DNA from: Actinomycetota bacterium
GTDB lineage: Bacteria > Actinomycetota > Geothermincolia > Geothermincolales > RBG-13-55-18
Assembly (NCBI GenBank): GCA_030019255.1
Contig: JASEFK010000012.1
Coordinates: 1 to 64,000, forward strand
Direction: 5' to 3'
Length of the DNA: 64,000 nt
The first letter of the stretch is position 1. The number at the start of each line of letters is the position of its first letter. Below are positions 1 through 64,000 of the stretch, piece by piece. The notes below the pieces were generated by a model, which was not told where the DNA came from, did not search any database, and saw only the letters and a list, made by a program, of their open reading frames with translations. Both the position numbers and the translations under genes were made by a program.

Positions 1-82
1 GATTGCTCTCCATAATGTCTATGGATTTGGTGACACAATTTCGTATACGCTACCGTTTTAGAGGAGGAGGAAGGGAACTCGA

Positions 83-787
83 TTGAGCGGGAAACGGATC
101 AGCACGGTGTTCCTGGATGCCGGGGAGACCCTCGTCCACCCCATCCCCTCCTTCCCGGAGCTCTTCCGGGAGGTCTGCGCCTCTCACGGGCTGACGGTGG
201 ACATGATGGAGGTATCCAGGGCGACCCGCAGCCTGATGGCCGAGGTGGAGGAGAGGCAGAAGGAGGGCTTCACCTTCAGCGACCATCCCGAGAAGTCCCG
301 CCGTTTCTGGCTCGACTTCTACTCCAGGCTGGTCGGCGAGCTGGGATACCGGGGCGGCGACGGCCTGCCGTGGGAGCTCTACCGCGTCTTTTCCGACCCG
401 GAAAGGTACGACGCCTACCCGGATGCCCGGGAAGCCGTCTCCGGGCTGCGGGAGCGGGGCTTTCGCCTGGGCCTGATTTCTAATTTCGAACCCTGGCTGG
501 AAGGTCTTCTAGCTCGCCTTGGGCTGGCGGATTACTTTTCCGTCCTGGTAATCTCGGGGAAGGAGGGCATCGAAAAGCCCCATCCCCGCCTTTTCGGGAT
601 CGCCCTGGAACGGGTGGGTGCCCATCCCGGGGAATGCCTGCACGTGGGGGACTCGCCCAACTCCGATTACCGGGGCGCCCGCGAGGTCGGAATGCGCGCC
701 GTCCTCCTGGACCGATGGGGGAGGCATCCCTTTTTCCCGGGGGAGCGCATCTCCGACCTGCGAGAACTCCTCACCCTGCTGGACTGA
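83..787 (+). CDS. HAD-superfamily hydrolase (234 aa)
   Basis: Likely a phosphatase of haloacid dehalogenase subfamily IA; substrate unknown. Motif I is DAGET (nucleophile Asp12), motif II lies in LISNF near residue 131, motif III Lys is in GIEKPHP, and motif IV is [11 protein letters not shown]. The second motif I acid, normally Asp two residues after the nucleophile, is Gly, as in the DAGGT branch of the family. TTG start, chosen because GAGGAGGAGG ends about 12 bases upstream. It ends 8 bases before uvrB and is probably cotranscribed with the repair genes. Family assignment is firm; the biological role is not. Confidence 0.85.
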
Positions 788-795
788 GGTGCGAG

Positions 796-2799
796 ATGGG
801 AGGCTTCAGGCTGGAGACGGAACTCAAGCCCCGGGGCGACCAGCCCAAGGCCATCGCCCGGCTCACGGAGGGCGTCCTGCGGGGGGACCGCTACCAGACC
901 CTGCTGGGGGTAACGGGCTCGGGCAAGACCTTCACCATGGCCCACGTGATCCACAACGTGCAGAAGCCCACCCTGGTCATCGCCCCCAACAAGACCCTGG
1001 CCGCCCAGCTGTGCAATGAGTTCCGGGAGCTCTTCCCCGAGAACGCCGTGGAATATTTCGTCAGTTACTACGATTACTACCAGCCGGAGGCCTACGTTCC
1101 CCGCACCGACACCTATATCGAGAAGGACACCTCCATAAACGACGACATAGACCGCCTCCGCCACCGGGCCACCTCCGCCCTCCTGTCCCGGGAGGACGTG
1201 ATCATCGTGGCCTCGGTGTCCTGCATCTACGGCCTGGGGAGCCCCCAGGAATACATGAAGCGGGTGCTCATCCTCAAGCGGGGTGGGGAGTATGACCTGC
1301 GGGAGGTGGCCAGGAAGCTGGTGGACATGCACTACGAGCGCAACGACCAGTTCCTGGAGAGGGGGCGCTTCAGGATCAGGGGGGATACCCTGGAAATTTA
1401 TCCCAGCTACGAGGAGAGGCTGGTGAGGGTGGAGTTCTTCGGGGACCAGGTGGACCGCATCACGGTAGTCGATCCCCTCACCGGAGAGGTGATCTCCCGC
1501 GAGGAATCCACGGCCGTCTACCCCGCCACCCACTACCTCACCAGCGAGGAGAACCTGGAGAGGGCGGTGGCCTCCATCCGCGCCGAGCTGGAGGAGAGGG
1601 TGGCGGAGCTGGAATCCGCCGGCCGGCTGCTGGAGGCCCAGAGGCTCCTGCAGCGCACCACCTACGACCTGGAAATGCTGCGGGAAACGGGTTACTGCTC
1701 GGGCATCGAGAACTACTCCCGGCACCTGGACGGGAGGAAGCCGGGGGAGCCGCCCTACACCCTCCTGGACTTCTTCCCCGAGGACTTCCTGGTCTTCGTG
1801 GACGAGAGCCACATCACCGTGCCCCAGCTGCACGGGATGCACGAGGGGGACCGTTCCCGCAAGGAGACCCTGGTGGAATACGGCTTCCGGCTGCCCAGCG
1901 CCCTGGACAACCGTCCCCTGCGCTTCGACGAGTTCCTGGAGAGGGTGCCCCAGCTGATAGCCGTTAGCGCCACCCCCGGCCCCTGGGAGCTGGAGGTCTC
2001 TACCCAGGTGGTGGAGCAGATCATCCGTCCTACCGGCCTGGTGGACCCGGAGCTGGTGGTGCGCCCGGCGGAGGGGCAGGTGGACGACCTCATCGGGGAG
2101 ATCCGCAAGCGGGTGGAGAGGGACGAGCGCGTCCTGGTCACCACCCTTACCAAGCGCATGGCCGAGAGCCTCACCGACTATCTCCTGGAGATGGGCCTCC
2201 GGGTGCGCTACCTGCACTCAGAGATCGACACCCTGGACCGGGTGGAGATCATCCGCGACCTGCGCCTGGGGGAGTTCGACGTCCTGGTGGGCATCAACCT
2301 CCTGCGGGAGGGCCTGGACCTCCCGGAGGTCTCCCTGGTGGCCATCCTGGACGCCGACCGGGAGGGCTTCCTGCGCAATGAGCGGTCCCTCATCCAGACC
2401 ATAGGCCGGGCCTCCCGCAACGTGAACGGACAGGTGATCATGTACGCCTCGGAGATCACCGATTCCATGCGCCGGGCCCTGGAGGAGACGGAGCGCCGGC
2501 GCAGGCTGCAGATGGAGTACAACCGCCGGCACGGCATCAACCCCCAGACGGTGCGCAAGAGGGTGAGTGACATCATGGACATGGTGCTGCTGCCGGATGA
2601 GAAGGTCCCCTACCGGGCGCGCCGCAAGGAGAGGGAGGAGATGCCTCCCGAGGAGATTGAGCAGCTCATCCTGGGCCTGGAGGACGAGATGCGCCTGGCC
2701 GCCGAGGATTTGCGCTTCGAGTACGCAGCCCGCCTCAGGGACGAGATCGCTGACCTCCGGAAGCGCCTGCGCTGGGCCACGGCGGGGGAGAAGAGGTGA
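796..2799 (+). CDS. uvrB: UvrABC excision nuclease subunit B
   Basis: Damage-verifying helicase-like subunit of nucleotide excision repair; it receives lesions from UvrA and recruits UvrC. The 667 aa length is normal. Walker A GVTGSGKT is at residues 38-45, followed by the beta-hairpin region [12 protein letters not shown], a VDESH motif II, helicase motifs V/VI ([22 protein letters not shown]) and a C-terminal UVR motif (residues ~625-660) that contacts UvrC. The frame is open further upstream, but ATG at 796 gives the canonical N-terminus [14 protein letters not shown]. uvrA follows after 7 bases, so the two are translated from one message. Confidence 0.98.
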
Positions 2800-2806
2800 G
2801 CTCGGC

Positions 2807-5644
2807 ATGGAGTGGATAACGGTCAGCGGGGCAAGGGAACACAACCTCAAGAACATAAGCGTCCGGCTCCCCCGCAACCGGATGATCGTCATGACCGGAC
2901 TTTCGGGAAGCGGCAAGTCCTCCCTGGCCTTCGACACCATCTACGCCGAAGGGCAAAGGAGGTACGTGGAATCCTTGTCCGCTTACGCCCGCCAGTTCCT
3001 GGGGCAGATGGAAAAGCCCGACGTGGACCATATCGAGGGCCTGTCCCCGGCCATCTCCATCGACCAGAAGAGCGCCAGCCGCAACCCGCGCTCCACGGTG
3101 GGGACCATAACCGAGATCCACGACTACCTGCGCCTCCTCTACGCCCGCATCGGGAAGGCCCATTGCCCCTCCTGCGGGAGGCCCATCGAGAGGCAGACCG
3201 CGCAGCAAATAATCGAGAAGGTCTCCTCCCTGGAGCCCGGGACCAGGTTTTCCATCCTGGCCCCGGTGGTGAGGGGCCGCAAGGGGGAGTACACTCGTCT
3301 GCTGGCAGAGATAAGGGCCAAGGGCTTCTCCCGGGCACGGGTGGACGGGGAGCTGCGAGAGCTGGAGGAGGAGATCCGCCTGGAGAGGTACAAGCGCCAT
3401 GACATCGAGGTGGTTGTAGACCGCCTGGTGATGAAGGAAGGCGTTGAGAGGAGGCTGGCGGAATCCCTGGAGGCGGCCCTGGAACTGGGGAAGGGCACGG
3501 TGGTCATCTCCCTGGAAGGGGGCGAGGACCGCTATTTCAGTGAGCATTTCACCTGCCCTGAATGCGAGGTTTCCCTCCCGGAGCTGGAACCGCGCATCTT
3601 CTCCTTCAACAGCCCCTACGGGGCATGCCCGGAATGTAGCGGCCTGGGTTTCCTGCAGGTCATCGACCCCGAGCTGGTGGTGCCCGATCCCGACCTCAGC
3701 CTGGAGGAGGGGGCCATATCCCCCTGGCCCCGCACAGCCACCATCTTCTACCGTAAACTGGAGGCCCTGGCCCAGAAGTACGAGTTCAGCCTCAAGACCC
3801 CCTTCCGAGAGCTCCCCGAGAGGATCAGGGAGATAATCCTCTACGGGAGCGGAGAGGAGAAGATCTACCTGCGCTACCGCAACCGCCGCGGCTTCCTGCG
3901 CTCCTACTTCACCCATTACGAGGGAGTCGTCAACTGGCTGGAAAGGCGCTACCAGGAGACGGACTCCGAGTACGCGCGGGCCCGTATCTCCCAGTACATG
4001 AGCCTGCGCCCCTGCCCGGCCTGCGGCGGCGCCCGCCTGAAGCCGGCTAGCCTGGCGGTGACCGTGGGCGGGCTGAACATCCACCAGGTCTCCCAGCTCT
4101 CCGTGCGCGAGTGCATGCGCTTCCTGCGGGAACTGAAGCTCACCCCCACGGAGAGGGCCATCGCCGAGCGCGTGCTGCGGGAGCTGGAAGCCCGGCTCCG
4201 CTTCCTGGTGGACGTGGGCCTGGACTACCTCACCCTGGACCGCGCCGCCTCCACCCTGGCCGGGGGTGAGGCCCAGCGCATAAGGCTGGCCACCCAGATA
4301 GGCTCCGGGCTGGTGGGAGTACTGTATATACTGGATGAGCCCTCCATCGGCCTTCACCAGCGGGACAACCATCGGCTCATCGCCACCCTGCACGGGCTTC
4401 GCGACCTGGGGAACACCCTCATCGTGGTGGAGCACGATGAGGCCACCATCCGCTCCGCCGACTGGGTGGTGGACATAGGTCCCGGGGCGGGGGAGCACGG
4501 GGGGGAGATCGTCTTCAGCGGTCCCCTGGAGGAGCTGCTCAGGCATCCCGACTCCATAACCGCCCGCTACCTGCGGGGGGACTTGAGCATCCGCATCCCG
4601 GAGAGGAGGAGAAAACCCTCCGGGAAGAAGCTGGTGATACGGGAGGCCCGGGAACATAACCTCAAGGGGATTGACGTGGAGATCCCTCTGGGGCTCTTGG
4701 TTTGCGTCACCGGGGTCTCGGGCTCCGGTAAAAGCACCCTGGTCCACGATGTCCTCTACCGCGGGGTGGCCAGGAGGCTCTACCATTCCCGGGTGCCGCC
4801 CGGAAAACACCGAAGCATCGAGGGCCTGGAGCACGTGGACAAGGTGATCAACATCGACCAGAGTCCCATCGGGCGCACCCCGCGCTCCAACCCGGCCACC
4901 TACACCGGGGTCTTCGACCACATACGGGCCCTCTTCGCCGAGACCCGGGAGGCGAGGGTGCGCGGCTATAAGCCTGGCCGTTTCAGCTTCAACGTCCGGG
5001 GCGGAAGGTGCGAAGCCTGTCGTGGCGAAGGCACCATAAAGATCGAGATGCATTTCCTCCCCGACGTGTACATACCCTGCGAGGTGTGCAAGGGGAAGCG
5101 CTACAACCGCGACACCCTGGAAGTAACCTACCGGGGGAAGAACATCAGCGAGGTCCTGGACATGTCCGTGGAGGAGGCCCTGCACTTCTTCGAGGCCGTC
5201 CCCGCTGTACAAAGGCGCCTGCGCACCCTTTACGACGTGGGGCTGGGCTACATCAAGCTGGGCCAGCCGGCTCCTACCCTTTCCGGCGGGGAGGCGCAGC
5301 GGGTGAAGCTGGCAGCGGAGCTCAATAAGCGTCCTACGGGGAAGACCCTTTACCTCCTGGACGAGCCGACCACCGGCCTGCACTTCGACGACATCAACAA
5401 GCTACTGGCCATGCTGCAGGGGCTGGTGGAGGCGGGGAACACCGTCCTGGTCATCGAGCACAACCTGGACGTAATCAAGTGCGCCGACTGGATAATCGAC
5501 CTGGGCCCGGAGGGAGGAGAGGAAGGGGGTTGGATCGTGGCCGAAGGGCCGCCGGAGGAGGTGGCCCGGGAACCGCGATCCTATACCGGTTATTATCTGC
5601 GGCCCCTCCTGGGCCTGGAGGAGGCCAGGGCCATGGGGGGTTAG
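2807..5644 (+). CDS. uvrA: UvrABC excision nuclease subunit A
   Basis: DNA-damage recognition ATPase of excision repair, 945 aa, full length. Two ABC ATPase halves are visible: Walker A GLSGSGKS at residues 31-38 with signature [12 protein letters not shown], and a second Walker [10 protein letters not shown] with signature [12 protein letters not shown]. Zinc-binding CxxC pairs occur in the first half ([15 protein letters not shown] and CPECSGLG) and in the second ([16 protein letters not shown]). ATG at 2807 gives the family N-terminus [14 protein letters not shown]; the reading frame is open upstream but overlaps uvrB. Confidence 0.98.
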
Positions 5645-5722
5645 GGTCAGGGGATAATCCGTGAAGGGACCCGGTGGCAGTTGTTTCCAGGACGGCAGGC
5701 GATCGGTGGCGGTGATAGGGAG

Positions 5723-7603
5723 ATGACCGAAGCCCGTCGGAAGGCGGAATCGCTGCCCGAAGCTCCCGGCGTATATCTCCTCAAGGACGACCGGGGGAGG
5801 ATCATCTACGTGGGCAAAGCCGCCTCCCTGCGCAAGAGGGTGGCTTCCTACTTCCATTCCCGGGAAGAGGAGAACCCCAGGCTGGCTGGGCTGCGGGCAC
5901 GCATAGCCGACCTGGATTTCATCGTAACCGCCAACGAGGCGGAGGCCCTTCTCCTGGAGGCCAACCTCATCAAGAGGTTCCACCCGGACTACAACATCGA
6001 CTTTCGCGACGACAAGTCCTACCCCTTCATGGTCATTCGCACCGGGGACACCTACCCCCGGGTGATGTTCACCCGGGGCAGGCGCCGTCCGGATGCCGTT
6101 TATTACGGTCCCTTTGCCCACGCCGGGGCGGTGCGGGAGACCATCGAGACCCTGCGCAAGGTTTTTCCCTTCCGCGCCTGCCGGGGGAGGGAGCCGGGCA
6201 AACCCACCGGCGGACCGTGCCTCGACTACCACATCCGGTTGTGCTGCGGTCCCTGTACCGGCAAGGTATCCGTGGAAGATTATGGAAAGATAATTGAGGG
6301 GGTGCGCCGCTTCATGGAGGGGGACCACCGGGCCGTGCTGGAGGAGCTGGAGAACCGCATGCGGGAGGAGGCCTCCCGGCAGGAATTCGAGCTCGCCGCG
6401 CGGACCCGGGACCGGCTCCTGGCCCTGCGGCGCATCCTGGAGAGGCAGCAGGCCCATACCCTGAAGGAAGGGGACCAGGACGTGTTCGCCCTGGCCGCCG
6501 GTGACCTGGACGCCTGCGTCACCATCTTCTACGTCCGGGGTGGGAAAATAATAGGAAAACAGGATTTCTTTTCCACCCCTCCCGCAGGCAGCGGGGAAGA
6601 GGATATCCTGGCCGCCTTCCTGCCGCAGTTCTACGCCCAGGCCGCGCATATCCCCCGGGAGATCCTGCTCTCCCACGCCCTCCCGGAGTCCGAGCTTCCC
6701 CTACTCGAGGAATGGCTGTCCGGGAGGGCGGGCAGGAAGGTTCGCCTGCTGGTCCCGCAGAGGGGGGAGAAGAGGAGCCTGGTGGAAAAGGTCGCCCGCA
6801 ACGCCCGCATGTCCCTGGAGGTGCACCTGGCCAAGCAGGCCGCCGACCTGGGTTGGATCTCCAGGGCGGTGCAGGGGATAGGTGATGGCTTGGGGTTGAG
6901 CCGGGTGCCCTACCGGATAGAGTGTTACGACGTCTCTAACCTGGGGCCGCTGGACGCCGTGGGCTCCATGGTGGTCTTCGAGGGGGGCATTCCCCTGCGG
7001 CGGGACTTCCGCCGCTTCCGCATCCGGGGGGTGGAGGAACAGAACGACGTGGCCATGATGGAGGAGATGCTGGACCGGAGGCTCTCCCGCCTGGCCTCGT
7101 CCGGTGGAAACGGGGGCGATGGAGAGGTCAAGTCCGGGGTGCGACTGGACACCTTTCACAAGAAGCCCGACCTCATCGTGGTGGACGGGGGTATCCCCCA
7201 ACTGGGGGCGGCAGTGCGGGCCCTGGCCCGGCACGGGATAAGGGACGTCGAGGTGGCAGCCCTGGCCAAGCGGCTGGAGGAGATATACCTTCCGGGTAGG
7301 CGCGAACCCGTGGTCCTCCCGAGGGATTCGGAGGCCCTCCACCTCCTGCAGCGCATCCGCGACGAGGCCCACCGCTACGCCCTGGAATACCACCGCCAGC
7401 AGAGGGAGAGGAGGACCCGCCGTTCCCTGCTGGACGAGGTCCCGGGCATCGGGCCCCGACGCAAGCAGAGGCTGCTGCGCCATTTCGGGAGCCTGGCCCG
7501 CATCGCGGAGGCCTCCCGGGAGGAACTGGCGGGGCTGAGCTTCCTGGACCGGAGGACGGCGGAGAACCTCTACCGCGCCCTGCATCCCGGGGAGGAGGGC
7601 TGA
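5723..7603 (+). CDS. uvrC: UvrABC excision nuclease subunit C
   Basis: Dual-incision nuclease of excision repair, 626 aa from ATG 5723. An N-terminal GIY-YIG nuclease domain (LPEAPGVYLLKD, then IIYVGKA) is followed by a Cys-rich stretch (LCCGPCTG), a UVR motif around residues 190-230, the RNase H-like second nuclease domain (YDVSNLGPLDAVGSMVVFEGG) and C-terminal helix-hairpin-helix repeats (DEVPGIGPRRKQRLLRHFG). A TTG at 5681 would add 14 residues. 5723 is preferred because it leaves a normal short N-terminus before LPEAPGVY, although AGGGAG touches the ATG. Completes uvrB-uvrA-uvrC. Confidence 0.97.
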   Translation: MTEARRKAESLPEAPGVYLLKDDRGRIIYVGKAASLRKRVASYFHSREEENPRLAGLRARIADLDFIVTANEAEALLLEANLIKRFHPDYNIDFRDDKSYPFMVIRTGDTYPRVMFTRGRRRPDAVYYGPFAHAGAVRETIETLRKVFPFRACRGREPGKPTGGPCLDYHIRLCCGPCTGKVSVEDYGKIIEGVRRFMEGDHRAVLEELENRMREEASRQEFELAARTRDRLLALRRILERQQAHTLKEGDQDVFALAAGDLDACVTIFYVRGGKIIGKQDFFSTPPAGSGEEDILAAFLPQFYAQAAHIPREILLSHALPESELPLLEEWLSGRAGRKVRLLVPQRGEKRSLVEKVARNARMSLEVHLAKQAADLGWISRAVQGIGDGLGLSRVPYRIECYDVSNLGPLDAVGSMVVFEGGIPLRRDFRRFRIRGVEEQNDVAMMEEMLDRRLSRLASSGGNGGDGEVKSGVRLDTFHKKPDLIVVDGGIPQLGAAVRALARHGIRDVEVAALAKRLEEIYLPGRREPVVLPRDSEALHLLQRIRDEAHRYALEYHRQQRERRTRRSLLDEVPGIGPRRKQRLLRHFGSLARIAEASREELAGLSFLDRRTAENLYRALHPGEEG

Positions 7604-7804
7604 TGCGCTCACTGGCAAACTTTAACATATACATCCGCCCCCGGTGGGGATACCGAACCGGATCGACTCGGCCTCAAGGAGATGATGGTGAGCGAAGGGA
7701 CGAAGGAAAGAGGACGTAGCTGCCTCATCACCATGCCGGGAGAAATCTACGTCCTCACTCGTAGGGATATCCAACCGGGTTGAATAGGCCTCAAGGAGCC
7801 TGAT
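7604..7804 (+). repeat. Two decayed tandem copies of the ogt 5' region
   Basis: The spacer between uvrC and the alkyltransferase gene is made of imperfect copies of the start of the downstream gene. GGCCTCAAGGAG (with the Shine-Dalgarno) occurs at 7670 and again at 7787, a 117-base period. The copy 1 segment at 7742 (GAAATCTACGTCC) matches the real gene at 7859 (GATATTTACATCC), and an older copy at 7624 reads AACATATACATCC. Copy 1 has an ATG after its own AAGGAG and reads CLITMPGEIYV, comparable to CYQIMTVLGDIYI of the intact gene, then stops. Divergence rises away from the gene. Confidence 0.75.
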
Positions 7805-8323
7805 GTGTGCGGAAGAACCAAGAAAATAAGATGTTACCAAATCATGACCGTGCTGGGAGATATTTACATCCATTCCGTCGGAGGAACCCCGAGCCGGATA
7901 AGTTTCCTGCCGCCGGAGTCGGATGTCTCCCTGGAAGAGGAAGAGCCTCCCCCTGGAATACGGAGGCTGAAGCGCGCCCTCCTCGACTGCCTGGAAGGGA
8001 AGGAGGTCGACCGCGAGGTGGCGGAGGGGCTTCTGGCCTTGCCAGGCCTGACCGAGTTCCAGCGCCGCGTCTACCGCGCGGTCATCTCCATACCCCGGGG
8101 CAGCACCCTTTCCTACCGCCAGGTCGCGGAGAGGGTCGGTTCTCCCCGGGCGGCGCGGGCGGTGGGGAACGTCATGCGGCGCAACCCCTTCCCGGTGATC
8201 ATCCCCTGCCACCGCGTCGTCCGCTCCGACGGGAGCCCGGGAGGCTACAGCGGGCCCCGGGGCATGAAGGAGAGGTTGTTGAGGATGGAGGGCGCCGCGG
8301 CGGGCGCAGGGAGGTCGCCGTGA
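7805..8323 (+). CDS. ogt: Methylated-DNA--protein-cysteine methyltransferase
   Basis: Suicide repair protein that moves alkyl groups from O6-alkylguanine to its own cysteine; 172 aa. The C-terminal DNA-binding domain is clear: TEFQRRVYRAV, then IPRGSTLSYRQVA, and the active site IPCHRVVRSDG with the acceptor Cys in PCHRV. The N-terminal part (residues 1-75) is short and weakly conserved. GTG start at 7805 is supported by AAGGAG six bases upstream; ATG 7844 is an alternative without a ribosome site. It follows uvrC, extending the DNA-repair cluster. Partial copies of its 5' end lie immediately upstream. Confidence 0.92.
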   Translation: MCGRTKKIRCYQIMTVLGDIYIHSVGGTPSRISFLPPESDVSLEEEEPPPGIRRLKRALLDCLEGKEVDREVAEGLLALPGLTEFQRRVYRAVISIPRGSTLSYRQVAERVGSPRAARAVGNVMRRNPFPVIIPCHRVVRSDGSPGGYSGPRGMKERLLRMEGAAAGAGRSP

Positions 8324-8425
8324 GGAGGCGGCGAAATCTATAATGGTGGTTGGAGAGCGCGAAGGCGGCGCATTCCCGTTTCTTTTCAGGCTACGGGGGG
8401 AAGCCGGGAGAGGGAGCCCAACGGC

Positions 8426-9361
8426 TTGGCGAGGTGGGGGAAGGAGGCCTTCAAGGAGCGAGGCCGCAAAGGGGGTAAGCCCCGTCGAGGGAGGAGGAAG
8501 GAACTGGAAATCACCATCATCACTGGGCTTTCCGGAGCCGGTAAGTCGGTAGCCATAAAGAGCCTGGAGGACCTGGGCTATTTCTGCGTAGACAACCTTC
8601 CGCCCTCCCTGCTCCTGAAGATGGTGGAGCTCTGTTCGCAGGGTGCCTCCAGCCTGGAGAAACTGGCCGCGGTCATAGACGTGCGGGGAGGGGAGTTCTT
8701 CAGGGACCTCAACCAGGCGCTGGAGGAGCTGGACCGCGGTAACATTTCCTACCAGATCATCTTCCTGGAGGCGGATGAAGAAACATTGGTGCGCCGCTTC
8801 AAGGAGACTCGCAGGGCTCACCCCCTCCACAGCGAGGGGGGGATCCTGGAGAGCATCGCCAGGGAGAGGGAACTCCTCCGGGGCCTGCGCGCCCGTGCCG
8901 ACGTGGTAATCGACACCTCCCGGAGCAACGTGCACCAGTTGCGGGAGCAGATCATGAACCGCTACCAGGCCCGCGAGGCCGCCGAGTCCCTGGAGATGAG
9001 CCTGGTCTCCTTCGGTTACAAGTACGGTCTGCCCCTGGACGCGGACATGGTTTTCGACCTCCGTTTCCTTCCCAACCCCTTTTGGGTGGACGATTTGAGG
9101 GAACGGGAAGGAACCGACGGGAGGGTCAGGGACTTCGTGCTCGGTCAGCCGGAGAGCGAGGAGTTCCTCTCCCGCCTGCAGTCCCTCATCCTTTACCTTA
9201 AGGACCGTTTCGTCCGGGAGGGGAGGCGCTACGTCACCCTGGCCATGGGCTGCACGGGAGGACGCCACCGGTCGGTGGTGCTGGTGGAGGAGCTCGCCCG
9301 GAGGCTGCGCGAGGCGGGGATCAAGGTGGAAGTGCGCCACCGGGACATGGATCGCGGGTAA
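8426..9361 (+). CDS. rapZ: RNase adapter RapZ / nucleotide-binding protein
   Basis: P-loop protein of the YvcJ/RapZ family. The E. coli member binds GlcN6P and steers small-RNA decay; the role in this lineage is not established. Walker A GLSGAGKS, then the family signature CVDNLPPSLL, and a C-terminal domain with GCTGGRHRSVVL. The TTG start at 8426 gives 26 extra basic residues. A CTG at 8504 sits behind AGGGAGGAGGAAGG and would give the canonical N-terminus MEITIITGLSGAGKS, so the true start may be non-canonical. whiA begins 3 bases after the stop; yvcK, usually between them, is absent. Confidence 0.94.
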   Translation: MARWGKEAFKERGRKGGKPRRGRRKELEITIITGLSGAGKSVAIKSLEDLGYFCVDNLPPSLLLKMVELCSQGASSLEKLAAVIDVRGGEFFRDLNQALEELDRGNISYQIIFLEADEETLVRRFKETRRAHPLHSEGGILESIARERELLRGLRARADVVIDTSRSNVHQLREQIMNRYQAREAAESLEMSLVSFGYKYGLPLDADMVFDLRFLPNPFWVDDLREREGTDGRVRDFVLGQPESEEFLSRLQSLILYLKDRFVREGRRYVTLAMGCTGGRHRSVVLVEELARRLREAGIKVEVRHRDMDRG

Positions 9362-9364
9362 GCC

Positions 9365-10300
9365 ATGAGTCATATCGCGGAGGTCAAGGAGGAGCTGGCC
9401 CGGATCAGGGCTTCGAGACGCTGTTGCCGCCTGGCCGAGCTTTCCGCCTTGCTCCACCTGGAGGGCAGCCTCCACCTGGGAAGCGGCAGCCACCTGGTCC
9501 TGCACACGGAAAGCGAGAATGCCGCCGTGGCCCGCAAGATGTTCAGGTTGCTCAAGGAGCTCTTCGCCCTTCTTCCCGAGTTGCGCGTGGAGAGGTCTCC
9601 CCGCCTCAGGGGACATAACTGCTACCAGCTCTTCCTCTCTGGTGACGGCCTGCCCCAGGTGCTCAACGAACTGGGTCTGCTCGATGATTCCCTGCGTCCG
9701 GTGCTGGGGATTCCGCCGCGCGTCATCCGGAGGCGCTGCTGCGGAATATCCTACCTCCGGGGTGCCTTCCTGGGCGGGGGTTACGTAAGCCGGCCGGATC
9801 TTCCCGCTCACCTGGAGATAAATACCCAGCACTGGGAGATGGCCCGGGACCTCCGGGAGCTGCTGAAGAGATACGGCATCCGCACCCAGGTGACGGAGCG
9901 GAGGAACATGATCACCCTGTACGCCAAGAGCAGGGCCGATCAGGCCGACTTCCTGGCCCTGGTGGGAGCTCACGAGGCCCTGCTCCGCCTGCAGAGCGAG
10001 TCCGTGTTGCGCGAACTGCGGGAGAGCGTCAACCGCCGGGTGAACAGCGAGACCGCCAACCTGGAGAAGGCGGTGGACGCCGCCCAAAGGCAGCTCAGGG
10101 ACATCAGGATTCTCGAGGACACCATCGGACTGGAGAACCTTCCCCTGGCACTCCGTTCCGTAGCCGAACTCCGCCTGGAGCATCCCGAGGCCACCCTCAA
10201 GGAGCTGGGCGACCTCATGCAACCCGCCCTGAGCAAGTCCGCCGTCTACCACCGCATGCGGCGCTTGAGCCGCCTGGCCGCGGAGCTGGGGAAGACGTAG
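9365..10300 (+). CDS. whiA: Sporulation/division regulator WhiA
   Basis: DNA-binding regulator conserved across Gram-positive bacteria. In Streptomyces it works with WhiB to switch on sporulation septation; in Bacillus it affects division and chromosome segregation. 311 aa with an N-terminal LAGLIDADG-type fold (LRGAFLGGGYVSRPD, HLEINTQHWEMARDL) that lacks endonuclease catalytic acids, and a C-terminal helix-turn-helix domain (ATLKELGDLMQPALSKSAVYHRMRR, in two parts). ATG start three bases after rapZ indicates translational coupling. Confidence 0.95.
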   Translation: MSHIAEVKEELARIRASRRCCRLAELSALLHLEGSLHLGSGSHLVLHTESENAAVARKMFRLLKELFALLPELRVERSPRLRGHNCYQLFLSGDGLPQVLNELGLLDDSLRPVLGIPPRVIRRRCCGISYLRGAFLGGGYVSRPDLPAHLEINTQHWEMARDLRELLKRYGIRTQVTERRNMITLYAKSRADQADFLALVGAHEALLRLQSESVLRELRESVNRRVNSETANLEKAVDAAQRQLRDIRILEDTIGLENLPLALRSVAELRLEHPEATLKELGDLMQPALSKSAVYHRMRRLSRLAAELGKT

Positions 10301-10486
10301 GTGACGAGCGCGGCCGCCCAGCCGAAAAACCGGAACCGGAGTGGATGGACCTTTAACGGCTCGTGCAAGTTCTAGCCGCGACGTGGCAATGCTTCCCTTG
10401 AACCCTTCGGATACTTCGCCTCTTTGGACGCCGCTGCGACACCGCTCCCACGCGACGCGGGAAGGACTCTTCGATCCCTTCCCGAG

Positions 10487-10514
10487 TTTAAACGCCCTCC
10501 CTTTTGCTTATAAT
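10487..10514 (+). promoter_or_regulatory. Probable promoter of the gap operon
   Basis: TTTAAA (10487-10492) and TATAAT (10509-10514) are separated by 16 bases. They lie in the 297-base spacer between whiA and gap and would start transcription near 10521, giving a leader of about 77 bases that contains the GATRGA repeat. Sigma-A-like by sequence only. Confidence 0.5.
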
Positions 10515-10537
10515 GTCAGAGTGAGCGGCTTGACGGC

Positions 10538-10585
10538 GATAGAGATAGAGATAGAGATGGAGATGGAGATGGAGATGGAGATGGA
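10538..10585 (+). repeat. (GATRGA)8 microsatellite touching the gap RBS
   Basis: Eight perfect six-base units: three GATAGA then five GATGGA, running directly into AGGAGG (10586-10591), the Shine-Dalgarno of gap. The tract is purine-rich and would lie in the untranslated leader. Each unit carries a weak GGAG/AGAG element, so unit number could alter ribosome standby binding without changing the protein. Confidence 0.9.
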
Positions 10586-10594
10586 AGGAGGTAG

Positions 10595-11590
<996 letters not shown>

Positions 11591-11603
11591 TACGGAGGCG
11601 GAA

Positions 11604-12788
11604 ATGACCAAGAAGACCGTTCGGGACGTGGAGGTGGCCGGCAAGCGGGTGCTGGTCAGGGTGGACTTCAATGTCCCCCTCACCGAAAGCGGGGAGATAG
11701 AGGACGACACCCGCATACGCGCCGCCCTGCCCACCCTCCGGTATCTCCTGGACAAGGGAGCCTCCCTGGTGATCATGTCCCACCTGGGACGCCCAAAGGG
11801 GCAGGTGGTGGACAAGCTGCGCCTAGACCCGGTGGCCAAGAGGCTGGGAGAGCTCCTGGGAGCGCCGGTGCGCAAGCTGGACCAGGTGGTGGGCCCCGAG
11901 GTGGAGGAAGTCTGCTCCGCCCTGCGTCCCGGCGAGGCGGTCCTCCTGGAGAACCTGCGCTTCCACCCCGGCGAAACGGCCAACGACCCCGAGTTCGCCG
12001 CCGCCCTGGCGCGACTGGGCGACCTCTACGTGAACGACGCCTTTGGGGCGGCCCACCGGGCACACGCCTCCGTGGTGGGCGTGGCGGAGCGGCTCCCCGC
12101 CGTGGCCGGCCTGCTCATGGAGAAGGAACTCCGGGCCCTGGGAGGGCTGGTGCAGAATCCCGGCCGGCCCTTCGTGGCCGTCCTGGGGGGAAGCAAGATC
12201 TCCGACAAGCTCAAGGTGCTCTCCAGGCTGCGTGAGCTGGTGGACACCCTCATCCTGGGCGGGGGCATGTGCTTCACGATAATGAAATGGAAGGGACTGG
12301 AAATCGGGAAATCACTCTGCGAAGAGGATTTTCTGGACCAGGTGGGGGAACTGGTGGAGGGAGGCCCGGCCGGGGGGGCGGAGATCCTCCTTCCCCGGGA
12401 CCTGGTGGTGGCCGACGACTTCCGACCCGACGCGGAGAGTCGGGTGGTGGACGCGGAGCACATCCCTCCAGGTTGGATGGGCCTGGACATCGGCCCGCGT
12501 ACCTGCGAGGCCTACGCTTCCAGAATAGGCCAGGCGGCCACCGTCTTCTGGAACGGCCCCATGGGCGTCTTCGAGTGGGAACGTTTCCAGGAGGGTACCC
12601 GGAGGGTGGCGGAGGCCATAGCCTCCTCGGGAGCGGTAACCGTTGCCGGAGGGGGAGATACCATAGCCGCCATCCGCAAGTTTGGCCTGGAGGACCGCTT
12701 CACCCACATCTCCACGGGCGGTGGCGCCTCCATGGAATTCCTGGAAGGCAAGGTACTTCCGGGGGTGGAGGTTCTTCAGGAAAAATAA
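11604..12788 (+). CDS. pgk: Phosphoglycerate kinase
   Basis: Forms ATP from 1,3-bisphosphoglycerate; 394 aa. Substrate-binding motif RVDFNVPL near residue 22, HLGRPKG near residue 55, and the C-terminal nucleotide site (FWNGPMGVFEWERF, AGGGDTIAAI, STGGGASMEFLEG). ATG start 13 bases after the gap stop with GGAGG in between, consistent with one operon. Confidence 0.98.
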   Translation: MTKKTVRDVEVAGKRVLVRVDFNVPLTESGEIEDDTRIRAALPTLRYLLDKGASLVIMSHLGRPKGQVVDKLRLDPVAKRLGELLGAPVRKLDQVVGPEVEEVCSALRPGEAVLLENLRFHPGETANDPEFAAALARLGDLYVNDAFGAAHRAHASVVGVAERLPAVAGLLMEKELRALGGLVQNPGRPFVAVLGGSKISDKLKVLSRLRELVDTLILGGGMCFTIMKWKGLEIGKSLCEEDFLDQVGELVEGGPAGGAEILLPRDLVVADDFRPDAESRVVDAEHIPPGWMGLDIGPRTCEAYASRIGQAATVFWNGPMGVFEWERFQEGTRRVAEAIASSGAVTVAGGGDTIAAIRKFGLEDRFTHISTGGGASMEFLEGKVLPGVEVLQEK

Positions 12789-12807
12789 GGAAAGGGGGAC
12801 CTTACCC

Positions 12808-13569
12808 ATGCGCTTGCCGCTGGTTGCAGGGAACTGGAAGATGCACAAGGATCACCGCGAGGCGGTGGAACTGGTGAAGGAACTGGACGGTCTCCTGGCT
12901 GGGCTGGAAGGGGTGGAGGTAGTGGTCTGCCCGCCCTTCACCGCTCTCTCCGACGTCTCGCGCACGCTCAGGGGATCCGGCTCGCGGATCGCCCTGGGGG
13001 CCCAGGACGTATACCCAGCGCCGGAAGGGGCCTATACCGGGGAGATATCACCCCGCATGCTCAAGGCCCTGGAAGTACTTTACGTAATCGTGGGCCACAG
13101 CGAACGCCGGGAGATCATCGGGGAGGGAGACGACCTGGTGGCCGCCAAGGCGCGTGCGGTTCTGGAGGAGGGAATGGTGCCCATCCTGTGCGTGGGCGAG
13201 ACCCTTAAGGAGAGGGAGGAGGGGAAGGCCGTCTCCAAGGTGCGGGGGCAGCTGGAGGCGGCTCTCTCCGCCTGGACCGGCGACGAGGTCTCCGGTCTGG
13301 TGATCGCCTACGAGCCCATATGGGCCATAGGGACGGGCAAAACGGCCACCCCCGAGGATGCCCAAGAGATGAACTCCTTCATCCGCGGCTGGCTTGCCGA
13401 GAGGTACGGGCAGGACACCGCCTCAGAGGTGCGCATCCTCTACGGCGGCAGCGTGAAGCCGGATAACGCCGCGGAGCTCATGGCCATGCCGGACATCGAC
13501 GGGGCGCTGGTGGGCGGAGCCAGCCTGAAGGCGAAGGATTTCGCCGCTATCGCTCGCTTCCGCGATTGA
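12808..13569 (+). CDS. tpiA: Triosephosphate isomerase
   Basis: Interconverts dihydroxyacetone phosphate and glyceraldehyde 3-phosphate; 253 aa. N-terminal AGNWKMHK, catalytic His in VGHSERR, catalytic Glu in AYEPIWAIGTG, phosphate loop YGGSVKPDNA and GGASL. ATG 12808 chosen: AAAGGGGG lies upstream and the N-terminus matches the family. The open frame extends back into pgk but is overlap only. Confidence 0.97.
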   Translation: MRLPLVAGNWKMHKDHREAVELVKELDGLLAGLEGVEVVVCPPFTALSDVSRTLRGSGSRIALGAQDVYPAPEGAYTGEISPRMLKALEVLYVIVGHSERREIIGEGDDLVAAKARAVLEEGMVPILCVGETLKEREEGKAVSKVRGQLEAALSAWTGDEVSGLVIAYEPIWAIGTGKTATPEDAQEMNSFIRGWLAERYGQDTASEVRILYGGSVKPDNAAELMAMPDIDGALVGGASLKAKDFAAIARFRD

Positions 13570-13701
13570 CCTCCTAAATGTCAAGCGCGGGGACGGGGGA
13601 GACGTCGTCGTGGTAAAATACCCCTGGTGGGCCGTTCCGCATTTAAGGACGCAGGATCGCGAGAAGGAATGACCTTGAGACGTGCAGCCGGGAGGTAGGA
13701 A

Positions 13702-13938
13702 TTGGATATCCTGAAATACATCATGATCCCCCTCTTCTTTATCTCCGGGCTTTCCATGACCGTCTTCGTCCTCCTGCATTCCGGGAGGGGGAGCGGCCTC
13801 TCCAGCGCCTTCGGAGGGTCCTCGCTGGGGGGCCTTTCCGGGACCCAGGTGGTGCAGAAAAACCTGGACCGCATCACCATCGCCAGCGCCTTCGTCTTCG
13901 TCATCACCACCATAGTCCTCATCTTCATTTACAAGTGA
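13702..13938 (+). CDS. secG: Preprotein translocase subunit SecG
   Basis: Small auxiliary subunit of the SecYEG channel; 78 aa with two transmembrane helices (residues ~5-24 and ~54-76) flanking the Gly/Ser-rich loop GLSSAFGGSS. TTG start with GGAGG 6 bases upstream. Position after tpiA matches the gap-pgk-tpiA-secG order seen in many Gram-positives. The 132-base spacer before it holds a TAAAAT -10-like element near 13613. Confidence 0.93.
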   Translation: MDILKYIMIPLFFISGLSMTVFVLLHSGRGSGLSSAFGGSSLGGLSGTQVVQKNLDRITIASAFVFVITTIVLIFIYK

Positions 13939-14408
13939 TCACGGCCACGTAAGTGGCCTCGGCCTTCCTGGGTATCCTGGAGAGACGGGGAATACCGCCG
14001 GCCTCCGTTCCCTGGTGGCGGATGGGGGACGAGACGGTACTTCGTCGGCCTTTCCGGTGGAGGGAGCCTGGGGCTTGCCGTTTCCCCTCGGCGGGGGATC
14101 TCCGGTACGTAATTGTTGGAATATTTTCCCATTGAACATGGAAGTTTCAGGTACCGCCCGGGCACGGAAAGACGCCGAAGATGGTTGCCCCTCCCGTCTC
14201 CCAGACGTGTAAATATTCTCCGGGCGCATGGATACGCCGCATGGTGACCGCAGGCGCATTCAGGGTTAAGGAATGGTGGGCAACACCGTTATCCCTGGCA
14301 GGCATGCGGGTGGGAGGCGGATGGGAGATATTATTGTAGTATAATGTTTCGATTAGGGTTGGAAAGCCGCAGGGATTCCTTTATGCGGCCGAAGGGAAAG
14401 GAGAGGAA
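13939..14408 (+). other. 470-base leader/spacer upstream of metK
   Basis: No convincing gene. GGCCAC-GTAA-GTGGCC just after secG forms a hairpin but lacks a following T-run. TATAAT at 14340-14345 is a plausible -10 for metK without a clear -35. I looked for S-box (SAM-I) riboswitch signatures because the next gene makes SAM, and found none. Confidence 0.5.
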
Positions 14409-15608
14409 GTGACCGACAGGTACCTGTTCACCTCGGAATCCGTCACCGAGGGGCATCCGGATAAGATAGCCGACCAGATAAGCGACGCCATCCTGGACGA
14501 GGTGTACCGCGATGACCCCTTCGGAAGGGTGGCCGTAGAGACCCTGGTGACCACCGGCCTGGTGATCGTGGCGGGGGAGATGACCACCTCCACCTACGTG
14601 GACATCCCCGGCGTGGTGCGCAAGACCATCGAGGAAATCGGCTACACGCGCGCCAAGTACGGCTTCGATTACGAGACCTGTGGCATCGTGGTCTCCATCG
14701 ATCCCCAGTCCCAGGACATCGCCCAGGGCGTGGACCAAGCCTACGAGGCCAGGATGGGGATGACCGAGGACGAGATGCTGGATTCCCTGGGGGCGGGGGA
14801 CCAAGGCATGATGTTCGGTTTCGCCTGCAACGAGACGCCGGAACTCATGCCCATGCCCATCATCCTGGCGCACAAGCTGGCCCACCGTCTGGCCGAGGTG
14901 CGCAAGGCGGGCATACTTCCCTACCTGCGGCCGGACGGCAAGTCCCAGGTCACCGTGGAATACGAGAACGGCAGGCCAGTTAGGGTGAACACGGTGCTCA
15001 TCTCCGCCCAGCACCGCCCCAACGTGGACATCGAGGAGCTCATGAAGCCCGACCTCATTGAGCACGTCATACACCCGGTGCTACCCCCGGAGATGGTGGA
15101 CAAGGACCTGCGGGTGCTGGTGAACCCTACGGGGAAGTTCGTCACCGGAGGCCCCATGGGCGATACCGGTCTCACCGGGAGGAAGATCATCGTGGACACC
15201 TACGGGGGCATGGCCAGGCACGGGGGAGGCTGCTTCTCGGGAAAGGACCCCACCAAGGTGGACCGCTCCGCGGCTTACGCGGCGCGCTACGTGGCCAAGA
15301 ACGTGGTGGCCGCGGGGCTGGCGGACCGCTTCGAGATCCAGCTGGCCTACGCCATCGGCGTGGCCCGTCCGGTGTCCATAATGATCGACGCCTTCGGCAC
15401 GGAGAAGGTGGAGCTGGACACCATCCTGGAGCTCATCCGGGCCCACTTCGACCTGCGCCCGGCGGCCATCATCCGGGACCTCAATCTCAGGAGGCCCATC
15501 TACAAGAAGACGGCGGCCTACGGCCATTTCGGGCGCATGGACAAGGACTTCACCTGGGAGAGGACGGACAAGGCGGAGATCCTGCGCCGGGAGGCCGGCC
15601 TGGATTGA
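14409..15608 (+). CDS. metK: S-adenosylmethionine synthetase
   Basis: Makes SAM from methionine and ATP; 399 aa, normal length. Motifs: [18 protein letters not shown] near the N-terminus, ATP motif [10 protein letters not shown], and the P-loop-like [19 protein letters not shown] (most homologues have GGGAFSGKD). GTG start with AAAGGAGAGG upstream; there is no earlier in-frame start consistent with the conserved N-terminus [12 protein letters not shown] feeds RsmB and the radical-SAM enzyme MiaB in this window. Confidence 0.98.
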
Positions 15609-15692
15609 GCGGGGTCAAGGCCCCCGGGGGCCGCGGGTGTTAGTCTTGAGGCGTTGCGGAACTCGAGTCGTGTCGCTGGTGGAGGCGTGAAA

Positions 15693-16196
15693 ATGGCGGT
15701 TCTTCCCATCAGGGTCTTCGGGGATCCCGTGCTCCGGGAGGTCTGCCCGGAGGTGAAGGAGATCGACGAGAGCGTGGAAAAGCTGGTCCGGGACCTGGTG
15801 GACTCCCTGCCCCGTCCGGGAGGAGCGGGTCTTTCCGCGAACCAGTTGGGGGTCCTGAAGAGGGTCTTCGTCTACGAGGACCAGGGGGAGGTCAGGGCCT
15901 GCATCAATCCGCGCCTGGTGTCCGTATCCGAGGAGACGGGGGAGGATCTGGAAGGATGCCTCAGCCTTCCGGGAGTGGCGGTGCCCGTGACCAGGCACCT
16001 GTCCCTGGTCCTGGAGTGCCTGGACCTGGATGGCAGCCCGAGGCGGTTAGAGGTGGAGGGCTGGCTTGCCAGGGTTTTCCAGCACGAACTGGACCACCTG
16101 GACGGCCGGCTCATCCTGGACAGGACGGACCGCTCGAGCAGGGTGCAGGCCATACAGTTCCTACAGGGAGAACTTGAACCCGAGTGCAGCGACTGA
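15693..16196 (+). CDS. def: Peptide deformylase
   Basis: Fe/Zn hydrolase removing the formyl group from nascent peptides; 167 aa. All three family motifs present: GAGLSANQLG (motif 1), EGCLSLPG (motif 2, metal Cys) and QHELDHLDG (motif 3, HExxH-type). ATG 15693 follows GGAGG by 7 bases; GTG 15687 is an alternative. Lies just upstream of fmt, which adds the formyl group. priA, found between metK and def in many actinobacteria, is missing. Confidence 0.96.
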   Translation: MAVLPIRVFGDPVLREVCPEVKEIDESVEKLVRDLVDSLPRPGGAGLSANQLGVLKRVFVYEDQGEVRACINPRLVSVSEETGEDLEGCLSLPGVAVPVTRHLSLVLECLDLDGSPRRLEVEGWLARVFQHELDHLDGRLILDRTDRSSRVQAIQFLQGELEPECSD

Positions 16197-16229
16197 CCGC
16201 CGGAAATAAGGGAGGGGGACTTCGTTTCC

Positions 16230-17177
16230 TTGAGATTCCTTTTTCTGGGAACCGGTGATTACGCGCGTGATGCCCTGGAGAAGCTGCTCAGCGGGGGGCT
16301 GAACCCACGGGAGGTGATCACCGGTCCGGACCGGCCCTCCGGAAGGGGACTGCGTACGCGGCCCACCCCGGTGGCGGAACTGGCGGGAAGGAGGGGGCTG
16401 GACCTCCACAAGCTCGAAAGGCCGGCGGAATGGGAATTCAAGGAGATCCTGGACCGGCACCGGCCCGATTTCATCCTGGTCTGCGACTACGGGAACCTGA
16501 TACCGGGGGGCGTTCTTTCCCTCCTGCCCGGACGTTTCCTGAACCTGCACCCCTCGCTCCTGCCGCGGTACCGCGGTGCAGCGCCCATCCGCCGGGCGCT
16601 GATGGACGGGGCGACGAGGACCGGGGTATCCCTGATGGTGATGGACGAGGGGCTGGACACCGGACCGGTGGTGGACGCCCTGGAGGTGGAGGTCCTTCCC
16701 GAGGACGACGCGGGAACCCTGCGGCTCCGGCTGGCGGAGCTGGGCGCGCACCTGGTTGAGGCGGCGCTTCCCGCCTACCTGGAGGGAAGGTTGCCTCCGA
16801 GGGAGCAGGATCCGCGTGAAGCCACCTACGCCCCTCCCCTGCGGAAGGAGGAGCTGTTGATAGACTGGAAGATGCCGGCGTCCGAGATCCACAACCGGAT
16901 CCGGGCCTTGGCCCCCTCTCCGGGCGCGCGGGGGAGGTTGGGAGGGAAATGGATGAAGATACTCCGTTCGCGGCCGCGTGAGGACGTCCTGGGCCTTCAA
17001 CCCGGAGAGCTGGCCGGGGAGGGGAAGAGGGAGATGCTGGTGGGAACGGGGCACGGCGCCCTGGAGGTGCTCCAACTGCAGCCGGAGGGCCGCAGGCGCA
17101 TGGAGGCTGCCGAATTCCTCAGGGGCTACCGCGGCGGAAAAGGGGGTTTCTTCGAAGCGGTGGTCGGAAATGGCTGA
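16230..17177 (+). CDS. fmt: Methionyl-tRNA formyltransferase
   Basis: Formylates initiator Met-tRNA using 10-formyl-THF; 315 aa. Formyl transferase domain with FLGTGDYARDALEKLL at the N-terminus, catalytic region LNLHPSLLPRYRGAAPI and DTGPVV, then a C-terminal OB-like domain. TTG start with AGGGAGGGGG about 12 bases upstream. The stop overlaps the rsmB ATG by 8 bases. Confidence 0.96.
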   Translation: MRFLFLGTGDYARDALEKLLSGGLNPREVITGPDRPSGRGLRTRPTPVAELAGRRGLDLHKLERPAEWEFKEILDRHRPDFILVCDYGNLIPGGVLSLLPGRFLNLHPSLLPRYRGAAPIRRALMDGATRTGVSLMVMDEGLDTGPVVDALEVEVLPEDDAGTLRLRLAELGAHLVEAALPAYLEGRLPPREQDPREATYAPPLRKEELLIDWKMPASEIHNRIRALAPSPGARGRLGGKWMKILRSRPREDVLGLQPGELAGEGKREMLVGTGHGALEVLQLQPEGRRRMEAAEFLRGYRGGKGGFFEAVVGNG

Positions 17178-18570
17178 CAACAGAAGGAAGGGGAAGGGCG
17201 TCCGCGCGAGGGAGAGGAAGGCGGCGGTCCCTCCCGCCGATGCCCGGGACCTGGCCTACCGGCTTACCCGGCGCGTCCACGCCGAGGGGGGTTACCTAGG
17301 CCTTCTTATCAGGTACGGCCTGGACGGCAGCAACCTGAGCGCCCGCGACCGCGCCTTAGTGGCCGAGCTGGCCTACGGTGTGCAGCGGCACCGCAACAAG
17401 ATCGACCACGTCATCGCCGCCTTTTCCAACCGCCCCCTGAAGGAGCTCAATCCCGAGGTCCTGGACATCCTGCGTTTAGGGGTCTTCCAGCTGCTGGAGA
17501 TGCGGGTGCCTCCCCACGCGGCGGTAAATGAGAGCGTGGAGCTGGCCAAAAGGCACCTTGGGAAAAGCGCGGGCTACGTCAACGCGGTGATGCGCGGCGT
17601 GGCCGAGGGGCTGGAAGATGTTTCCTGGCCCGGTCCGGAGGACCTTCCCTTCCACCTGGAGGTGGTCCATTCCCATCCCCGCTGGCTGGTTGAGTACCTG
17701 ATAAAGCGCTTTGGGGAGAAGGAAGCCCTGGAGCTCTGCCGGACGGACAACCGGATCCCCACCCTCACCCTGCGGATAAATCCTCTCCGCACCTCGCGGG
17801 AGGAGCTCCTCGTGGAGATGGAATCCCACGGCTGGCGGGGGAGACCCTCCGCCCTGTTCCCCGAATCCCTGGTGGAGGTGGCCGTCCCCTATCCAACCCT
17901 CCTGGACTGGCTGGAAAGAGGCCTCTGCGTGGTTCAGGACGAGAGCTCCATGCTGGTCAGCCACGTGGTAGATCCCCGGGAGGGGCAGGTGGTGGTGGAC
18001 GCCTGCGCCGCTCCGGGAGGAAAGTCCACCCACCTGGCTCTGCTGGGAGGGGAGAGGTGCCGGGTGATCGCCGTGGACCGCAACCCCGGGCGACTTAAGG
18101 CCATGCGCAACGCCGTGAGGCGGCTGGGGCTGAAAAACATCGATATCCGGATGGGAGACGCGGCGCGCCTGCGCGAGGTGGTGGAGGTTTCCGCCGATGC
18201 CGTGCTCCTGGATGCTCCCTGCAGCGGGCTGGGAACCTTGCGCAGGAATCCGGAACTGAAGTGGAAGCGTTTCCCCGGCGACATCGCCAACCTGGCCGGC
18301 GTGCAGTCCAGGCTCATCCGAGGCTGCGCGGAGGCGGTGCGCCCCGGCGGGGTCCTGGTCTATTCCGTATGCACCTTCACCCTCGAGGAGACGGTTGGTG
18401 TGGTGGAGGACTTCCTGCGGGAGAGGAAGGATTTCGTGCCGGAGAGCCCGGCTTCCCTGATCCCCGAAACGCTGGCGGTGGATCTCTCGCCGCGAGGATA
18501 CCTCCAGATCCTGCCTCATCGCCACGGCATGGAGGGGATGTTTATCGCCCGCCTGCGGAGGAAGGAGTGA
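17170..18570 (+). CDS. rsmB: 16S rRNA m5C967 methyltransferase
   Basis: SAM-dependent methyltransferase RsmB/Sun; 466 aa. NusB-like RNA-binding domain (residues ~20-150, LAYGVQRHRNKIDHVI), then the methyltransferase domain with SAM motif DACAAPGGKSTHLA, catalytic cysteine in DAPCSGLGTLRRNP and the second conserved Cys in YSVCTF. Start ATG 17170 lies inside the end of fmt, so the pair is translationally coupled. The longer upstream frame is overlap with fmt. Confidence 0.96.
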   Translation: MADNRRKGKGVRARERKAAVPPADARDLAYRLTRRVHAEGGYLGLLIRYGLDGSNLSARDRALVAELAYGVQRHRNKIDHVIAAFSNRPLKELNPEVLDILRLGVFQLLEMRVPPHAAVNESVELAKRHLGKSAGYVNAVMRGVAEGLEDVSWPGPEDLPFHLEVVHSHPRWLVEYLIKRFGEKEALELCRTDNRIPTLTLRINPLRTSREELLVEMESHGWRGRPSALFPESLVEVAVPYPTLLDWLERGLCVVQDESSMLVSHVVDPREGQVVVDACAAPGGKSTHLALLGGERCRVIAVDRNPGRLKAMRNAVRRLGLKNIDIRMGDAARLREVVEVSADAVLLDAPCSGLGTLRRNPELKWKRFPGDIANLAGVQSRLIRGCAEAVRPGGVLVYSVCTFTLEETVGVVEDFLRERKDFVPESPASLIPETLAVDLSPRGYLQILPHRHGMEGMFIARLRRKE

Positions 18571-18704
18571 GGGCTGCGGCATGACGCGCCGCCGGTCCTG
18601 ATCTTCGCCACCTCGCCGGATCTTGAGCCGGGCGGACCGGCGCCGGCCCGGAAAAATTGATCTCGTGCACCCCGCAACAGCGTGGTTTACCGTCGTTCCC
18701 CGTC

Positions 18705-18790
18705 GGGACGCATGTTCGATGGGACCTCCGCCTCCAGGGTCCTTCAGGGCTGGAGGTAAAGGTAATTTTGTCACCCCGCGGAAATATAAT
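18705..18790 (+). promoter_or_regulatory. recA upstream region: -10 element and weak LexA-like box
   Basis: TATAAT at 18785-18790 fits a -10 about 75 bases before recA. GGGAC-GCAT-GTTCG at 18705-18718 matches 8 of 10 fixed bases of the Gram-positive LexA box CGAAC-N4-GTTCG. No good -35 is seen at the expected distance (TTGTCA at 18768 is only 11 bases from the -10). Nothing else stands out in the 295-base spacer. Confidence 0.3.
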
Positions 18791-18865
18791 CAGTGAGGAC
18801 TTGACGAGAGGACTTCGCGCACGGGCGGTTCATGGTGAAGGTCGGGACGTGAGAAGAGCGGGAGG

Positions 18866-19957
18866 ATGAAAGTGGAAAAGGAAAAGGCACTGGAGATGGC
18901 CCTGATGCAGATTGAAAGGCAGTTCGGCAAGGGTTCCATCATGAAGCTGGGCCAGGACAACCACCGTTTCCAGGTGGAGGTGATACCCACGGGCGCCCTT
19001 TCCCTGGACATCGCCCTGGGGATAGGGGGGGTACCGCGGGGACGTATCGTGGAGATCTTCGGCCCCGAGTCCTCGGGAAAGACCACCGTAGCCCTGCACA
19101 TTATCGCCGAGGCGCAGAAACGCGGCGGCATCGCCGCCTTCATCGATGCCGAGCATGCCCTGGACCCAAGTTACGCCAGGGCCTTGGGGGTGGACGTGGA
19201 CGAGCTCCTCATCTCCCAGCCGGATACCGGCGAGCAGGCCCTGGAGATAGCGGATATGCTGGTCCGCAGCGGGGCCCTGGACGTGGTGGTCATCGATTCC
19301 GTGGCCGCACTGGTTCCCCGCATGGAGATCGAGGGGGAGATGGGTGACTCCCACGTGGGCCTCCAGGCCCGGCTGATGTCCCAGGCCCTGCGCAAGCTTG
19401 CTGGAACCATAAGCAAGTCCAACACCACGGCCATCTTCATAAACCAGCTCCGAGAGAAGATAGGCGTGATGTTCGGAAGCCCGGAGACCACGCCGGGTGG
19501 GAAGGCGTTGAAGTTTTACGCCTCCGTGAGGCTGGACATAAGAAAATTGGACAGCATCAAGCAGGGTGCGGAGATCATCGGCAACCAGGTGAGGGTCAAG
19601 GTGGTCAAGAACAAGATGGCCCCGCCCTTCCGGAAGGCGGAATTCGACATCATGTATGGGAAGGGGATTTCCTCGGAGGGAAATGTCCTGGACCTGGCGG
19701 TGGAGCACGGCCTGGTGAAGAAGAGCGGTTCCTGGTACACCTACGGCGAGGAGCAGCTGGGGCAGGGAAGGGAAAACGCCAAGCAATACCTTTCCGACAA
19801 CCCGGACCTCATGCGCAAGCTGGAAAACCAGTTGAGGGCCATGCTCAACCTCCCTCCCGTCCCGGAGATCGTGCCTCGGGTGGCGCAGAACGGAAAGGCC
19901 AACAACACCAACGGGTCCAAGGCCAAGCCAGAGGCCGCCTCCAGGGGTTCCGAGTAA
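18866..19957 (+). CDS. recA: Recombinase RecA
   Basis: Homologous recombination and SOS coprotease; 363 aa. Walker [10 protein letters not shown], Walker [11 protein letters not shown], the loop [20 protein letters not shown] and [13 protein letters not shown]. The C-terminal tail is Asn/Lys-rich ([13 protein letters not shown]) instead of strongly acidic. GGGAGG abuts the ATG. recX, which commonly follows recA in actinobacteria, is absent; the next gene is rny behind a structured leader. Confidence 0.98.
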
Positions 19958-20024
19958 GGCGGCATGGCATGGTATCCGCCTGGGGTATTCAGGGGAACCC
20001 CCTCCTTCCGGATGTGGGGTTTCC

Positions 20025-20054
20025 TTGACACTATATCGGCGCTTTTCTTAGAAT
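20025..20054 (+). promoter_or_regulatory. Promoter of the rny leader RNA
   Basis: TTGACA (20025-20030) and TAGAAT (20049-20054) are 18 bases apart, a good sigma-A-type promoter. Predicted initiation near 20061 falls exactly at the first paired base of the downstream RNA structure. Confidence 0.7.
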
Positions 20055-20060
20055 AAAATT

Positions 20061-20208
20061 CGGCTAAGGTTATTGGCAGCTGGTTGATATCCGAGCGGCT
20101 TTGCCGCTTCATGGATAGCCGTAAGAGAGCAAGGAGTTGATACCTGAACCTTACGGTCAATCTAAACCGTAGATTTAACCTTATGCCGAGATTAAAACTC
20201 GGCATTTT
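20061..20208 (+). ncRNA. Structured leader RNA of unknown class upstream of rny
   Basis: A closed structure is readable directly. The 11-base-pair closing stem pairs 20062-20072 with 20176-20187 (one bulge at 20184). Inside, AGCGGC-TTT-GCCGCT (20094-20108) is capped on TATCC/GGATA (20088-20092 with 20113-20117). CCGTAAG (20119-20125) pairs with CTTACGG (20150-20156). An alternative hairpin, TACGGT (20152-20157) with ACCGTA (20166-20171), excludes the last one. The closing stem 3' strand shares ATGCC with the terminator 5' arm. This is the layout of a riboswitch or attenuator, or a terminated small RNA. I could not match it to a known class. Confidence 0.65.
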
Positions 20209-20209
20209 T
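20183..20209 (+). terminator. Intrinsic terminator before rny
   Basis: ATGCCGAG-ATTAAAA-CTCGGCAT followed by TTTTT: a perfect 8-base-pair stem with a U-run. It lies 50 bases before the rny start, so it either ends a separate small RNA or attenuates rny. A second hairpin, CCGGG/CCCGG at 20221-20236, follows. Confidence 0.85.
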
Positions 20210-20259
20210 GCGTTATTTCTCCGGGGTTTAACCCGGTTTGACATACAAGAAGGGAGGAA

Positions 20260-21801
20260 ATGACCATGGTATTGGCAATCATTATCGGAGTAGCGGCCCT
20301 GCTGGTGGGGGCCCTGGGTGGTTATTTGGGGCGGAAGATCATAGCCGAGTCCAAGATATCCTCCGCCGAGGATGCGGCCAGGAAGATCATAGAGGAAGCG
20401 GAGAGGACCTCGGAGAACAAGAAACGCGAGGCTCTACTTGAGGCTAAGGATGAGATCTTCGCCATGCGCAATGAAGCTGAGCGGGAGATAAAGAACCGCC
20501 GCAGCGAGCTCCAGAGGCTGGAGCGGAGATTGCTCCAGAGAGAAGAGCAGATGGACAACCGGGCGGAGAACCTGGAGAAAAGGGAAAAGGCCCTGGCGGA
20601 GAGGGAATCTCAGCTGGAATCCATGCAAAAGGAAGTGGAGAGAACCCTTCAGGAGCAGCAGGAGAAGCTGGAGAAGATAGCCGGTCTATCCAGGGAGGAA
20701 GCCAAGCAGATACTCTTGGCCCAGGTGGAGGAGGAGAGCAAGCGGGAAGCGGCCCAGATCCTGAAGCGGATGGAGCTCAAGGTGAGGGAGGAGGCCGACA
20801 AGAGGGCCAAGAACATCATCGCCAACGCCATCCAGAGATGCGCTTCCGATCACGTGGCGGAGACCACCGTTTCCGTGGTCCCCCTGCCCAACGACGAGAT
20901 GAAGGGGAGGATCATCGGTCGGGAAGGGCGGAACATCCGCACCTTCGAGACCCTTACAGGCATAAACCTGATCATCGACGACACCCCGGAGGCGGTCATA
21001 CTGTCCAGCTTCGACCCGGTGAGGCGGGAGATAGCGCGCCTGACCCTGGAGAGGCTCATCGCCGACGGCCGCATCCAGCCCGCCCGCATCGAGGAAATGT
21101 ACGAGAAGGCCAAGGCCGAGGTGGAGGCGGAGATCAAGGAGGTGGGCGAACAGGCCGTCTTCGAGGTGGGCCTCCACGGGGTCAACCCTGAGCTCATGCG
21201 GGTTCTGGGAAGGCTGAAGTACCGCACCAGTTACGGACAGAACGTGCTCAAGCATTCCCTGGAGGTGGCCCACCTGGCCGGGCTCATGGCCGCCGAACTG
21301 GGGACGGACATCAAGCTGGCCAAGAGGGCGGGCCTCCTGCACGACATCGGTAAGGCCATCGATCACGAGGTGGAGGGTTCCCACGCCATCATCGGCGCGG
21401 AGTTAGCCAAGCGCCTCAAGGAGAGTCCGGCGGTCATCCACGCCATAGAGGCCCATCACGGCGAGGTGGAACCCCAGACCATCGAGGCGGTGCTGGTCCA
21501 GGCAGCGGACGCCATAAGCGCGGCGCGGCCCGGGGCGCGGAGAGAGACCCTGGAGAGTTACATCAAGCGGCTGGAGAAGCTGGAGACCATCGCCGACTCC
21601 TTCGAGGGCGTGGAGAGCTCTTATGCCCTCCAGGCGGGCAGGGAGATCAGGGTCATGGTGAAGTCCGACGTCATCGACGACCTGGGTTGCATCACCCTCT
21701 CCCGGGAGATAGCCCGCCAGATAGAGGAGGAGCTGGAATACCCCGGCCAGATAAAGATAACCGTGGTCCGGGAGAAGCGGGTCGTGGATTACGCCAAGTG
21801 A
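20260..21801 (+). CDS. rny: Ribonuclease Y
   Basis: Membrane-anchored endoribonuclease that initiates mRNA decay in Gram-positives; 513 aa. N-terminal transmembrane helix (residues ~2-24), long charged coiled coil (~30-200), KH domain ([15 protein letters not shown]) and HD domain ([27 protein letters not shown] with the HD pair). ATG at 20260 sits behind AGGGAGG; a second ATG at 20266 is possible. Preceded by a terminator-containing leader, suggesting regulated expression. Confidence 0.97.
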
Positions 21802-22175
21802 TGGTCGCTACCAGCTCACCGTGGCCAGGAAACCCGGTTCAGGCTCCCGCCCCGGGCTGCTTTGTGAGGGTAAGATGAAGGGTTTTTCCTCCCACTGAGA
21901 AAACGCTGTATGCCGCCGGGGGAACTCGTCGAACCCCCCGCAAGGACCCCCGGGGGTCTTGACCGGAGCGCCGCGACCTTCCTATCTTGGTTGTCGGGTT
22001 CTGTCGTCTATTGGGCAGGCCCCTTTTTTGCGGACCGGGGGTTCAGGGGTAACCACAGGCTGCCGAGATGAATCAGTAGGGCGGGCGGCGGATCATGCAT
22101 GCCAGAAACCCCTGGTGGCGATGGCCGTGCGAGTCGCGCGGCGGTCGCGGGACAGCCGAAGGACGAGGTGGGGCC
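21802..22175 (+). other. Spacer between rny and the GHKL ATPase gene
   Basis: 374 bases without a recognisable gene. TTGACC and TATCTT near 21959-21988 are 18 bases apart and may be a weak promoter. GACCCCCGGGGGTC around 21946 is a perfect short palindrome. A T6 run follows GGCCCC near 22022 but lacks a solid stem. Confidence 0.35.
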
Positions 22176-23282
22176 ATGCGCGAGGCGGACAACGGCAACG
22201 ACCTCCTCGGTTTCGTGAAAGAACTCGCCGACCCGGCCACCTTCACCGTGGAGGAGGACCTGGGTCACGGGTACGTGCGGCTTCGGGTCACCGAGGCGGA
22301 GAGGCGGCAGGCGCTCCAGGACATCCGCAGCGTCGAGGACGTGGTAAAGGAACTGGTGCGCAACGCCCGCGACGCGGGCGCCAGGCACATCCTGGTCTCC
22401 TTCCAGAAGGAGAGGGGGCGCTGGAGGAACATATGCGTCCTGGACGACGGCGGCGGTATACCCATCGAGCTGCACCACAAGATATTCGAGGCCCGGGTGA
22501 CCTCCAAGATCAAGGAGGTGGTGGCCGATCACCTGGGCATCCACGGCAGGGGCATGGCTCTCTATTCCATTAAGCAGGTGGTGGGAGAGGTGCATCTGGT
22601 CGGTTCGGAGGTGGGGAGGGGAACCGTCATCCGGGCGCGCATAGACACCCGGAACGTCCCGGAAAGAAAGGACCAGTCCACCTTTCCGCGGCTGGAAGTA
22701 AACGAGGAGGGCTGCCTGGAGGTGGCCGGCGGCCCCCACAACGTGCCCCGCGTGCTCACGGAGTTCGTGGTCCAGGACGACGGCGTGGAGATATACCTGG
22801 GGTCCAACGCGGAGATACTTTCCACCCTCTACCACCTCTCCTCGGACCTCCGGAAATCGTGGGCAGGGGGGAAGGAGGTCGAAGGACGCCCGCTGTGGTT
22901 CGAACTGGGCGGCATCAAGGAAGGGAAGGCCCTGAGGAGCTTCGCCTGGGAGCGGCTGGGACTGGCGGTCTCCGAGCGCAACGCCTTCCGGGTACTTGAA
23001 TACGAGATACCGCCACTGATGAGCATAAACGAGCTCCTGCGCCGCGGCGCCGACGACCCGTGCATCCGCCGCTCGGACCTGCACCGCCCGGCCCGCACGG
23101 ATTGGGGCGACCAGCTGGCACGCCGCCTCACCCCACAGGACCTGAGGGTGCTGGCCAACCGCCTCAGCGAGGTCTTCGCGGACATTGGGGAGAGGTGCTG
23201 GCTAACCGCCGAGCAGCCGGTCATAAAGAGGCGCAAGGACCGGCTGATCATCTCCCTCCGCCTGCACGAGAAGGAGGATTAA
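22176..23282 (+). CDS. MutL-like GHKL ATPase of unknown function
   Basis: 368 aa from ATG 22176; the open frame begins earlier, at 22095. The Bergerat ATP-binding fold is clear: N box VVKELVRNARDAGA (E..N..DA), G1 box LDDGGGIPIE (DxGxGI), a MutL-like VTSKI, and G2 box GIHGRGMALYSIKQV. The following GSEVGRGTVIRARI resembles histidine-kinase catalytic domains. Residues 150-368 match nothing I recognise; no MutL endonuclease or dimerisation domain and no kinase phospho-acceptor domain is seen. It sits between rny and spoVS. GAGGTGGGG precedes the start. An ATPase is well supported; partner and substrate are unknown. Confidence 0.75.
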   Translation: MREADNGNDLLGFVKELADPATFTVEEDLGHGYVRLRVTEAERRQALQDIRSVEDVVKELVRNARDAGARHILVSFQKERGRWRNICVLDDGGGIPIELHHKIFEARVTSKIKEVVADHLGIHGRGMALYSIKQVVGEVHLVGSEVGRGTVIRARIDTRNVPERKDQSTFPRLEVNEEGCLEVAGGPHNVPRVLTEFVVQDDGVEIYLGSNAEILSTLYHLSSDLRKSWAGGKEVEGRPLWFELGGIKEGKALRSFAWERLGLAVSERNAFRVLEYEIPPLMSINELLRRGADDPCIRRSDLHRPARTDWGDQLARRLTPQDLRVLANRLSEVFADIGERCWLTAEQPVIKRRKDRLIISLRLHEKED

Positions 23283-23428
23283 GGGGGCCTGGAGAAAGGG
23301 GCGCGGCAGGAAGCACGATATGGCTGGCGACGGTTTACCGGAACCTGGCGAACCCTCGCCGCCGCGGACTTTTTGAAGGCGAGGTGTCCCTTGGTTTCGC
23401 GATCATTTCCACTAGCTCTTTCTTACCC

Positions 23429-23457
23429 TTTAAAGGTATAAAGGACATCGTTATAAT
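23429..23457 (+). promoter_or_regulatory. Probable spoVS promoter
   Basis: TTTAAA (23429-23434) and TATAAT (23452-23457) are separated by 17 bases, about 60 bases before spoVS. The -35 resembles the one proposed for gap. Confidence 0.5.
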
Positions 23458-23518
23458 AGAACCGATACCTGGGATGTCGGCTTCGCCGCACAGAAGGAGC
23501 AATGGGAGGAGTAAGGAG

Positions 23519-23779
23519 ATGGAAGTGCTCAAGGTTTCCTCGAAGTCTAACCCCAATTCAGTGGCCGGTGCTCTGGCTGGAGTGCTTCGCGAGTCGGGCA
23601 GCGCCGAGATCCAGGTGATTGGAGCCGGCGCCCTGAACCAGGCCATCAAGGCCATCGCCATCGCCAGGGGTTTCGTGGCTCCCAGCGGCATCGACCTGGT
23701 ATGTATCCCCGCCTTCACCGACATCATCATCGACGGTGAGGAGAGGACGGCCATCAGGCTTTCCGTCGAATCGCGCTGA
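23519..23779 (+). CDS. spoVS: Stage V sporulation protein S family protein
   Basis: 86 aa Alba-like nucleic-acid-binding protein. The whole sequence fits the family: EVLKVSSKSNPNSVAGALAG, GAGALNQAIKAIAIARGF, and IDGEERTAIRLSVE at the end. In Bacillus it affects septation and spore coat formation; many non-sporulating thermophiles also carry it. GGAGGAGTAAGGAG precedes the ATG. The longer open frame upstream has no family similarity and was not used. Confidence 0.93.
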   Translation: MEVLKVSSKSNPNSVAGALAGVLRESGSAEIQVIGAGALNQAIKAIAIARGFVAPSGIDLVCIPAFTDIIIDGEERTAIRLSVESR

Positions 23780-23949
23780 TACCGGGCCTTGAAGTCGCCG
23801 GCGCGACTGTCCTTCCCGGCGGTGCCGCAGGATGAAGCTCGTAAGGCGGAGTACCTTCCCGCACCCCGCGCGATACTGGAATGGACAAGAGGCCGCTCCT
23901 CAACACGCTTTTTCCTGGAGGATGGCAGAAACTTCCTGAGTTATTGGCA

Positions 23950-24169
23950 CAACCCGGATAGGAGAGAAAAGGGGGTTTCTACAGAAGGTCGGCGTAAACA
24001 ACGGGCAGATTCAAGGTAAATCCCCGCTGAAAAGGAAGAGGCTTCCAGACGTCATGATGCAACCCGGATCGGAGAGAAAAGGGGGTTTCTGCAGAAGGTC
24101 GGCGTAAGCAACGATTCGGCACAAAAGGAATCCCCGCCTAATAGGGAGAAATTTCCAGGTTTCGCGGAA
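23950..24169 (+). repeat. 110-base imperfect tandem repeat, two units
   Basis: Unit A starts at 23950 and unit B at 24060. The first 55 bases differ at only 3 positions; the second half is more diverged. Each unit contains AGAGAAAAGGGGGTTTCT followed by a 10-base palindrome, TTCTGCAGAA in unit B and TTCTACAGAA in unit A. A weaker half-unit may precede (GAAACTTCCTGAG near 23930). No credible reading frame fits; the period is not a multiple of three. It occupies most of the 557-base gap after spoVS. TATAAA near 24233 may be the promoter of the next gene. Confidence 0.85.
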
Positions 24170-24336
24170 CAAACGTGACCGAACGAAAATCAGGCCGCTT
24201 ACATACCCCTGTTTACCTCCTCCCGTAGGGGCTATAAAATAGGTTAACCGGTGTCCTGTCCGGCGGTGCTCCGCCAGGCCGGGCATCGCGCGGAGGCGAG
24301 GCGACGCGGGATAGGCAGCATGGAGGATAAGGAAGG

Positions 24337-24708
24337 ATGACCACGCTCAAGGTGATATTTCTGCTGGCGGCCGTCATCTCCGTGCCCACCCTATGCTTTT
24401 TCCTGATCCGCCTGACTCTCAAGCTCTCGAGGAGCGTGGACCAGGTGAACCGTACCCTGAAGGATGCCCGGCCCCAGCTGAATATGCTGCTGGTCAACCT
24501 GAACAAGGCTGCGGAGGAGATCAACCTGGAGCTGGAGAACGTCACCGCGGCGACCGGCGAGATACGTGATCTGTTCTCCGGCCTGGAATCCAGCCTCGCC
24601 GCGGTGGAGAAAGCCCTCCGTTCCCCCTGGGCCAGGTGGGGAAGCTTCCTGGCCACCGCGGCGGCCGGCAGTAGCCTCCTGCGCCGCATCCTTCACGGGC
24701 GAGGATGA
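24337..24708 (+). CDS. Small membrane protein with coiled coil (DUF948-like)
   Basis: 123 aa. One N-terminal transmembrane helix (residues ~4-26, VIFLLAAVISVPTLCFFLIR), then a hydrophilic helix-rich region with heptad-like spacing (residues 30-90, SVDQVNRTL and NKAAEEINLELENV), typical of DUF948 general-stress membrane proteins. A second short hydrophobic patch lies near residue 107. GGAAGG precedes the ATG. The next gene starts 24 bases downstream. Function unknown. Confidence 0.65.
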   Translation: MTTLKVIFLLAAVISVPTLCFFLIRLTLKLSRSVDQVNRTLKDARPQLNMLLVNLNKAAEEINLELENVTAATGEIRDLFSGLESSLAAVEKALRSPWARWGSFLATAAAGSSLLRRILHGRG

Positions 24709-24732
24709 CGGCGGAGCGCGAAGAAGGGAGAT

Positions 24733-25509
24733 ATGGGCATAGATTTCATCTTTTCCACGGCTTCCCTCTTCCAATGGGAGCTGGAGCGCATATTCAATCT
24801 GGCCGGCGAGGCGGGCTTCAGCGGCGTGGAGCTCATGGTCACCAAACGCCCCGAGACCCAGTCCCCGAAGGAAGTGAGGCGCCTGGCGGAGAAGTACGGG
24901 CTGAGCGTGGATTGCGTTCACGCCCCATTTCTAATGGCGGCGCGGAAGGTGTGGGGCGACTATCGGGGCAAGATCGAGCACTCCCTGGAGATGGCGCGCC
25001 GCCTGGGAGCCGGAGTGGTGGTGGCCCATCTGCCCTATTTCTGGCAGTGGCAGTACGCGCGCTGGGTACGCCGGGATCTGAAATCGGACCGGGAGAGGGG
25101 AGGCGTATGCCTAGCGCTGGAGAACGCCATGCTGCTCAAGCTGCGCCGCCCCCTCAACTTCAGCTTCTACAACTCCCTTCCGACGCTGGCCCGTTTCCCG
25201 CACCTGGTCTTCGACACCAGCCATTTCGCTATCGCTGGCGTGGACATTTTCCGCGCCTGGGATATTCTGGGAGAACGGGTCAGGCACGTCCACCTTTCCA
25301 ACAATTACCTCAAGGGCTTCGACGATCACGCCCTGCCCTTCGACGGCCGCCTTCCCCTGGACCGTTTCCTGAAGCTGCTCTCGACCACTGGGTACCGGGG
25401 CAAGGTCTCCCTGGAGCTCGGTCCAGGTCCCCTGGAAGCGCGGCTGGGCGAGAGGCGGGTGCTGTCCAACCTTAGACGCAGCCTGGAGTTTTGCCTGGAG
25501 TCCGTGTAA
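24733..25509 (+). CDS. Sugar phosphate isomerase/epimerase-like TIM barrel
   Basis: 258 aa of the xylose isomerase-like / AP endonuclease 2 fold. Barrel strands and metal ligands are visible: FSGVELMV (Glu), VDCVHAPF (His), VVVAHLPYF, CLALENAM (Glu), LVFDTSHFAIAG (Asp, His), RVRHVHLSNN (His) and VSLELGPG (Glu). These match the divalent-metal site of sugar isomerases and EndoIV-type nucleases. The substrate cannot be assigned. GGAG precedes the ATG. Confidence 0.8.
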   Translation: MGIDFIFSTASLFQWELERIFNLAGEAGFSGVELMVTKRPETQSPKEVRRLAEKYGLSVDCVHAPFLMAARKVWGDYRGKIEHSLEMARRLGAGVVVAHLPYFWQWQYARWVRRDLKSDRERGGVCLALENAMLLKLRRPLNFSFYNSLPTLARFPHLVFDTSHFAIAGVDIFRAWDILGERVRHVHLSNNYLKGFDDHALPFDGRLPLDRFLKLLSTTGYRGKVSLELGPGPLEARLGERRVLSNLRRSLEFCLESV

Positions 25510-25812
25510 GGCCACGCTGACCCTGGGCGGCCAGGCGCCGACCTTCACGCTCCTTACCGAAGCCACGCGAAGGATAAGCGCATAGAGGCCTCCGAGGGCA
25601 TTTCCTCCCTTTCCGTTCCTCTGCCGGGCCGAACGGAAAACGCCCGCGGTCCGGGAGGCGCGGGCCCTGCCCGCCCTCCATTAAAAGGCCCTGCGGACGG
25701 GGCGGTCCGGGCTGAAGCATGCGGCACCGGTATATCCTCTCGATTCCCTTCACCTCCCGCTCGAAGTGCGTCGCGTTCCAACCGGCTTTGCCCGAGTCCG
25801 AGACAACAAGAC
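25510..25812 (+). other. Spacer between the TIM-barrel gene and miaB
   Basis: 303 bases. CCGTTC/GAACGG around 25613-25636 can pair. TACAAT at 25819-25824 lies inside the first codons of the miaB frame and could be a -10 if translation begins at 25831. Nothing else recognised. Confidence 0.3.
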
Positions 25813-27159
25813 ATGGTTTACAATGAGGGTATGGAAGAGGAAAAGAGCTTTGCCCTGCTGACCTTCGGTTGCCAGATGAACCTTCACGATGCCGAACGCA
25901 TCGCCGGCATCCTCCATGCCGCGGGCTGGCGGGAAACCGAACCTGGGCAGGCCGGGGCAGTCATCCTCCTCACCTGCTGCGTGAGGGAGAGTGCCGAGGA
26001 GAGGCTTTACGGCCGGCTTTCCTCCCTCCGGCCGTTGAAGGAGGAGAGGGGCACCCTTATCGCCGTGGGCGGCTGCCTGGCCCAGAAGGACGGCCGGCGG
26101 CTCCTGGAGAGGGCCTCCCACGTGGACCTGGTCTTCGGGACCCACCAGTTTCCCCGTATCGCCGAGCTTCTGGAAGAGGCGGCCGAAAGGCGCGTCTGCG
26201 CTCTGGGGATGAACGGTCTCCGCCTGGCTGGCCTTCCGGCCAGGAGGAAGGAGAACTTCAGGGCTTGGGTGACCATAACCCACGGGTGCGACAACTTCTG
26301 TTCCTACTGCGTGGTCCCCTACGTCCGCGGAAGGGAAATGAGTAGGCCCCCGGAAGAGATACTCGAGGAAGTAGGACGCTTGGTGGAGGAGGGCGCGCGG
26401 GAGATCAACCTCCTTGGCCAGAACGTAAACTCCTACCGCCTCCGAGAGGAGGGGCGCAGCCGTTTCGCCGAGCTGCTGCGCCTCCTGGGGCGGGAATTCC
26501 CGGGGGTATGGATACGCTTCACCACCTCCCACCCTCGCGATTTCGACCGCCGGATAATGGAGGCCATCGCGGAGACGGAGAACGTATGCGAGCACGTCCA
26601 CCTCCCCGTGCAGGCCGGTTCGGACCGCATACTCCAGGCCATGAACCGGGGTTACCGGGCGGCGGATTACCTTCGCAAGGTGGAGGAACTGCGGGACCTG
26701 GTGGATGGCGTGGTCCTGACCACCGACCTCATGGTAGGCTTTCCGGGGGAGACCGAGGAGGACTTCCGGCAGACCCTGGAACTGGTGGAACGGTGCCGGT
26801 TCGACGCCGCTTTCACCTTCATATACAACCCGCGTCCGGGCACCGCCGCCTCGCGGCTCGGCGACGACGTCCCCAGGGAGGTAAAGCTTGAAAGGCTGGA
26901 AAGGCTGGCGGACCTCACCCGCCGACTGACCGCGGAGAGCCTGCGGGGGAGGGTGGGAAGGGTGGAGCACGTTCTGGTGGAAGGCCCCAGCCGCAAGGAC
27001 GAGGGCATGTGGAAGGCGCGCACCAGGGGAAATCAGCTGGTGCATTTCCCTCGGGGTCGGGAGAACCTGGAGGGTAAGCTGGCCCGGGTGAGGATCACCC
27101 ACTCCGGCAGCTGGAGCCTTTACGGGGAACTGGTGGAGATAGGCGGCTTTACCGGTTGA
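25813..27159 (+). CDS. miaB: tRNA-2-methylthio-N6-dimethylallyladenosine synthase
   Basis: Radical-SAM methylthiotransferase acting on A37 of tRNA after MiaA; 448 aa. N-terminal UPF0004 domain with cluster cysteines in TFGCQMN, TCCVRESAEERLYG and VGGCLAQ; radical-SAM core HGCDNFCSYCVVPYVRG (CxxxCxxC); C-terminal TRAM domain (residues ~385-445). ATG 25831 with GAGGG just upstream is an alternative start that removes six residues. The partner gene miaA lies 1.8 kb downstream. Confidence 0.96.
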   Translation: MVYNEGMEEEKSFALLTFGCQMNLHDAERIAGILHAAGWRETEPGQAGAVILLTCCVRESAEERLYGRLSSLRPLKEERGTLIAVGGCLAQKDGRRLLERASHVDLVFGTHQFPRIAELLEEAAERRVCALGMNGLRLAGLPARRKENFRAWVTITHGCDNFCSYCVVPYVRGREMSRPPEEILEEVGRLVEEGAREINLLGQNVNSYRLREEGRSRFAELLRLLGREFPGVWIRFTTSHPRDFDRRIMEAIAETENVCEHVHLPVQAGSDRILQAMNRGYRAADYLRKVEELRDLVDGVVLTTDLMVGFPGETEEDFRQTLELVERCRFDAAFTFIYNPRPGTAASRLGDDVPREVKLERLERLADLTRRLTAESLRGRVGRVEHVLVEGPSRKDEGMWKARTRGNQLVHFPRGRENLEGKLARVRITHSGSWSLYGELVEIGGFTG

Positions 27160-27300
27160 GGGCTGTTTCCCGGACGCCGGACCGGGGTATCCTAATATCT
27201 GGCCGGCCGCGAGTTACTACGGAAGCCCATCCTGGGAGCGCGGAAACCCGGGGTCTGGAGATAGGTGAACGGTCGAAGGGCGTTTGCTGGGGGTGATGGA

Positions 27301-28143
27301 GTGAGCGCTGAAGCGGGAATCTTAGGCGGGTGCATAGTCCCCCACCCTCCGCTGCTGGTGCCCGACATCGGGGGCAGGGAACTAGAGAGGGTGCGTTCCA
27401 CCCGGGAAGCCATGGAGAAACTGGGGTCGGCCGTCAGGGACCTGGGCCCGGACGTCCTGGTGATGATCTCTCCCCACACCCCCATTTTCCGGGACGCCTT
27501 CTCCGTCAAGGTGGGGGAAAGGCTGGAGGGGAGTTTCGCCTCCTTCGGATGTCCTCAGGTGCGCATAGCCAAGAACAACGATGTCGAGCTGGCTCGCGCC
27601 GTGGTCGAGGAAGCCAAGGCGGAGGGCCTCCCCCTGGTACCCCTGGAGCACTCGAGGGGAGGCTGGCTGGACAGGGGCGAGGAGCTGGACCACGGGCTTC
27701 TGGTGCCCCTCTACTACCTCGACCGGTATCTGGAAACGCCCATAATCTCCCTGTCCATCTCCGGGCTGGATTACCGGAGCCACTTCCGCCTGGGGAGGAT
27801 CGCGCGCCGGGCATGCCGCCGGACGGGGAGGAAGGCCGTCTTCGTGGCCAGCGGGGATCTTTCTCACCGCCTTATAAGGGGGGCGCCGGCCGGGTATCAT
27901 CCCCGGGCAGCGGAGTTCGACCGCCGCATCGTGGACATCGCCCGCACCGGGGACTTCGAGTCCCTGTACCTGCTGGAGGAGGAACTGGTGGAAGCGGCTG
28001 GGGAATGCGGACTCCGTTCCATCCACGCCCTGTGGGGAGCCTTGAAGGACGGGGAGCTGCACAACCAAGTGCTTTCCTACGAGGGTCCCTTCGGGGTAGG
28101 GTACCTGGTGTCCCTGCACCTCATCTCCTCTCGGGAGGTGTGA
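27301..28143 (+). CDS. MEMO1/LigB-like protein (AmmeMemoRadiSam system protein B)
   Basis: 280 aa from GTG 27301. Class III extradiol dioxygenase-like fold: [42 protein letters not shown] and [10 protein letters not shown] carry the His/Asp positions of the LigB/MEMO family. A GTG at 27265, also with a GGAG site, would add 12 residues; 27301 matches the conserved N-terminus better. Immediately followed by the AMMECR1-family gene (2 bases). The pair usually travels with a radical-SAM enzyme, which is not beside it here. Function not established. Confidence 0.85.
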
Positions 28144-28145
28144 GA

Positions 28146-28685
28146 ATGAGCGGGAAGGAAACCCGGAGCCCGAGCAGCCCTCACGTGTCCCTTGCCCGAG
28201 CGGCCATCGAGAAGTGGGTCCGGGAGAGGAAAATCCTGGATCCCGGACCCCGGGAGAGGCTGCCCGAGGAGCTGCGGGAGCGGGCCGGAGCCTTCGTTAG
28301 CCTCAAGAAGGGGGGCGAGCTCAGGGGGTGCATCGGCACCTTCCAGCCCACCCGGGATAACCTGGCCGAGGAGATTGTCTCCAACGCCATCAGCGCCGCC
28401 ACCCGCGATCCCCGCTTCCCCCCCGTGAGCCCGGATGAACTCCCGGACCTGGACATAAGCGTGGATGTCCTGAGCGAACCGGAACCGGTGGAGGACATCT
28501 CCCAACTCGACCCCCGCCGCTACGGGGTCATCGTCCAGAGCGGAGGGCGGCTGGGCCTCCTCCTCCCGGACCTGGAAGGCGTGGACACCGTGGAGGAGCA
28601 GCTGGACATCGCCAGGCGCAAGGCCGGGATCGGCGGGCACGAACCCATCCACATCTACCGTTTCACGGTCCGGAGGCACCATTGA
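28146..28685 (+). CDS. AMMECR1 domain protein (AmmeMemoRadiSam system protein A)
   Basis: 179 aa. Clear AMMECR1 features: [19 protein letters not shown] with the invariant [24 protein letters not shown], and [13 protein letters not shown]. The ATG is 2 bases after the upstream MEMO-like gene, so the two are coupled. The conserved Cys in LRGCIG may be functional. No pathway can be assigned from the sequence. Confidence 0.88.
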
Positions 28686-28983
28686 GGGAGACGGCTCCAT
28701 CGAGGGAGGCGCCTCCCGGGATGCGCACGAGAGGAGAGACCGGGATGAGCCACATTGTCCGGCGGGATCCGGCGTCCTCGTCCCGGAGCGCCGGCGCATT
28801 GCGGGGATGGAACATGGCGGCATGCCGCTCCTCCATGCGTTCCGCGGGGAGGGAAGGTTTTCCGGACCGGAAGCCCGGACGAAGGAAGGAGGTCGCGGCG
28901 GTCTCCGACCCGCTCCAGGGCCGCTTCATGCGCCTGCAGGCTTCACTCCGGCACGCGAGACCTACGAACCAACCCTGAAGTTG

Positions 28984-29952
28984 ATGGCCGAGGGGAACGC
29001 CGGCAAGGGAATAAGGGTGGCCGCCGTCCTGGGCCCTACGGCGGTGGGGAAAAGCCGCATAGCCGTGGAGGTGGCTCGCCACCTGGAGGCGGAGATCATC
29101 TCCGTGGATTCCATGCAGGTATACCGTGGCATGGACATCGGCACCGCCAAGCCGGGGCCCGAGCTGCAGGAGATAGTCCCCCACCACATGATCGACGTGG
29201 CGGATCCCGCCGAGGATTATTCCGTGGCCCGCTTCCAGCGGGAGGCGCGCCGGGCGGTGGAGGAAGTGGCGGCACGGGGAAAGGTGCCCCTCCTGGTGGG
29301 GGGAACGGGCCTGTACTTCGAGGCAGTGGTCTACGACCTCCGCTTTCCGCCCGGTGGCGAGGAGGACGAACTCCGGCGGGAACTGGAAAAGTGGGCGGAA
29401 GAGGACCTGGACGGACTGAAGCGGCGACTGAGGGAGGTGGATCCCGAATTCGCCTCCCGTGGTGACTTCTCCAATCCCCGCCGCGTGATCCGGGCCATGG
29501 AAGTCTACCTGCGGACGGGCGTTCCCATTTCCCGCTTCCAGTCGCGTCGCGGCGAGCAGGCGCTGGTCTACCCCTATTGCGGCGTGGTCCTGGATGCCCC
29601 CCGCCAGGCCCTCTACCGGGCCATAGACCGAAGGGTGGAAGAGATGGTTTCCGCCGGGCTGGTGGAAGAGGTGAAGGCTCTTGCGGCAAGGGGCCTTTCC
29701 CGTACCGCGAGGCAGGCCCTGGGGTACAAGGAGGTCCTTTCCTATCTTGACAGCCAAAAACCCCTCGGGGAGACTATCTCTGAAATAAAGCGCCGTTCCC
29801 GGCGCTACGCCAAGAGGCAGCTGACCTGGTTCCGGCGTCTGCCGGGACTTCGATGGTTGAGGCTCGAGGAGCACGAGCTCCTCCAGCATCCCCCCGAGAG
29901 CTGGAAAAGAGTGCTCGAGTGCCTGCAGGAGGAGTTGAGCGGAGGAGAGTAG
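28984..29952 (+). CDS. miaA: tRNA dimethylallyltransferase
   Basis: Adds dimethylallyl to A37 of tRNAs reading UNN codons; 322 aa. P-loop GPTAVGKS, then IISVDSMQVYRGMDIGTAKP (shown in the family as DSMQVYRGMDIGTAKP), VGGTGLYFEAVV, and RYAKRQLTWFRR near the C-terminus. ATG 28984 gives a normal N-terminus but has no obvious ribosome site; the frame is open back to 28807. The 298 bases between AMMECR1 and miaA hold nothing else I can name. The stop TAG abuts the dapF GTG. Confidence 0.95.
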   Translation: MAEGNAGKGIRVAAVLGPTAVGKSRIAVEVARHLEAEIISVDSMQVYRGMDIGTAKPGPELQEIVPHHMIDVADPAEDYSVARFQREARRAVEEVAARGKVPLLVGGTGLYFEAVVYDLRFPPGGEEDELRRELEKWAEEDLDGLKRRLREVDPEFASRGDFSNPRRVIRAMEVYLRTGVPISRFQSRRGEQALVYPYCGVVLDAPRQALYRAIDRRVEEMVSAGLVEEVKALAARGLSRTARQALGYKEVLSYLDSQKPLGETISEIKRRSRRYAKRQLTWFRRLPGLRWLRLEEHELLQHPPESWKRVLECLQEELSGGE

Positions 29953-30810
29953 GTGGTCTTTTACAAGTATCACGGCACGGGTAACGATTTCATAATCCTG
30001 AGCGCCCTGGACCGCGGAGGGCCTTTCCTTGCCCCCGCGGAGATCGTGGAGCTCTGCCGCAGGCACACCGGCGTGGGAGCGGACGGGGTGATCTTCGCCT
30101 GTCCGCCACGTGCCGGGGGGGACGCCGGGATGCGCATCTTCAACGCCGACGGAACGGAGGCGGAGATGTGCGGGAACGGCATCCGTTGCCTGGCCAAGTA
30201 CCTTTACGAGAGGGCGGGAATCAGCCGGGAGACGATGTTCGTGGAGACCGGGGCCGGGACCAAGGAGCTGCGCCTTTCGGTGGAGGAGGGAAGGGTGCGG
30301 GAGGTGGACGTGGACATGGGCTTTCCGGAATTCGGCGGTCCCGATCTCCCGGACTCCGTGGAAGCCGGCACCCCGATGGAGATAACCCTGGACCTCCCGG
30401 ACGGGGCGAGGACCCAGGCCCTCTGCCTTTCCATGGGCAATCCCCACTGCGTGCTCTTCGTCCCCGAGGTGGAGAAGGCACCGGTAAAGGAATGGGGTCC
30501 GCACATCGAGAGACACCCTTATTTTCCCCACCGCACCAACGTGGAGTTCGTGGAGGTGGTGGATGAGGGACGCCTCAGGGTGCGGGTCTGGGAGAGGGGG
30601 GTGGGGGAGACCCAGGCCTGCGGAACGGGAGCCTGCGCCGCCTTCGTGGCCTGCGTGCATTCCGGCAGGGGGGTCACCTCCATGGAGGTGTCGCTCCCGG
30701 GCGGAAAACTCAGGATCTACGCGGATCCGGGAGGTCACGTACACCTGGTGGGCGGCGCGGTGGAGATATTCAGCGGAGAGTTGAGTCCCGGATGGATGGA
30801 CCGTCACTGA
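29953..30810 (+). CDS. dapF: Diaminopimelate epimerase
   Basis: Converts LL- to meso-diaminopimelate for lysine and peptidoglycan; 285 aa. The two catalytic cysteines are in EMCGNGIRC and ACGTGACAAF; KYHGTGNDFI is at the N-terminus. GTG start directly after the miaA stop with GGAGGAG upstream, so they are coupled. dapL follows, supplying its substrate. Confidence 0.97.
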   Translation: MVFYKYHGTGNDFIILSALDRGGPFLAPAEIVELCRRHTGVGADGVIFACPPRAGGDAGMRIFNADGTEAEMCGNGIRCLAKYLYERAGISRETMFVETGAGTKELRLSVEEGRVREVDVDMGFPEFGGPDLPDSVEAGTPMEITLDLPDGARTQALCLSMGNPHCVLFVPEVEKAPVKEWGPHIERHPYFPHRTNVEFVEVVDEGRLRVRVWERGVGETQACGTGACAAFVACVHSGRGVTSMEVSLPGGKLRIYADPGGHVHLVGGAVEIFSGELSPGWMDRH

Positions 30811-30922
30811 GTCGGTACCGGGAATTCCCGGAACCCGGGCGAGGACGTTTACCCGCCGTCGCCCTCTGGAGGGCGGTGACCAACGGCAGAGGATTCGGAA
30901 ATATAAAGCCTGCAAGGAGGAG

Positions 30923-32086
30923 ATGGTGAGAGTTTCCAGGAGGATCGAGGAACTCCCGCCCTACCCCTTCGCCGAGATCGACCGGCGAGTGGAGGAGCTC
31001 AGGAAAAAGGGAGTGGAGATAATCAACTTCGGCATCGGGGACCCCGATCTGCCCACGCCACCGCACGTGGTGGAGGAGCTCCGCCTTCAGGCGGCGCGCC
31101 CGGAGAACCACCGCTATCCCTCCTACCAGGGCATGAAGAGGTTCCGGGAGGCCGCCGCCTCCTGGTTCCTCGGCCGCTTCGGAGTGGAGCTGGATCCCGA
31201 CCGGGAAGTGTTGACACTCATCGGTTCCAAGGAGGGGATCGCCCACTTTCCCCTGGCCTGCCTGAACCCGGGAGACGTGGCCTTGGTCCCGGATCCCGGT
31301 TATCCAGTCTACCGCACGGCGGTCATCCTGTCCGGCGGACAACCGGTGGACCTGCCCCTGAGCGAGGAGAACGGCTTCCTGCCCGACCTGGATTCCGTGG
31401 AGGACGCGGTCTGGGAAAAGGCCAGGGTGCTGTTCATCAACTACCCCAACAATCCCACCGCGGCGGTGGCCGACCTTTCCTTCTTCGAGAGGGCCGTCTT
31501 CTACGCCAGGCGCCACCAGGTGGTCCTGGTTCACGACAACGCCTATTCGGAGATCACCTACGACGGCTACCGCGCTCCCTCCCTCCTGGAGGTCCCCGGG
31601 GCCCGGGAGGTGGGGCTGGAGTTCCATTCCCTATCCAAGACCTACAACATGACCGGATGGCGCCTGGGCTTCGCCGTGGGGGGAGAGGAGATCGTCGCCG
31701 CCCTGGGCAAGGTGAAGACCAACGTCGATTCCGGGGTCTTCAACGCCATCCAGCTGGCGGGCGTGGCAGCCCTGGAGGGTCCCCAGGACTGCGTGGAGGA
31801 CAACCGGAACGTGTACCGCAGGCGGAGGGACGAGCTGGTGAACGCACTACGCTCCCTGGGCTGGAAGGTCGATCTTCCCAGGGCCACCCTCTACGTCTGG
31901 ATGCGTGTGCCCGACGGCCACACCTCGGAATCCTTCACCCGTGAGCTTCTGGACAGGGCGGGGGTGGTGGTGGTCCCGGGGGCCGCTTACGGGTCCCGCG
32001 GGGAAGGATACGTGAGGTTCTCCCTCACCCTGCCCGACGAGGAGCTGAGGGAGGGGGTGCGCAGGCTCCGGGAAGCCTTCTCCTGA
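30923..32086 (+). CDS. dapL: LL-diaminopimelate aminotransferase
   Basis: PLP enzyme converting tetrahydrodipicolinate directly to LL-diaminopimelate; 387 aa, fold-type I. N-terminal RRIEELPPYPFAEIDRRV and FGIGDPDLPTP are typical of DapL; NYPNNPTAAV and the PLP lysine in SLSKTYNMTGWRLGF are clear. Placement right after dapF supports DapL over another aminotransferase. The 112-base gap before it has CAAGGAGG near the start. Confidence 0.92.
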   Translation: MVRVSRRIEELPPYPFAEIDRRVEELRKKGVEIINFGIGDPDLPTPPHVVEELRLQAARPENHRYPSYQGMKRFREAAASWFLGRFGVELDPDREVLTLIGSKEGIAHFPLACLNPGDVALVPDPGYPVYRTAVILSGGQPVDLPLSEENGFLPDLDSVEDAVWEKARVLFINYPNNPTAAVADLSFFERAVFYARRHQVVLVHDNAYSEITYDGYRAPSLLEVPGAREVGLEFHSLSKTYNMTGWRLGFAVGGEEIVAALGKVKTNVDSGVFNAIQLAGVAALEGPQDCVEDNRNVYRRRRDELVNALRSLGWKVDLPRATLYVWMRVPDGHTSESFTRELLDRAGVVVVPGAAYGSRGEGYVRFSLTLPDEELREGVRRLREAFS

Positions 32087-32148
32087 GCGGCGGGATTCCG
32101 GATACATCCTTCCGGTAGCAGGCTGGACGTAAGGCGGGGTGACGACCC

Positions 32149-33444
32149 TTGAGCGAGGAACACAGGGACCTTTCCGAGCGACTCCCGGAAGAGGAGGCGG
32201 AGAAGGCCGTACTGGTGAGCGTGCTCTGGGGGGATGTCCCGGAGGGTGAGGCCGAGGAGAGCCTGGCCGAACTGCGCTCCCTGGCTGAAACCGCCGGCGC
32301 CGTGGTGGTCGACTTCCTCGTCCAGTCTCGCCGGAAGCCGGATTCCGCCACCCTCCTGGGCAGGGGGAAACTGGAGGAGCTGCAGAGGCGGGTTTCGAAA
32401 AATGGCGCCGACCTGGTCATCTTTGATCAGGAGCTCACCTCCTCGCAGCAGCGCAACCTGGAGAACGCCCTGGGCATCAAGGTCGTTGATCGCACCGCCC
32501 TCATCCTGGACATCTTCGCCCAGCACGCGCACTCCAAGGAGGGTAAGGCCCAGGTGGAAATGGCCCAGCTGCGCTACCAGCTTACCAGGCTGACCGGGAA
32601 GGGCGCCCAGTTGAGCCGCCTGGGAGGAGGGATAGGTACCCGGGGACCCGGCGAGACCAAGCTGGAGGTTGACCGCCGCCGCATAAACATGCGCTTGAGG
32701 ACCCTGAACCGGGAACTCAGGGAGCTCACCCGGGTGCGTCGCGTGAAGAGGAAGAGGCGCCTGCGCCTGGAGGTCCCCACCTTTTCCCTGGTCGGCTACA
32801 CCAACGCCGGAAAGTCCTCCCTCCTCAACCGGCTTACCGATGCCGGTGTCCTGGTGGAGGACGGCCTGTTCTCCACCCTGGACCCCACCACCAGGCGGGT
32901 GGTGCTTCCGGGGAACCGGCGCGCGGTGATCACCGACACGGTGGGTTTCATCAACCACCTGCCTCACCAGCTGGTGGAGGCCTTCAAGTCCACCCTCGAG
33001 GAGGTCAGGGAGGCGGACGTCCTCCTGCACGTCATCGACGCCTCGGCCTCCAATATCGAGCGGAAGACCAGGGCCGTGGAGGAGGTCCTGGAGGAGCTCG
33101 GCGCCCTAGAAATTCCCACTATCTACGTGCTCAACAAGATCGACCTCCTGGGGGCGGAGGAAAGGGAATCCCTGCGCAGGAAATTTCCCGGCAGCGTGCT
33201 CACCTCCACGGTCACCGGAGAGGGCCTCCCGGAGCTCAAGGAGAAGATGGCCGCCTTCATCCCCGCCTCGCGCACCATGCGTTTGAAGCTTCCCCTGGAG
33301 GAGGGCCGCCTCCTCTCCCTGCTTTACCGGCGGGGAAGGGTGCTGGAGGTGAGCACCAGGGACGGTTTTTACCGCCTCCTGGCCGAGGTGCCCCCGGAGC
33401 TGGTGGAGAGGATGCGGCCCTTCCGGGAGGAGGACGGGGCCTGA
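32149..33444 (+). CDS. hflX: GTPase HflX
   Basis: Ribosome-binding GTPase implicated in rescue/splitting of stalled 70S ribosomes; 431 aa. N-terminal HflX domain (residues ~20-190, with GRGKLEEL and LDIFAQHAHSKEGKAQVE), then the G domain: G1 GYTNAGKSSL, G3 DTVGF, G4 NKID. TTG start. The miaA-dapF-dapL-hflX order is common in Gram-positives; lexA, often next, is not in the window. Confidence 0.95.
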   Translation: MSEEHRDLSERLPEEEAEKAVLVSVLWGDVPEGEAEESLAELRSLAETAGAVVVDFLVQSRRKPDSATLLGRGKLEELQRRVSKNGADLVIFDQELTSSQQRNLENALGIKVVDRTALILDIFAQHAHSKEGKAQVEMAQLRYQLTRLTGKGAQLSRLGGGIGTRGPGETKLEVDRRRINMRLRTLNRELRELTRVRRVKRKRRLRLEVPTFSLVGYTNAGKSSLLNRLTDAGVLVEDGLFSTLDPTTRRVVLPGNRRAVITDTVGFINHLPHQLVEAFKSTLEEVREADVLLHVIDASASNIERKTRAVEEVLEELGALEIPTIYVLNKIDLLGAEERESLRRKFPGSVLTSTVTGEGLPELKEKMAAFIPASRTMRLKLPLEEGRLLSLLYRRGRVLEVSTRDGFYRLLAEVPPELVERMRPFREEDGA

Positions 33445-33571
33445 GGGGCGGTACCGCGCATCCTCGCCATCCCGGTCCGGAGCCGGAGATGCGCGGCCGA
33501 TGCCCGCCCTTGTCGGCGCATTGGTATAATATTTTCTCGTATTTTTCCAGGTCTTCAGGATCCAAGGGGAG

Positions 33572-35683
33572 ATGGAAGAGACGGCTGGCGGCGGAGGGGA
33601 AGGCGGCCTCTGGGCCGGGGAAACGGACCGGGAGGTGCGGAAGCGGGAGTTCATCTTCCGGCTATTCTTCACCCTCGGTTTCCTGCTCCTGGTTCAACTG
33701 GAGCGCCTGGACGTGAACCTGGGCGGGGAGATCTCCTACCCCCCACTTTATATCCTGGGAGGAATCTATCTCGCTTACACCCTGGCCACCTACCGCTATT
33801 ACCGGGTGCTCAGCCTCAGGGGAAGGCTCCGCTGGCTGGCGGCGATCATCGATGTCTCCGCCATCTGCCTGGCCATCTACCTTTGCGGTGGCGTGGAGAG
33901 CTATACCTTCCTCTTCCTGGGGCTGGCCTCGCTCATCGGAGGCGTCTACGGCGAGTTCGGAGGGGCGGTGTTCGCCTCCCTTCTGGCCCTCCTGGGGTAC
34001 ACGGCGGTGATCCTGGCCGACCGGACCATTCCCTCGGGTTACGACCTTCCCCGGGCCCTCGCGCTGCGCTACGGGTTCCTGGCCGGAGCCTCCATCCTCA
34101 ACTTCTACGTGACGGACATACTCCTCAAGGACCGGCGGCGACTGCGACTCTTCTACGAGATAAGCCGCAGTTCGAGCAAGAGCCCGGCCCTTTACAACGT
34201 CATATCCGAGATCACCTACCGCATGGCCGAGATCATGCGCGCGGAGATCACGCTCCTCTTGACCCACGACGAGAATTCCGCTTCCCTGGTGGCCCAGCAA
34301 CCCTCGCCGGGGCTCGACTTCCTGACCGCTACCCGCTTGAGGATGCCCATGGGATCGGAAAGCCTCCTGGTGAAGGCGTTCGAGCAGGGCAGGCCCCTCC
34401 TCCTCACCAGGCGTGCCTGCCGGGAAATGGAGCTGCCCGCGCTGCTCCCGGAGATACGCGTGCTAGACCTTTTGGCCTGCCCGCTGGAGGCGCGGGGCAA
34501 GAAGATAGGGCTACTGGTGCTAGCCAACAAGATGGACAGGAGGGGCTACTCCCGGCGCGACCTGGAGCTCCTGTGCCTGCTCGCGCCCCACATCTCCGTC
34601 TTCCTGGACAACGCCCTCCTCTTCCGGCGCAGCGAGGAGAAGGTCGCCCAGCTGACCAGTCTCATCAGGGTGGTGGACGCCATCCATACCACCTCCAGCC
34701 TGGACCAGCTGTACAACCTGGCCATGGACGTCATCCGGGCCCTCTTTGCCCCGGACAAGGCCCTCATTAACCTGGTGGATGCCCAGTCGGGGATGCTAAG
34801 AACGGTGCGCAACCTGGGGTATGGTCAGGAGTACGCCGAGAAACACCTGAGCCATCCCTTCGAGCCGGTGGCGGACTGCTTCGTGCTCAGGAGCGGGGAC
34901 CACTTCTTATGTCCCGATGTGGAGTCCGAAAAGCGGTGTCCCAACATGGTGGTGAGCGAGGATATCCGGTCGGTGCTCTGCGTGCCCATCCGTTCCGGCA
35001 CCAAGCTGTACGGGATACTGCACATGGCCAGCCATTTCGAAAGGGGCTTCGACGAGGAGGACGCCGCCCTGGCCAAGGCCATAGGGGAGCAGATAGGCGT
35101 GGCCGTGGAGAGGGCCCGCCTCTTCGAGGAGGTAAGCCAGCTGGCCATCACCGACGAGCTTACCGGCCTGTACAACATCCGCCACCTCAAGCGGGTACTC
35201 GGGGAGGAGGTCAAGCGATCCCTGCGCTACGGAAGGGCCTTCTCCTTCATCATGCTGGATATCGACTATTTCAAGGTCTACAACGACCAGCACGGACACC
35301 TGCGCGGAGACGAGGTGCTGCGTATTATGGCCGGCCTCCTGCAGCAGAATGTCCGGGAAGTAGACACCGTCTTCCGCTACGGGGGGGAGGAATTCTCCGT
35401 CATCATCCCCGAGGTGGCCAAGCAGGAGGCCCTCAACATCGCGGAACGTATACGGCGGGTGGTCCAGGATTACGTATTCCCCTTCGAGGAATTCCAGCCC
35501 GGCGGGAACCTCACCGTCAGCATGGGGATATCCGGTTTTCCGGAAGACGCCGAGGGCACCGAGGAGCTCATCGACCGTGCCGACCGCGCCCTTTACCGCG
35601 CCAAACTCACGGGCCGCAACCGCATCTGTCTCTACGACCCCTCCCTGGATCGGGAGGCGTTCCACCCCCATGTGCCCCAATGA
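33572..35683 (+). CDS. Membrane diguanylate cyclase with two GAF domains
   Basis: 703 aa. About six transmembrane helices (residues ~28-205), then GAF 1 (~215-350), GAF 2 (~365-520) and a GGDEF domain (~530-690). The GGDEF is intact: LDIDYFKVYNDQHGHLRGD and active loop YGGEEF. An RxxD inhibitory site (REVD) lies exactly five residues before GGEEF, implying product feedback. It should make c-di-GMP in response to an unknown ligand. TATAAT at 33525 precedes the ATG. An RsiG-like c-di-GMP effector is encoded 8 kb downstream. Confidence 0.92.
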   Translation: MEETAGGGGEGGLWAGETDREVRKREFIFRLFFTLGFLLLVQLERLDVNLGGEISYPPLYILGGIYLAYTLATYRYYRVLSLRGRLRWLAAIIDVSAICLAIYLCGGVESYTFLFLGLASLIGGVYGEFGGAVFASLLALLGYTAVILADRTIPSGYDLPRALALRYGFLAGASILNFYVTDILLKDRRRLRLFYEISRSSSKSPALYNVISEITYRMAEIMRAEITLLLTHDENSASLVAQQPSPGLDFLTATRLRMPMGSESLLVKAFEQGRPLLLTRRACREMELPALLPEIRVLDLLACPLEARGKKIGLLVLANKMDRRGYSRRDLELLCLLAPHISVFLDNALLFRRSEEKVAQLTSLIRVVDAIHTTSSLDQLYNLAMDVIRALFAPDKALINLVDAQSGMLRTVRNLGYGQEYAEKHLSHPFEPVADCFVLRSGDHFLCPDVESEKRCPNMVVSEDIRSVLCVPIRSGTKLYGILHMASHFERGFDEEDAALAKAIGEQIGVAVERARLFEEVSQLAITDELTGLYNIRHLKRVLGEEVKRSLRYGRAFSFIMLDIDYFKVYNDQHGHLRGDEVLRIMAGLLQQNVREVDTVFRYGGEEFSVIIPEVAKQEALNIAERIRRVVQDYVFPFEEFQPGGNLTVSMGISGFPEDAEGTEELIDRADRALYRAKLTGRNRICLYDPSLDREAFHPHVPQ

Positions 35684-35704
35684 CTGGCGTGCTTCCGGAT
35701 TGCG

Positions 35705-35732
35705 TTGTCACGGCCCATGGGCTGGGTATAAA
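35705..35732 (+). promoter_or_regulatory. Promoter of tRNA-Pro
   Basis: TTGTCA (35705-35710) and TATAAA (35727-35732), 16 bases apart, ending 16 bases before the tRNA. Confidence 0.65.
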
Positions 35733-35748
35733 ATAACAATTGTCAAGC

Positions 35749-35826
35749 CGGGATGTGGCGCAGCTTGGTTAGCGCGCTAGACTGGGGGTCTAGAGGTCGC
35801 CGGTTCAAATCCGGCCATCCCGACCA
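35749..35826 (+). tRNA. tRNA-Pro (anticodon GGG)
   Basis: 78 bases with encoded CCA. Acceptor stem CGGGATG/CATCCCG, anticodon stem CTAGA/TCTAG with loop CTGGGGG (anticodon GGG), T-arm CGCCGGTTCAAATCCGGC and discriminator A. Reads CCC/CCU proline codons. Own promoter upstream and own terminator downstream. Confidence 0.97.
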
Positions 35827-35833
35827 GAAGAAA

Positions 35834-35855
35834 GGCGGCGTGAGCCGCCTTTTGA
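35834..35855 (+). terminator. Intrinsic terminator after tRNA-Pro
   Basis: GGCGGC-GTGA-GCCGCC followed by TTTTG: six perfect GC pairs with a tetraloop and a short U-run, 8 bases after the tRNA CCA. Confidence 0.9.
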
Positions 35856-36133
35856 TTTAGGACCGACCGCTGGTTCAACCGCGTGCCCGATCAGGAAACG
35901 TGCACACCACCTTTCGCCGTCCGTGGGTTGGCCGTTTGGTCTCCTTTTTCGTACGTCACTCCCCCGGATTAAAATACACTTCTGGACGACTCCACCCAGG
36001 ATGCCCCTGCAGTTGGACTAAGGGGGGAAAGCGCCGGGTCTTTCCGCGTCGGTCGAAAGGAGGCTCCATGGGGAAAGGTGCGGCAGGGCTTTTCGTATCG
36101 GATGACGATATCCCACGAGAAGGGAGGTCCTCG

Positions 36134-36709
36134 ATGATCAGGAGGAACATCGCTAACTTCTTCACCTGTCTGCGCATAGCGCTCATCCCGGTGGTGGTGT
36201 GGCTTATCTTCGCCGCCGACCCTCACGCCAGGGACGCGGCTCATGCCTGGGCCCTCGCCGCCTTCGTCTTCGCCGCCATGACGGATTTCATAGACGGCCA
36301 GATAGCGCGCCGCACCAACACCATATCCGAGTTCGGCAAGGTGGTGGACCCGCTGGCCGACCGCCTTCTGGTCATCGCCGTGCTGGTGGCCCTCATGTGG
36401 CGTTCCTTCATGCCCCTGTGGATGGGGATCGTGATCGTGAGCAGGGACGTGCTCATGCTCGTGGGCGCCCCGGTGGTGGGCATCAGGGACCCGCAGGTGA
36501 GGGAGAAGCTGGCCGTGCACTGGACGGGCAAGCTGGCCACCGCCCTGCTCTTTACCGCCATCTGCATCTTCATCTACTGGAACCTCTACCGGCAGGTGAA
36601 CCCCGTGGGGCTGGCGATATTCTGCGCGGGCATCCTCTTCTCCTACCTCAGCGGTTTCATCTACCTCCACAGGGGTATAAAATTGTTAGGAGCAAGGCTG
36701 GAATCCTGA
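36134..36709 (+). CDS. pgsA: CDP-diacylglycerol--glycerol-3-phosphate phosphatidyltransferase
   Basis: Integral membrane enzyme of phosphatidylglycerol synthesis; 191 aa. CDP-alcohol phosphotransferase motif DFIDGQIAR (D-x2-DG-x2-AR), continued by x8-GKVVDPLAD (G-x3-D-x3-D); several hydrophobic helices. Two starts look usable: ATG 36134 (GGGAGG upstream, canonical RRNIANFFTCLRI N-terminus) and ATG 36068 behind a stronger AAAGGAGG, which would add 22 residues. PgsA is inferred over other CDP-alcohol transferases by length and N-terminus. A diverged inverted fragment of this gene lies at 37700-37835. Confidence 0.85.
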   Translation: MIRRNIANFFTCLRIALIPVVVWLIFAADPHARDAAHAWALAAFVFAAMTDFIDGQIARRTNTISEFGKVVDPLADRLLVIAVLVALMWRSFMPLWMGIVIVSRDVLMLVGAPVVGIRDPQVREKLAVHWTGKLATALLFTAICIFIYWNLYRQVNPVGLAIFCAGILFSYLSGFIYLHRGIKLLGARLES

Positions 36710-36790
36710 GACCCGCCCCGCGGTAATGGGGCCGGAAATTTGAAGCGGAATGCGGGTAGCATCGGCTACGCTTCGCGAGGAGGTGTGAAA

Positions 36791-37474
36791 ATGAGTTCCC
36801 ATTTCACCCAGGAGAAGGATCTTTCCTCCGCGGTGAGGGTCAGCTGGTTGGGACATGCCATGTTCTTGCTGGAAGACGGGTCCGGGCACCGCCTGGTCAC
36901 CGACCCCTACGGGGAGGGGGTGGGTTATGCCCTTCCCCGGGTGGAGGCGGACATCGTCCTGGTGAGCCACGATCACTTCGACCACGCCAACGTGGACCTG
37001 GTGAAGGGCGACCCCGTCGTGGTGCGGGATGCGGGGCGGAGGGAGATAGACGGCGTGCTCATCGAGGGCTTTCCGACCTTCCACGATCCCAGCGGGGGAA
37101 AGGAACGCGGATCCAACATCGTCTTCAGGGTGCAAATACAGGGCCTGACCTTCGTCCACCTCGGGGATCTGGGGCATCTCCTGGAGGAGGATCTGGTATC
37201 CGAGCTCAAGGGAGCGGACGTGCTCTTCGTCCCCGTGGGAGGTACCTTCACCGTGGACGACGCCCAGGCGGCGGAGGTGGTGAGGGCCCTCGCCCCGCGC
37301 ATAGCCGTGCCCATGCATTTCCGCAATTCCGGGTGCAGCTTCCCCATCCTCACCGAGGAGCCCTTCCTCTCCCGGTTCGAGCGCGTGGAGAAGGTGGGGA
37401 AGAAGCCGGTGTATATAGACCCCGGGGAGCTTCCCGAGCCCACCCTGATTCTGGTACTCGATTTCCTGGACTGA
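36791..37474 (+). CDS. MBL-fold metal-dependent hydrolase (UlaG/UPF0173-like)
   Basis: 227 aa. Beta-lactamase-fold metal ligands SHDHFDHANV (HxHxDH), TFHDPSGG, HLGDLGH and VPMHFR. Compact size and ending resemble the UPF0173/L-ascorbate lactonase-like branch; substrate unknown. ATG 36791 is chosen because GAGGAGGT precedes it by six bases; the frame opens at 36740. Confidence 0.82.
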   Translation: MSSHFTQEKDLSSAVRVSWLGHAMFLLEDGSGHRLVTDPYGEGVGYALPRVEADIVLVSHDHFDHANVDLVKGDPVVVRDAGRREIDGVLIEGFPTFHDPSGGKERGSNIVFRVQIQGLTFVHLGDLGHLLEEDLVSELKGADVLFVPVGGTFTVDDAQAAEVVRALAPRIAVPMHFRNSGCSFPILTEEPFLSRFERVEKVGKKPVYIDPGELPEPTLILVLDFLD

Positions 37475-38117
37475 AGCAGGCTGGAGAGGAGCGCCGTCAT
37501 TCACACGTCGGCGGCGGACTGATTCCGGTACTCGATTACTGGGGCGGATACAGGCCACGGTGGAACGTGTAAGGGATCCCGGAGTATCTTTTATCCCACC
37601 GCCCTCTCGATTTCCGTCACTGCCACCCCCGAGTCCTTTTCACCTCTTTTTCGCCGCCGGACCTCCCGCACTCCTACCGCCTTCCGTAAGCCCGGTACGC
37701 ATATGACGACGAGGAGCAGGGGAGGCGGCCGGGACTTCTCTCCAGTGCATGGCCGGTTTTTCCCTCATCTGAGGATCAAGATGCCCACCACCGGGGTACC
37801 CACGAGCATGGTTACGCCCCTGCTCAGAGAGGCGGTTGCAAGCACGACGAGTACGGTCCGCCCATGTCGTTCGGGCGCGCTTCCGGGAAAAAGAGAGGAA
37901 GGCTTTCGGTTATAATAAGGTTAAGCCGGTCGGAAACGGACTTCATCACAGTCTCATCTCCTTTCCGGCCGCTGTAAAAGAACATTAAGGCGCCTTGAGG
38001 CCGGCGCGGGAAAGAAACACGTATTGAGGATCATGGCCTTCCTGGGCTTCCCGACCGGCGTTCTCGAAGTTACTTACGCAGCTCCGCCAAGCTCGTACAA
38101 GGGAGTGCAGGAGGTGG
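37475..38117 (+). other. 643-base spacer with gene fragments and a -10 element
   Basis: No intact gene. 37519-37539 repeats the 3' end of the preceding hydrolase gene (37445-37465) with about two mismatches. 37700-37835 contains the inverted pgsA fragment listed separately. TATAAT at 37911-37916 is a plausible -10 for the nucleotidyltransferase gene, giving a leader of about 190 bases; no -35 is clear. Confidence 0.55.
37700..37835 (-). pseudogene. Decayed inverted fragment of a pgsA-like gene
   Basis: The reverse complement aligns with codons of pgsA around 36440-36540. On the minus strand it reads SRGVTMLVGTPVVGI, against SRDVLMLVGAPVVGI in pgsA. Similarity then continues at the DNA level (CATGCACTGG versus CGTGCACTGG) after a one-base deletion and a stop. 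The core shared stretch is about 37740-37825, with roughly three of four bases identical by eye. No start or intact motif remains. Confidence 0.7.
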
Positions 38118-40619
38118 ATGTTGAAGGCGGTTATCATGGCCGGAGGGCAGGGAACCAGGCTGCGTCCCTTGACCAGCAACCAGCCCAAGCCCATGCTCCC
38201 GGTGGTCAACAAACCCATGATGGAGCATATCATCGAATTGCTCAAGAAATGCGGGTTCCGGGAGATGGTGGTCACCCTGCAGTTCCTGCCCACGCTGATC
38301 ACCAATTACTTCGGGGACGGGGCGGATTGGGGAGTGAACCTGGATTACACCACCGAGTTTGTTCCCCTGGGCACGGCAGGAAGCGTGAAGAACAGCTCCT
38401 CCCTTTTGGACGATACCTTTCTGGTGATCAGCGGTGACGCCTTGACGGACATTGACCTCAACCGGGTGGTGGAGTTCCATCGCAGTCGGAAGGCCATGGT
38501 GACCATCACCCTCATCCGGGTGGAAAATCCACTGGAATTCGGGATCGTAGTCACCGACGCAGAGGGGCGTATAGAGCGCTTCCTGGAAAAGCCCAACTGG
38601 GGGCAGGTATTCAGCGATACCATCAACACCGGTATCTACGTCCTGGAGCCGGAGGTCCTCGATTTCATCCCCGAGGGCCAGCCTTACGACTTCTCCAAGG
38701 ATCTCTTCCCCCGCCTCCTCGAGGAGGGTTATCCCCTCTACGGGTACGTAGCCGACGGGTACTGGTGCGATATCGGCAACTTCGAGCAGTATGTCGCCGC
38801 CCACCGGGACGTCCTGGACGGAAAGGTCAAGGTGGACATCCCCGGCTTCCGCATGGCGGAGAACGTCTGGGTGGGCGAGGGGGTGGACATCGAGCCGGGG
38901 GCGGAGATAAAGGGCCCCTCGGTCTTGGGGGACCACTGCAAGGTGGAATCCGGGACCAAGATCCGGGAATATACCGTGCTGGGACACAACGTGGTGGTCA
39001 AGAAGGACTCCTTCCTCCACCGGGCCATCATCTACGAGAACTCCTACATAGGCAACGGGAGCCACCTGCGGGGTTGCGTGGTGGGCAAGAACTGTGACCT
39101 CAAGGCCAACGTCCGGCTGGAGGAGGGGGTGGTGGTGGGGGACGAGTGCCTCATCGGGGAGAGCGTCCTGGTCAAGCACGACGTGAAGATATACCCCTTC
39201 AAGACGGTGGAGACGGGAGCCACGGTCAACACCAGCATCGTCTGGGAATCCCGGGGCCTGCGCACCCTCTTCGGCAAGAGGGCCGTGTCCGGGATCGTCA
39301 ACGTTGACGTGACCCCGGAACTGGCCCTCCGGCTGGCCATGGCCTACGGGTCCACCCTTCCCGTGGGCTCCACCGTGGTCACCTCCCGGGACGCCTCGCG
39401 GGCCGCCAGGACCATTAAGAGGGCCATGATAAGCGGCCTCAACGCGGCGGGGGTCAACGTCGCCGACCTGGAAATATCTCCCGCTCCGGTGAACCGCTAC
39501 GCCATCCGGGCGGAGCGGGCCGAGGGGGGCGTGGACGTGCGCATCTCAGCCTTCGACCCCCAGTCCATCGAGATTCGTTTCTTCGACGAGGAAGGCATAG
39601 ACATACCGGAATCCAAGCAGCGGGACATAGAGAAGGTCTTCAGCCAGGCCAGCTTCCGGCGCGCCTTCATGGACGAGATCGGGGCCATCGTCTTCCCGCC
39701 CCGCGTCCTGGAAATGTACACCAAGTCCCTCCTGGACCGCCTGGACCTCGAGCGCCTGCGGGAGAGGCGCTTCCGCGTGGTAGTGGACTACGCTTTCTCC
39801 AGCGCCAGCATGATCCTTCCCTCCATCCTGGGGAAGATGGGCTGCGACGTCCTGAGCCTGAACAACTTCACCGACGAGAAGAGGGTGACCCTCTCCCAGG
39901 AGGAACTCAACGCCTCCCTGCGCAACCTGTCCCGGCTGGTGAAATCCTCGGAAGCCGAGCTGGGGGTCCTCCTGGACAACGCCGCGGAGAGGCTCTACCT
40001 CCTCGACGAGACGGGCCGCCAGATCCATCCCCAGGTGGCCCTCCTCCTCTTCGTCGAGCTCCTGGGCGAAGCGGGGATGAGGGGCAGCATCGTGGTGCCA
40101 GTAAGCGTGACCTCCCAGGTGGAAAGGGTAGCCTCCCGCTACGGCAACCGGGTGGTGCGCACCAAGGTCAGCAGGAGTGACCTCATGAAGGCTTCCCTGG
40201 AGGACGGGGTGGTCTTCGGCGGAGCCGGCAGCGGGGGGTTCATCTTCCCCTCCTTCATACCCACCTATGATGCCATGGCCAGCACGGCCATGCTCCTCGA
40301 GGCCCTGAGCCGCGTGGAGGGACCCCTTTCCCGTCACGTGAACGGCCTGCCTCCCATCCACATGCTGTCCACGGAATACCTGGCCTCCTGGGAGCAGAAG
40401 GGCACCATCATGAGGAGGCTGGTGGAGGAGTACGCACAGGAGAGAGTGGACCTGGTGGATGGGGTCAAGGTCTACATGGACGGTTCCTCCTGGGTCCTGG
40501 TGCTGCCCGACCCGGACGAACCCACCCTCCACATCATCAGCGAGGCGGAGAGCGACTCCGAGGCCGCGCGCCTTATCGCCGAGATGACTAGGAAAATAAA
40601 CGCCCTGGTGGGTACCTGA
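38118..40619 (+). CDS. Sugar-1-phosphate nucleotidyltransferase fused to degenerate phosphohexomutase
   Basis: 833 aa, three parts. Residues 1-235: nucleotidyltransferase with MAGGQGTRLRPLT, KPMLPVVNKPM and ISGDALTDID, similar to GDP-mannose pyrophosphorylases. Residues ~250-370: left-handed beta-helix hexapeptide repeats. Residues ~380-833: phosphomannomutase-like. In the mutase part the catalytic TASHNP loop is ISAFDP (no Ser), the metal loop DGDGDR is replaced by LLDNAAERLYL, and the sugar loop is GGAGSGGF. The mutase is therefore probably inactive and structural or regulatory. Probable role in cell-surface glycan precursor supply. ATG behind GGAGG. Confidence 0.85.
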   Translation: MLKAVIMAGGQGTRLRPLTSNQPKPMLPVVNKPMMEHIIELLKKCGFREMVVTLQFLPTLITNYFGDGADWGVNLDYTTEFVPLGTAGSVKNSSSLLDDTFLVISGDALTDIDLNRVVEFHRSRKAMVTITLIRVENPLEFGIVVTDAEGRIERFLEKPNWGQVFSDTINTGIYVLEPEVLDFIPEGQPYDFSKDLFPRLLEEGYPLYGYVADGYWCDIGNFEQYVAAHRDVLDGKVKVDIPGFRMAENVWVGEGVDIEPGAEIKGPSVLGDHCKVESGTKIREYTVLGHNVVVKKDSFLHRAIIYENSYIGNGSHLRGCVVGKNCDLKANVRLEEGVVVGDECLIGESVLVKHDVKIYPFKTVETGATVNTSIVWESRGLRTLFGKRAVSGIVNVDVTPELALRLAMAYGSTLPVGSTVVTSRDASRAARTIKRAMISGLNAAGVNVADLEISPAPVNRYAIRAERAEGGVDVRISAFDPQSIEIRFFDEEGIDIPESKQRDIEKVFSQASFRRAFMDEIGAIVFPPRVLEMYTKSLLDRLDLERLRERRFRVVVDYAFSSASMILPSILGKMGCDVLSLNNFTDEKRVTLSQEELNASLRNLSRLVKSSEAELGVLLDNAAERLYLLDETGRQIHPQVALLLFVELLGEAGMRGSIVVPVSVTSQVERVASRYGNRVVRTKVSRSDLMKASLEDGVVFGGAGSGGFIFPSFIPTYDAMASTAMLLEALSRVEGPLSRHVNGLPPIHMLSTEYLASWEQKGTIMRRLVEEYAQERVDLVDGVKVYMDGSSWVLVLPDPDEPTLHIISEAESDSEAARLIAEMTRKINALVGT

Positions 40620-41121
40620 AGCCTCGCGGGAGAAAAACCGGGCTCCAGGGGTCCTTAAAAACCGGTTTAGGTCTGACTACCCTCCGTGCGTTATAGGGGA
40701 CCCCGTTGCCCGTGGTATCCGCGATGCAGGGCGGCGCGGAAAAACGGCCTTAGCTCCACAGGAGGTGCAGCCGGTGCTTGCACCGTAAGCGGGGCGTCTT
40801 CATTGGGGGTAAAAATATGGCAGATCTGATAGTGGAAATCCCATGAAGGATATGCCTCGCCCGGCACCGTTAACCCGGAAAGGTGGCATCAATGATGCGG
40901 TCCTTCTGGGCAAGGCGGGGAATTGAATAAAACAGGTTCCCAAGGTAGTCAAGGTAGCGCGTCCCGCCCGGCGCACCTTAACCATGTGCTCGTAAAGCGG
41001 GTATTATAGATGGAAAGTACACGGCGCGGAGGTAGAGCCAGGAACGGATGGGTAACCGCGGGGAGGCGGAGGGCTTCCCGCGCGGCGGGGAGCGGTAGGA
41101 TTCGCTGGGAGGTGTGAGAGC
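40620..41121 (+). other. Spacer upstream of the NAD-salvage operon
   Basis: 502 bases without a supported gene. CGGTGC-TT-GCACCG near 40772 is a perfect hairpin without a U-run. TATTAT near 41001 may be the -10 of pncA. No known NAD-sensing riboswitch was recognised. Confidence 0.35.
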
Positions 41122-41655
41122 ATGGCCTTTACCTTTGACGCAGACGGTGCCCTGCTGGTCATCGATATGCTCAACGATTTCATACATGAGAAGGGGGCCC
41201 TGGTGGTGCCCGGAGCCTCCCGCATCGTGTCCAGGATCTCCGACCTGGTGCGTGACGCCCGGCAGCAGGGCATCCCGGTCATCTACGTGGCCGACCGGCA
41301 CCGTCCGGACGACCGGGAATTCCAGCACTGGCCTCCCCATGCCATTGCCGGCACCTGGGGAGGGGAGGTGGTGGAGGAGCTCGCCCCCGGGGAGAAGGAC
41401 TACCTGATACCCAAGAGGCGGTACAGCGCTTTCTTCGGTACCGACCTGGATACCTATCTCCGCGAGATGGGGGTGGGAAAGCTTTACCTCACCGGGGTGC
41501 TCACCAACATATGCGTGTACGCCACCGCCCTGGACGCCGCCATGCGCAACTACCGGGTGGCGGTCTTCAGGGACGGCGTGGCTTCCTTGAGCGAGGAGAC
41601 CGACGCCTTCATCTTCAAGCAGCTGGAGGAGGTGCTCCAGGCCGAGTTGATCTGA
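41122..41655 (+). CDS. pncA: Nicotinamidase / isochorismatase-family cysteine hydrolase
   Basis: 177 aa. Family triad: Asp in LLVIDMLNDF, Lys in YLIPKRRYSAFFGTDL, Cys in LTGVLTNICVYATALDAA. Deamidating nicotinamide to nicotinate is inferred from the fold plus direct coupling to a nicotinate phosphoribosyltransferase, whose GTG is 4 bases after this stop. GGGAGG precedes the ATG. Confidence 0.85.
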   Translation: MAFTFDADGALLVIDMLNDFIHEKGALVVPGASRIVSRISDLVRDARQQGIPVIYVADRHRPDDREFQHWPPHAIAGTWGGEVVEELAPGEKDYLIPKRRYSAFFGTDLDTYLREMGVGKLYLTGVLTNICVYATALDAAMRNYRVAVFRDGVASLSEETDAFIFKQLEEVLQAELI

Positions 41656-41659
41656 GGAG

Positions 41660-42838
41660 GTGGGGAAGATTTTTCACGTCGCATCCAGTGAGGACATCCT
41701 GGGGGGCAGGGTAACCGACGTCTATTTCACCAACGTGGTCAAGGCCCTCCGGTACCTCGACCTCAACCCCCGCGTGGCGGCGGAGGTGCGGGCCGGAAGT
41801 CTGCCCGAGGACTGGGAATGGGCTGTCTTCGCCGGACTCGAGGAATCCCTGCGCCTTCTCGAGGGTCGCCCCGTGGACGTTTACGCCATGCGCGAGGGGA
41901 CCCTCTTCCAGCCGGAGGAGACGGTCCTCATCGTGGAGGGAAGGTACCAGGATTTCGCCGTGCTGGAGACGGCCCTCCTGGGCTTCCTTTGCCAAGCCTC
42001 GGGAGTGGCCACCAAGGCCGCCCGCTGCCGGCTGGCAGCCGGCGAACGCATGGTGATAAGCTTCGGTGCCCGCCGCATGCATCCCGCCATCACCCCCATG
42101 ATTGAGAGGAACGCCTTCATAGGGGGATGTGACGGGGTGGCCGTGGTGGCCAGCGCGGAGCTCATCGGCGAGAAGCCCCTGGGCACCATGTCCCACTCCC
42201 TGCTACTGTGCGTGGGGGACGAGGCGCGCGCCTTCCAAGCCTTCGACGCCACCGCCGACGCCTACATTCGCCGCGTGGCCCTCGTGGATACCTACCAGGA
42301 CGAGAAGTTCGGCGCCCTCACCGCCGCGGAGGCCCTGGGCGAACGGCTCTTCGCCGTGCGCCTGGACACGCCGAGTTCGCGTCGGGGCGATTTCCTCAAG
42401 ATCATCCGCGAGGTACGCTGGGAGCTCGACCTGCGGGGCTACGAGAAGGTGAAGATATTCCTGAGCGGGGGACTGGACGAGTACGACATACTCCGTTACA
42501 ACCCCTACGCCGACGCCTACGGCGTGGGGACCTCCATCTCCAACGCCCCGGTGGTGGACTACTCCCTGGATATCGTGGAGGTGGACGGGAAACCCCGGGC
42601 CAAGCGGGGGAAGATGTCGGGAAAGAAGCAGGTATTCAGGTGCCCTTCCTGCCGGGAGAGCCGCCTGACCCCCTGGGAAGCGGAGCCTCCGGACTGCCGG
42701 TGCGGGGAGCGGATGGAACCGGCGCTGCGCCGCTTCCTGGAGGGCGGGAAACTGGTGGAGGAGCTGCCCGCTCCACAGGTGATACGGAATTACGTGCTGG
42801 AACAGCTCTCCGGGCGGGAGTTGAAGGCGCCCTCCTGA
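41660..42838 (+). CDS. pncB: Nicotinate phosphoribosyltransferase
   Basis: Converts nicotinate and PRPP to NaMN in NAD salvage; 392 aa. LLGFLCQASGVATKAARC, ISFGARRMHPAI, DTYQDEKFGAL and LSGGLDEYDI (barrel and phosphate sites) are family features. A C-terminal CxxC..CxC zinc-ribbon-like segment (CPSCRES, CRCGE) is present, as in some archaeal-type members. GTG start behind GAGGAGG. Confidence 0.92.
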   Translation: MGKIFHVASSEDILGGRVTDVYFTNVVKALRYLDLNPRVAAEVRAGSLPEDWEWAVFAGLEESLRLLEGRPVDVYAMREGTLFQPEETVLIVEGRYQDFAVLETALLGFLCQASGVATKAARCRLAAGERMVISFGARRMHPAITPMIERNAFIGGCDGVAVVASAELIGEKPLGTMSHSLLLCVGDEARAFQAFDATADAYIRRVALVDTYQDEKFGALTAAEALGERLFAVRLDTPSSRRGDFLKIIREVRWELDLRGYEKVKIFLSGGLDEYDILRYNPYADAYGVGTSISNAPVVDYSLDIVEVDGKPRAKRGKMSGKKQVFRCPSCRESRLTPWEAEPPDCRCGERMEPALRRFLEGGKLVEELPAPQVIRNYVLEQLSGRELKAPS

Positions 42839-42930
42839 GACGACGCGGCATGTAACACCCCACGCCTCATTCGCGGCGCTCAAGGGGTATGTTCCCTCAA
42901 CATTTGCTTACCATACGGAAGGGCGAGGAA

Positions 42931-43812
42931 TTGGAGACCTGGAGATTCATACCCCGTCAAGCTGACGACGGCGCCTCCCACATGGCTCTGGACCAGGCCC
43001 TGCTGGAGTGCGCCACGGGGCCTTCATTCCCGCCCACCCTGCGCTTCCAGCGGTGGGTACCGCCGGCCCTTTCATTAGGGCGATTCCAGAAACTGGAAGA
43101 TGTGGACCTGGAGGCCTGCGAGGCCTCCGGCGTGGAGGTGGTTAGGCGTCCCACCGGTGGAAGGAGCATACTCCACCTGGACGATTTCACCTACAGCCTG
43201 GTCCTCCCCTCGCGCATGCCTCTGCCCTCCGGAGTAGTGGAGACCTATTCCCTTATCTGCAGGGGTATCGTGGCCGCCCTGCGCCTCCTGGGCCTGGAGC
43301 CCGTCATACGGGTAGGGGGAGGAACGCGTTACGCGCGTTCCGGAGCGGCCTGTTTCGCCGCTTCCACCCAGGCCGATCTCAGGTGCGGGGACAGGAAGAT
43401 ATGCGGAAGCGCCCAGCTGAGGAGGGGCGGAGCGGTGCTGCAGCACGGTTCGATTCTGTTGAAAGACCGCTCGGAACTGCATTTCGGCCTCCTCCGCTTC
43501 GAGGGCGAGGAGGAGAGGTTATCCTCCCTCCGGGATTACCGGCGGAACTGCGCCTCCCTCGAGGAGCTGGGCGTGAACGCATCCTGGGAGGAAGTGGCGG
43601 AATGCTTCCGCCGGGGTTTCGAGGAGAGCTTCGCCGTTCGCCTGCGGGAAGGGGGACTCGAGGCAGGGGAGGAACAACGCTGGCGCTCACTGATACCCTC
43701 CTACCGCTCCGGGGAATGGCTGCGAAACCCCCGCCGCCTGGAACTTCCATCCTCCCTCCAGACCGGAAGAAGGGGAACTTCCAGCGGACTACCAGGGGTT
43801 TACATTTTCTAG
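42931..43812 (+). CDS. lipM: Octanoyl/lipoyl transferase (LipM/LplA family)
   Basis: 293 aa. BPL/LplA catalytic fold: VVRRPTGGRSILHLDDFTYS, GDRKICGSAQLRRGGAVLQHGSI (Lys in RKICGSAQ) and ACFAASTQAD, whose Cys matches the acyl-accepting cysteine of LipM. An octanoyltransferase to the lipoyl domain or GcvH is the best guess; a lipoate ligase cannot be excluded. TTG 42931 chosen: it follows GGGCGAGG and yields METWRFIPRQADDGASHMA, the family N-terminus; the frame opens at 42889. Confidence 0.8.
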   Translation: METWRFIPRQADDGASHMALDQALLECATGPSFPPTLRFQRWVPPALSLGRFQKLEDVDLEACEASGVEVVRRPTGGRSILHLDDFTYSLVLPSRMPLPSGVVETYSLICRGIVAALRLLGLEPVIRVGGGTRYARSGAACFAASTQADLRCGDRKICGSAQLRRGGAVLQHGSILLKDRSELHFGLLRFEGEEERLSSLRDYRRNCASLEELGVNASWEEVAECFRRGFEESFAVRLREGGLEAGEEQRWRSLIPSYRSGEWLRNPRRLELPSSLQTGRRGTSSGLPGVYIF

Positions 43813-43904
43813 ACGTCCGTCGACCGCTGGACAGGCGGGTTTTTGGAAGTCCCGCCGGTTTCTGTTAAAATATGAGCTTAGGGTAGCCGGAAGGAGGGCT
43901 GTGG

Positions 43905-44213
43905 ATGGAAGAGGAAAAACGGGATTCCGGGACGGTTCCCATACACGAGACATACATCGACTACAGCTCGAAGAGCGACGAGGAACTGCGCAAGATCCTG
44001 GAGGAGCTCCTCAGGGAAGAGAAGAGGATATCCTACCAGAGAAGGATTCTGCACGGGAAGATCGACCTGCTCCGTGCCGAGCTGGTCAGGCGCAGGAAGG
44101 AAGGGCTGAGAAGGGGCCGCATCCTCTTCAACGACGATGACATCCGGAGGCTCAGCGAGATACTGGCCGGAGAGGCCCTAGGTGTGAGCCGCAACGACCC
44201 CACCCTCGATTGA
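43905..44213 (+). CDS. RsiG-like c-di-GMP-binding coiled-coil protein
   Basis: 102 aa, mostly helical. Residues 39-54 fit the RsiG c-di-GMP signature E-x3-S-x2-R-x3-Q-x3-D as Glu39, Ser43, Arg46, His50 (for Gln) and Asp54. Streptomyces RsiG carries two such helices in one chain and holds sigma WhiG; the Rubrobacter form carries one and dimerises. This protein has one, so a homodimer is expected. No WhiG sigma gene lies in the window. AAGGAGGG precedes the ATG by six bases and TAAAAT lies near 43866. Confidence 0.7.
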   Translation: MEEEKRDSGTVPIHETYIDYSSKSDEELRKILEELLREEKRISYQRRILHGKIDLLRAELVRRRKEGLRRGRILFNDDDIRRLSEILAGEALGVSRNDPTLD

Positions 44214-44448
44214 TTCCTTTAATAAACTTTCCCCGTCAGTCCGGTCGGCGGTCATCAGCATGTCCAAGGGCATCCTTCCGGCACCCCATGCGAGGGGAGT
44301 TCACCCTGGAAAACCTTAACCATAAAGTTTTTCTTTAAAAATCCGGCGGGAAATATTATCATTAAAAACGGATAGGACCCTTGAACTGCGACCTTCCGGG
44401 AGTGCGGGGGAGAGGCCCTGAGGCGAGAGGAGCGAAGGGGAGGAGGTA

Positions 44449-44925
44449 GTGGATTTGCTCTGTAGGAAGTGCGGTTTCGTGAACGCCGAGGGCAGCTCCT
44501 ATTGCTCCCGCTGCGGCGCGATCCTGGAGGAAAAGGCCTGCTCCGAGGAGGCGACGCTGGGCATACCGGTCATCGAGCCCGAGGCCGAAGAGGAGAACGT
44601 GGAGATTACCCCTCCGGTGAGCGCCCCAGCCAAGGGAACGGCCATGCTGGTGATAAAGAAGGGGCCCGACGCGGGCATGAACTTCACCCTGGAAGGCGAG
44701 GTCACCGTCATCGGGAGGCACCCGGAAAGCGACATCTTCCTGGACGACATCACCGTGAGCAGGCGCCACGCGGAGATCAGGAGGGAAGGGGAGTCCTTCG
44801 TCATCACGGACACCGGATCCCTCAACGGCACCTACCTCAACCGCGAACGCATAGAAAGCGCGCCTCTCTTCAGCGGCGACGAGATACAGATAGGCAAGTT
44901 CAAGCTGCTTTTCCTGCAAGGTTGA
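44449..44925 (+). CDS. GarA-like FHA protein with N-terminal zinc ribbon
   Basis: 158 aa. Residues 1-25 form a zinc ribbon (CRKCG ... CSRCG), followed by an acidic linker. The FHA domain (~65-155) is close to mycobacterial GarA/OdhI: GRHPESDIFLDDITVSRRHA, GSLNGTYLNR and GDEIQIGKFKLLFL. GarA controls 2-oxoglutarate metabolism through an N-terminal ETTS phospho-site; no such site is seen here, only EEATLG. Followed by the FtsR-like gene, the same order as garA-ftsR in Mycobacterium. AT-rich TATTAT near 44353 is a likely -10. GTG start behind GGGGAGGAGG. Confidence 0.85.
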   Translation: MDLLCRKCGFVNAEGSSYCSRCGAILEEKACSEEATLGIPVIEPEAEEENVEITPPVSAPAKGTAMLVIKKGPDAGMNFTLEGEVTVIGRHPESDIFLDDITVSRRHAEIRREGESFVITDTGSLNGTYLNRERIESAPLFSGDEIQIGKFKLLFLQG

Positions 44926-44967
44926 CGAAGGAAGCCGGGAGGGGCACCGTACCCGAGGAGTAGAACG

Positions 44968-45699
44968 ATGAGCCAGGCCAAGGACAAGATGAGCATCGGC
45001 GAGCTCCTCAAGCTTCTACAGCAGGAGTTCCCCGATCTCACTATCTCCAAGATAAGGTTCCTGGAGAGCGAGGGCCTCCTGAGCCCGGAAAGGACCCCGT
45101 CGGGCTACCGGAAGTTCAGCCAAGCCGATGCCCAGCGCCTGCGCTTCATCCTCAAGCTCCAGAAGGAGAAGTACCTGCCCCTCAAGGTGATTCGGGAGAA
45201 GCTCAACGAGCTGGAAAGCGGCAGGATGCGCGCTGGAGACCTGGCCACGGGGGAGACGGATGGCTTCAGGGTGGGGGAGGAGATATCCGCTTATCAGGAC
45301 GCCACCCTCCCGAGGGAAAACCTTCCCCAGGCCCTGGACATCGACCTCTCCTTCGCCGACACCCTGGAGGAGTACGGGCTCATATGCTCCCACAAGGGCG
45401 ACGACGGACCATACTATGAAAGGGAGGACGTTAAGATCCTGCGCATAGCCAGGGAGTTCTCGCGCTACGGCCTGGAGCCGCGCCACATGCGGATGTATGA
45501 GAACCTCACCGACCGGGAAGTGATGGCCTTCGAGCAGATCATCCTGCCCTCCCTGAAGTCCAAGGACCCCGAGGCCCGGAGGCGCGCCCTGGACATCCTC
45601 CTGCAGCTGGTGAACCTGTCACGGGAGCTGAAGGACCAGCTACTCAAGAACCGGGTGAAGGAATACTTCCGGCAGTACAACCAACCCATACCCTTCTGA
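44968..45699 (+). CDS. ftsR: MerR-family regulator, FtsR-like
   Basis: 243 aa. N-terminal winged helix SIGELLKLL, TISKIRFLESEGLLSP, SGYRKFSQADAQRLRFIL and KYLPLKVIREKL are hallmarks of FtsR (Rv1828 group), a regulator of cell-division genes in corynebacteria and mycobacteria. A C-terminal effector-like region (residues 120-240) has no recognised ligand motif. ATG lies 42 bases after the GarA-like stop. Symbol given by synteny plus sequence pattern. Confidence 0.8.
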   Translation: MSQAKDKMSIGELLKLLQQEFPDLTISKIRFLESEGLLSPERTPSGYRKFSQADAQRLRFILKLQKEKYLPLKVIREKLNELESGRMRAGDLATGETDGFRVGEEISAYQDATLPRENLPQALDIDLSFADTLEEYGLICSHKGDDGPYYEREDVKILRIAREFSRYGLEPRHMRMYENLTDREVMAFEQIILPSLKSKDPEARRRALDILLQLVNLSRELKDQLLKNRVKEYFRQYNQPIPF

Positions 45700-45700
45700 A

Positions 45701-46234
45701 TTGACCACCCCACGGCCACCTCACCGTTTCCTGGCCGACCGCATGTTGGGACGGCTGGCCCGCTATCTCCGCCTCCTGGGCCACGACGTTTCCTACCCCG
45801 ACCCCTGCGCGGACGCCGGACTGGTGGCCATGGCTCAGAACGAGGGACGCGTGCTGCTGACCCGGGACCAGGGGATCCTGGAACGCCTCGGGCCCGCGGG
45901 GGGCAATCCCAGGGTGGTTATACTCCGCTCCCAGGTGGTGACCCAACAGGTCGCGCAGCTGGCTGCCGAGGGATGGCTGCAATGCCCCGGCCCGCCGCGC
46001 TGCGCATCCTGTAATCGGACCCTGGAACACCTCGACGCCTTCGAGGCCCGCCATCTGGTCCCACCTTACACCTATGCCGTCCATTCGCGCTTCATGTACT
46101 GCCGCAGCTGCAATCACGTGTTATGGGAGGGCAGCCACCTGGAGAGGTTTCGCCGGCGTATCTCCATGTCCCACTGCGCCTCGGGTCTGCCGCCCCGCGG
46201 GCCCGGCGCAGGTTCCCGTTCGCGTGAAGGATAA
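45701..46234 (+). CDS. Mut7-C RNase-domain protein
   Basis: 177 aa. N-terminal PIN-like Mut7-C domain: FLADRMLGRLARYLRLLGHD, GRVLLTRDQGIL. It is followed by a zinc ribbon (CASCNRTL and CRSCNHVLWEGSHLERFRRRI), the standard architecture. Probably an RNase or RNA-binding protein. TTG start 1 base after the ftsR stop (TGAA-TTG), so it is translationally coupled; no separate ribosome site. Confidence 0.85.
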   Translation: MTTPRPPHRFLADRMLGRLARYLRLLGHDVSYPDPCADAGLVAMAQNEGRVLLTRDQGILERLGPAGGNPRVVILRSQVVTQQVAQLAAEGWLQCPGPPRCASCNRTLEHLDAFEARHLVPPYTYAVHSRFMYCRSCNHVLWEGSHLERFRRRISMSHCASGLPPRGPGAGSRSREG

Positions 46235-46348
46235 GTGGTTTTGGGGAGATCTCCACATAGAGGAGAGAACCCTCCTCTGATATCGCCGCGTTGACGCCCC
46301 GTGCGGCGGGCAATACAATTTTACCCGTGTCCGGAAGGGGGTTCTTTC

Positions 46349-48157
46349 ATGTTCTTCTTCTCCGAGCTGCAGGAAAAGAAGGTTCTGGATACACACGGTC
46401 GGCCGGTGGGTAAGGTCCAGGACATCGCCTTCAGGGTGGGCCACGGGCTTCCGCGCAGCGAGTACCTTCTGGTCTATCGCACCAGGAGGGGGCGCCGGGA
46501 GACGGCGGCCGTGCCCTGGGAATGGGTGTCCTCCGTGGGTCGTGACGGGGTGACCCTGACGCGCGAGCGGGACGCGGTGTGGAAGAGCGACATCCAGGCG
46601 GAGGGGCTGTGGTTGGGCCGCAACCTGCTAGACCGGCAGATCGTGGACCTCAACGGGTACAAGGTGGTCCGGGTGAACGACCTCCGCCTCGCGGAGTCCA
46701 ATTCTCACCTCACCCTCACCGGCGTGGATGTGAGCCAGAGGGCGCTGCTGCGCCGCCTGGGCCTGGAGAGGATGGCTCGTGCCGCGGCCAGGCTGGGCAT
46801 CGACCTCCCGGAGAGGACCATACCCTGGAGCTTCGTGGCTCCCCTGGAGGTGAGCCAGGCCGGCCTGAGGCTGACCGTCACCCAGTCCCAGCTCAGCGAG
46901 ATGCACCCCACGGACCTCGCCGACATCCTGGAGCAGCTTGACGCGAGCCAGCGCGGACGGCTCCTCGACATCCTGGACGCCTTCACCGCCGCTCAGTCCC
47001 TTTCCGAGGTAGAACCGGAAATGCAGGCGGAGGTCATCGAGGGCCTCGCGGAGACCAGGGCCTCCAACCTCCTGGAGATTATGCCCCCCGACGAGGCCGC
47101 GGACATTTTAGGCAACCTTCCCCGAGACAAGGTGGAACGCCTCCTGAACATGATGGGCGTGAGGGAGGCGAAGCTCATCCGGGAGCTACTGGGTTACGCC
47201 GAGGACACGGCTGGGGGAAAGATGACCCCGGAATTTCTGGCCGTGCTCAGCTCCTACACCGCCGGGGAATGCATCGACTTTTTACGCCGGAGGGCCCCGG
47301 ATGCGGAAACCTTGTACTACGTCTACGTGGTGGACGACGAGGGGCGGCTCAAGGGGGTGGTCTCCCTGCGCGATCTTCTGACTGTGGATCCGGGGGAAAG
47401 GGTGGAGGAGTTCATGCGCCGCGACGTCATCTCCGTGAACGTGGACGACGACCAGGAGGCAGTGGCCGAGGTGATGGCCCGTTACAACCTGCTGGCCCTG
47501 CCGGTGGTGGACGACGAAAACGTGCTCAAGGGAATAATCACCGTGGATGACGTGATAGACGTCATGCGCGAGGAGGTCATGGAGGACCTTTCCCACCTAG
47601 GAGGTTTGGAGCTGGCGGAGGCCGGCCTTACCACCTCCCTGCGCAGCCGGCTCCCATCCCTCGCCGTTACCCTCCTGGGGGGCTGCCTCTGCGCCCTGGT
47701 GCTGATGCTCTTCGAGGCCCGGCCGATCCCCCTTGTGACCCTGGCTTTTTTCCTTCCCCTGGTCCTGAGGGCGGCCCAGGATGTGGGACTCGTATCCCAG
47801 GCGGTCATCCTGGAGCGGTTGGGCGGCGGCGAGGTTTCCGCCGGGGAGGTCATCAGGCTGGCCTGGAGGGAATTCCGCCTGGTCTTCCTCATCTCCTGCG
47901 GCCTTGCCCTCCTGGGAGGGGCGGCCGCCTTCCTCTGGGAGGGATATCTGCGCCTGGGCCTGGTCCTCGGTTTCACCCTGCTGGCCTCCATCCCCCTGGG
48001 CGGCATGCTGGGTATGATTTTCACCCTCATATCGCAGCGCGTTCCGGGGGAGCTTCATTTCGCCCAGGCCCGCCTTTCCGGGCTTCTCATGGGACTTACC
48101 ACCTTGGTCATCTACCTGGGCCTGGCGGTGGTCCTGCTTTCCGGACGCGCGTCTTGA
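46349..48157 (+). CDS. MgtE-like membrane protein with PRC-barrel and CBS domains
   Basis: 602 aa. Two PRC-barrel-like segments (residues ~1-80 and ~85-165), MgtE N-terminal domain (~190-290), two CBS domains (~300-420, e.g. VVDDEGRLKGVVSLRDL) and about five transmembrane helices (~440-600). Family members are Mg2+ channels gated by the cytosolic part. The MgtE pore signature GGNTG-type motif reads RAAQDVGLVSQ here and the conserved Asp of the last helix is not seen (LMGLTTLVIY). Transport activity is therefore uncertain. ATG 46349 with GGAAGGGG upstream. Confidence 0.78.
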   Translation: MFFFSELQEKKVLDTHGRPVGKVQDIAFRVGHGLPRSEYLLVYRTRRGRRETAAVPWEWVSSVGRDGVTLTRERDAVWKSDIQAEGLWLGRNLLDRQIVDLNGYKVVRVNDLRLAESNSHLTLTGVDVSQRALLRRLGLERMARAAARLGIDLPERTIPWSFVAPLEVSQAGLRLTVTQSQLSEMHPTDLADILEQLDASQRGRLLDILDAFTAAQSLSEVEPEMQAEVIEGLAETRASNLLEIMPPDEAADILGNLPRDKVERLLNMMGVREAKLIRELLGYAEDTAGGKMTPEFLAVLSSYTAGECIDFLRRRAPDAETLYYVYVVDDEGRLKGVVSLRDLLTVDPGERVEEFMRRDVISVNVDDDQEAVAEVMARYNLLALPVVDDENVLKGIITVDDVIDVMREEVMEDLSHLGGLELAEAGLTTSLRSRLPSLAVTLLGGCLCALVLMLFEARPIPLVTLAFFLPLVLRAAQDVGLVSQAVILERLGGGEVSAGEVIRLAWREFRLVFLISCGLALLGGAAAFLWEGYLRLGLVLGFTLLASIPLGGMLGMIFTLISQRVPGELHFAQARLSGLLMGLTTLVIYLGLAVVLLSGRAS

Positions 48158-48383
48158 CCCCTTCATGTCCTTTTCTCCTCGTAAAAACCGGGACCTCGAT
48201 GAGGCAGGGACGCTGAAATGTCTCTGTTGGCCCCTACGTGGCGGAAGAGGCTCGAGGAATCGCACTATCATCCTGGCGAATCTTGGCGAAACGATTAAAA
48301 AACTACGCAAGAAAGGCACCACCTCTCCATTGTTGGGCTGCTCACCGGTGAACCCCAAACCATCATCTGATAAACTCCTCTTA

Positions 48384-49811
48384 ATGATGGAGGGATACGA
48401 ACACGAAGGGGTAGGCCGGCGCTCTCGACCGGGAAGGCCTCCACGTACCGAGGCTCCGGACCCTCGCGAGCGGCGTCGCCAGGCCCGCAAGAGAATACGC
48501 GAGCTCCGCCGGAAACGGCGCCGTATGCTGAGGAAATCCCGGAGCCCGGTGAGGTGCATGTTACCCCGGGTGCTTCTCCTCCTCTTGGCGATCCTGCTCG
48601 TCGCCGGCGCAACCACCGCCTGGGTGGGGAGGGGAGAGGAGGGGAGGGCCCGGGTCTTTGAGCTGCCGGCGTCCAACCTGGAGGACCTGCGCGAGCAATA
48701 CGTGCCCGGAGGCATCAGCGAACCGGACATCCCTGCCAGGGCCGCCGTACTCATGGAGGCGGAGAGCGGTGAGATACTCTGGGAGAAGAACGCCGACCTG
48801 GAGCTGCCCATGGCCTCCACCACCAAGATCATGACCGCCGTGATCACCCTGGAGAACGCTTCCCTGGACGAGAAGGTGGTCGTCAGCGAGAGAGCCAGTT
48901 CCACGGGCGAGTCCTCGGCCTGGCTGGAGAAGGGGGAAGTCCTCACCGTGGAACAGCTCCTTCATGCCCTGATGGTGCAGTCGGCAAACGACTCCGCCGT
49001 GGCCCTTGCGGAACACGTGGCGGGTTCCGTGGAGGCCTTCGTGGAGATGATGAACCGGAAAGCCGTCGAACTGGGGGCCGAGCATACCCGTTTCGCCAAC
49101 CCTCACGGACTGGACCAGAGGGGCCATTACACCACCGCCCGCGACCTGGCCCGGATAGCCGCTTACGCCATGCGCAACCCGGTCTTCCGGGAGCTGGTGA
49201 TCTCCGACGGTTACCAGATACCCTGGCCCGGGCACCCTTACAACCGGGTCATGGTCAATCACAACAAGTTCCTGAAGCTCTACCCCTACGCCACGGGCAT
49301 CAAGACCGGGTACACGGAGGGAGCCGGAAAGTGCCTGGTAGCCTCGGCGGCGAAGGATGGCCGGGAGCTCATCTCCGTGATCCTTAACGGAGGGGATAGT
49401 TACTGGGACCAGGCCGTGCAGCTCATGGACCATGGGTTCCAGGACTTCGCCAGGGTGGAATACGCTTACGCAGGACAGCCTCTTTCCGAGGTGGAGGTGG
49501 GAGATTTTCCCAGGAAGAAAGTGGATGCCGTGGCTCGCGAGGACATCGCCTTCACCGTGCGCAAGGACCGGCTGCAAAATTTCTTTACCGCCGAAGTCAG
49601 CTGCGTTGAATGGGTATCCTACCCGGTGGAGAAAGGCCGGGAGGTGGGAGAGCTCAGGGTGGGGGAGGGAAATCCCGGCAAGCGGACGGCCGTCCTGGTG
49701 AGCCCGAAGGATTGCCGCCCTCCCAACCCGCTGTTCCGCCTCTTCGCCTTTCTGTGGGCCGTCCTCAAAGTGTGGTGGAGGTGGCTCAGATGGCTATTGC
49801 CCGGCGTCTAA
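48384..49811 (+). CDS. dacA: D-alanyl-D-alanine carboxypeptidase (PBP5-like)
   Basis: Trims peptidoglycan pentapeptides. 475 aa from ATG 48384. Serine-peptidase S11 motifs: STTK (in MASTTKIMTAVI), SAN (in QSANDSAVALAEH) and KTG (in GIKTGYTEGAGKC). A C-terminal beta-rich domain and an amphipathic Trp-rich tail (LKVWWRWLRWLLPG) anchor it to the membrane. Start uncertain: 48384 gives an Arg-rich cytosolic tail of about 58 residues before the membrane helix; ATG 48558 has a better GAGGT site and gives a simple signal peptide. Confidence 0.9.
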   Translation: MMEGYEHEGVGRRSRPGRPPRTEAPDPRERRRQARKRIRELRRKRRRMLRKSRSPVRCMLPRVLLLLLAILLVAGATTAWVGRGEEGRARVFELPASNLEDLREQYVPGGISEPDIPARAAVLMEAESGEILWEKNADLELPMASTTKIMTAVITLENASLDEKVVVSERASSTGESSAWLEKGEVLTVEQLLHALMVQSANDSAVALAEHVAGSVEAFVEMMNRKAVELGAEHTRFANPHGLDQRGHYTTARDLARIAAYAMRNPVFRELVISDGYQIPWPGHPYNRVMVNHNKFLKLYPYATGIKTGYTEGAGKCLVASAAKDGRELISVILNGGDSYWDQAVQLMDHGFQDFARVEYAYAGQPLSEVEVGDFPRKKVDAVAREDIAFTVRKDRLQNFFTAEVSCVEWVSYPVEKGREVGELRVGEGNPGKRTAVLVSPKDCRPPNPLFRLFAFLWAVLKVWWRWLRWLLPGV

Positions 49812-49838
49812 AGCTGCCTTTCGAGGCGGGTTGAGAAC

Positions 49839-50381
49839 ATGGATGGCGTGACCCTGGGACCGGTGCTTTTCACGGCGGACGCCATCGCCGCGCGGGTCAA
49901 GGAAGTGAGCGCGGAGATCAACCGGGACTACCTGGCGCGCGAGGAACCCGGCAGGGACGTTGTCTTGGTCAGCGTGCTCAAGGGTGGCTTCATCTTCCTC
50001 GCCGACCTGGTGCGGTGCCTGGAGATTCCCGTGGTAGTGGACTTCCTGGCCATCTCCGGGTACGGGGATCGCAGGACCTCGGCCGGCGTCCGCATCCTCA
50101 AGGACCTCTCGGAAAGTATCCGGGGCAGGGATGTGCTGGTGGTAGAGGACATCGTGGACACCGGGCTGACCCTCAGCTACATCCTTCGCAACCTCGAGGC
50201 CCGCGGACCGGAATCGGTGAGGGTCTGCACCTTCCTGGACCGTGCGGTGAAGCGCATAGTCCCCGTGGAGATCCGTTACCGCTGCTTCGAGGTAGGGGAG
50301 GAGTTTGTGGTTGGTTACGGACTGGATTACAACCAGAAGTGGAGGAACCTTCCCCACGTGCACTTACTCAGGGGCGGGTAG
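49839..50381 (+). CDS. hpt: Hypoxanthine phosphoribosyltransferase
   Basis: Purine salvage: hypoxanthine/guanine plus PRPP to IMP/GMP; 180 aa. PRPP motif VLVVEDIVDTGLTL, SVLKGGFIFLADL, and FVVGYGLDYNQKWRNLP are all canonical. ATG behind GAGGCGGG, 27 bases after the carboxypeptidase stop. The 243 bases after it contain TTGACA (50566) and TATAGT (50587), spacing 15, a possible promoter for the next gene. Confidence 0.95.
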   Translation: MDGVTLGPVLFTADAIAARVKEVSAEINRDYLAREEPGRDVVLVSVLKGGFIFLADLVRCLEIPVVVDFLAISGYGDRRTSAGVRILKDLSESIRGRDVLVVEDIVDTGLTLSYILRNLEARGPESVRVCTFLDRAVKRIVPVEIRYRCFEVGEEFVVGYGLDYNQKWRNLPHVHLLRGG

Positions 50382-50615
50382 GCCCGGGCGCGGGGATGGG
50401 TTGAGGGCCATAAATCGATATGTCAAACATTTCACCCCTAAAACGATAATAGAGCCGGGACCCTTCAAAGGGTTGGGAGATTGCGGCGCGCGGAAAACGG
50501 ATTCCACCGCGGATGGGTTATTATATTATATGGACCACGCACCTGGGGCGGTGGAGGGAGGTCGTTTGACAGCCGCAAGGTGGTAATATAGTTTTACCAT
50601 GTAAGGCGCAAGGAT

Positions 50616-51095
50616 GTGAGGGCCATGGTGGAACTGACCCTAATAGGCGTGAGAGTGGAGCTTCCGGCCAACCAGCCCATCGTACTCCTCAAGGAGAGGA
50701 TGGGGGACCGCTACCTTCCCATCTGGATCGGTGCCTTCGAGGCCACGGCCATCGCCTTCGCCCTGCAGGGAATAGAGACCGCCCGGCCTATGACCCACGA
50801 CCTGATGAAGAACATCCTCGACCAGCTGGGCATCGTCATGAAGGACGTAGTCATTTCCGACCTACGGGAGGGCACCTTCTACGCAGACATCAACCTGATA
50901 TACGAGGGAAAGTCGTTCAAGATCGACGCCCGCCCCAGCGATGCCATCGCCCTCGCCGTGCGCACGGGGGTTTCCATCTATTCCGACGAGCACGTACTCA
51001 ACGAGGCCAGCGTGTTCATCAAGACCGACGAGGAAGAGGAGATCGAGAGGTTCCGCGACTTCCTCAAGGACGTGAAGCCCGAGGACTTCATGTAG
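50616..51095 (+). CDS. Bifunctional nuclease family protein (DUF151)
   Basis: 159 aa (156 if ATG 50625 is used). ELTLIGVRVE, RYLPIWIGAFEATAIAFALQG, THDLMKNIL, REGTFYADI and DARPSDAIALAVRTG are characteristic of the DUF151/BFN family, with reported nuclease activity in plants and some bacteria. In mycobacteria a member follows garA-ftsR; here it is about 5 kb further on. Role unknown. Confidence 0.88.
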   Translation: MRAMVELTLIGVRVELPANQPIVLLKERMGDRYLPIWIGAFEATAIAFALQGIETARPMTHDLMKNILDQLGIVMKDVVISDLREGTFYADINLIYEGKSFKIDARPSDAIALAVRTGVSIYSDEHVLNEASVFIKTDEEEEIERFRDFLKDVKPEDFM

Positions 51096-51284
51096 GCGGG
51101 ACCCTCGATCGGGAACCGGATGCCTTCGCCCAATCCCATCCACACTTTGAAGTCCACGTGGCTCGCAACGGAGCTCCTGCCCGCGAGCCCCTCGAGGGAT
51201 GACCCTCCGGCGATTGGCCTTCCGGCAGGCGTTGATTTACAATTTTAACCAGGTAGCATGAGGAGAGGGGAGCAAGGCTAATCC

Positions 51285-52337
51285 ATGCTGGACAGACTGA
51301 AAGCCCTGGAGAAAGCGGTCATCCTCCTGGTGATCATCATCCTCATCGGGACCCTGGGGTACATGCTTATCGAGAAGCAGAATTTCCTCGATTCCCTGTA
51401 CATGGTGATCATCACCGTGACCACCATCGGCTACGGCGAGACCTTCATCCTGAGCACCAACGGCCGCATCTTCACCATCTTCCTGGTCATCGCCGGTGTG
51501 GGAACGGTGGGATACACGCTGGTCAGTGGGGTAGAATTCATGATAGAGAACAGCCTATCGGGACTGATGGGAAGGAGGAAGATGCGCCGGGAGATAGAGA
51601 GCCTCGTAGGTCACTATATACTGTGCGGGTACGGCAGGGTGGGGCAGCGCGTCGCCGAGGATCTCAGGGACGCCAAGGCCAAGTTCGTGATCATCGAGAA
51701 GGACCCCGCCGCCGCGGAGAAGGCAGTCAACCGCGGATACCTGGTGGTCAGGGCCGACGCCACCACCGAGGAAGCCCTGCGGGAGGCGGGGATCGAGAAG
51801 GCCAAGGGTCTGGTCACCGCGCTGAACAGCGACGCGGAGAACCTCTACATCACCCTCACCGCCCGCGAGCTCTGCCCCCACCTCTTCATCGTCAGCCGCT
51901 GTGACGTTGAGGAATCGGAGTCCAAGCTGCGGCGGGCGGGAGCCGACCGGGTGATCTCCCCCCATTCCATCGGCGGACGGCGCATGGCAGCCATGCTCCT
52001 CAAGCCTATGGTGTGGGATTACCTGGACCTGGCCACCAAGGGACAGTACATTCAGTTCAACATCGAGAACCTGGAGTGGCGGATCGACGACGTGGAGATA
52101 CAGCCCAATTCCTACCTGGACGGGAAGACCATAGAGGAGGCAAGGATATACTCCATATCCGGGGCCCTGGTGCTGGCGGTCAAGAAGAGGGGGATGAGCT
52201 TCGACACCAAACCCTCCAAGGAGACCCGCCTGGACGCCGGGGACTGCATCATAGCCATCGGGACCGTGGAACAGCTGGCCAAGCTGGAGGAGATCGCCAC
52301 TTCCAAGTCCTGGATGCAGGGAGGGCGCTATACCTGA
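51285..52337 (+). CDS. Potassium channel with RCK domains
   Basis: 350 aa, MthK-like. Two transmembrane helices (~10-28 and ~62-85) flank the pore with selectivity filter TTIGYGE. RCK_N follows with dinucleotide motif CGYGRVGQRVAEDL, then RCK_C (~260-345). Likely ligand- or nucleotide-gated K+ flux at the cytoplasmic membrane. TTTACAAT near 51236 is a possible -10, and GAGGGG lies upstream of the ATG. Confidence 0.93.
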   Translation: MLDRLKALEKAVILLVIIILIGTLGYMLIEKQNFLDSLYMVIITVTTIGYGETFILSTNGRIFTIFLVIAGVGTVGYTLVSGVEFMIENSLSGLMGRRKMRREIESLVGHYILCGYGRVGQRVAEDLRDAKAKFVIIEKDPAAAEKAVNRGYLVVRADATTEEALREAGIEKAKGLVTALNSDAENLYITLTARELCPHLFIVSRCDVEESESKLRRAGADRVISPHSIGGRRMAAMLLKPMVWDYLDLATKGQYIQFNIENLEWRIDDVEIQPNSYLDGKTIEEARIYSISGALVLAVKKRGMSFDTKPSKETRLDAGDCIIAIGTVEQLAKLEEIATSKSWMQGGRYT

Positions 52338-52422
52338 CACCCACCGCCCTTGCCCGGCGGAAGGAACCTTAACCTCCACTTTCTGTTATCATAAAACGCG
52401 AAGCTTTACCGGAGGTTTCAAT

Positions 52423-53469
52423 ATGCGAATGAGGCGCGGATCACGCTTCATGCCGGCCGGAAAAGCCCTGGCCGTCCTGGCGGCAGGGGTCCTGGCCTGC
52501 TGCATGACACTTACCGTGCCTTCCGTAGCCCGGGCCCAGAACGAGGAGGCCTCCCTGTCCCAGGAGGCTAACCGGCTCACCTACCAGATCCTGGACCTCA
52601 GGGCCAGGCGGGACGCGGCCCTGAGGGAGGGGGACGCCCTCCGGGCGGAACTGGAGAACCTCGACCGGGTTATCGCCGCCAACCAGGAAGAGATGGCCAC
52701 CCTGGAGCTGGAACTCTCCCGGGCCCGTGAAGCCTACCGGGAATCCCTGCGGCGCCTCTACATGCAGGGGGATTTGAGCGAGCTCGAGGTCATCCTCGAG
52801 TCGCGGGAGCTGGATGAGATGTGGCGGGACGTGGAATACCTGGACCGCATGGCCGGCCTTCACCTCCAGGACCTAAGGGATCTCAAGGACAAGTTATCCA
52901 GGTGTCAGGTAAAGGAGCGGGACCTGCGGGAATACCGGGAACGGAGGAAAAGGCTGGCCGAGGCCCTGGACGCGGAAGTTATGGAGCGGCGCATCCAGGA
53001 ACTGGAATCCCGCTTGAGCGATATTAACGCCCGCCTCCGGGAGCTCCGCAGCGCGAGGGCCGCCAATCCCACCCCCGCCCCTACTTCCGCCCCCTCGACA
53101 TGGACGCTGCCGCCCCCCGGAAAACTGCTGGACCGCGTCCCCGTCATGCCAGCGCTCTCGGACTTCGAGCGCACGGGAATCGTGTTTTCCGGCTACACCA
53201 CCTTCTACGGGCCCGAGTGGCACGGCAAGCCAACCAGCAGTGGGGTCATATACAACATGTACGACTACACCTGCGCCCACCGCACCCTCCCCTTCGGCAC
53301 CTGGCTGCTGGTTACCTACCAGGGGAAGCAGGTCATCGTGCAGGTCAACAATCGAGGGCCCTTCGTGCCCGGCCGCGTGCTGGACCTCTCCTGGGCCGCG
53401 GCCCAGAGCATCGGCCTGAGAGGGGTGAAGTGGACGGAGTTCGAGATCCTCGTTCCGCGCGGGGGCTGA
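52423..53469 (+). CDS. Secreted coiled-coil protein with RlpA-like barrel
   Basis: 348 aa. Signal peptide (residues ~1-38, ending VARA), a long coiled coil (~40-215) like the N-terminus of PcsB/CwlO-type hydrolases, a Pro/Thr/Ser linker (PTPAPTSAPS) and a C-terminal double-psi barrel (~255-345): SGYTTFYGPEWHGKPTSSG, HRTLPFGTWLLVT, VQVNNRGPFVPGRVLDLS. The Asp in RVLDLS is that of RlpA/3D-type lytic domains. Likely a cell-wall-remodelling enzyme controlled through its coiled coil. GGAGGT lies six bases before the ATG. Confidence 0.87.
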   Translation: MRMRRGSRFMPAGKALAVLAAGVLACCMTLTVPSVARAQNEEASLSQEANRLTYQILDLRARRDAALREGDALRAELENLDRVIAANQEEMATLELELSRAREAYRESLRRLYMQGDLSELEVILESRELDEMWRDVEYLDRMAGLHLQDLRDLKDKLSRCQVKERDLREYRERRKRLAEALDAEVMERRIQELESRLSDINARLRELRSARAANPTPAPTSAPSTWTLPPPGKLLDRVPVMPALSDFERTGIVFSGYTTFYGPEWHGKPTSSGVIYNMYDYTCAHRTLPFGTWLLVTYQGKQVIVQVNNRGPFVPGRVLDLSWAAAQSIGLRGVKWTEFEILVPRGG

Positions 53470-53583
53470 AAAGGATCGCCCTTGCTTCCCGCAGGGGGAA
53501 GGACCGGGGCCGGCGGACGGCGAAGGAAATTTCCGGTGATCACGGTACCGGTCTTCCGGAACCCGCTTGCGGCGGAGGAGCCG

Positions 53584-54000
53584 ATGGCCGAGAGAGAGAG
53601 GTATCCTCGCTGGGACGAGGTCAGGTTCGCCCACCGGAGCGAACAGGAATTCGCCAGGCTGCTGGATTTCTACGACATAAAATGGCTCTACGAGCCGGTA
53701 AGCTTCGACATCGCCTGGGACAAGAAGGGTAACCCAGTCTCCAAGTTCACCCCCGACTTCTACCTTCCGGAGTTCGACCTCTACATAGAGATCACCACCA
53801 TGAACCAGAAGCTGGTGACGAAGAAAAACCGCAAGATACGGAGGTTGATGGAGCTCTACCCCGAGGTGAAGTGCAAGATACTGTACCGGAAGGACTTCGA
53901 GCATCTGCTCTTCAAGTATCACATCAACCTGGGCGGTGTCGAGGGAGAGGAGGAGGAGGACGCTATCCCCGAGGAGCGCCCCCCGGAGGACGGGCCGTGA
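53584..54000 (+). CDS. PD-(D/E)XK nuclease-like small protein
   Basis: 138 aa from ATG 53584 (GGAGGAG upstream; frame open from 53482). SEQEFARLLDFYDIKWLYEP, then KFTPDFYLPEFDLYIEIT give the E ... PD ... ExT spacing of restriction-endonuclease-like folds such as TnsA-type nucleases. The third-motif Lys is replaced by Thr, with a Lys five residues later (NQK). The tail is very acidic. Its end overlaps the convergent regulator gene by 38 bases. Activity unproven. Confidence 0.6.
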   Translation: MAERERYPRWDEVRFAHRSEQEFARLLDFYDIKWLYEPVSFDIAWDKKGNPVSKFTPDFYLPEFDLYIEITTMNQKLVTKKNRKIRRLMELYPEVKCKILYRKDFEHLLFKYHINLGGVEGEEEEDAIPEERPPEDGP

Positions 54001-54661
54001 ACGCGCAGCCTTCCTCGCGGTTCAGACGCCATTCCCCGGCTAGACCGATGCGTCCCTCCTCCAGGGCGGCGTGAACGTCACATACCAGTTCCCCCACCGT
54101 TCGGGGCAGCTCCCCGAAGGGACAGCTTAGAAATACCGTCTTCACGCAGCCTTCCTCCGTGACCCGGGTACGCCTCCTCAGGCCCCTGCTTCCCAGGTCC
54201 TCGTCCCAGGCGCCCGCCAAGGACCGCGCGTCCTGCCCCCGCACGCGCAGCAGGGGAGAGGCCTCTGCCGCAGCCTCCATGCGGCCACGATGCCGGGCCT
54301 CCTCCAGGACCGCGAGACGGGAACGGCTGCTCATCCGGGACACCGCTCCAGCCAGGATCTCCGCCAGCAGCCGGTACTGACGGGGTGGAAAATGGAGCTC
54401 GTCTCCGCCCTCATCCACCTGGTAATGGTATGCGGGCCTGCCGCCCAGGTCCCCGCGGCGGCGTATGACGCGCACCAGCCCGCTCCCGGCTAGCTTCTCC
54501 AGGTGGATCCGGGCCGCGTTCACGTGCAGCCCGAAGTGCTCCGCCACCTGGCGCGCGGAGAGGGGAGAGTCGCTCTCCCGAAGGTATTCGAATATCCGCC
54601 GGCGGGTGGAATCCGCCATGGCCGCGGACAGCTGACCCAGCCTCTCCCCGTAGTCGAGCAT
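53963..54661 (-). CDS. ArsR/SufR-like winged-helix regulator
   Basis: 232 aa from ATG 54661 (AGAGGA upstream on the minus strand). N-terminal winged helix: MADSTRRRIFEYLRESDSPL, SARQVAEHFGLHVNAARIHLEKL, RRRGDLGGRPAYHYQV. The C-terminal part includes CVKTVFLSCPFGEL and VCDVHAALEEG, reminiscent of SufR-type regulators in which cysteines may hold an Fe-S cluster. Divergent from a zinc-ribbon gene across an AT-rich region containing a perfect inverted repeat. Probably a local regulator. Confidence 0.8.
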   Translation of the reverse strand: MLDYGERLGQLSAAMADSTRRRIFEYLRESDSPLSARQVAEHFGLHVNAARIHLEKLAGSGLVRVIRRRGDLGGRPAYHYQVDEGGDELHFPPRQYRLLAEILAGAVSRMSSRSRLAVLEEARHRGRMEAAAEASPLLRVRGQDARSLAGAWDEDLGSRGLRRRTRVTEEGCVKTVFLSCPFGELPRTVGELVCDVHAALEEGRIGLAGEWRLNREEGCAFTARPPGGAPRG

Positions 54662-54684
54662 CTTTCCTCTTTTCTTCCCGCTTC

Positions 54685-54738
54685 TTGACAGCATAATTAT
54701 ATCATTGTATATAAATACAGTATATATAGTATTTATAT
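54685..54738 (+). promoter_or_regulatory. Promoter with overlapping operator for the zinc-ribbon/DUF1858 genes
   Basis: TTGACA (54685-54690) and TATATA (54708-54713) are 17 bases apart. A perfect inverted repeat, ATATAAATAC (54709-54718) and GTATTTATAT (54729-54738) with a 10-base spacer, overlaps the -10 and transcription start and ends just before the Shine-Dalgarno. It also lies upstream of the divergent regulator, so it may control both. Confidence 0.75.
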
Positions 54739-54751
54739 TAAGGAGGGGAAA

Positions 54752-55048
54752 ATGCTGAGAGTTAAGTCTCGGTGCTGGAGGTGCGGGGAAATCACCCTGG
54801 CCCTTGAGGACATCATGCTGGTGGAGCACGGGGACGGGGACGGCATCTTCTATTCCTTCTTCTGTCCCACCTGCGGGGACGTACAGGCCTATCCCGCGGA
54901 TCCCCGTTTCGTGGATTTCATGCACATGAACGGGTTTCAGTCCATACTGCTCCCCGAGCCCATCGAGTGCAAGCGGGAGGCGGCCTCACCCCCGCTGACC
55001 TGGGACGACCTCCTGGACCTGCACCTGCAGCTGGAGAGTGATTCATGA
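54752..55048 (+). CDS. Small zinc-ribbon protein
   Basis: 98 aa. CWRCG near the N-terminus and CPTCGD near residue 45 form a four-Cys zinc site; the rest is acidic (LVEHGDGDGIFYSFF). No family recognised. AAGGAGGGG precedes the ATG. Transcribed from the operator-controlled promoter divergent to the ArsR-like gene, probably with the DUF1858 gene. Confidence 0.75.
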   Translation: MLRVKSRCWRCGEITLALEDIMLVEHGDGDGIFYSFFCPTCGDVQAYPADPRFVDFMHMNGFQSILLPEPIECKREAASPPLTWDDLLDLHLQLESDS

Positions 55049-55142
55049 CCGGCATCATACCGCCGCTCGAAAACGGTCTGGCGGAAAAGGTGCGTCTGCG
55101 GGTAAACTAATGCCAGGAGTTACGACCAAGGAGGTAGGGGAA

Positions 55143-55352
55143 ATGACCATCGACAAGCACATGACCATACAGGAAGTGGTGGAGAAGAACCCGGAAACCA
55201 TCCGGGTCTTCCTCGAGCACGGCCTGCACTGCATCGGCTGTGCCGTGGCCCGCTTCGAGAACATCGAGCAGGGAGCCCTGGCCCACGGCATAGACGTAGA
55301 CGCCCTCATCCGGGACCTCAACGCCAAGGTCGCGGAGAAGAACCAACAGTAA
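55143..55352 (+). CDS. DUF1858 protein
   Basis: 69 aa. ITIDKHMTIQEVV-type start (MTIDKHMTIQEVVEKNPET), then LEHGLHCIGCAVARFENIEQ and GALAHGID, the full DUF1858 domain with the conserved CxxC. The family is often beside hybrid-cluster or redox proteins. AAGGAGGTAGGGG lies upstream of ATG 55143. Followed by a strong terminator, closing this short unit. Confidence 0.88.
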   Translation: MTIDKHMTIQEVVEKNPETIRVFLEHGLHCIGCAVARFENIEQGALAHGIDVDALIRDLNAKVAEKNQQ

Positions 55353-55373
55353 GGACACCTTCAGGTGGACGCC

Positions 55374-55400
55374 GCCTCCGGCTCACGCCGGAGGCTTTTT
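55374..55400 (+). terminator. Intrinsic terminator after DUF1858
   Basis: GCCTCCGG-CTCACG-CCGGAGGC followed by TTTTTC: eight GC-rich pairs and a U-run. Confidence 0.93.
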
Positions 55401-55798
55401 CTTAAATGCTGAACCCCGCGCCGGGCCTTCCAATACCTCAATCTTACCCTGGGCGGTCTCCCGAAAGCGTCTCTCAAGAGGCGGGCCTTTAAAATCCCTG
55501 GGCACCTCGGCATGTAATGGCGGCCCTCAACGGGACTCTCGTCGACGTCAGCCTCTGCCCCGCGCTCGAGAACGCACATCGACCTTCCGGCACCCTTCAT
55601 TAATACCAACGGCCTATGCGTAGCGTCCCCAGAAGTCACGAGAAAGTAGATGAGCGCAAAATCTTGCCCGCAATACCGGATACCCTGCGATTTTCGCTTC
55701 CCCTTCGCGAGCAGGTTAGGGGAGAACGGAAAGCGACAGGGACGGAGGCGGAACGCCTCCCGGGTTCGAGGGAGCAGGGGAGAGAGGTGAGGTGGAAG
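55401..55798 (+). other. Spacer upstream of signal peptidase
   Basis: 398 bases. An open frame from 55616 runs into the signal peptidase gene but shows no family similarity before residue 62. No clear promoter; TTTAAAAT near 55490 is AT-rich and could contribute. Confidence 0.3.
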
Positions 55799-56353
55799 AT
55801 GAGGTTAACGTTGAGCAAGCTGTTGTCCTGGGCACTGGAGACGGCGGTCATGGGTCTGGTGGCCTTGGCACTGGCGGCCAATTTCCTGATCATCGCCCAG
55901 GGGCTTTTCTCCCCCTTGAACATAGTGCAGGGAAACTCCATGTCTCCATACATCGAGGACCGCGACGCCGTGCTGGCGATGCCCGTCGATCCGGAGGAGA
56001 TCAGACGGGGGGACGTGGTGATATTCCCCGACCCTGAGCAGGAAGATTATAGTATCGTCCACCGCGTCGTATCCCTGGAGGAAAGGGAAGGCCGCCTTTA
56101 CGCCATCACCAAGGGGGACGCCAACCCGGTGCCCGATCCCCAGCCGGTGCCGGTAAACCGCATCTCCGGAAAGGTGAGATTGGTGATACCCATGGGCGGC
56201 GCCTTCCTGGAATTCCTCCGCTCTCCTCGGGGGTTCCTTCTTTGCGTGATCATGCTCTTCGCCGTCCTCCTGCTCTACCTACTGGTCCAGAGATACAAGG
56301 AGAAGGTGGGGGAGGGCGGGAGCTTCCTGCTCTTTCCCATCTTGAAGGCATAA
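55799..56353 (+). CDS. Signal peptidase I, SipW/ER type
   Basis: 184 aa. N-terminal membrane helix (~12-35), nucleophile Ser in QGNSMSPYIEDRD, and a His in SIVHRVVSLE where bacterial LepB has Lys, so a Ser-His SipW/ER-type enzyme. DANPVPD follows and a C-terminal membrane helix (~142-165) ends the protein. Substrates unknown; SipW relatives often have dedicated clients, none of which are visible nearby. GAGGTGAGGTGG precedes ATG 55799. Confidence 0.87.
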   Translation: MRLTLSKLLSWALETAVMGLVALALAANFLIIAQGLFSPLNIVQGNSMSPYIEDRDAVLAMPVDPEEIRRGDVVIFPDPEQEDYSIVHRVVSLEEREGRLYAITKGDANPVPDPQPVPVNRISGKVRLVIPMGGAFLEFLRSPRGFLLCVIMLFAVLLLYLLVQRYKEKVGEGGSFLLFPILKA

Positions 56354-56632
56354 CCCTGAAAGCGGGCAGGCAGTCTCGGACCCGCTGCCTCCAGTGGTCC
56401 GTCGATATACCGTCGCTCAAACCAACTGGACAACGGACGCACGCTTCCTTGCCTTTCCACGTTCCACGAAGCCCCTGCATGCGCTCGGAACTCGCTTCTC
56501 ATCAATTGAAGTCTTGGAAACCGGGCAGGAAGCGGGGATGGATCACGGCACCCGAAAGCTTCAGGACTCGTTCAACCTATCCTCAGGGGCCGAGGCAACA
56601 GCCCTCCTTTTTCTTCCACGGTAAGGGACGGG

Positions 56633-56812
56633 ATGCCGAAGGCCGATGACTTAAGGGAGCGGAAGGAGGGGAATGAGGATACGGTCGTCGACGGCACGAA
56701 TGGCACGGAACGGGGGCTCCTGCTGGTAAGCCACCGGGGAGGCGGGGGATTCGGCCCGGAGAACACTCAAGAGGCGCTGCGCGCGGCGCTGGACTTCGGG
56801 GTGGGCAAGTGA
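56633..56812 (+). pseudogene. Truncated duplicate of the phosphodiesterase N-terminus
   Basis: 59-codon frame ending LLVSHRGGGGFGPENTQEAL and RAALDFGVGK-stop. Bases 56718-56803 match 56877-56962 of the following gene with four differences; the offset is 159 bases. Upstream of that block similarity fades, but ATGAGGAT (56673-56680) against ATGAAGAT at the real start suggests the duplication included the ribosome site, with a one-base slip since. Sequence before it (56354-56632) holds nothing recognised. Confidence 0.85.
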
Positions 56813-56830
56813 GAAGGTTAAGAGGCGGGG

Positions 56831-57598
56831 ATGAAGATCGAGATTGACCTGGGAGTGCGGCGGGAGGAACGCGATTTCCTGCTGGTAAGCCACCGGGGAG
56901 GCGGGGGATTCGGCCCGGAGAACACCCTGGAGGCGCTGCGTGCGGCGCTGGACTTCGGGGTGGAGATGGTGGAGACCGACGTGCGCATGACCAGGGAGGG
57001 CGTTCCCGTTATCCACCACGGGCCCTTCCTGGGATTGCGCCTTATCAGCCGCATGTCCGCAGCCGAACTGAGGGACGCTGCCCCGGAGGTACCCACCCTG
57101 CGGGAGTACCTCGAGGTGGCCGCGGGCCGTATCTCCCTGAACCTGGAAATCAAGAGGTGCGACCCAGACGTCCTGGCCGAGATGCTCCGCGAATTCCTTT
57201 TCCCGGACCCTCCCCTGGTGAGTTCCTTCGATGCCGCTTTCCTCTCCGCCTTCCGCCGCACGGGATACCGGGCCCCGCTGGGGCTTCTGGACCAATACGA
57301 GCCGGTGAAGGATCGCCTGTTCAGGAAGGCACGAGAATGTGGGGCGTCGGTCATCCTCCCCCTTTACCTGGGGGTGGACCGGGAACTGGTGACCGCGGCG
57401 CAACGGGAAGGCCTGCGGGTCATAACCTGGACGGTTAACACCACCTCCGCCCTTCGGTCTCTGCTCGAGTGGGGGGTGGACGGGGTCATAACCGACGACT
57501 ATTCCAAGCTGCGGTCCTTCCTGGAAGAGAAATTCAGTGCCGTCAGGGTTCCGTTCCCGACGATAAGAGCTTCCCTTGAGGGGCTGGAGTCCTCCTAG
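56831..57598 (+). CDS. Glycerophosphodiester phosphodiesterase
   Basis: 255 aa GDPD TIM barrel hydrolysing glycerophosphodiesters to glycerol 3-phosphate and alcohol. VSHRGGGGFGPENTLEALR (HR, PENT), METDVRMTREGVPVIHHG (Glu, Asp and His metal/catalytic positions; the usual HD is HH), NLEIKR (Glu) and VITWTVN. No signal peptide, so cytoplasmic. GAGGCGGGG precedes the ATG. A decayed copy of its 5' end precedes it. Confidence 0.92.
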   Translation: MKIEIDLGVRREERDFLLVSHRGGGGFGPENTLEALRAALDFGVEMVETDVRMTREGVPVIHHGPFLGLRLISRMSAAELRDAAPEVPTLREYLEVAAGRISLNLEIKRCDPDVLAEMLREFLFPDPPLVSSFDAAFLSAFRRTGYRAPLGLLDQYEPVKDRLFRKARECGASVILPLYLGVDRELVTAAQREGLRVITWTVNTTSALRSLLEWGVDGVITDDYSKLRSFLEEKFSAVRVPFPTIRASLEGLESS

Positions 57599-58332
57599 GG
57601 TTGAGCCTCCGAAGAGAACTGAGAAGCTCACCGGCAGGGCATTTGCCGGGAAGGGGAATGGTGTATTTCTCCCGTTAAAGGTGGAAGCAGCCGACCGGGG
57701 TGGCCAGCTGCTTTCCGGGTGGGGCGTTGGACTCTCCGTCCTGTGTCCATTTTCGGGCAACCGAAAGGGTCTTTGGAATCGACCAATGGTATTAAAAAGG
57801 GGCGCGATATACCAGTAAATGGTAAATTTGGTAGTATAGCTTACCAAAATTAAAATCAACGGTTTCAAGGGTGGTCCGGGGAGCCCTTTTCCGTTAACAT
57901 ATAGACAACGCACAAACGCGAAGCGGTTTACGAGAAAGGGTAGATGCACGGCGGTCGGCGGATCGACGACACGGGACCGGTACTCCCACATATACATGCA
58001 TGACCCTCGCTCCTATGAGGCGAGGATCCGCTGGGAAAAGCGGTGGTTTCGTACGAAAGCACGTCCGGTCGACGGTTTAACCTCACTCCGGGGAGGGGAG
58101 GGAGCCTGCGTACCTGTTCCATTCCGGCGCCGTCCTTGCCAAACGGCGGTTTGCCTTGGAGGCCCGCATTATACAGGTCCTGGCAATCCACTTCCGGCGA
58201 GCCGGCAACCAGGAACGGGGCATGCCCGGAGCCCGGACGTAAACCGGACGATGTAAACCGGACGATGAGATCTCAGGTCGGGGGATGCAAACCCCTGCCG
58301 CAGGGTCACGAGAGAGGAGAAAGGGGGAGGTC
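57599..58332 (+). promoter_or_regulatory. 734-base regulatory spacer before the acyl-CoA ligase
   Basis: No supported gene. An AT-rich island at 57800-57860 contains an inverted repeat, TTTGGTA (57827-57833) and TACCAAA (57842-57848), with TAGTATAGC between, a candidate operator/promoter. GTAAACCGGACGAT is repeated perfectly in tandem at 58239-58252 and 58253-58266. Confidence 0.5.
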
Positions 58333-60066
58333 ATGGAAAAGAACTTCAAATGCTGGCCTAAGGGAGTGCCCAGAAACCTTTCCTACCCGGAGGTTCCCGT
58401 GTTCCAGATCCTGCGCTCGGCAGCCGCGCAGTGGCCCTGGCGCAACGCCATCATCTTCGGGGGCATGGAGATAACCTACCAGGAGCTGGACAACCTCTCC
58501 GACCGCTTCGCCTGTGCTCTGGCCTCCCTGGGGGTGAAGAAAGGGGACCGGGTGGGCATCCACCTCCCCAACTGCCCCCAGTTTGCCATCGCCTATTTCG
58601 GCCTGCTCAAGGCAGGGGCTATCTTCGTGCCCATGAGCCCCCTCCTGGCGGAGCGGGAGATCGAGTTCCAGCTCAACGACGCCGGGGTGGAGACCTTCAT
58701 CGGCCTGGACCTCCTGTACGGGGCTCCGCAACAGGTCATCCCACGCAGCCCGGTCAAGAGGGTAATTATGGTCAGCCTGGCGGACTGCTATCCGCCGGTA
58801 TCCGCCCCGGCCAAGCTCCTGCAGAGGCAGCCCACTCCTGAAGGCACCATCGACTTTTCGGCCCTACTCACGGAACATCCCCCAGAGCCACCCCAGGTGG
58901 AGTTCGATGTCCGGGAGGACCTGGCACACATCGCCTACACCGGGGGCACCACCGGCACCCCCAAGGGGGTGATGATCACCCACTACAACGCGGTGGTCAA
59001 CTGCTGCCAGTACGCCTACTGGTTCGGCGGCGGGGACGTGGACTACCGGGATGGAAAATTCATGGTCAAACGCCTGGAGGGGGACCGCGAGGAGGACCAT
59101 CCCACCCGGCAGGGGACGGAGATCTCCCTCATCGTGGTCCCCTGGTTCCACGCCATGGGGGTCATCGGCTACCTGACCATGCAGATGATCGGCGGGAACA
59201 CCCTGGTGGTCTTCCCGCGCTTCGACCCCACCGAGTACCTGCAGGCCATCAACAAGTACCGGGCCACGGTCTTCGGCGGAGCGCCCCAGCTCTTCGTGCA
59301 GCTGGTGGAGAACCCCCTCTTCCGGGAGCTGGACCTCTCGGAGATCAAGCTGGTGGCCTCCGGCGCCGCTCCCATACCCAGGCACCTCCTCGAGACCATG
59401 CAGGAGAAGATACCCGGGGTGGTATGCGAGGCCTACGGTCTCTCGGAATGCACCATGGGGTGCGCCGCCAACCCGCCCAGCCGGGAGGGCTTCCGGCTGG
59501 GGTCGGTGGGACTTCCCATGCAGGACACGGAGATAAAGATCGTGGACCCCGAGACGGGGGAGAAGGAGATGCCGGTGGGGGAGATAGGGGAGATATGCGT
59601 GAAAGGCCCCCAGGTCATGAAGGGCTATTGGAACAAGCCCGAGGAGACGGCCAACGTCCTGCGGGACGGCTGGCTGTATACCGGGGACATCGGGAAGTTC
59701 GACCAGGACGGCTACCTGTACATCGTGGACCGCAAGAAGGACATGCTCATCTACAAGGGGTACAACGTCTACCCCAGGGACCTGGAGGAGGTCCTGAACT
59801 CCCACCCCGCCGTGGCCCAGTCGGCGGTGGTTGGGAAGTACCACGAGCGCTACGGGGACGTCCCCATCGCCTTCGTGGAGCTGGTTCCGGGAGGGCAGGC
59901 CACGGAGGAGGAGCTCCTCGAGTACGCCAACCAGAGGCTGGCCAAGTACAAGAAGATACGCAAGGTTCTTATCGTAGAAACCTTGCCCGCCAGCGCAGCG
60001 GGGAAGATCCTGCGCAGGGAACTAAGAGATCAGGCCCAATCCATAGAGCTGGATCTGGGGGATTAA
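58333..60066 (+). CDS. Acyl-CoA synthetase (AMP-forming)
   Basis: 577 aa ANL-superfamily ligase activating a carboxylic acid through an acyl-adenylate. P-loop YTGGTTGTPKGVMITH, A5 region YGLSECTMG, A7 YTGDIG, A8 DRKKDMLIYKGYNVYP, and catalytic Lys in ASAAGKILRRELRD. Overall closest in pattern to fatty-acyl-CoA ligases; chain length unknown. ATG behind GGGGGAGG. Converges on the mutase/thiolase operon, suggesting shared acyl-CoA metabolism. Confidence 0.9.
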   Translation: MEKNFKCWPKGVPRNLSYPEVPVFQILRSAAAQWPWRNAIIFGGMEITYQELDNLSDRFACALASLGVKKGDRVGIHLPNCPQFAIAYFGLLKAGAIFVPMSPLLAEREIEFQLNDAGVETFIGLDLLYGAPQQVIPRSPVKRVIMVSLADCYPPVSAPAKLLQRQPTPEGTIDFSALLTEHPPEPPQVEFDVREDLAHIAYTGGTTGTPKGVMITHYNAVVNCCQYAYWFGGGDVDYRDGKFMVKRLEGDREEDHPTRQGTEISLIVVPWFHAMGVIGYLTMQMIGGNTLVVFPRFDPTEYLQAINKYRATVFGGAPQLFVQLVENPLFRELDLSEIKLVASGAAPIPRHLLETMQEKIPGVVCEAYGLSECTMGCAANPPSREGFRLGSVGLPMQDTEIKIVDPETGEKEMPVGEIGEICVKGPQVMKGYWNKPEETANVLRDGWLYTGDIGKFDQDGYLYIVDRKKDMLIYKGYNVYPRDLEEVLNSHPAVAQSAVVGKYHERYGDVPIAFVELVPGGQATEEELLEYANQRLAKYKKIRKVLIVETLPASAAGKILRRELRDQAQSIELDLGD

Positions 60067-60110
60067 ATTAAATCAACTTTACATAAGATATATTATCGGC
60101 GCTTTTCCGA

Positions 60111-60265
60111 ACTCATGTCTATCCGCCGACCACGGGGTTATTCATGTTCTAACCGGCATTCATGTGTTAACCGGGAGCGGAGGTTATCCCTTTCCCGCAA
60201 ATGGGACAGAATTAATGGCGTATAAATCGGAACAGCATCATCCTCCGGGAACAGTATCATCCTAA
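60111..60265 (+). repeat. Short tandem direct repeats in the convergent spacer
   Basis: ATTCATGTTCTAACCGGC (60140-60157) is followed directly by ATTCATGTGTTAACCGGG (60158-60175), with a weaker relative ACTCATGTCTATCCGCC at 60111. GGAACAGCATCATCCT (60229) recurs as GGAACAGTATCATCCT (60248). The pattern suggests decayed insertion-element ends or slipped duplications; no transposase remains. Confidence 0.6.
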
Positions 60266-60340
60266 CATCCTAATGCAATCACCAGGAATCGGCCGATCAC
60301 AGGGTGTACTCGCGCCATTCCGTCACTTTCCGGTCACCTT

Positions 60341-60356
60341 GTCAGGGTCTGACCCC
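60341..60356. other. GGGTC-T-GACCC palindrome at the DUF35 gene end
   Basis: GTCAGGGTCTGACCCC lies immediately next to the stop codon of the DUF35 gene. The same sequence type is familiar as a border or stem-loop of mobile repeats in many bacteria, so it may mark a lost element. It could also act as a short bidirectional hairpin between the converging genes. Confidence 0.4.
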
Positions 60357-60773
60357 TCATGCGGGGCGGAAGGCAAGGTAGGTGCGAGCGGCTTCCCCCT
60401 CTCCGCTGCGCAAGAAGACGGCCTTGACAGGCATGCCGATCTTTATGGATTCCGGCTTGCGGGCATCCACGCCCTCGATGCGGGCCACCACTCGCGGTCC
60501 CTCGGAAAGGGTCACCACCCCCGTGCAGTAGGGGTTGTCCCGGCCGTATCCCTCCCGCGCCATGTAAGGTGGGACCACGAAGATGCAGGTGAAGGTGGTG
60601 AGTTCCCCCTCCCCCTTCAGCTCCTGCCACTCCATGTCCGAACCGAAGCATTCCTCGCAGAAGTGGCGCGGTGGATGGTATATCTTCCCGCACGCGCGGC
60701 ACCGGGAGCCCATGAGCTTGCCTTCCTCGATGAACTTGCGGTAGGAGATGTCGCTGATCGGCCTCTCTTCCAT
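60357..60773 (-). CDS. DUF35 zinc-ribbon/OB-fold protein
   Basis: 138 aa. Rubredoxin-like zinc ribbon (CRACGKIYHPPRHFCEECF) then an OB fold (residues ~55-135). Such proteins bind thiolase or HMG-CoA synthase-like partners and aid acyl-CoA channelling; the thiolase gene directly upstream is the expected partner. AGGAGGTAGGG lies before the ATG on the minus strand. Confidence 0.9.
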   Translation of the reverse strand: MEERPISDISYRKFIEEGKLMGSRCRACGKIYHPPRHFCEECFGSDMEWQELKGEGELTTFTCIFVVPPYMAREGYGRDNPYCTGVVTLSEGPRVVARIEGVDARKPESIKIGMPVKAVFLRSGEGEAARTYLAFRPA

Positions 60774-60925
60774 GACCCTACCTCCTCTCCATGACGGTGA
60801 GATCCCTGGGCGACACCAGGCCCCGTGATATCGACCCGCTGCTTATCTGCCCCGGAGACCACTCCCTGAGGGTGAGATTCCGAGATGGAACCAGGTGAGG
60901 GCGAAAAGATGCAGTCTTCACGGAC

Positions 60926-62191
60926 CTACCTCCTCTCGAAGATGGTGAATGTGCAGGTCCCACCGGTCCCTCCCAGGTTCTGGGTGGCGCCTATGTGGAG
61001 GTCTCTTCCCGGGATCTGCCTCTCCCCCGCCTCGCCGCGGAGCTGCTTCCACACCTCGTACATCTGGGCCACCCCGGTGGCCCCCACCGGGTGCCCCTTG
61101 CACTTCAGGCCCCCGGAGGTGTTGATGGGCATGCGGCCCTCGCGGCGGGTCTCCCCCTCGGCCACCGCCTTGTAGGCTTCCCCCTCCCCGAAGAAGCCCA
61201 GGTCTTCGATGTGGATTAGCTCGGCGATACTGAAGCAGTCGTGGACCTCGGCGAACTGGATATCTGAGGGCTTCAGACCGGACATCCCGTAGGCCTCGGC
61301 GGCCGCCTGCTTGTTGGCCTCGAAGGAGGTCAGGCTGGGGCAGGCGTGCAGGCCCCGTCCGCTGCCCTGCCCGAACCCCACTATGTAGACGGGGTCGTCG
61401 GTGAAATTCTTGGCCAGCTCCTCGGCCACCAGGAGCACGCAGCTGGCGCCGTCGCTTATGGGACAGCAGTCGAAGAGGTGCATGGGCCAGGCCACGGGTG
61501 GATTGAAGGTGGGGTCGAAGAGGGCTTCCTTCTCGTCCGCCCAGTCGGGCACCGGCAACCCCTTCTTGCGGGCCTTCTCCTTCCTGGCCTCCATGAGGTC
61601 ACGGATGGTCTGCTTGAACTGCCCCTTGGGGTTGAGGGGGGCGTTCTCGTGGCTCTTGATGGTCACGTTCATGAGGTGCTCGCGGTTGGCCCCGTACTTG
61701 TGGAAGTAGGCGTTGGCCAGGGCCCCGAAGACCCCAGGGAAGGTGAACCCCGCATCCCCCTCGTAAGGAGAGGTGGCCAGGGCCAGGCCCTCGGTGACCT
61801 CCTCCGTGGTGCGCTTGGACATCTCCTCCACCCCGCCGGCCAGGACGATGTCGTACATGCCGGAGGCGATGGCCATGATGCCGTCCCGCACGGCCAGGGT
61901 GCTGGAGGCGCAGGCCCCCTCCGTCCTGGTCACCGCCCGGGGCGCCAGGCCGGTGAGGTCGGCGATGATGGGCCCCCAGTGGGCCTGGTGGACGAAGAAG
62001 TCATTGCTGAAGTTGCCGATCCAGATGGCCTGGATGTCCCGGGGATCGAGCCCCTTGTCCACGCTGTCCAGCAACTCCCGGAAGGCCTCGGCGAAAAGGT
62101 CCTTGGAGTCCTTGTCCGGGAACATCCCGAAGTTGGACATTCCGGCACCGACGATGGCCACTCCCCTGCCGATCTTTCTCTTGCCCGCCAT
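60926..62191 (-). CDS. Thiolase family (SCP-x-like acetyl-CoA acetyltransferase)
   Basis: 421 aa. Nucleophile Cys in TRTEGACASSTLAVRDG, VLAGGVEEMSKRT, VHDCFSIAELIH, GGLKCKGHPVGATGV and C-terminal GGTGGTCTF. The pattern is that of archaeal/SCP-x thiolases that operate with a DUF35 partner in condensation or cleavage of acyl-CoAs. GGAGGT lies upstream of the start. The 288-base gap to the next gene upstream has AT-rich TAAATAATGG on the minus strand, possibly its promoter. Confidence 0.92.
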   Translation of the reverse strand: MAGKRKIGRGVAIVGAGMSNFGMFPDKDSKDLFAEAFRELLDSVDKGLDPRDIQAIWIGNFSNDFFVHQAHWGPIIADLTGLAPRAVTRTEGACASSTLAVRDGIMAIASGMYDIVLAGGVEEMSKRTTEEVTEGLALATSPYEGDAGFTFPGVFGALANAYFHKYGANREHLMNVTIKSHENAPLNPKGQFKQTIRDLMEARKEKARKKGLPVPDWADEKEALFDPTFNPPVAWPMHLFDCCPISDGASCVLLVAEELAKNFTDDPVYIVGFGQGSGRGLHACPSLTSFEANKQAAAEAYGMSGLKPSDIQFAEVHDCFSIAELIHIEDLGFFGEGEAYKAVAEGETRREGRMPINTSGGLKCKGHPVGATGVAQMYEVWKQLRGEAGERQIPGRDLHIGATQNLGGTGGTCTFTIFERR

Positions 62192-62479
62192 TACCGGACC
62201 TCCTTTACTCCGCTCGCGGTTTTTCCGCTTTTACCCGGAACCGGGGGATCTCCCCCGCGGGCGTGGCTTTCCTCCATCCGCTCCCCTCCCCCGCGCGTCT
62301 TCACGGCTTTTCTTTATGGGTCTCACCTCGTCCGCGGTCCCGGCGTCCGATTCGTGGCCGCCCGCAACGCGAGCCCAAGCCCTCGAACCCCTTCCCGCTT
62401 TGTTTACCATTATTTACCTTATGTACTTCACCATCACGCGACGCAGGTCCTCGGTTCCGGCTGCCCAAAGCGTACCGAT

Positions 62480-62902
62480 TCAAGCAGTCGGTCCCCCCTC
62501 CCCTACACGGCTTTCCAGTTTTTCCCTGATGAACCTCACGATGTCCGCGGTGTTGGTGCCCGGGCCGAAGACCCCGTCCATCCCGATGCGGCGGAGCTCC
62601 TCGTGGTCCTGTTCCGGGAAGACCCCACCGATGAGGAGGAGGAAATCGTCACGCACTCCCTTCTCCTCCAGTTCCCGTACCAGCTCCCGGGCCCATTCCA
62701 GGTGGGCCCCGGAGTGGCAGGAGAACCCGATGACGTCAACGTCCTCCTGGATGGCCGCCTCCACCACCCCTTCCACGGTCTTGAATCCGAAGAAGATGGT
62801 CTCCATGCCCGCCTCGGAAAGGGCCTTGGAGACGGTCATGATCCCCCGCCAGTGGCCGTCCAGGCCGGGCTTGAAGAGCAGTACGCGTATCTTCTTTTCC
62901 AT
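62480..62902 (-). CDS. Methylmalonyl-CoA mutase-type cobalamin-binding subunit
   Basis: 140 aa B12-binding domain. Base-off motif KPGLDGHWRG (DxHxxG), IGFSCHSGAH (SxL-type region) and GGVFPEQDHEEL with GPGTN (GG motif and tail) fit the small McmA2 subunit. The gene for the large subunit is 17 bases upstream, giving a split mutase. Substrate may be methylmalonyl-CoA or a related branched acyl-CoA. Confidence 0.92.
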   Translation of the reverse strand: MEKKIRVLLFKPGLDGHWRGIMTVSKALSEAGMETIFFGFKTVEGVVEAAIQEDVDVIGFSCHSGAHLEWARELVRELEEKGVRDDFLLLIGGVFPEQDHEELRRIGMDGVFGPGTNTADIVRFIREKLESRVGEGGPTA

Positions 62903-62919
62903 CCCTTACCCCCTTGCCG

Positions 62920-64000
62920 TCAGGCTACGAAGGGGAGCTGCCAGATGCCCCACATCTCCCGATACACGGAGGTGATCTCCCCCAGGGTGGCGCCGGCGGC
63001 GGTCAGCTCGCTGACCACCGGGAGCACGTTCTCGCGCCGCTCGCAGACCCGGCGCAGCTGGTCCAGGAGGGCGGCCACCCTGCGGTTGTCCCTCTCCTCG
63101 CGTAGGCGGCGCAGGCGCTCCTTCTCTATTTCCGCGGCCCGGGGGTTGGTGCGGAAGGGCGGGGTGGGCTCCTCGTCCTCCAGGACGTAGCAGTTCACCC
63201 CGATAACCTTCTCCTCCCCGCTCTCCTGGTCGCGGCGCCGCTTGTTGAAGGCCTTGCTCATCTCGCCGAACAACCAACCGGTGTTGAGGGCCTCCACCAC
63301 CCCGCCCATCTCCTCGATCTTCAGGAAGTAATCCCAGATGCGCTCCTCCAGCTCCCGGGTGAGGGCCTCCACGTAGTAGGAGCCGGCCAGCGGGTCGATG
63401 ACCGAGCCCACCCCGGTCTCCTCCTGGAGCACTTCCTGGGTGCGCACCGCCAGGCGCACGGCGTCCTCGGAGGGGAGGCAGATGGCCTCGTCGTAGGAGT
63501 TGGTATGCAGGGACTGGCATCCCCCCAGCACCGCTTCCAGCGCCTGGTAAGCGGTGCGGATGATGTTCACCATGGGCTGGCGCGCGGTGAGGGAACAGCC
63601 CGCCGTCTGCACGTGGAAGCGGAAGCGGTAGGCCTCCGGGTTCTCCGGCTTGTAGCGCTCCTTCATCAGGCGGTACCACAGCTTGCGCGCCGCCCGGTAC
63701 TTGGCTATCTCCTCGAAGAAGTCGCGGTGGGCGGAGAGGTGGAAGGCCAGCCGGTGCACGAAATCGTCTATCCTCCACCCTCGGCGCAGCATCTCCTCGA
63801 TGTGGGCCACGGCGTTGGCCAGACCCATCCCGATCTCCTGCACGGCGTCGATGCCTCCCTCGCGGTAGTTATAGGTAGTGAAGTTGATGGGGTTCCAGCG
63901 GGGGGCCTCCTTCATGGGGGTGCAGTACTCGATGAGGTCGCAGGCCAGCTTCAGGAGGTCGGCTGGCTTCAGGGAACCCCAGGGGATGTAGCCGATGGTC
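62920..64000 (-). CDS. Methylmalonyl-CoA mutase-type large subunit (5' end beyond window)
   Basis: Last ~360 residues of the catalytic TIM-barrel subunit; the N-terminus lies outside the window, since the frame is open through 64000. TIGYIPWGSLKPADLL, FHVQTAGCSLTARQPMVN, GGCQSLHTNSYDEAICLPSE and VIDPLAGSYYVEALT are mutase signatures. QTAGCSLT instead of QTSGWSLT is the archaeal/actinobacterial split type. Which acyl-CoA is isomerised cannot be decided without the N-terminal substrate residues. Confidence 0.92.
   Translation of the reverse strand, partial: TIGYIPWGSLKPADLLKLACDLIEYCTPMKEAPRWNPINFTTYNYREGGIDAVQEIGMGLANAVAHIEEMLRRGWRIDDFVHRLAFHLSAHRDFFEEIAKYRAARKLWYRLMKERYKPENPEAYRFRFHVQTAGCSLTARQPMVNIIRTAYQALEAVLGGCQSLHTNSYDEAICLPSEDAVRLAVRTQEVLQEETGVGSVIDPLAGSYYVEALTRELEERIWDYFLKIEEMGGVVEALNTGWLFGEMSKAFNKRRRDQESGEEKVIGVNCYVLEDEEPTPPFRTNPRAAEIEKERLRRLREERDNRRVAALLDQLRRVCERRENVLPVVSELTAAGATLGEITSVYREMWGIWQLPFVA

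Follow-up and report, generated by a model that had tools for sequence, protein, structure and literature searches.

The rny gene of this Actinomycetota bacterium is probably preceded by a cis-acting transcription-attenuation leader, as read from the sequence of the locus and its relatives. RNase Y, the product of rny, initiates mRNA decay in many bacteria and determines how long their mRNAs last; the leader would probably throttle its output. In the window (the whole 64,000-nucleotide stretch of DNA that was analysed), a predicted promoter is followed by a structured RNA that runs into an intrinsic terminator, and the foot of the stem closing this RNA overlaps the 5′ arm of the terminator. 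The anatomy of the attenuator is well supported; the signal to which it would respond is an inference. With the transcript start placed by the promoter, the leader and the RNase gene would lie in one transcript.

The rny leader in the window

The elements of the locus, all on the forward strand, are:

20025–20054, + strand: sigma-70-type promoter, TTGACA-N18-TAGAAT, the sole predicted rny promoter, conserved in 13/13 family leaders as TTGACA..TA(G/A)AAT
20062–20072, + strand: 5′ arm of the closing stem P1, GGCUAAGGUUA, at the predicted 5′ end of the transcript, pairing with 20176–20187
20087–20118, + strand: hairpin P2 (UAUCC..GGAUA, inner AGCGGC/GCCGCU), with pair counts from the family
20119–20156, + strand: hairpin P3 (CCGUAAG/CUUACGG), CCGU/ACGG being invariant in 13/13 family leaders
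20160–20175, + strand: AU-rich segment AUCUAAACCGUAGAUU, a weak hairpin (P4) that contains GUAGAUU, 74% paired in the family
20176–20187, + strand: 3′ arm of P1, whose final 5 nt, AUGCC, are common to P1 and the terminator
20183–20209, + strand: intrinsic terminator, AUGCCGAG-AUUAAAA-CUCGGCAU-UUUU, of a motif (GCCGAG-N3-9-CTCGGC-N-TTTT) that is rny-specific in the class
20223–20239, + strand: second hairpin, CCGGGGUUUAACCCGG, between the terminator and the Shine-Dalgarno region, found in the majority of family members, with differing stem sequences
20249–20259, + strand: Shine-Dalgarno region, GAAGGGAGGAA, conserved in family leaders
20260–21801, + strand: rny (RNase Y, 513 aa), matched at E≤1e-60 in 29 of 31 class genomes

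The promoter has its −35 element (TTGACA) at 20025–20030 and its −10 element (TAGAAT) at 20049–20054, with an 18-nt spacer and 11 of 12 consensus matches; 1.0 promoter-like sites are expected per shuffled region, and this site is the best in the region. P1 joins GGCTAAGGTTA (20062–20072) to TAACCTTATGCC (20176–20187) through 11 bp with T20184 bulged, a duplex stronger than those of dinucleotide shuffles (p=0.026). Inside it, inner P2 is a perfect hairpin, AGCGGC-TTT-GCCGCT, and the arms of P3 are, at the DNA level, CCGTAAG (20119–20125) and CTTACGG (20150–20156). The terminator arms, ATGCCGAG (20183–20190) and CTCGGCAT (20198–20205), are followed by T5, share ATGCC with P1 and end 50 nt from rny. 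The whole leader folds with a z of −3.4, and of −4.1 when the 3′ arm of the terminator is left out; 0 of 200 shuffles were as stable. It also contains a short frame, MDSRKRARS*, the ATG of which is missing in other genera when family leaders are compared by eye.

A first-pass annotation of this DNA had marked the promoter, the 11-bp closing stem and the perfect hairpin, and its coordinates for them are correct in the sequence; its terminator at 20183–20209, sharing ATGCC with the closing stem, is likewise borne out. It had also drawn two mutually exclusive stems. One is P3, with its invariant core, while the other (20152–20157/20166–20171) has fewer pairs than shuffles and no compensatory change in relatives.

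By the consensus scans on which both the promoter and the terminator calls rest, no promoter is predicted at this locus in the stretch from the terminator to the start codon of rny (ATG, 20260). Transcription of rny from the leader promoter must therefore cross the terminator.

Conservation within the family

A BLASTN search, followed by R1, a covariance model that takes in the −10 flank, found the leader as a single copy, solely 5′ of rny, in 13 of 15 family genomes. R1 recovered G004, which had been excluded from its construction, at E=9.4e-10, and gave no match outside the family at E≤0.05 among 247 phylum genomes. The leader is missing from G005, an incomplete genome in which no rny was found, and in G009 it has diverged, yet keeps an AGGCT/AGCCT stem and the GCCGAG terminator. 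The family leaders were aligned with MAFFT, anchored on the −10 box. P1 begins 6 nt from that box in 12 of 13 leaders and 7 nt from it in one. Pair counts over the family give 90% paired for P1, 89–97% for P2, 90% for P3 and 74% for P4. GGAUA in P2 is near invariant; the inner stem of this hairpin (97% paired) has one double change, and the outer stem is missing in a few relatives. In P3, the pair adjoining the CCGU/ACGG core shows a double change from A-U to U-A, and the hairpin could be extended by GGAUAUACCGU/ACGGUAAAUCU, which are paired in 86% of cells with little covariation. Double changes occur at only four pairs in the family and sequence conservation is high, so within-family covariation is modest.

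Three further observations concern these leaders. GGAUAUACCGU has two possible partners, the 5′ strand of P2 or, extended, ACGGUAAAUCU. TTTTTGCGTTA, 3′ of the terminator, is likewise conserved. In G002, of the same genus, the terminator stem is mismatched and an insertion parts it from the T-run (L003, about 1646–1690), which points either to a naturally occurring variant with a damaged terminator or to a fault in the assembly.

Rfam 15 has no match at this locus, whether the window or the interval is searched (best 20.3 bits against a cut-off of 61), nor at the rny leaders of Bacillota and Actinomycetota relatives. The first-pass annotation had proposed a novel structured RNA before rny and had named a lack of conservation in close relatives as what would speak against it; the RNA is conserved there, and this proposal is supported. 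6S RNA (RF00013) was rejected as an identity for it, the sole genome match being on another contig (C1:155950–156128 in G000).

The leader stays with rny where recX or other genes intervene or where the upstream gene changes; its association with recA is incidental. This bears on another account of the interval, in which the recA/recX unit upstream ends in an ordinary terminator that happens to lie behind a chance promoter. In keeping with that account, the interval from recA to rny has no further predicted terminator. However, promoter, stem spacing and terminator sequence are co-conserved across differing upstream genes, the terminator sequence is specific to rny, and rny would be left with no predicted promoter, all of which makes a chance arrangement highly improbable.

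The layout across the class

Leader sequences no longer align beyond the family, while the layout persists across the class: a promoter, a structured leader, a closing stem that shares its foot with the terminator's 5′ arm, and rny. In 27 class genomes the rny leaders retain a TTGACA-like/TATAAT-like promoter and a leader of about 110–140 nt, and the terminators of nearly all members lie 16–57 nt 5′ of the rny start, with about 100 nt measured in L023 and L025.

In each clade the 5′ end of the transcript pairs with the segment adjacent to the terminator, using different bases: GGCUAAGG/CCUUAUGCC, GGCACAG/CUGUGCC, GGCGUAG/CUACGCC and UGCGUUAGGAUACCA/UUGGUAUUCUUGCGC are clade-specific versions of P1. 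Own partners pair at −16.9 kcal/mol, against −8.9 kcal/mol for partners swapped between clades. The duplex between the first 26 nt and the pre-terminator segment beats dinucleotide shuffles (p≤0.05) in 21 of 34 leaders where 1.7 would be expected, shuffles that ignore kinship; seven of the 34, six from Bacillota and one from Anaerosomatales, were picked after inspection. The duplex extends into the terminator arm in 31 of the 34. Duplex energy served as the overlap statistic, since the pairing probability to the terminator arm is already high in shuffled sequence, where GGC can pair with GCC by itself. Two class members, L029 and L034, have no significant closing stem in the duplex-energy test.

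These comparisons weigh on the metabolite riboswitch, a candidate raised by the first-pass annotation. In a riboswitch here, the interior hairpins would form an aptamer and a ligand would stabilise the closing stem, allowing read-through. The family does have invariant elements (GGAUA, ACCGU..ACGGUAAA), and the stem overlaps the terminator as in ON riboswitches. But no core is conserved between families of one class, R1 being restricted to its family where the closing stem and terminator persist; there is no Rfam match, and rny is neither a metabolic nor a transport gene. We regard such a riboswitch as very unlikely, and this part of the annotation is not upheld.

A terminator sequence almost specific to rny

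The motif GCCGAG-N3-9-CTCGGC-N-TTTT has 13 matches in 30 class genomes, and 13/13 lie directly 5′ of rny. Across 297 Actinomycetota genomes the related motif GCCGAGC-N2-7-GCTCGGY-N-TTTT has 32 matches, with 28 before rny (assigned from rny coordinates, two settled individually and one through a match to a second covariance model, R2); of the other four, one follows a tRNA and three fall in apparent coding sequence. The backward control of this motif gave 0 matches in the 297 genomes. At 78 mostly Bacillota loci, 11 cases of CCGAG..CTCGG lie no more than 150 nt from rny, compared with 0.37 expected from flanking DNA (~30-fold), and an 11/12 promoter lies upstream in 10 of these 11 cases. Since terminators are normally not conserved in sequence, the hairpin probably has a second role, and the retention of its sequence in such distant genomes hints at a binding partner.

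The wider phylum and Bacillota

Among the 297 sampled Actinomycetota genomes, rny is present in 207. In other families, 52 upstream regions were examined; the pipeline found both terminator and promoter in 37, and 14 of the 37 pass the closing-stem test; a promoter-independent scan for the closing stem gave a median p≤0.05 in 15 of 35 families, again with shuffles that ignore kinship. Six families (f24, f37, f50, f55, f63 and f69; type-B) have GGCAAA..UUUGCC stems in common, and most also carry AUAUAGAUU or ACAUAGAUU. R2, the model of this group, finds one site per genome, at rny. It misses the window leader, and we thus claim no single sequence-level family for the whole phylum. The predicted layout recurs in the class, in other Actinomycetota classes and in part of Bacillota; the Bacillota cases, like the type-B group, were compiled after inspection, and the overlap of stem and terminator is absent from most Bacillota leaders.

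Other rny leaders came to light in Bacillota. Those of four Clostridiaceae (L063, L086, L097 and L119) have ATACAAATACTGGTTTATCATAT..ATGACACCTTTT in common but no CCGAG terminator, and are by their sequences another clade-specific conserved rny leader. Lachnospiraceae and relatives (L094, L111, L116–L118, L120 and L121) share GTTGTA..TACAATGAAAAYTAAATAAGGAGGTGCTCCTGT, and their Shine-Dalgarno AGGAG could pair with CTCCT immediately 3′. Five Bacillaceae leaders (L076, L077, L081, L096 and L110) have AATGTACATGCCGACATT..AGCAAGAGGAGGTG in common, which may correspond to the structured portion of a 5′ UTR of the B. subtilis type. A Gut-1 RNA (RF01706) match lies near rny on an uncultured Clostridia contig (L050, 3769–3839).

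Predicted default termination and how it might be relieved

The terminator fold is favoured over the fold without a terminator by 8–17 kcal/mol (11.6 kcal/mol in the window leader). Given this gap, termination is the predicted default, and read-through must be promoted by something. Only the last 3–5 bp of P1 compete with the terminator (3–4 bp in the window) and much of P1 often survives, so P1 alone would be a weak antiterminator that at most delays or weakens termination unless helped. The suggestion in the first-pass annotation that folding could decide read-through is only partly sustained: the foot of the stem does compete, against a terminator fold that is much the better.

What the consensus scans find is the arrangement of an attenuator, with a promoter 5′, a terminator before the coding region and no promoter after it; the alternative pairing uses part of the terminator stem and is kept in relatives (3–5 bp; 31/34). 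Default termination at an efficient-looking terminator, behind a strong promoter and a stable fold, would also suit a trans-acting sRNA, the terminated transcript of ~150 nt being the product and rny living off leaky read-through. Yet the element is always directly 5′ of rny, was never relocated in the genomes searched, and has an interior sequence that is unconserved outside the family; an sRNA is unlikely on these grounds, and less likely than a cis attenuator.

As a cis attenuator, the leader would work as follows. The dedicated promoter would yield a structured RNA of ~150 nt running into the conserved terminator, and the extreme 5′ end of this RNA would pair back just 5′ of the terminator, the last 3–5 bp holding the terminator's 5′ arm. 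The closing stem, together with some factor or kinetics, may then raise read-through, most likely in response to RNase Y itself or to decay activity in general. With little RNase Y present, or with the enzyme occupied elsewhere, the leader would stay intact, its 5′ strand would retain the stem foot, and RNA polymerase would enter rny. Free RNase Y, by contrast, would cut the AU-rich loops of the leader, the 5′ strand would be lost and the terminator would fold unopposed. A cut anywhere between the P1 arms would take away the 5′ strand.

Several observations touch on a link to RNase Y. ATAGAT is the top enriched 6-mer over 34 families (10.65 against 2.0 expected; 0 of 200 shuffles), and its copies are mostly in regions predicted to be unpaired. 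ATAGAT is absent from the window leader, which has only GUAGAUU, in P4. In B. subtilis, RNase Y has a preference for G/A within unstructured, AU-rich RNA (PMC11780869), and GUAGAUU, with a G/A dinucleotide in an AU-rich context, is a possible RNase Y site. B. subtilis RNase Y also autoregulates via its 164-nt 5′ UTR (PMC10303841), an analogy that makes autoregulation by RNA decay plausible at the window leader, as the first-pass annotation had supposed it might be.

The promoting factor might instead be RNA polymerase, contact between leader and polymerase giving read-through and coupling decay to transcription capacity. In B. subtilis, RIP-seq shows a ~64-fold enrichment of rny mRNA on RNA polymerase, and there is a genetic link between rny and rpoB/rpoC (PMC11077062). 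No such terminator is described for the B. subtilis leader, however, no known polymerase-binding RNA family matches, and 6S RNA is encoded elsewhere in the genome, so that we hold this reading to be improbable.

More tentatively than the attenuator itself, the leader and its CCGAG/CUCGG terminator may be an ancient RNase Y feedback sensor of Actinomycetota and Bacillota. If true, RNase Y would cut the leader while it is still being made, freeing the terminator, and the cell would gauge its spare RNA-decay capacity via transcription termination.

Comparison with known systems

6S RNA has a similar length and a stable fold but a different architecture. The E. coli rne 5′ UTR mediates RNase E autoregulation, and RNase E 5′ UTR families are in Rfam. 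Like the rny leader, it is the structured leader of a gene for a decay-initiating endonuclease; the enzyme is another one, and feedback acts via mRNA decay with no terminator. In ON riboswitches and protein-dependent attenuators the 3′ arm of a closing stem also overlaps the 5′ arm of the terminator and read-through is needed, whereas here the overlap is 3–5 bp and there is no class-wide aptamer core. What is unusual against known attenuators is that the sequence of the rny terminator hairpin is conserved across two phyla.

A known leader of rny itself is the B. subtilis rny 5′ UTR (Korobeinikova 2023, PMC10303841), a 164-nt leader with its own promoter and RNase Y feedback. It differs in acting through RNase Y cleavage and RNase J1 decay of the mRNA, with no terminator or attenuation described (PMC10303841), and by eye we saw no sequence shared between the window leader and Bacillaceae rny leaders. 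This is the sole description we found of how the RNase Y level is set, and it runs through mRNA decay; a leader with an rny-specific terminator, present in Actinomycetota and in part of Bacillota, implies that control has a second layer, at the level of transcription. The element described here is not among the Rfam families, and it offers simple direct tests of the balance between RNA synthesis and decay. A search of the open literature, with subscription-only work and preprints outside its scope, returned no paper on an rny attenuator. Leader control of RNase genes and attenuation by a terminator are each known; as far as we have seen, their combination with a terminator conserved across phyla is new.
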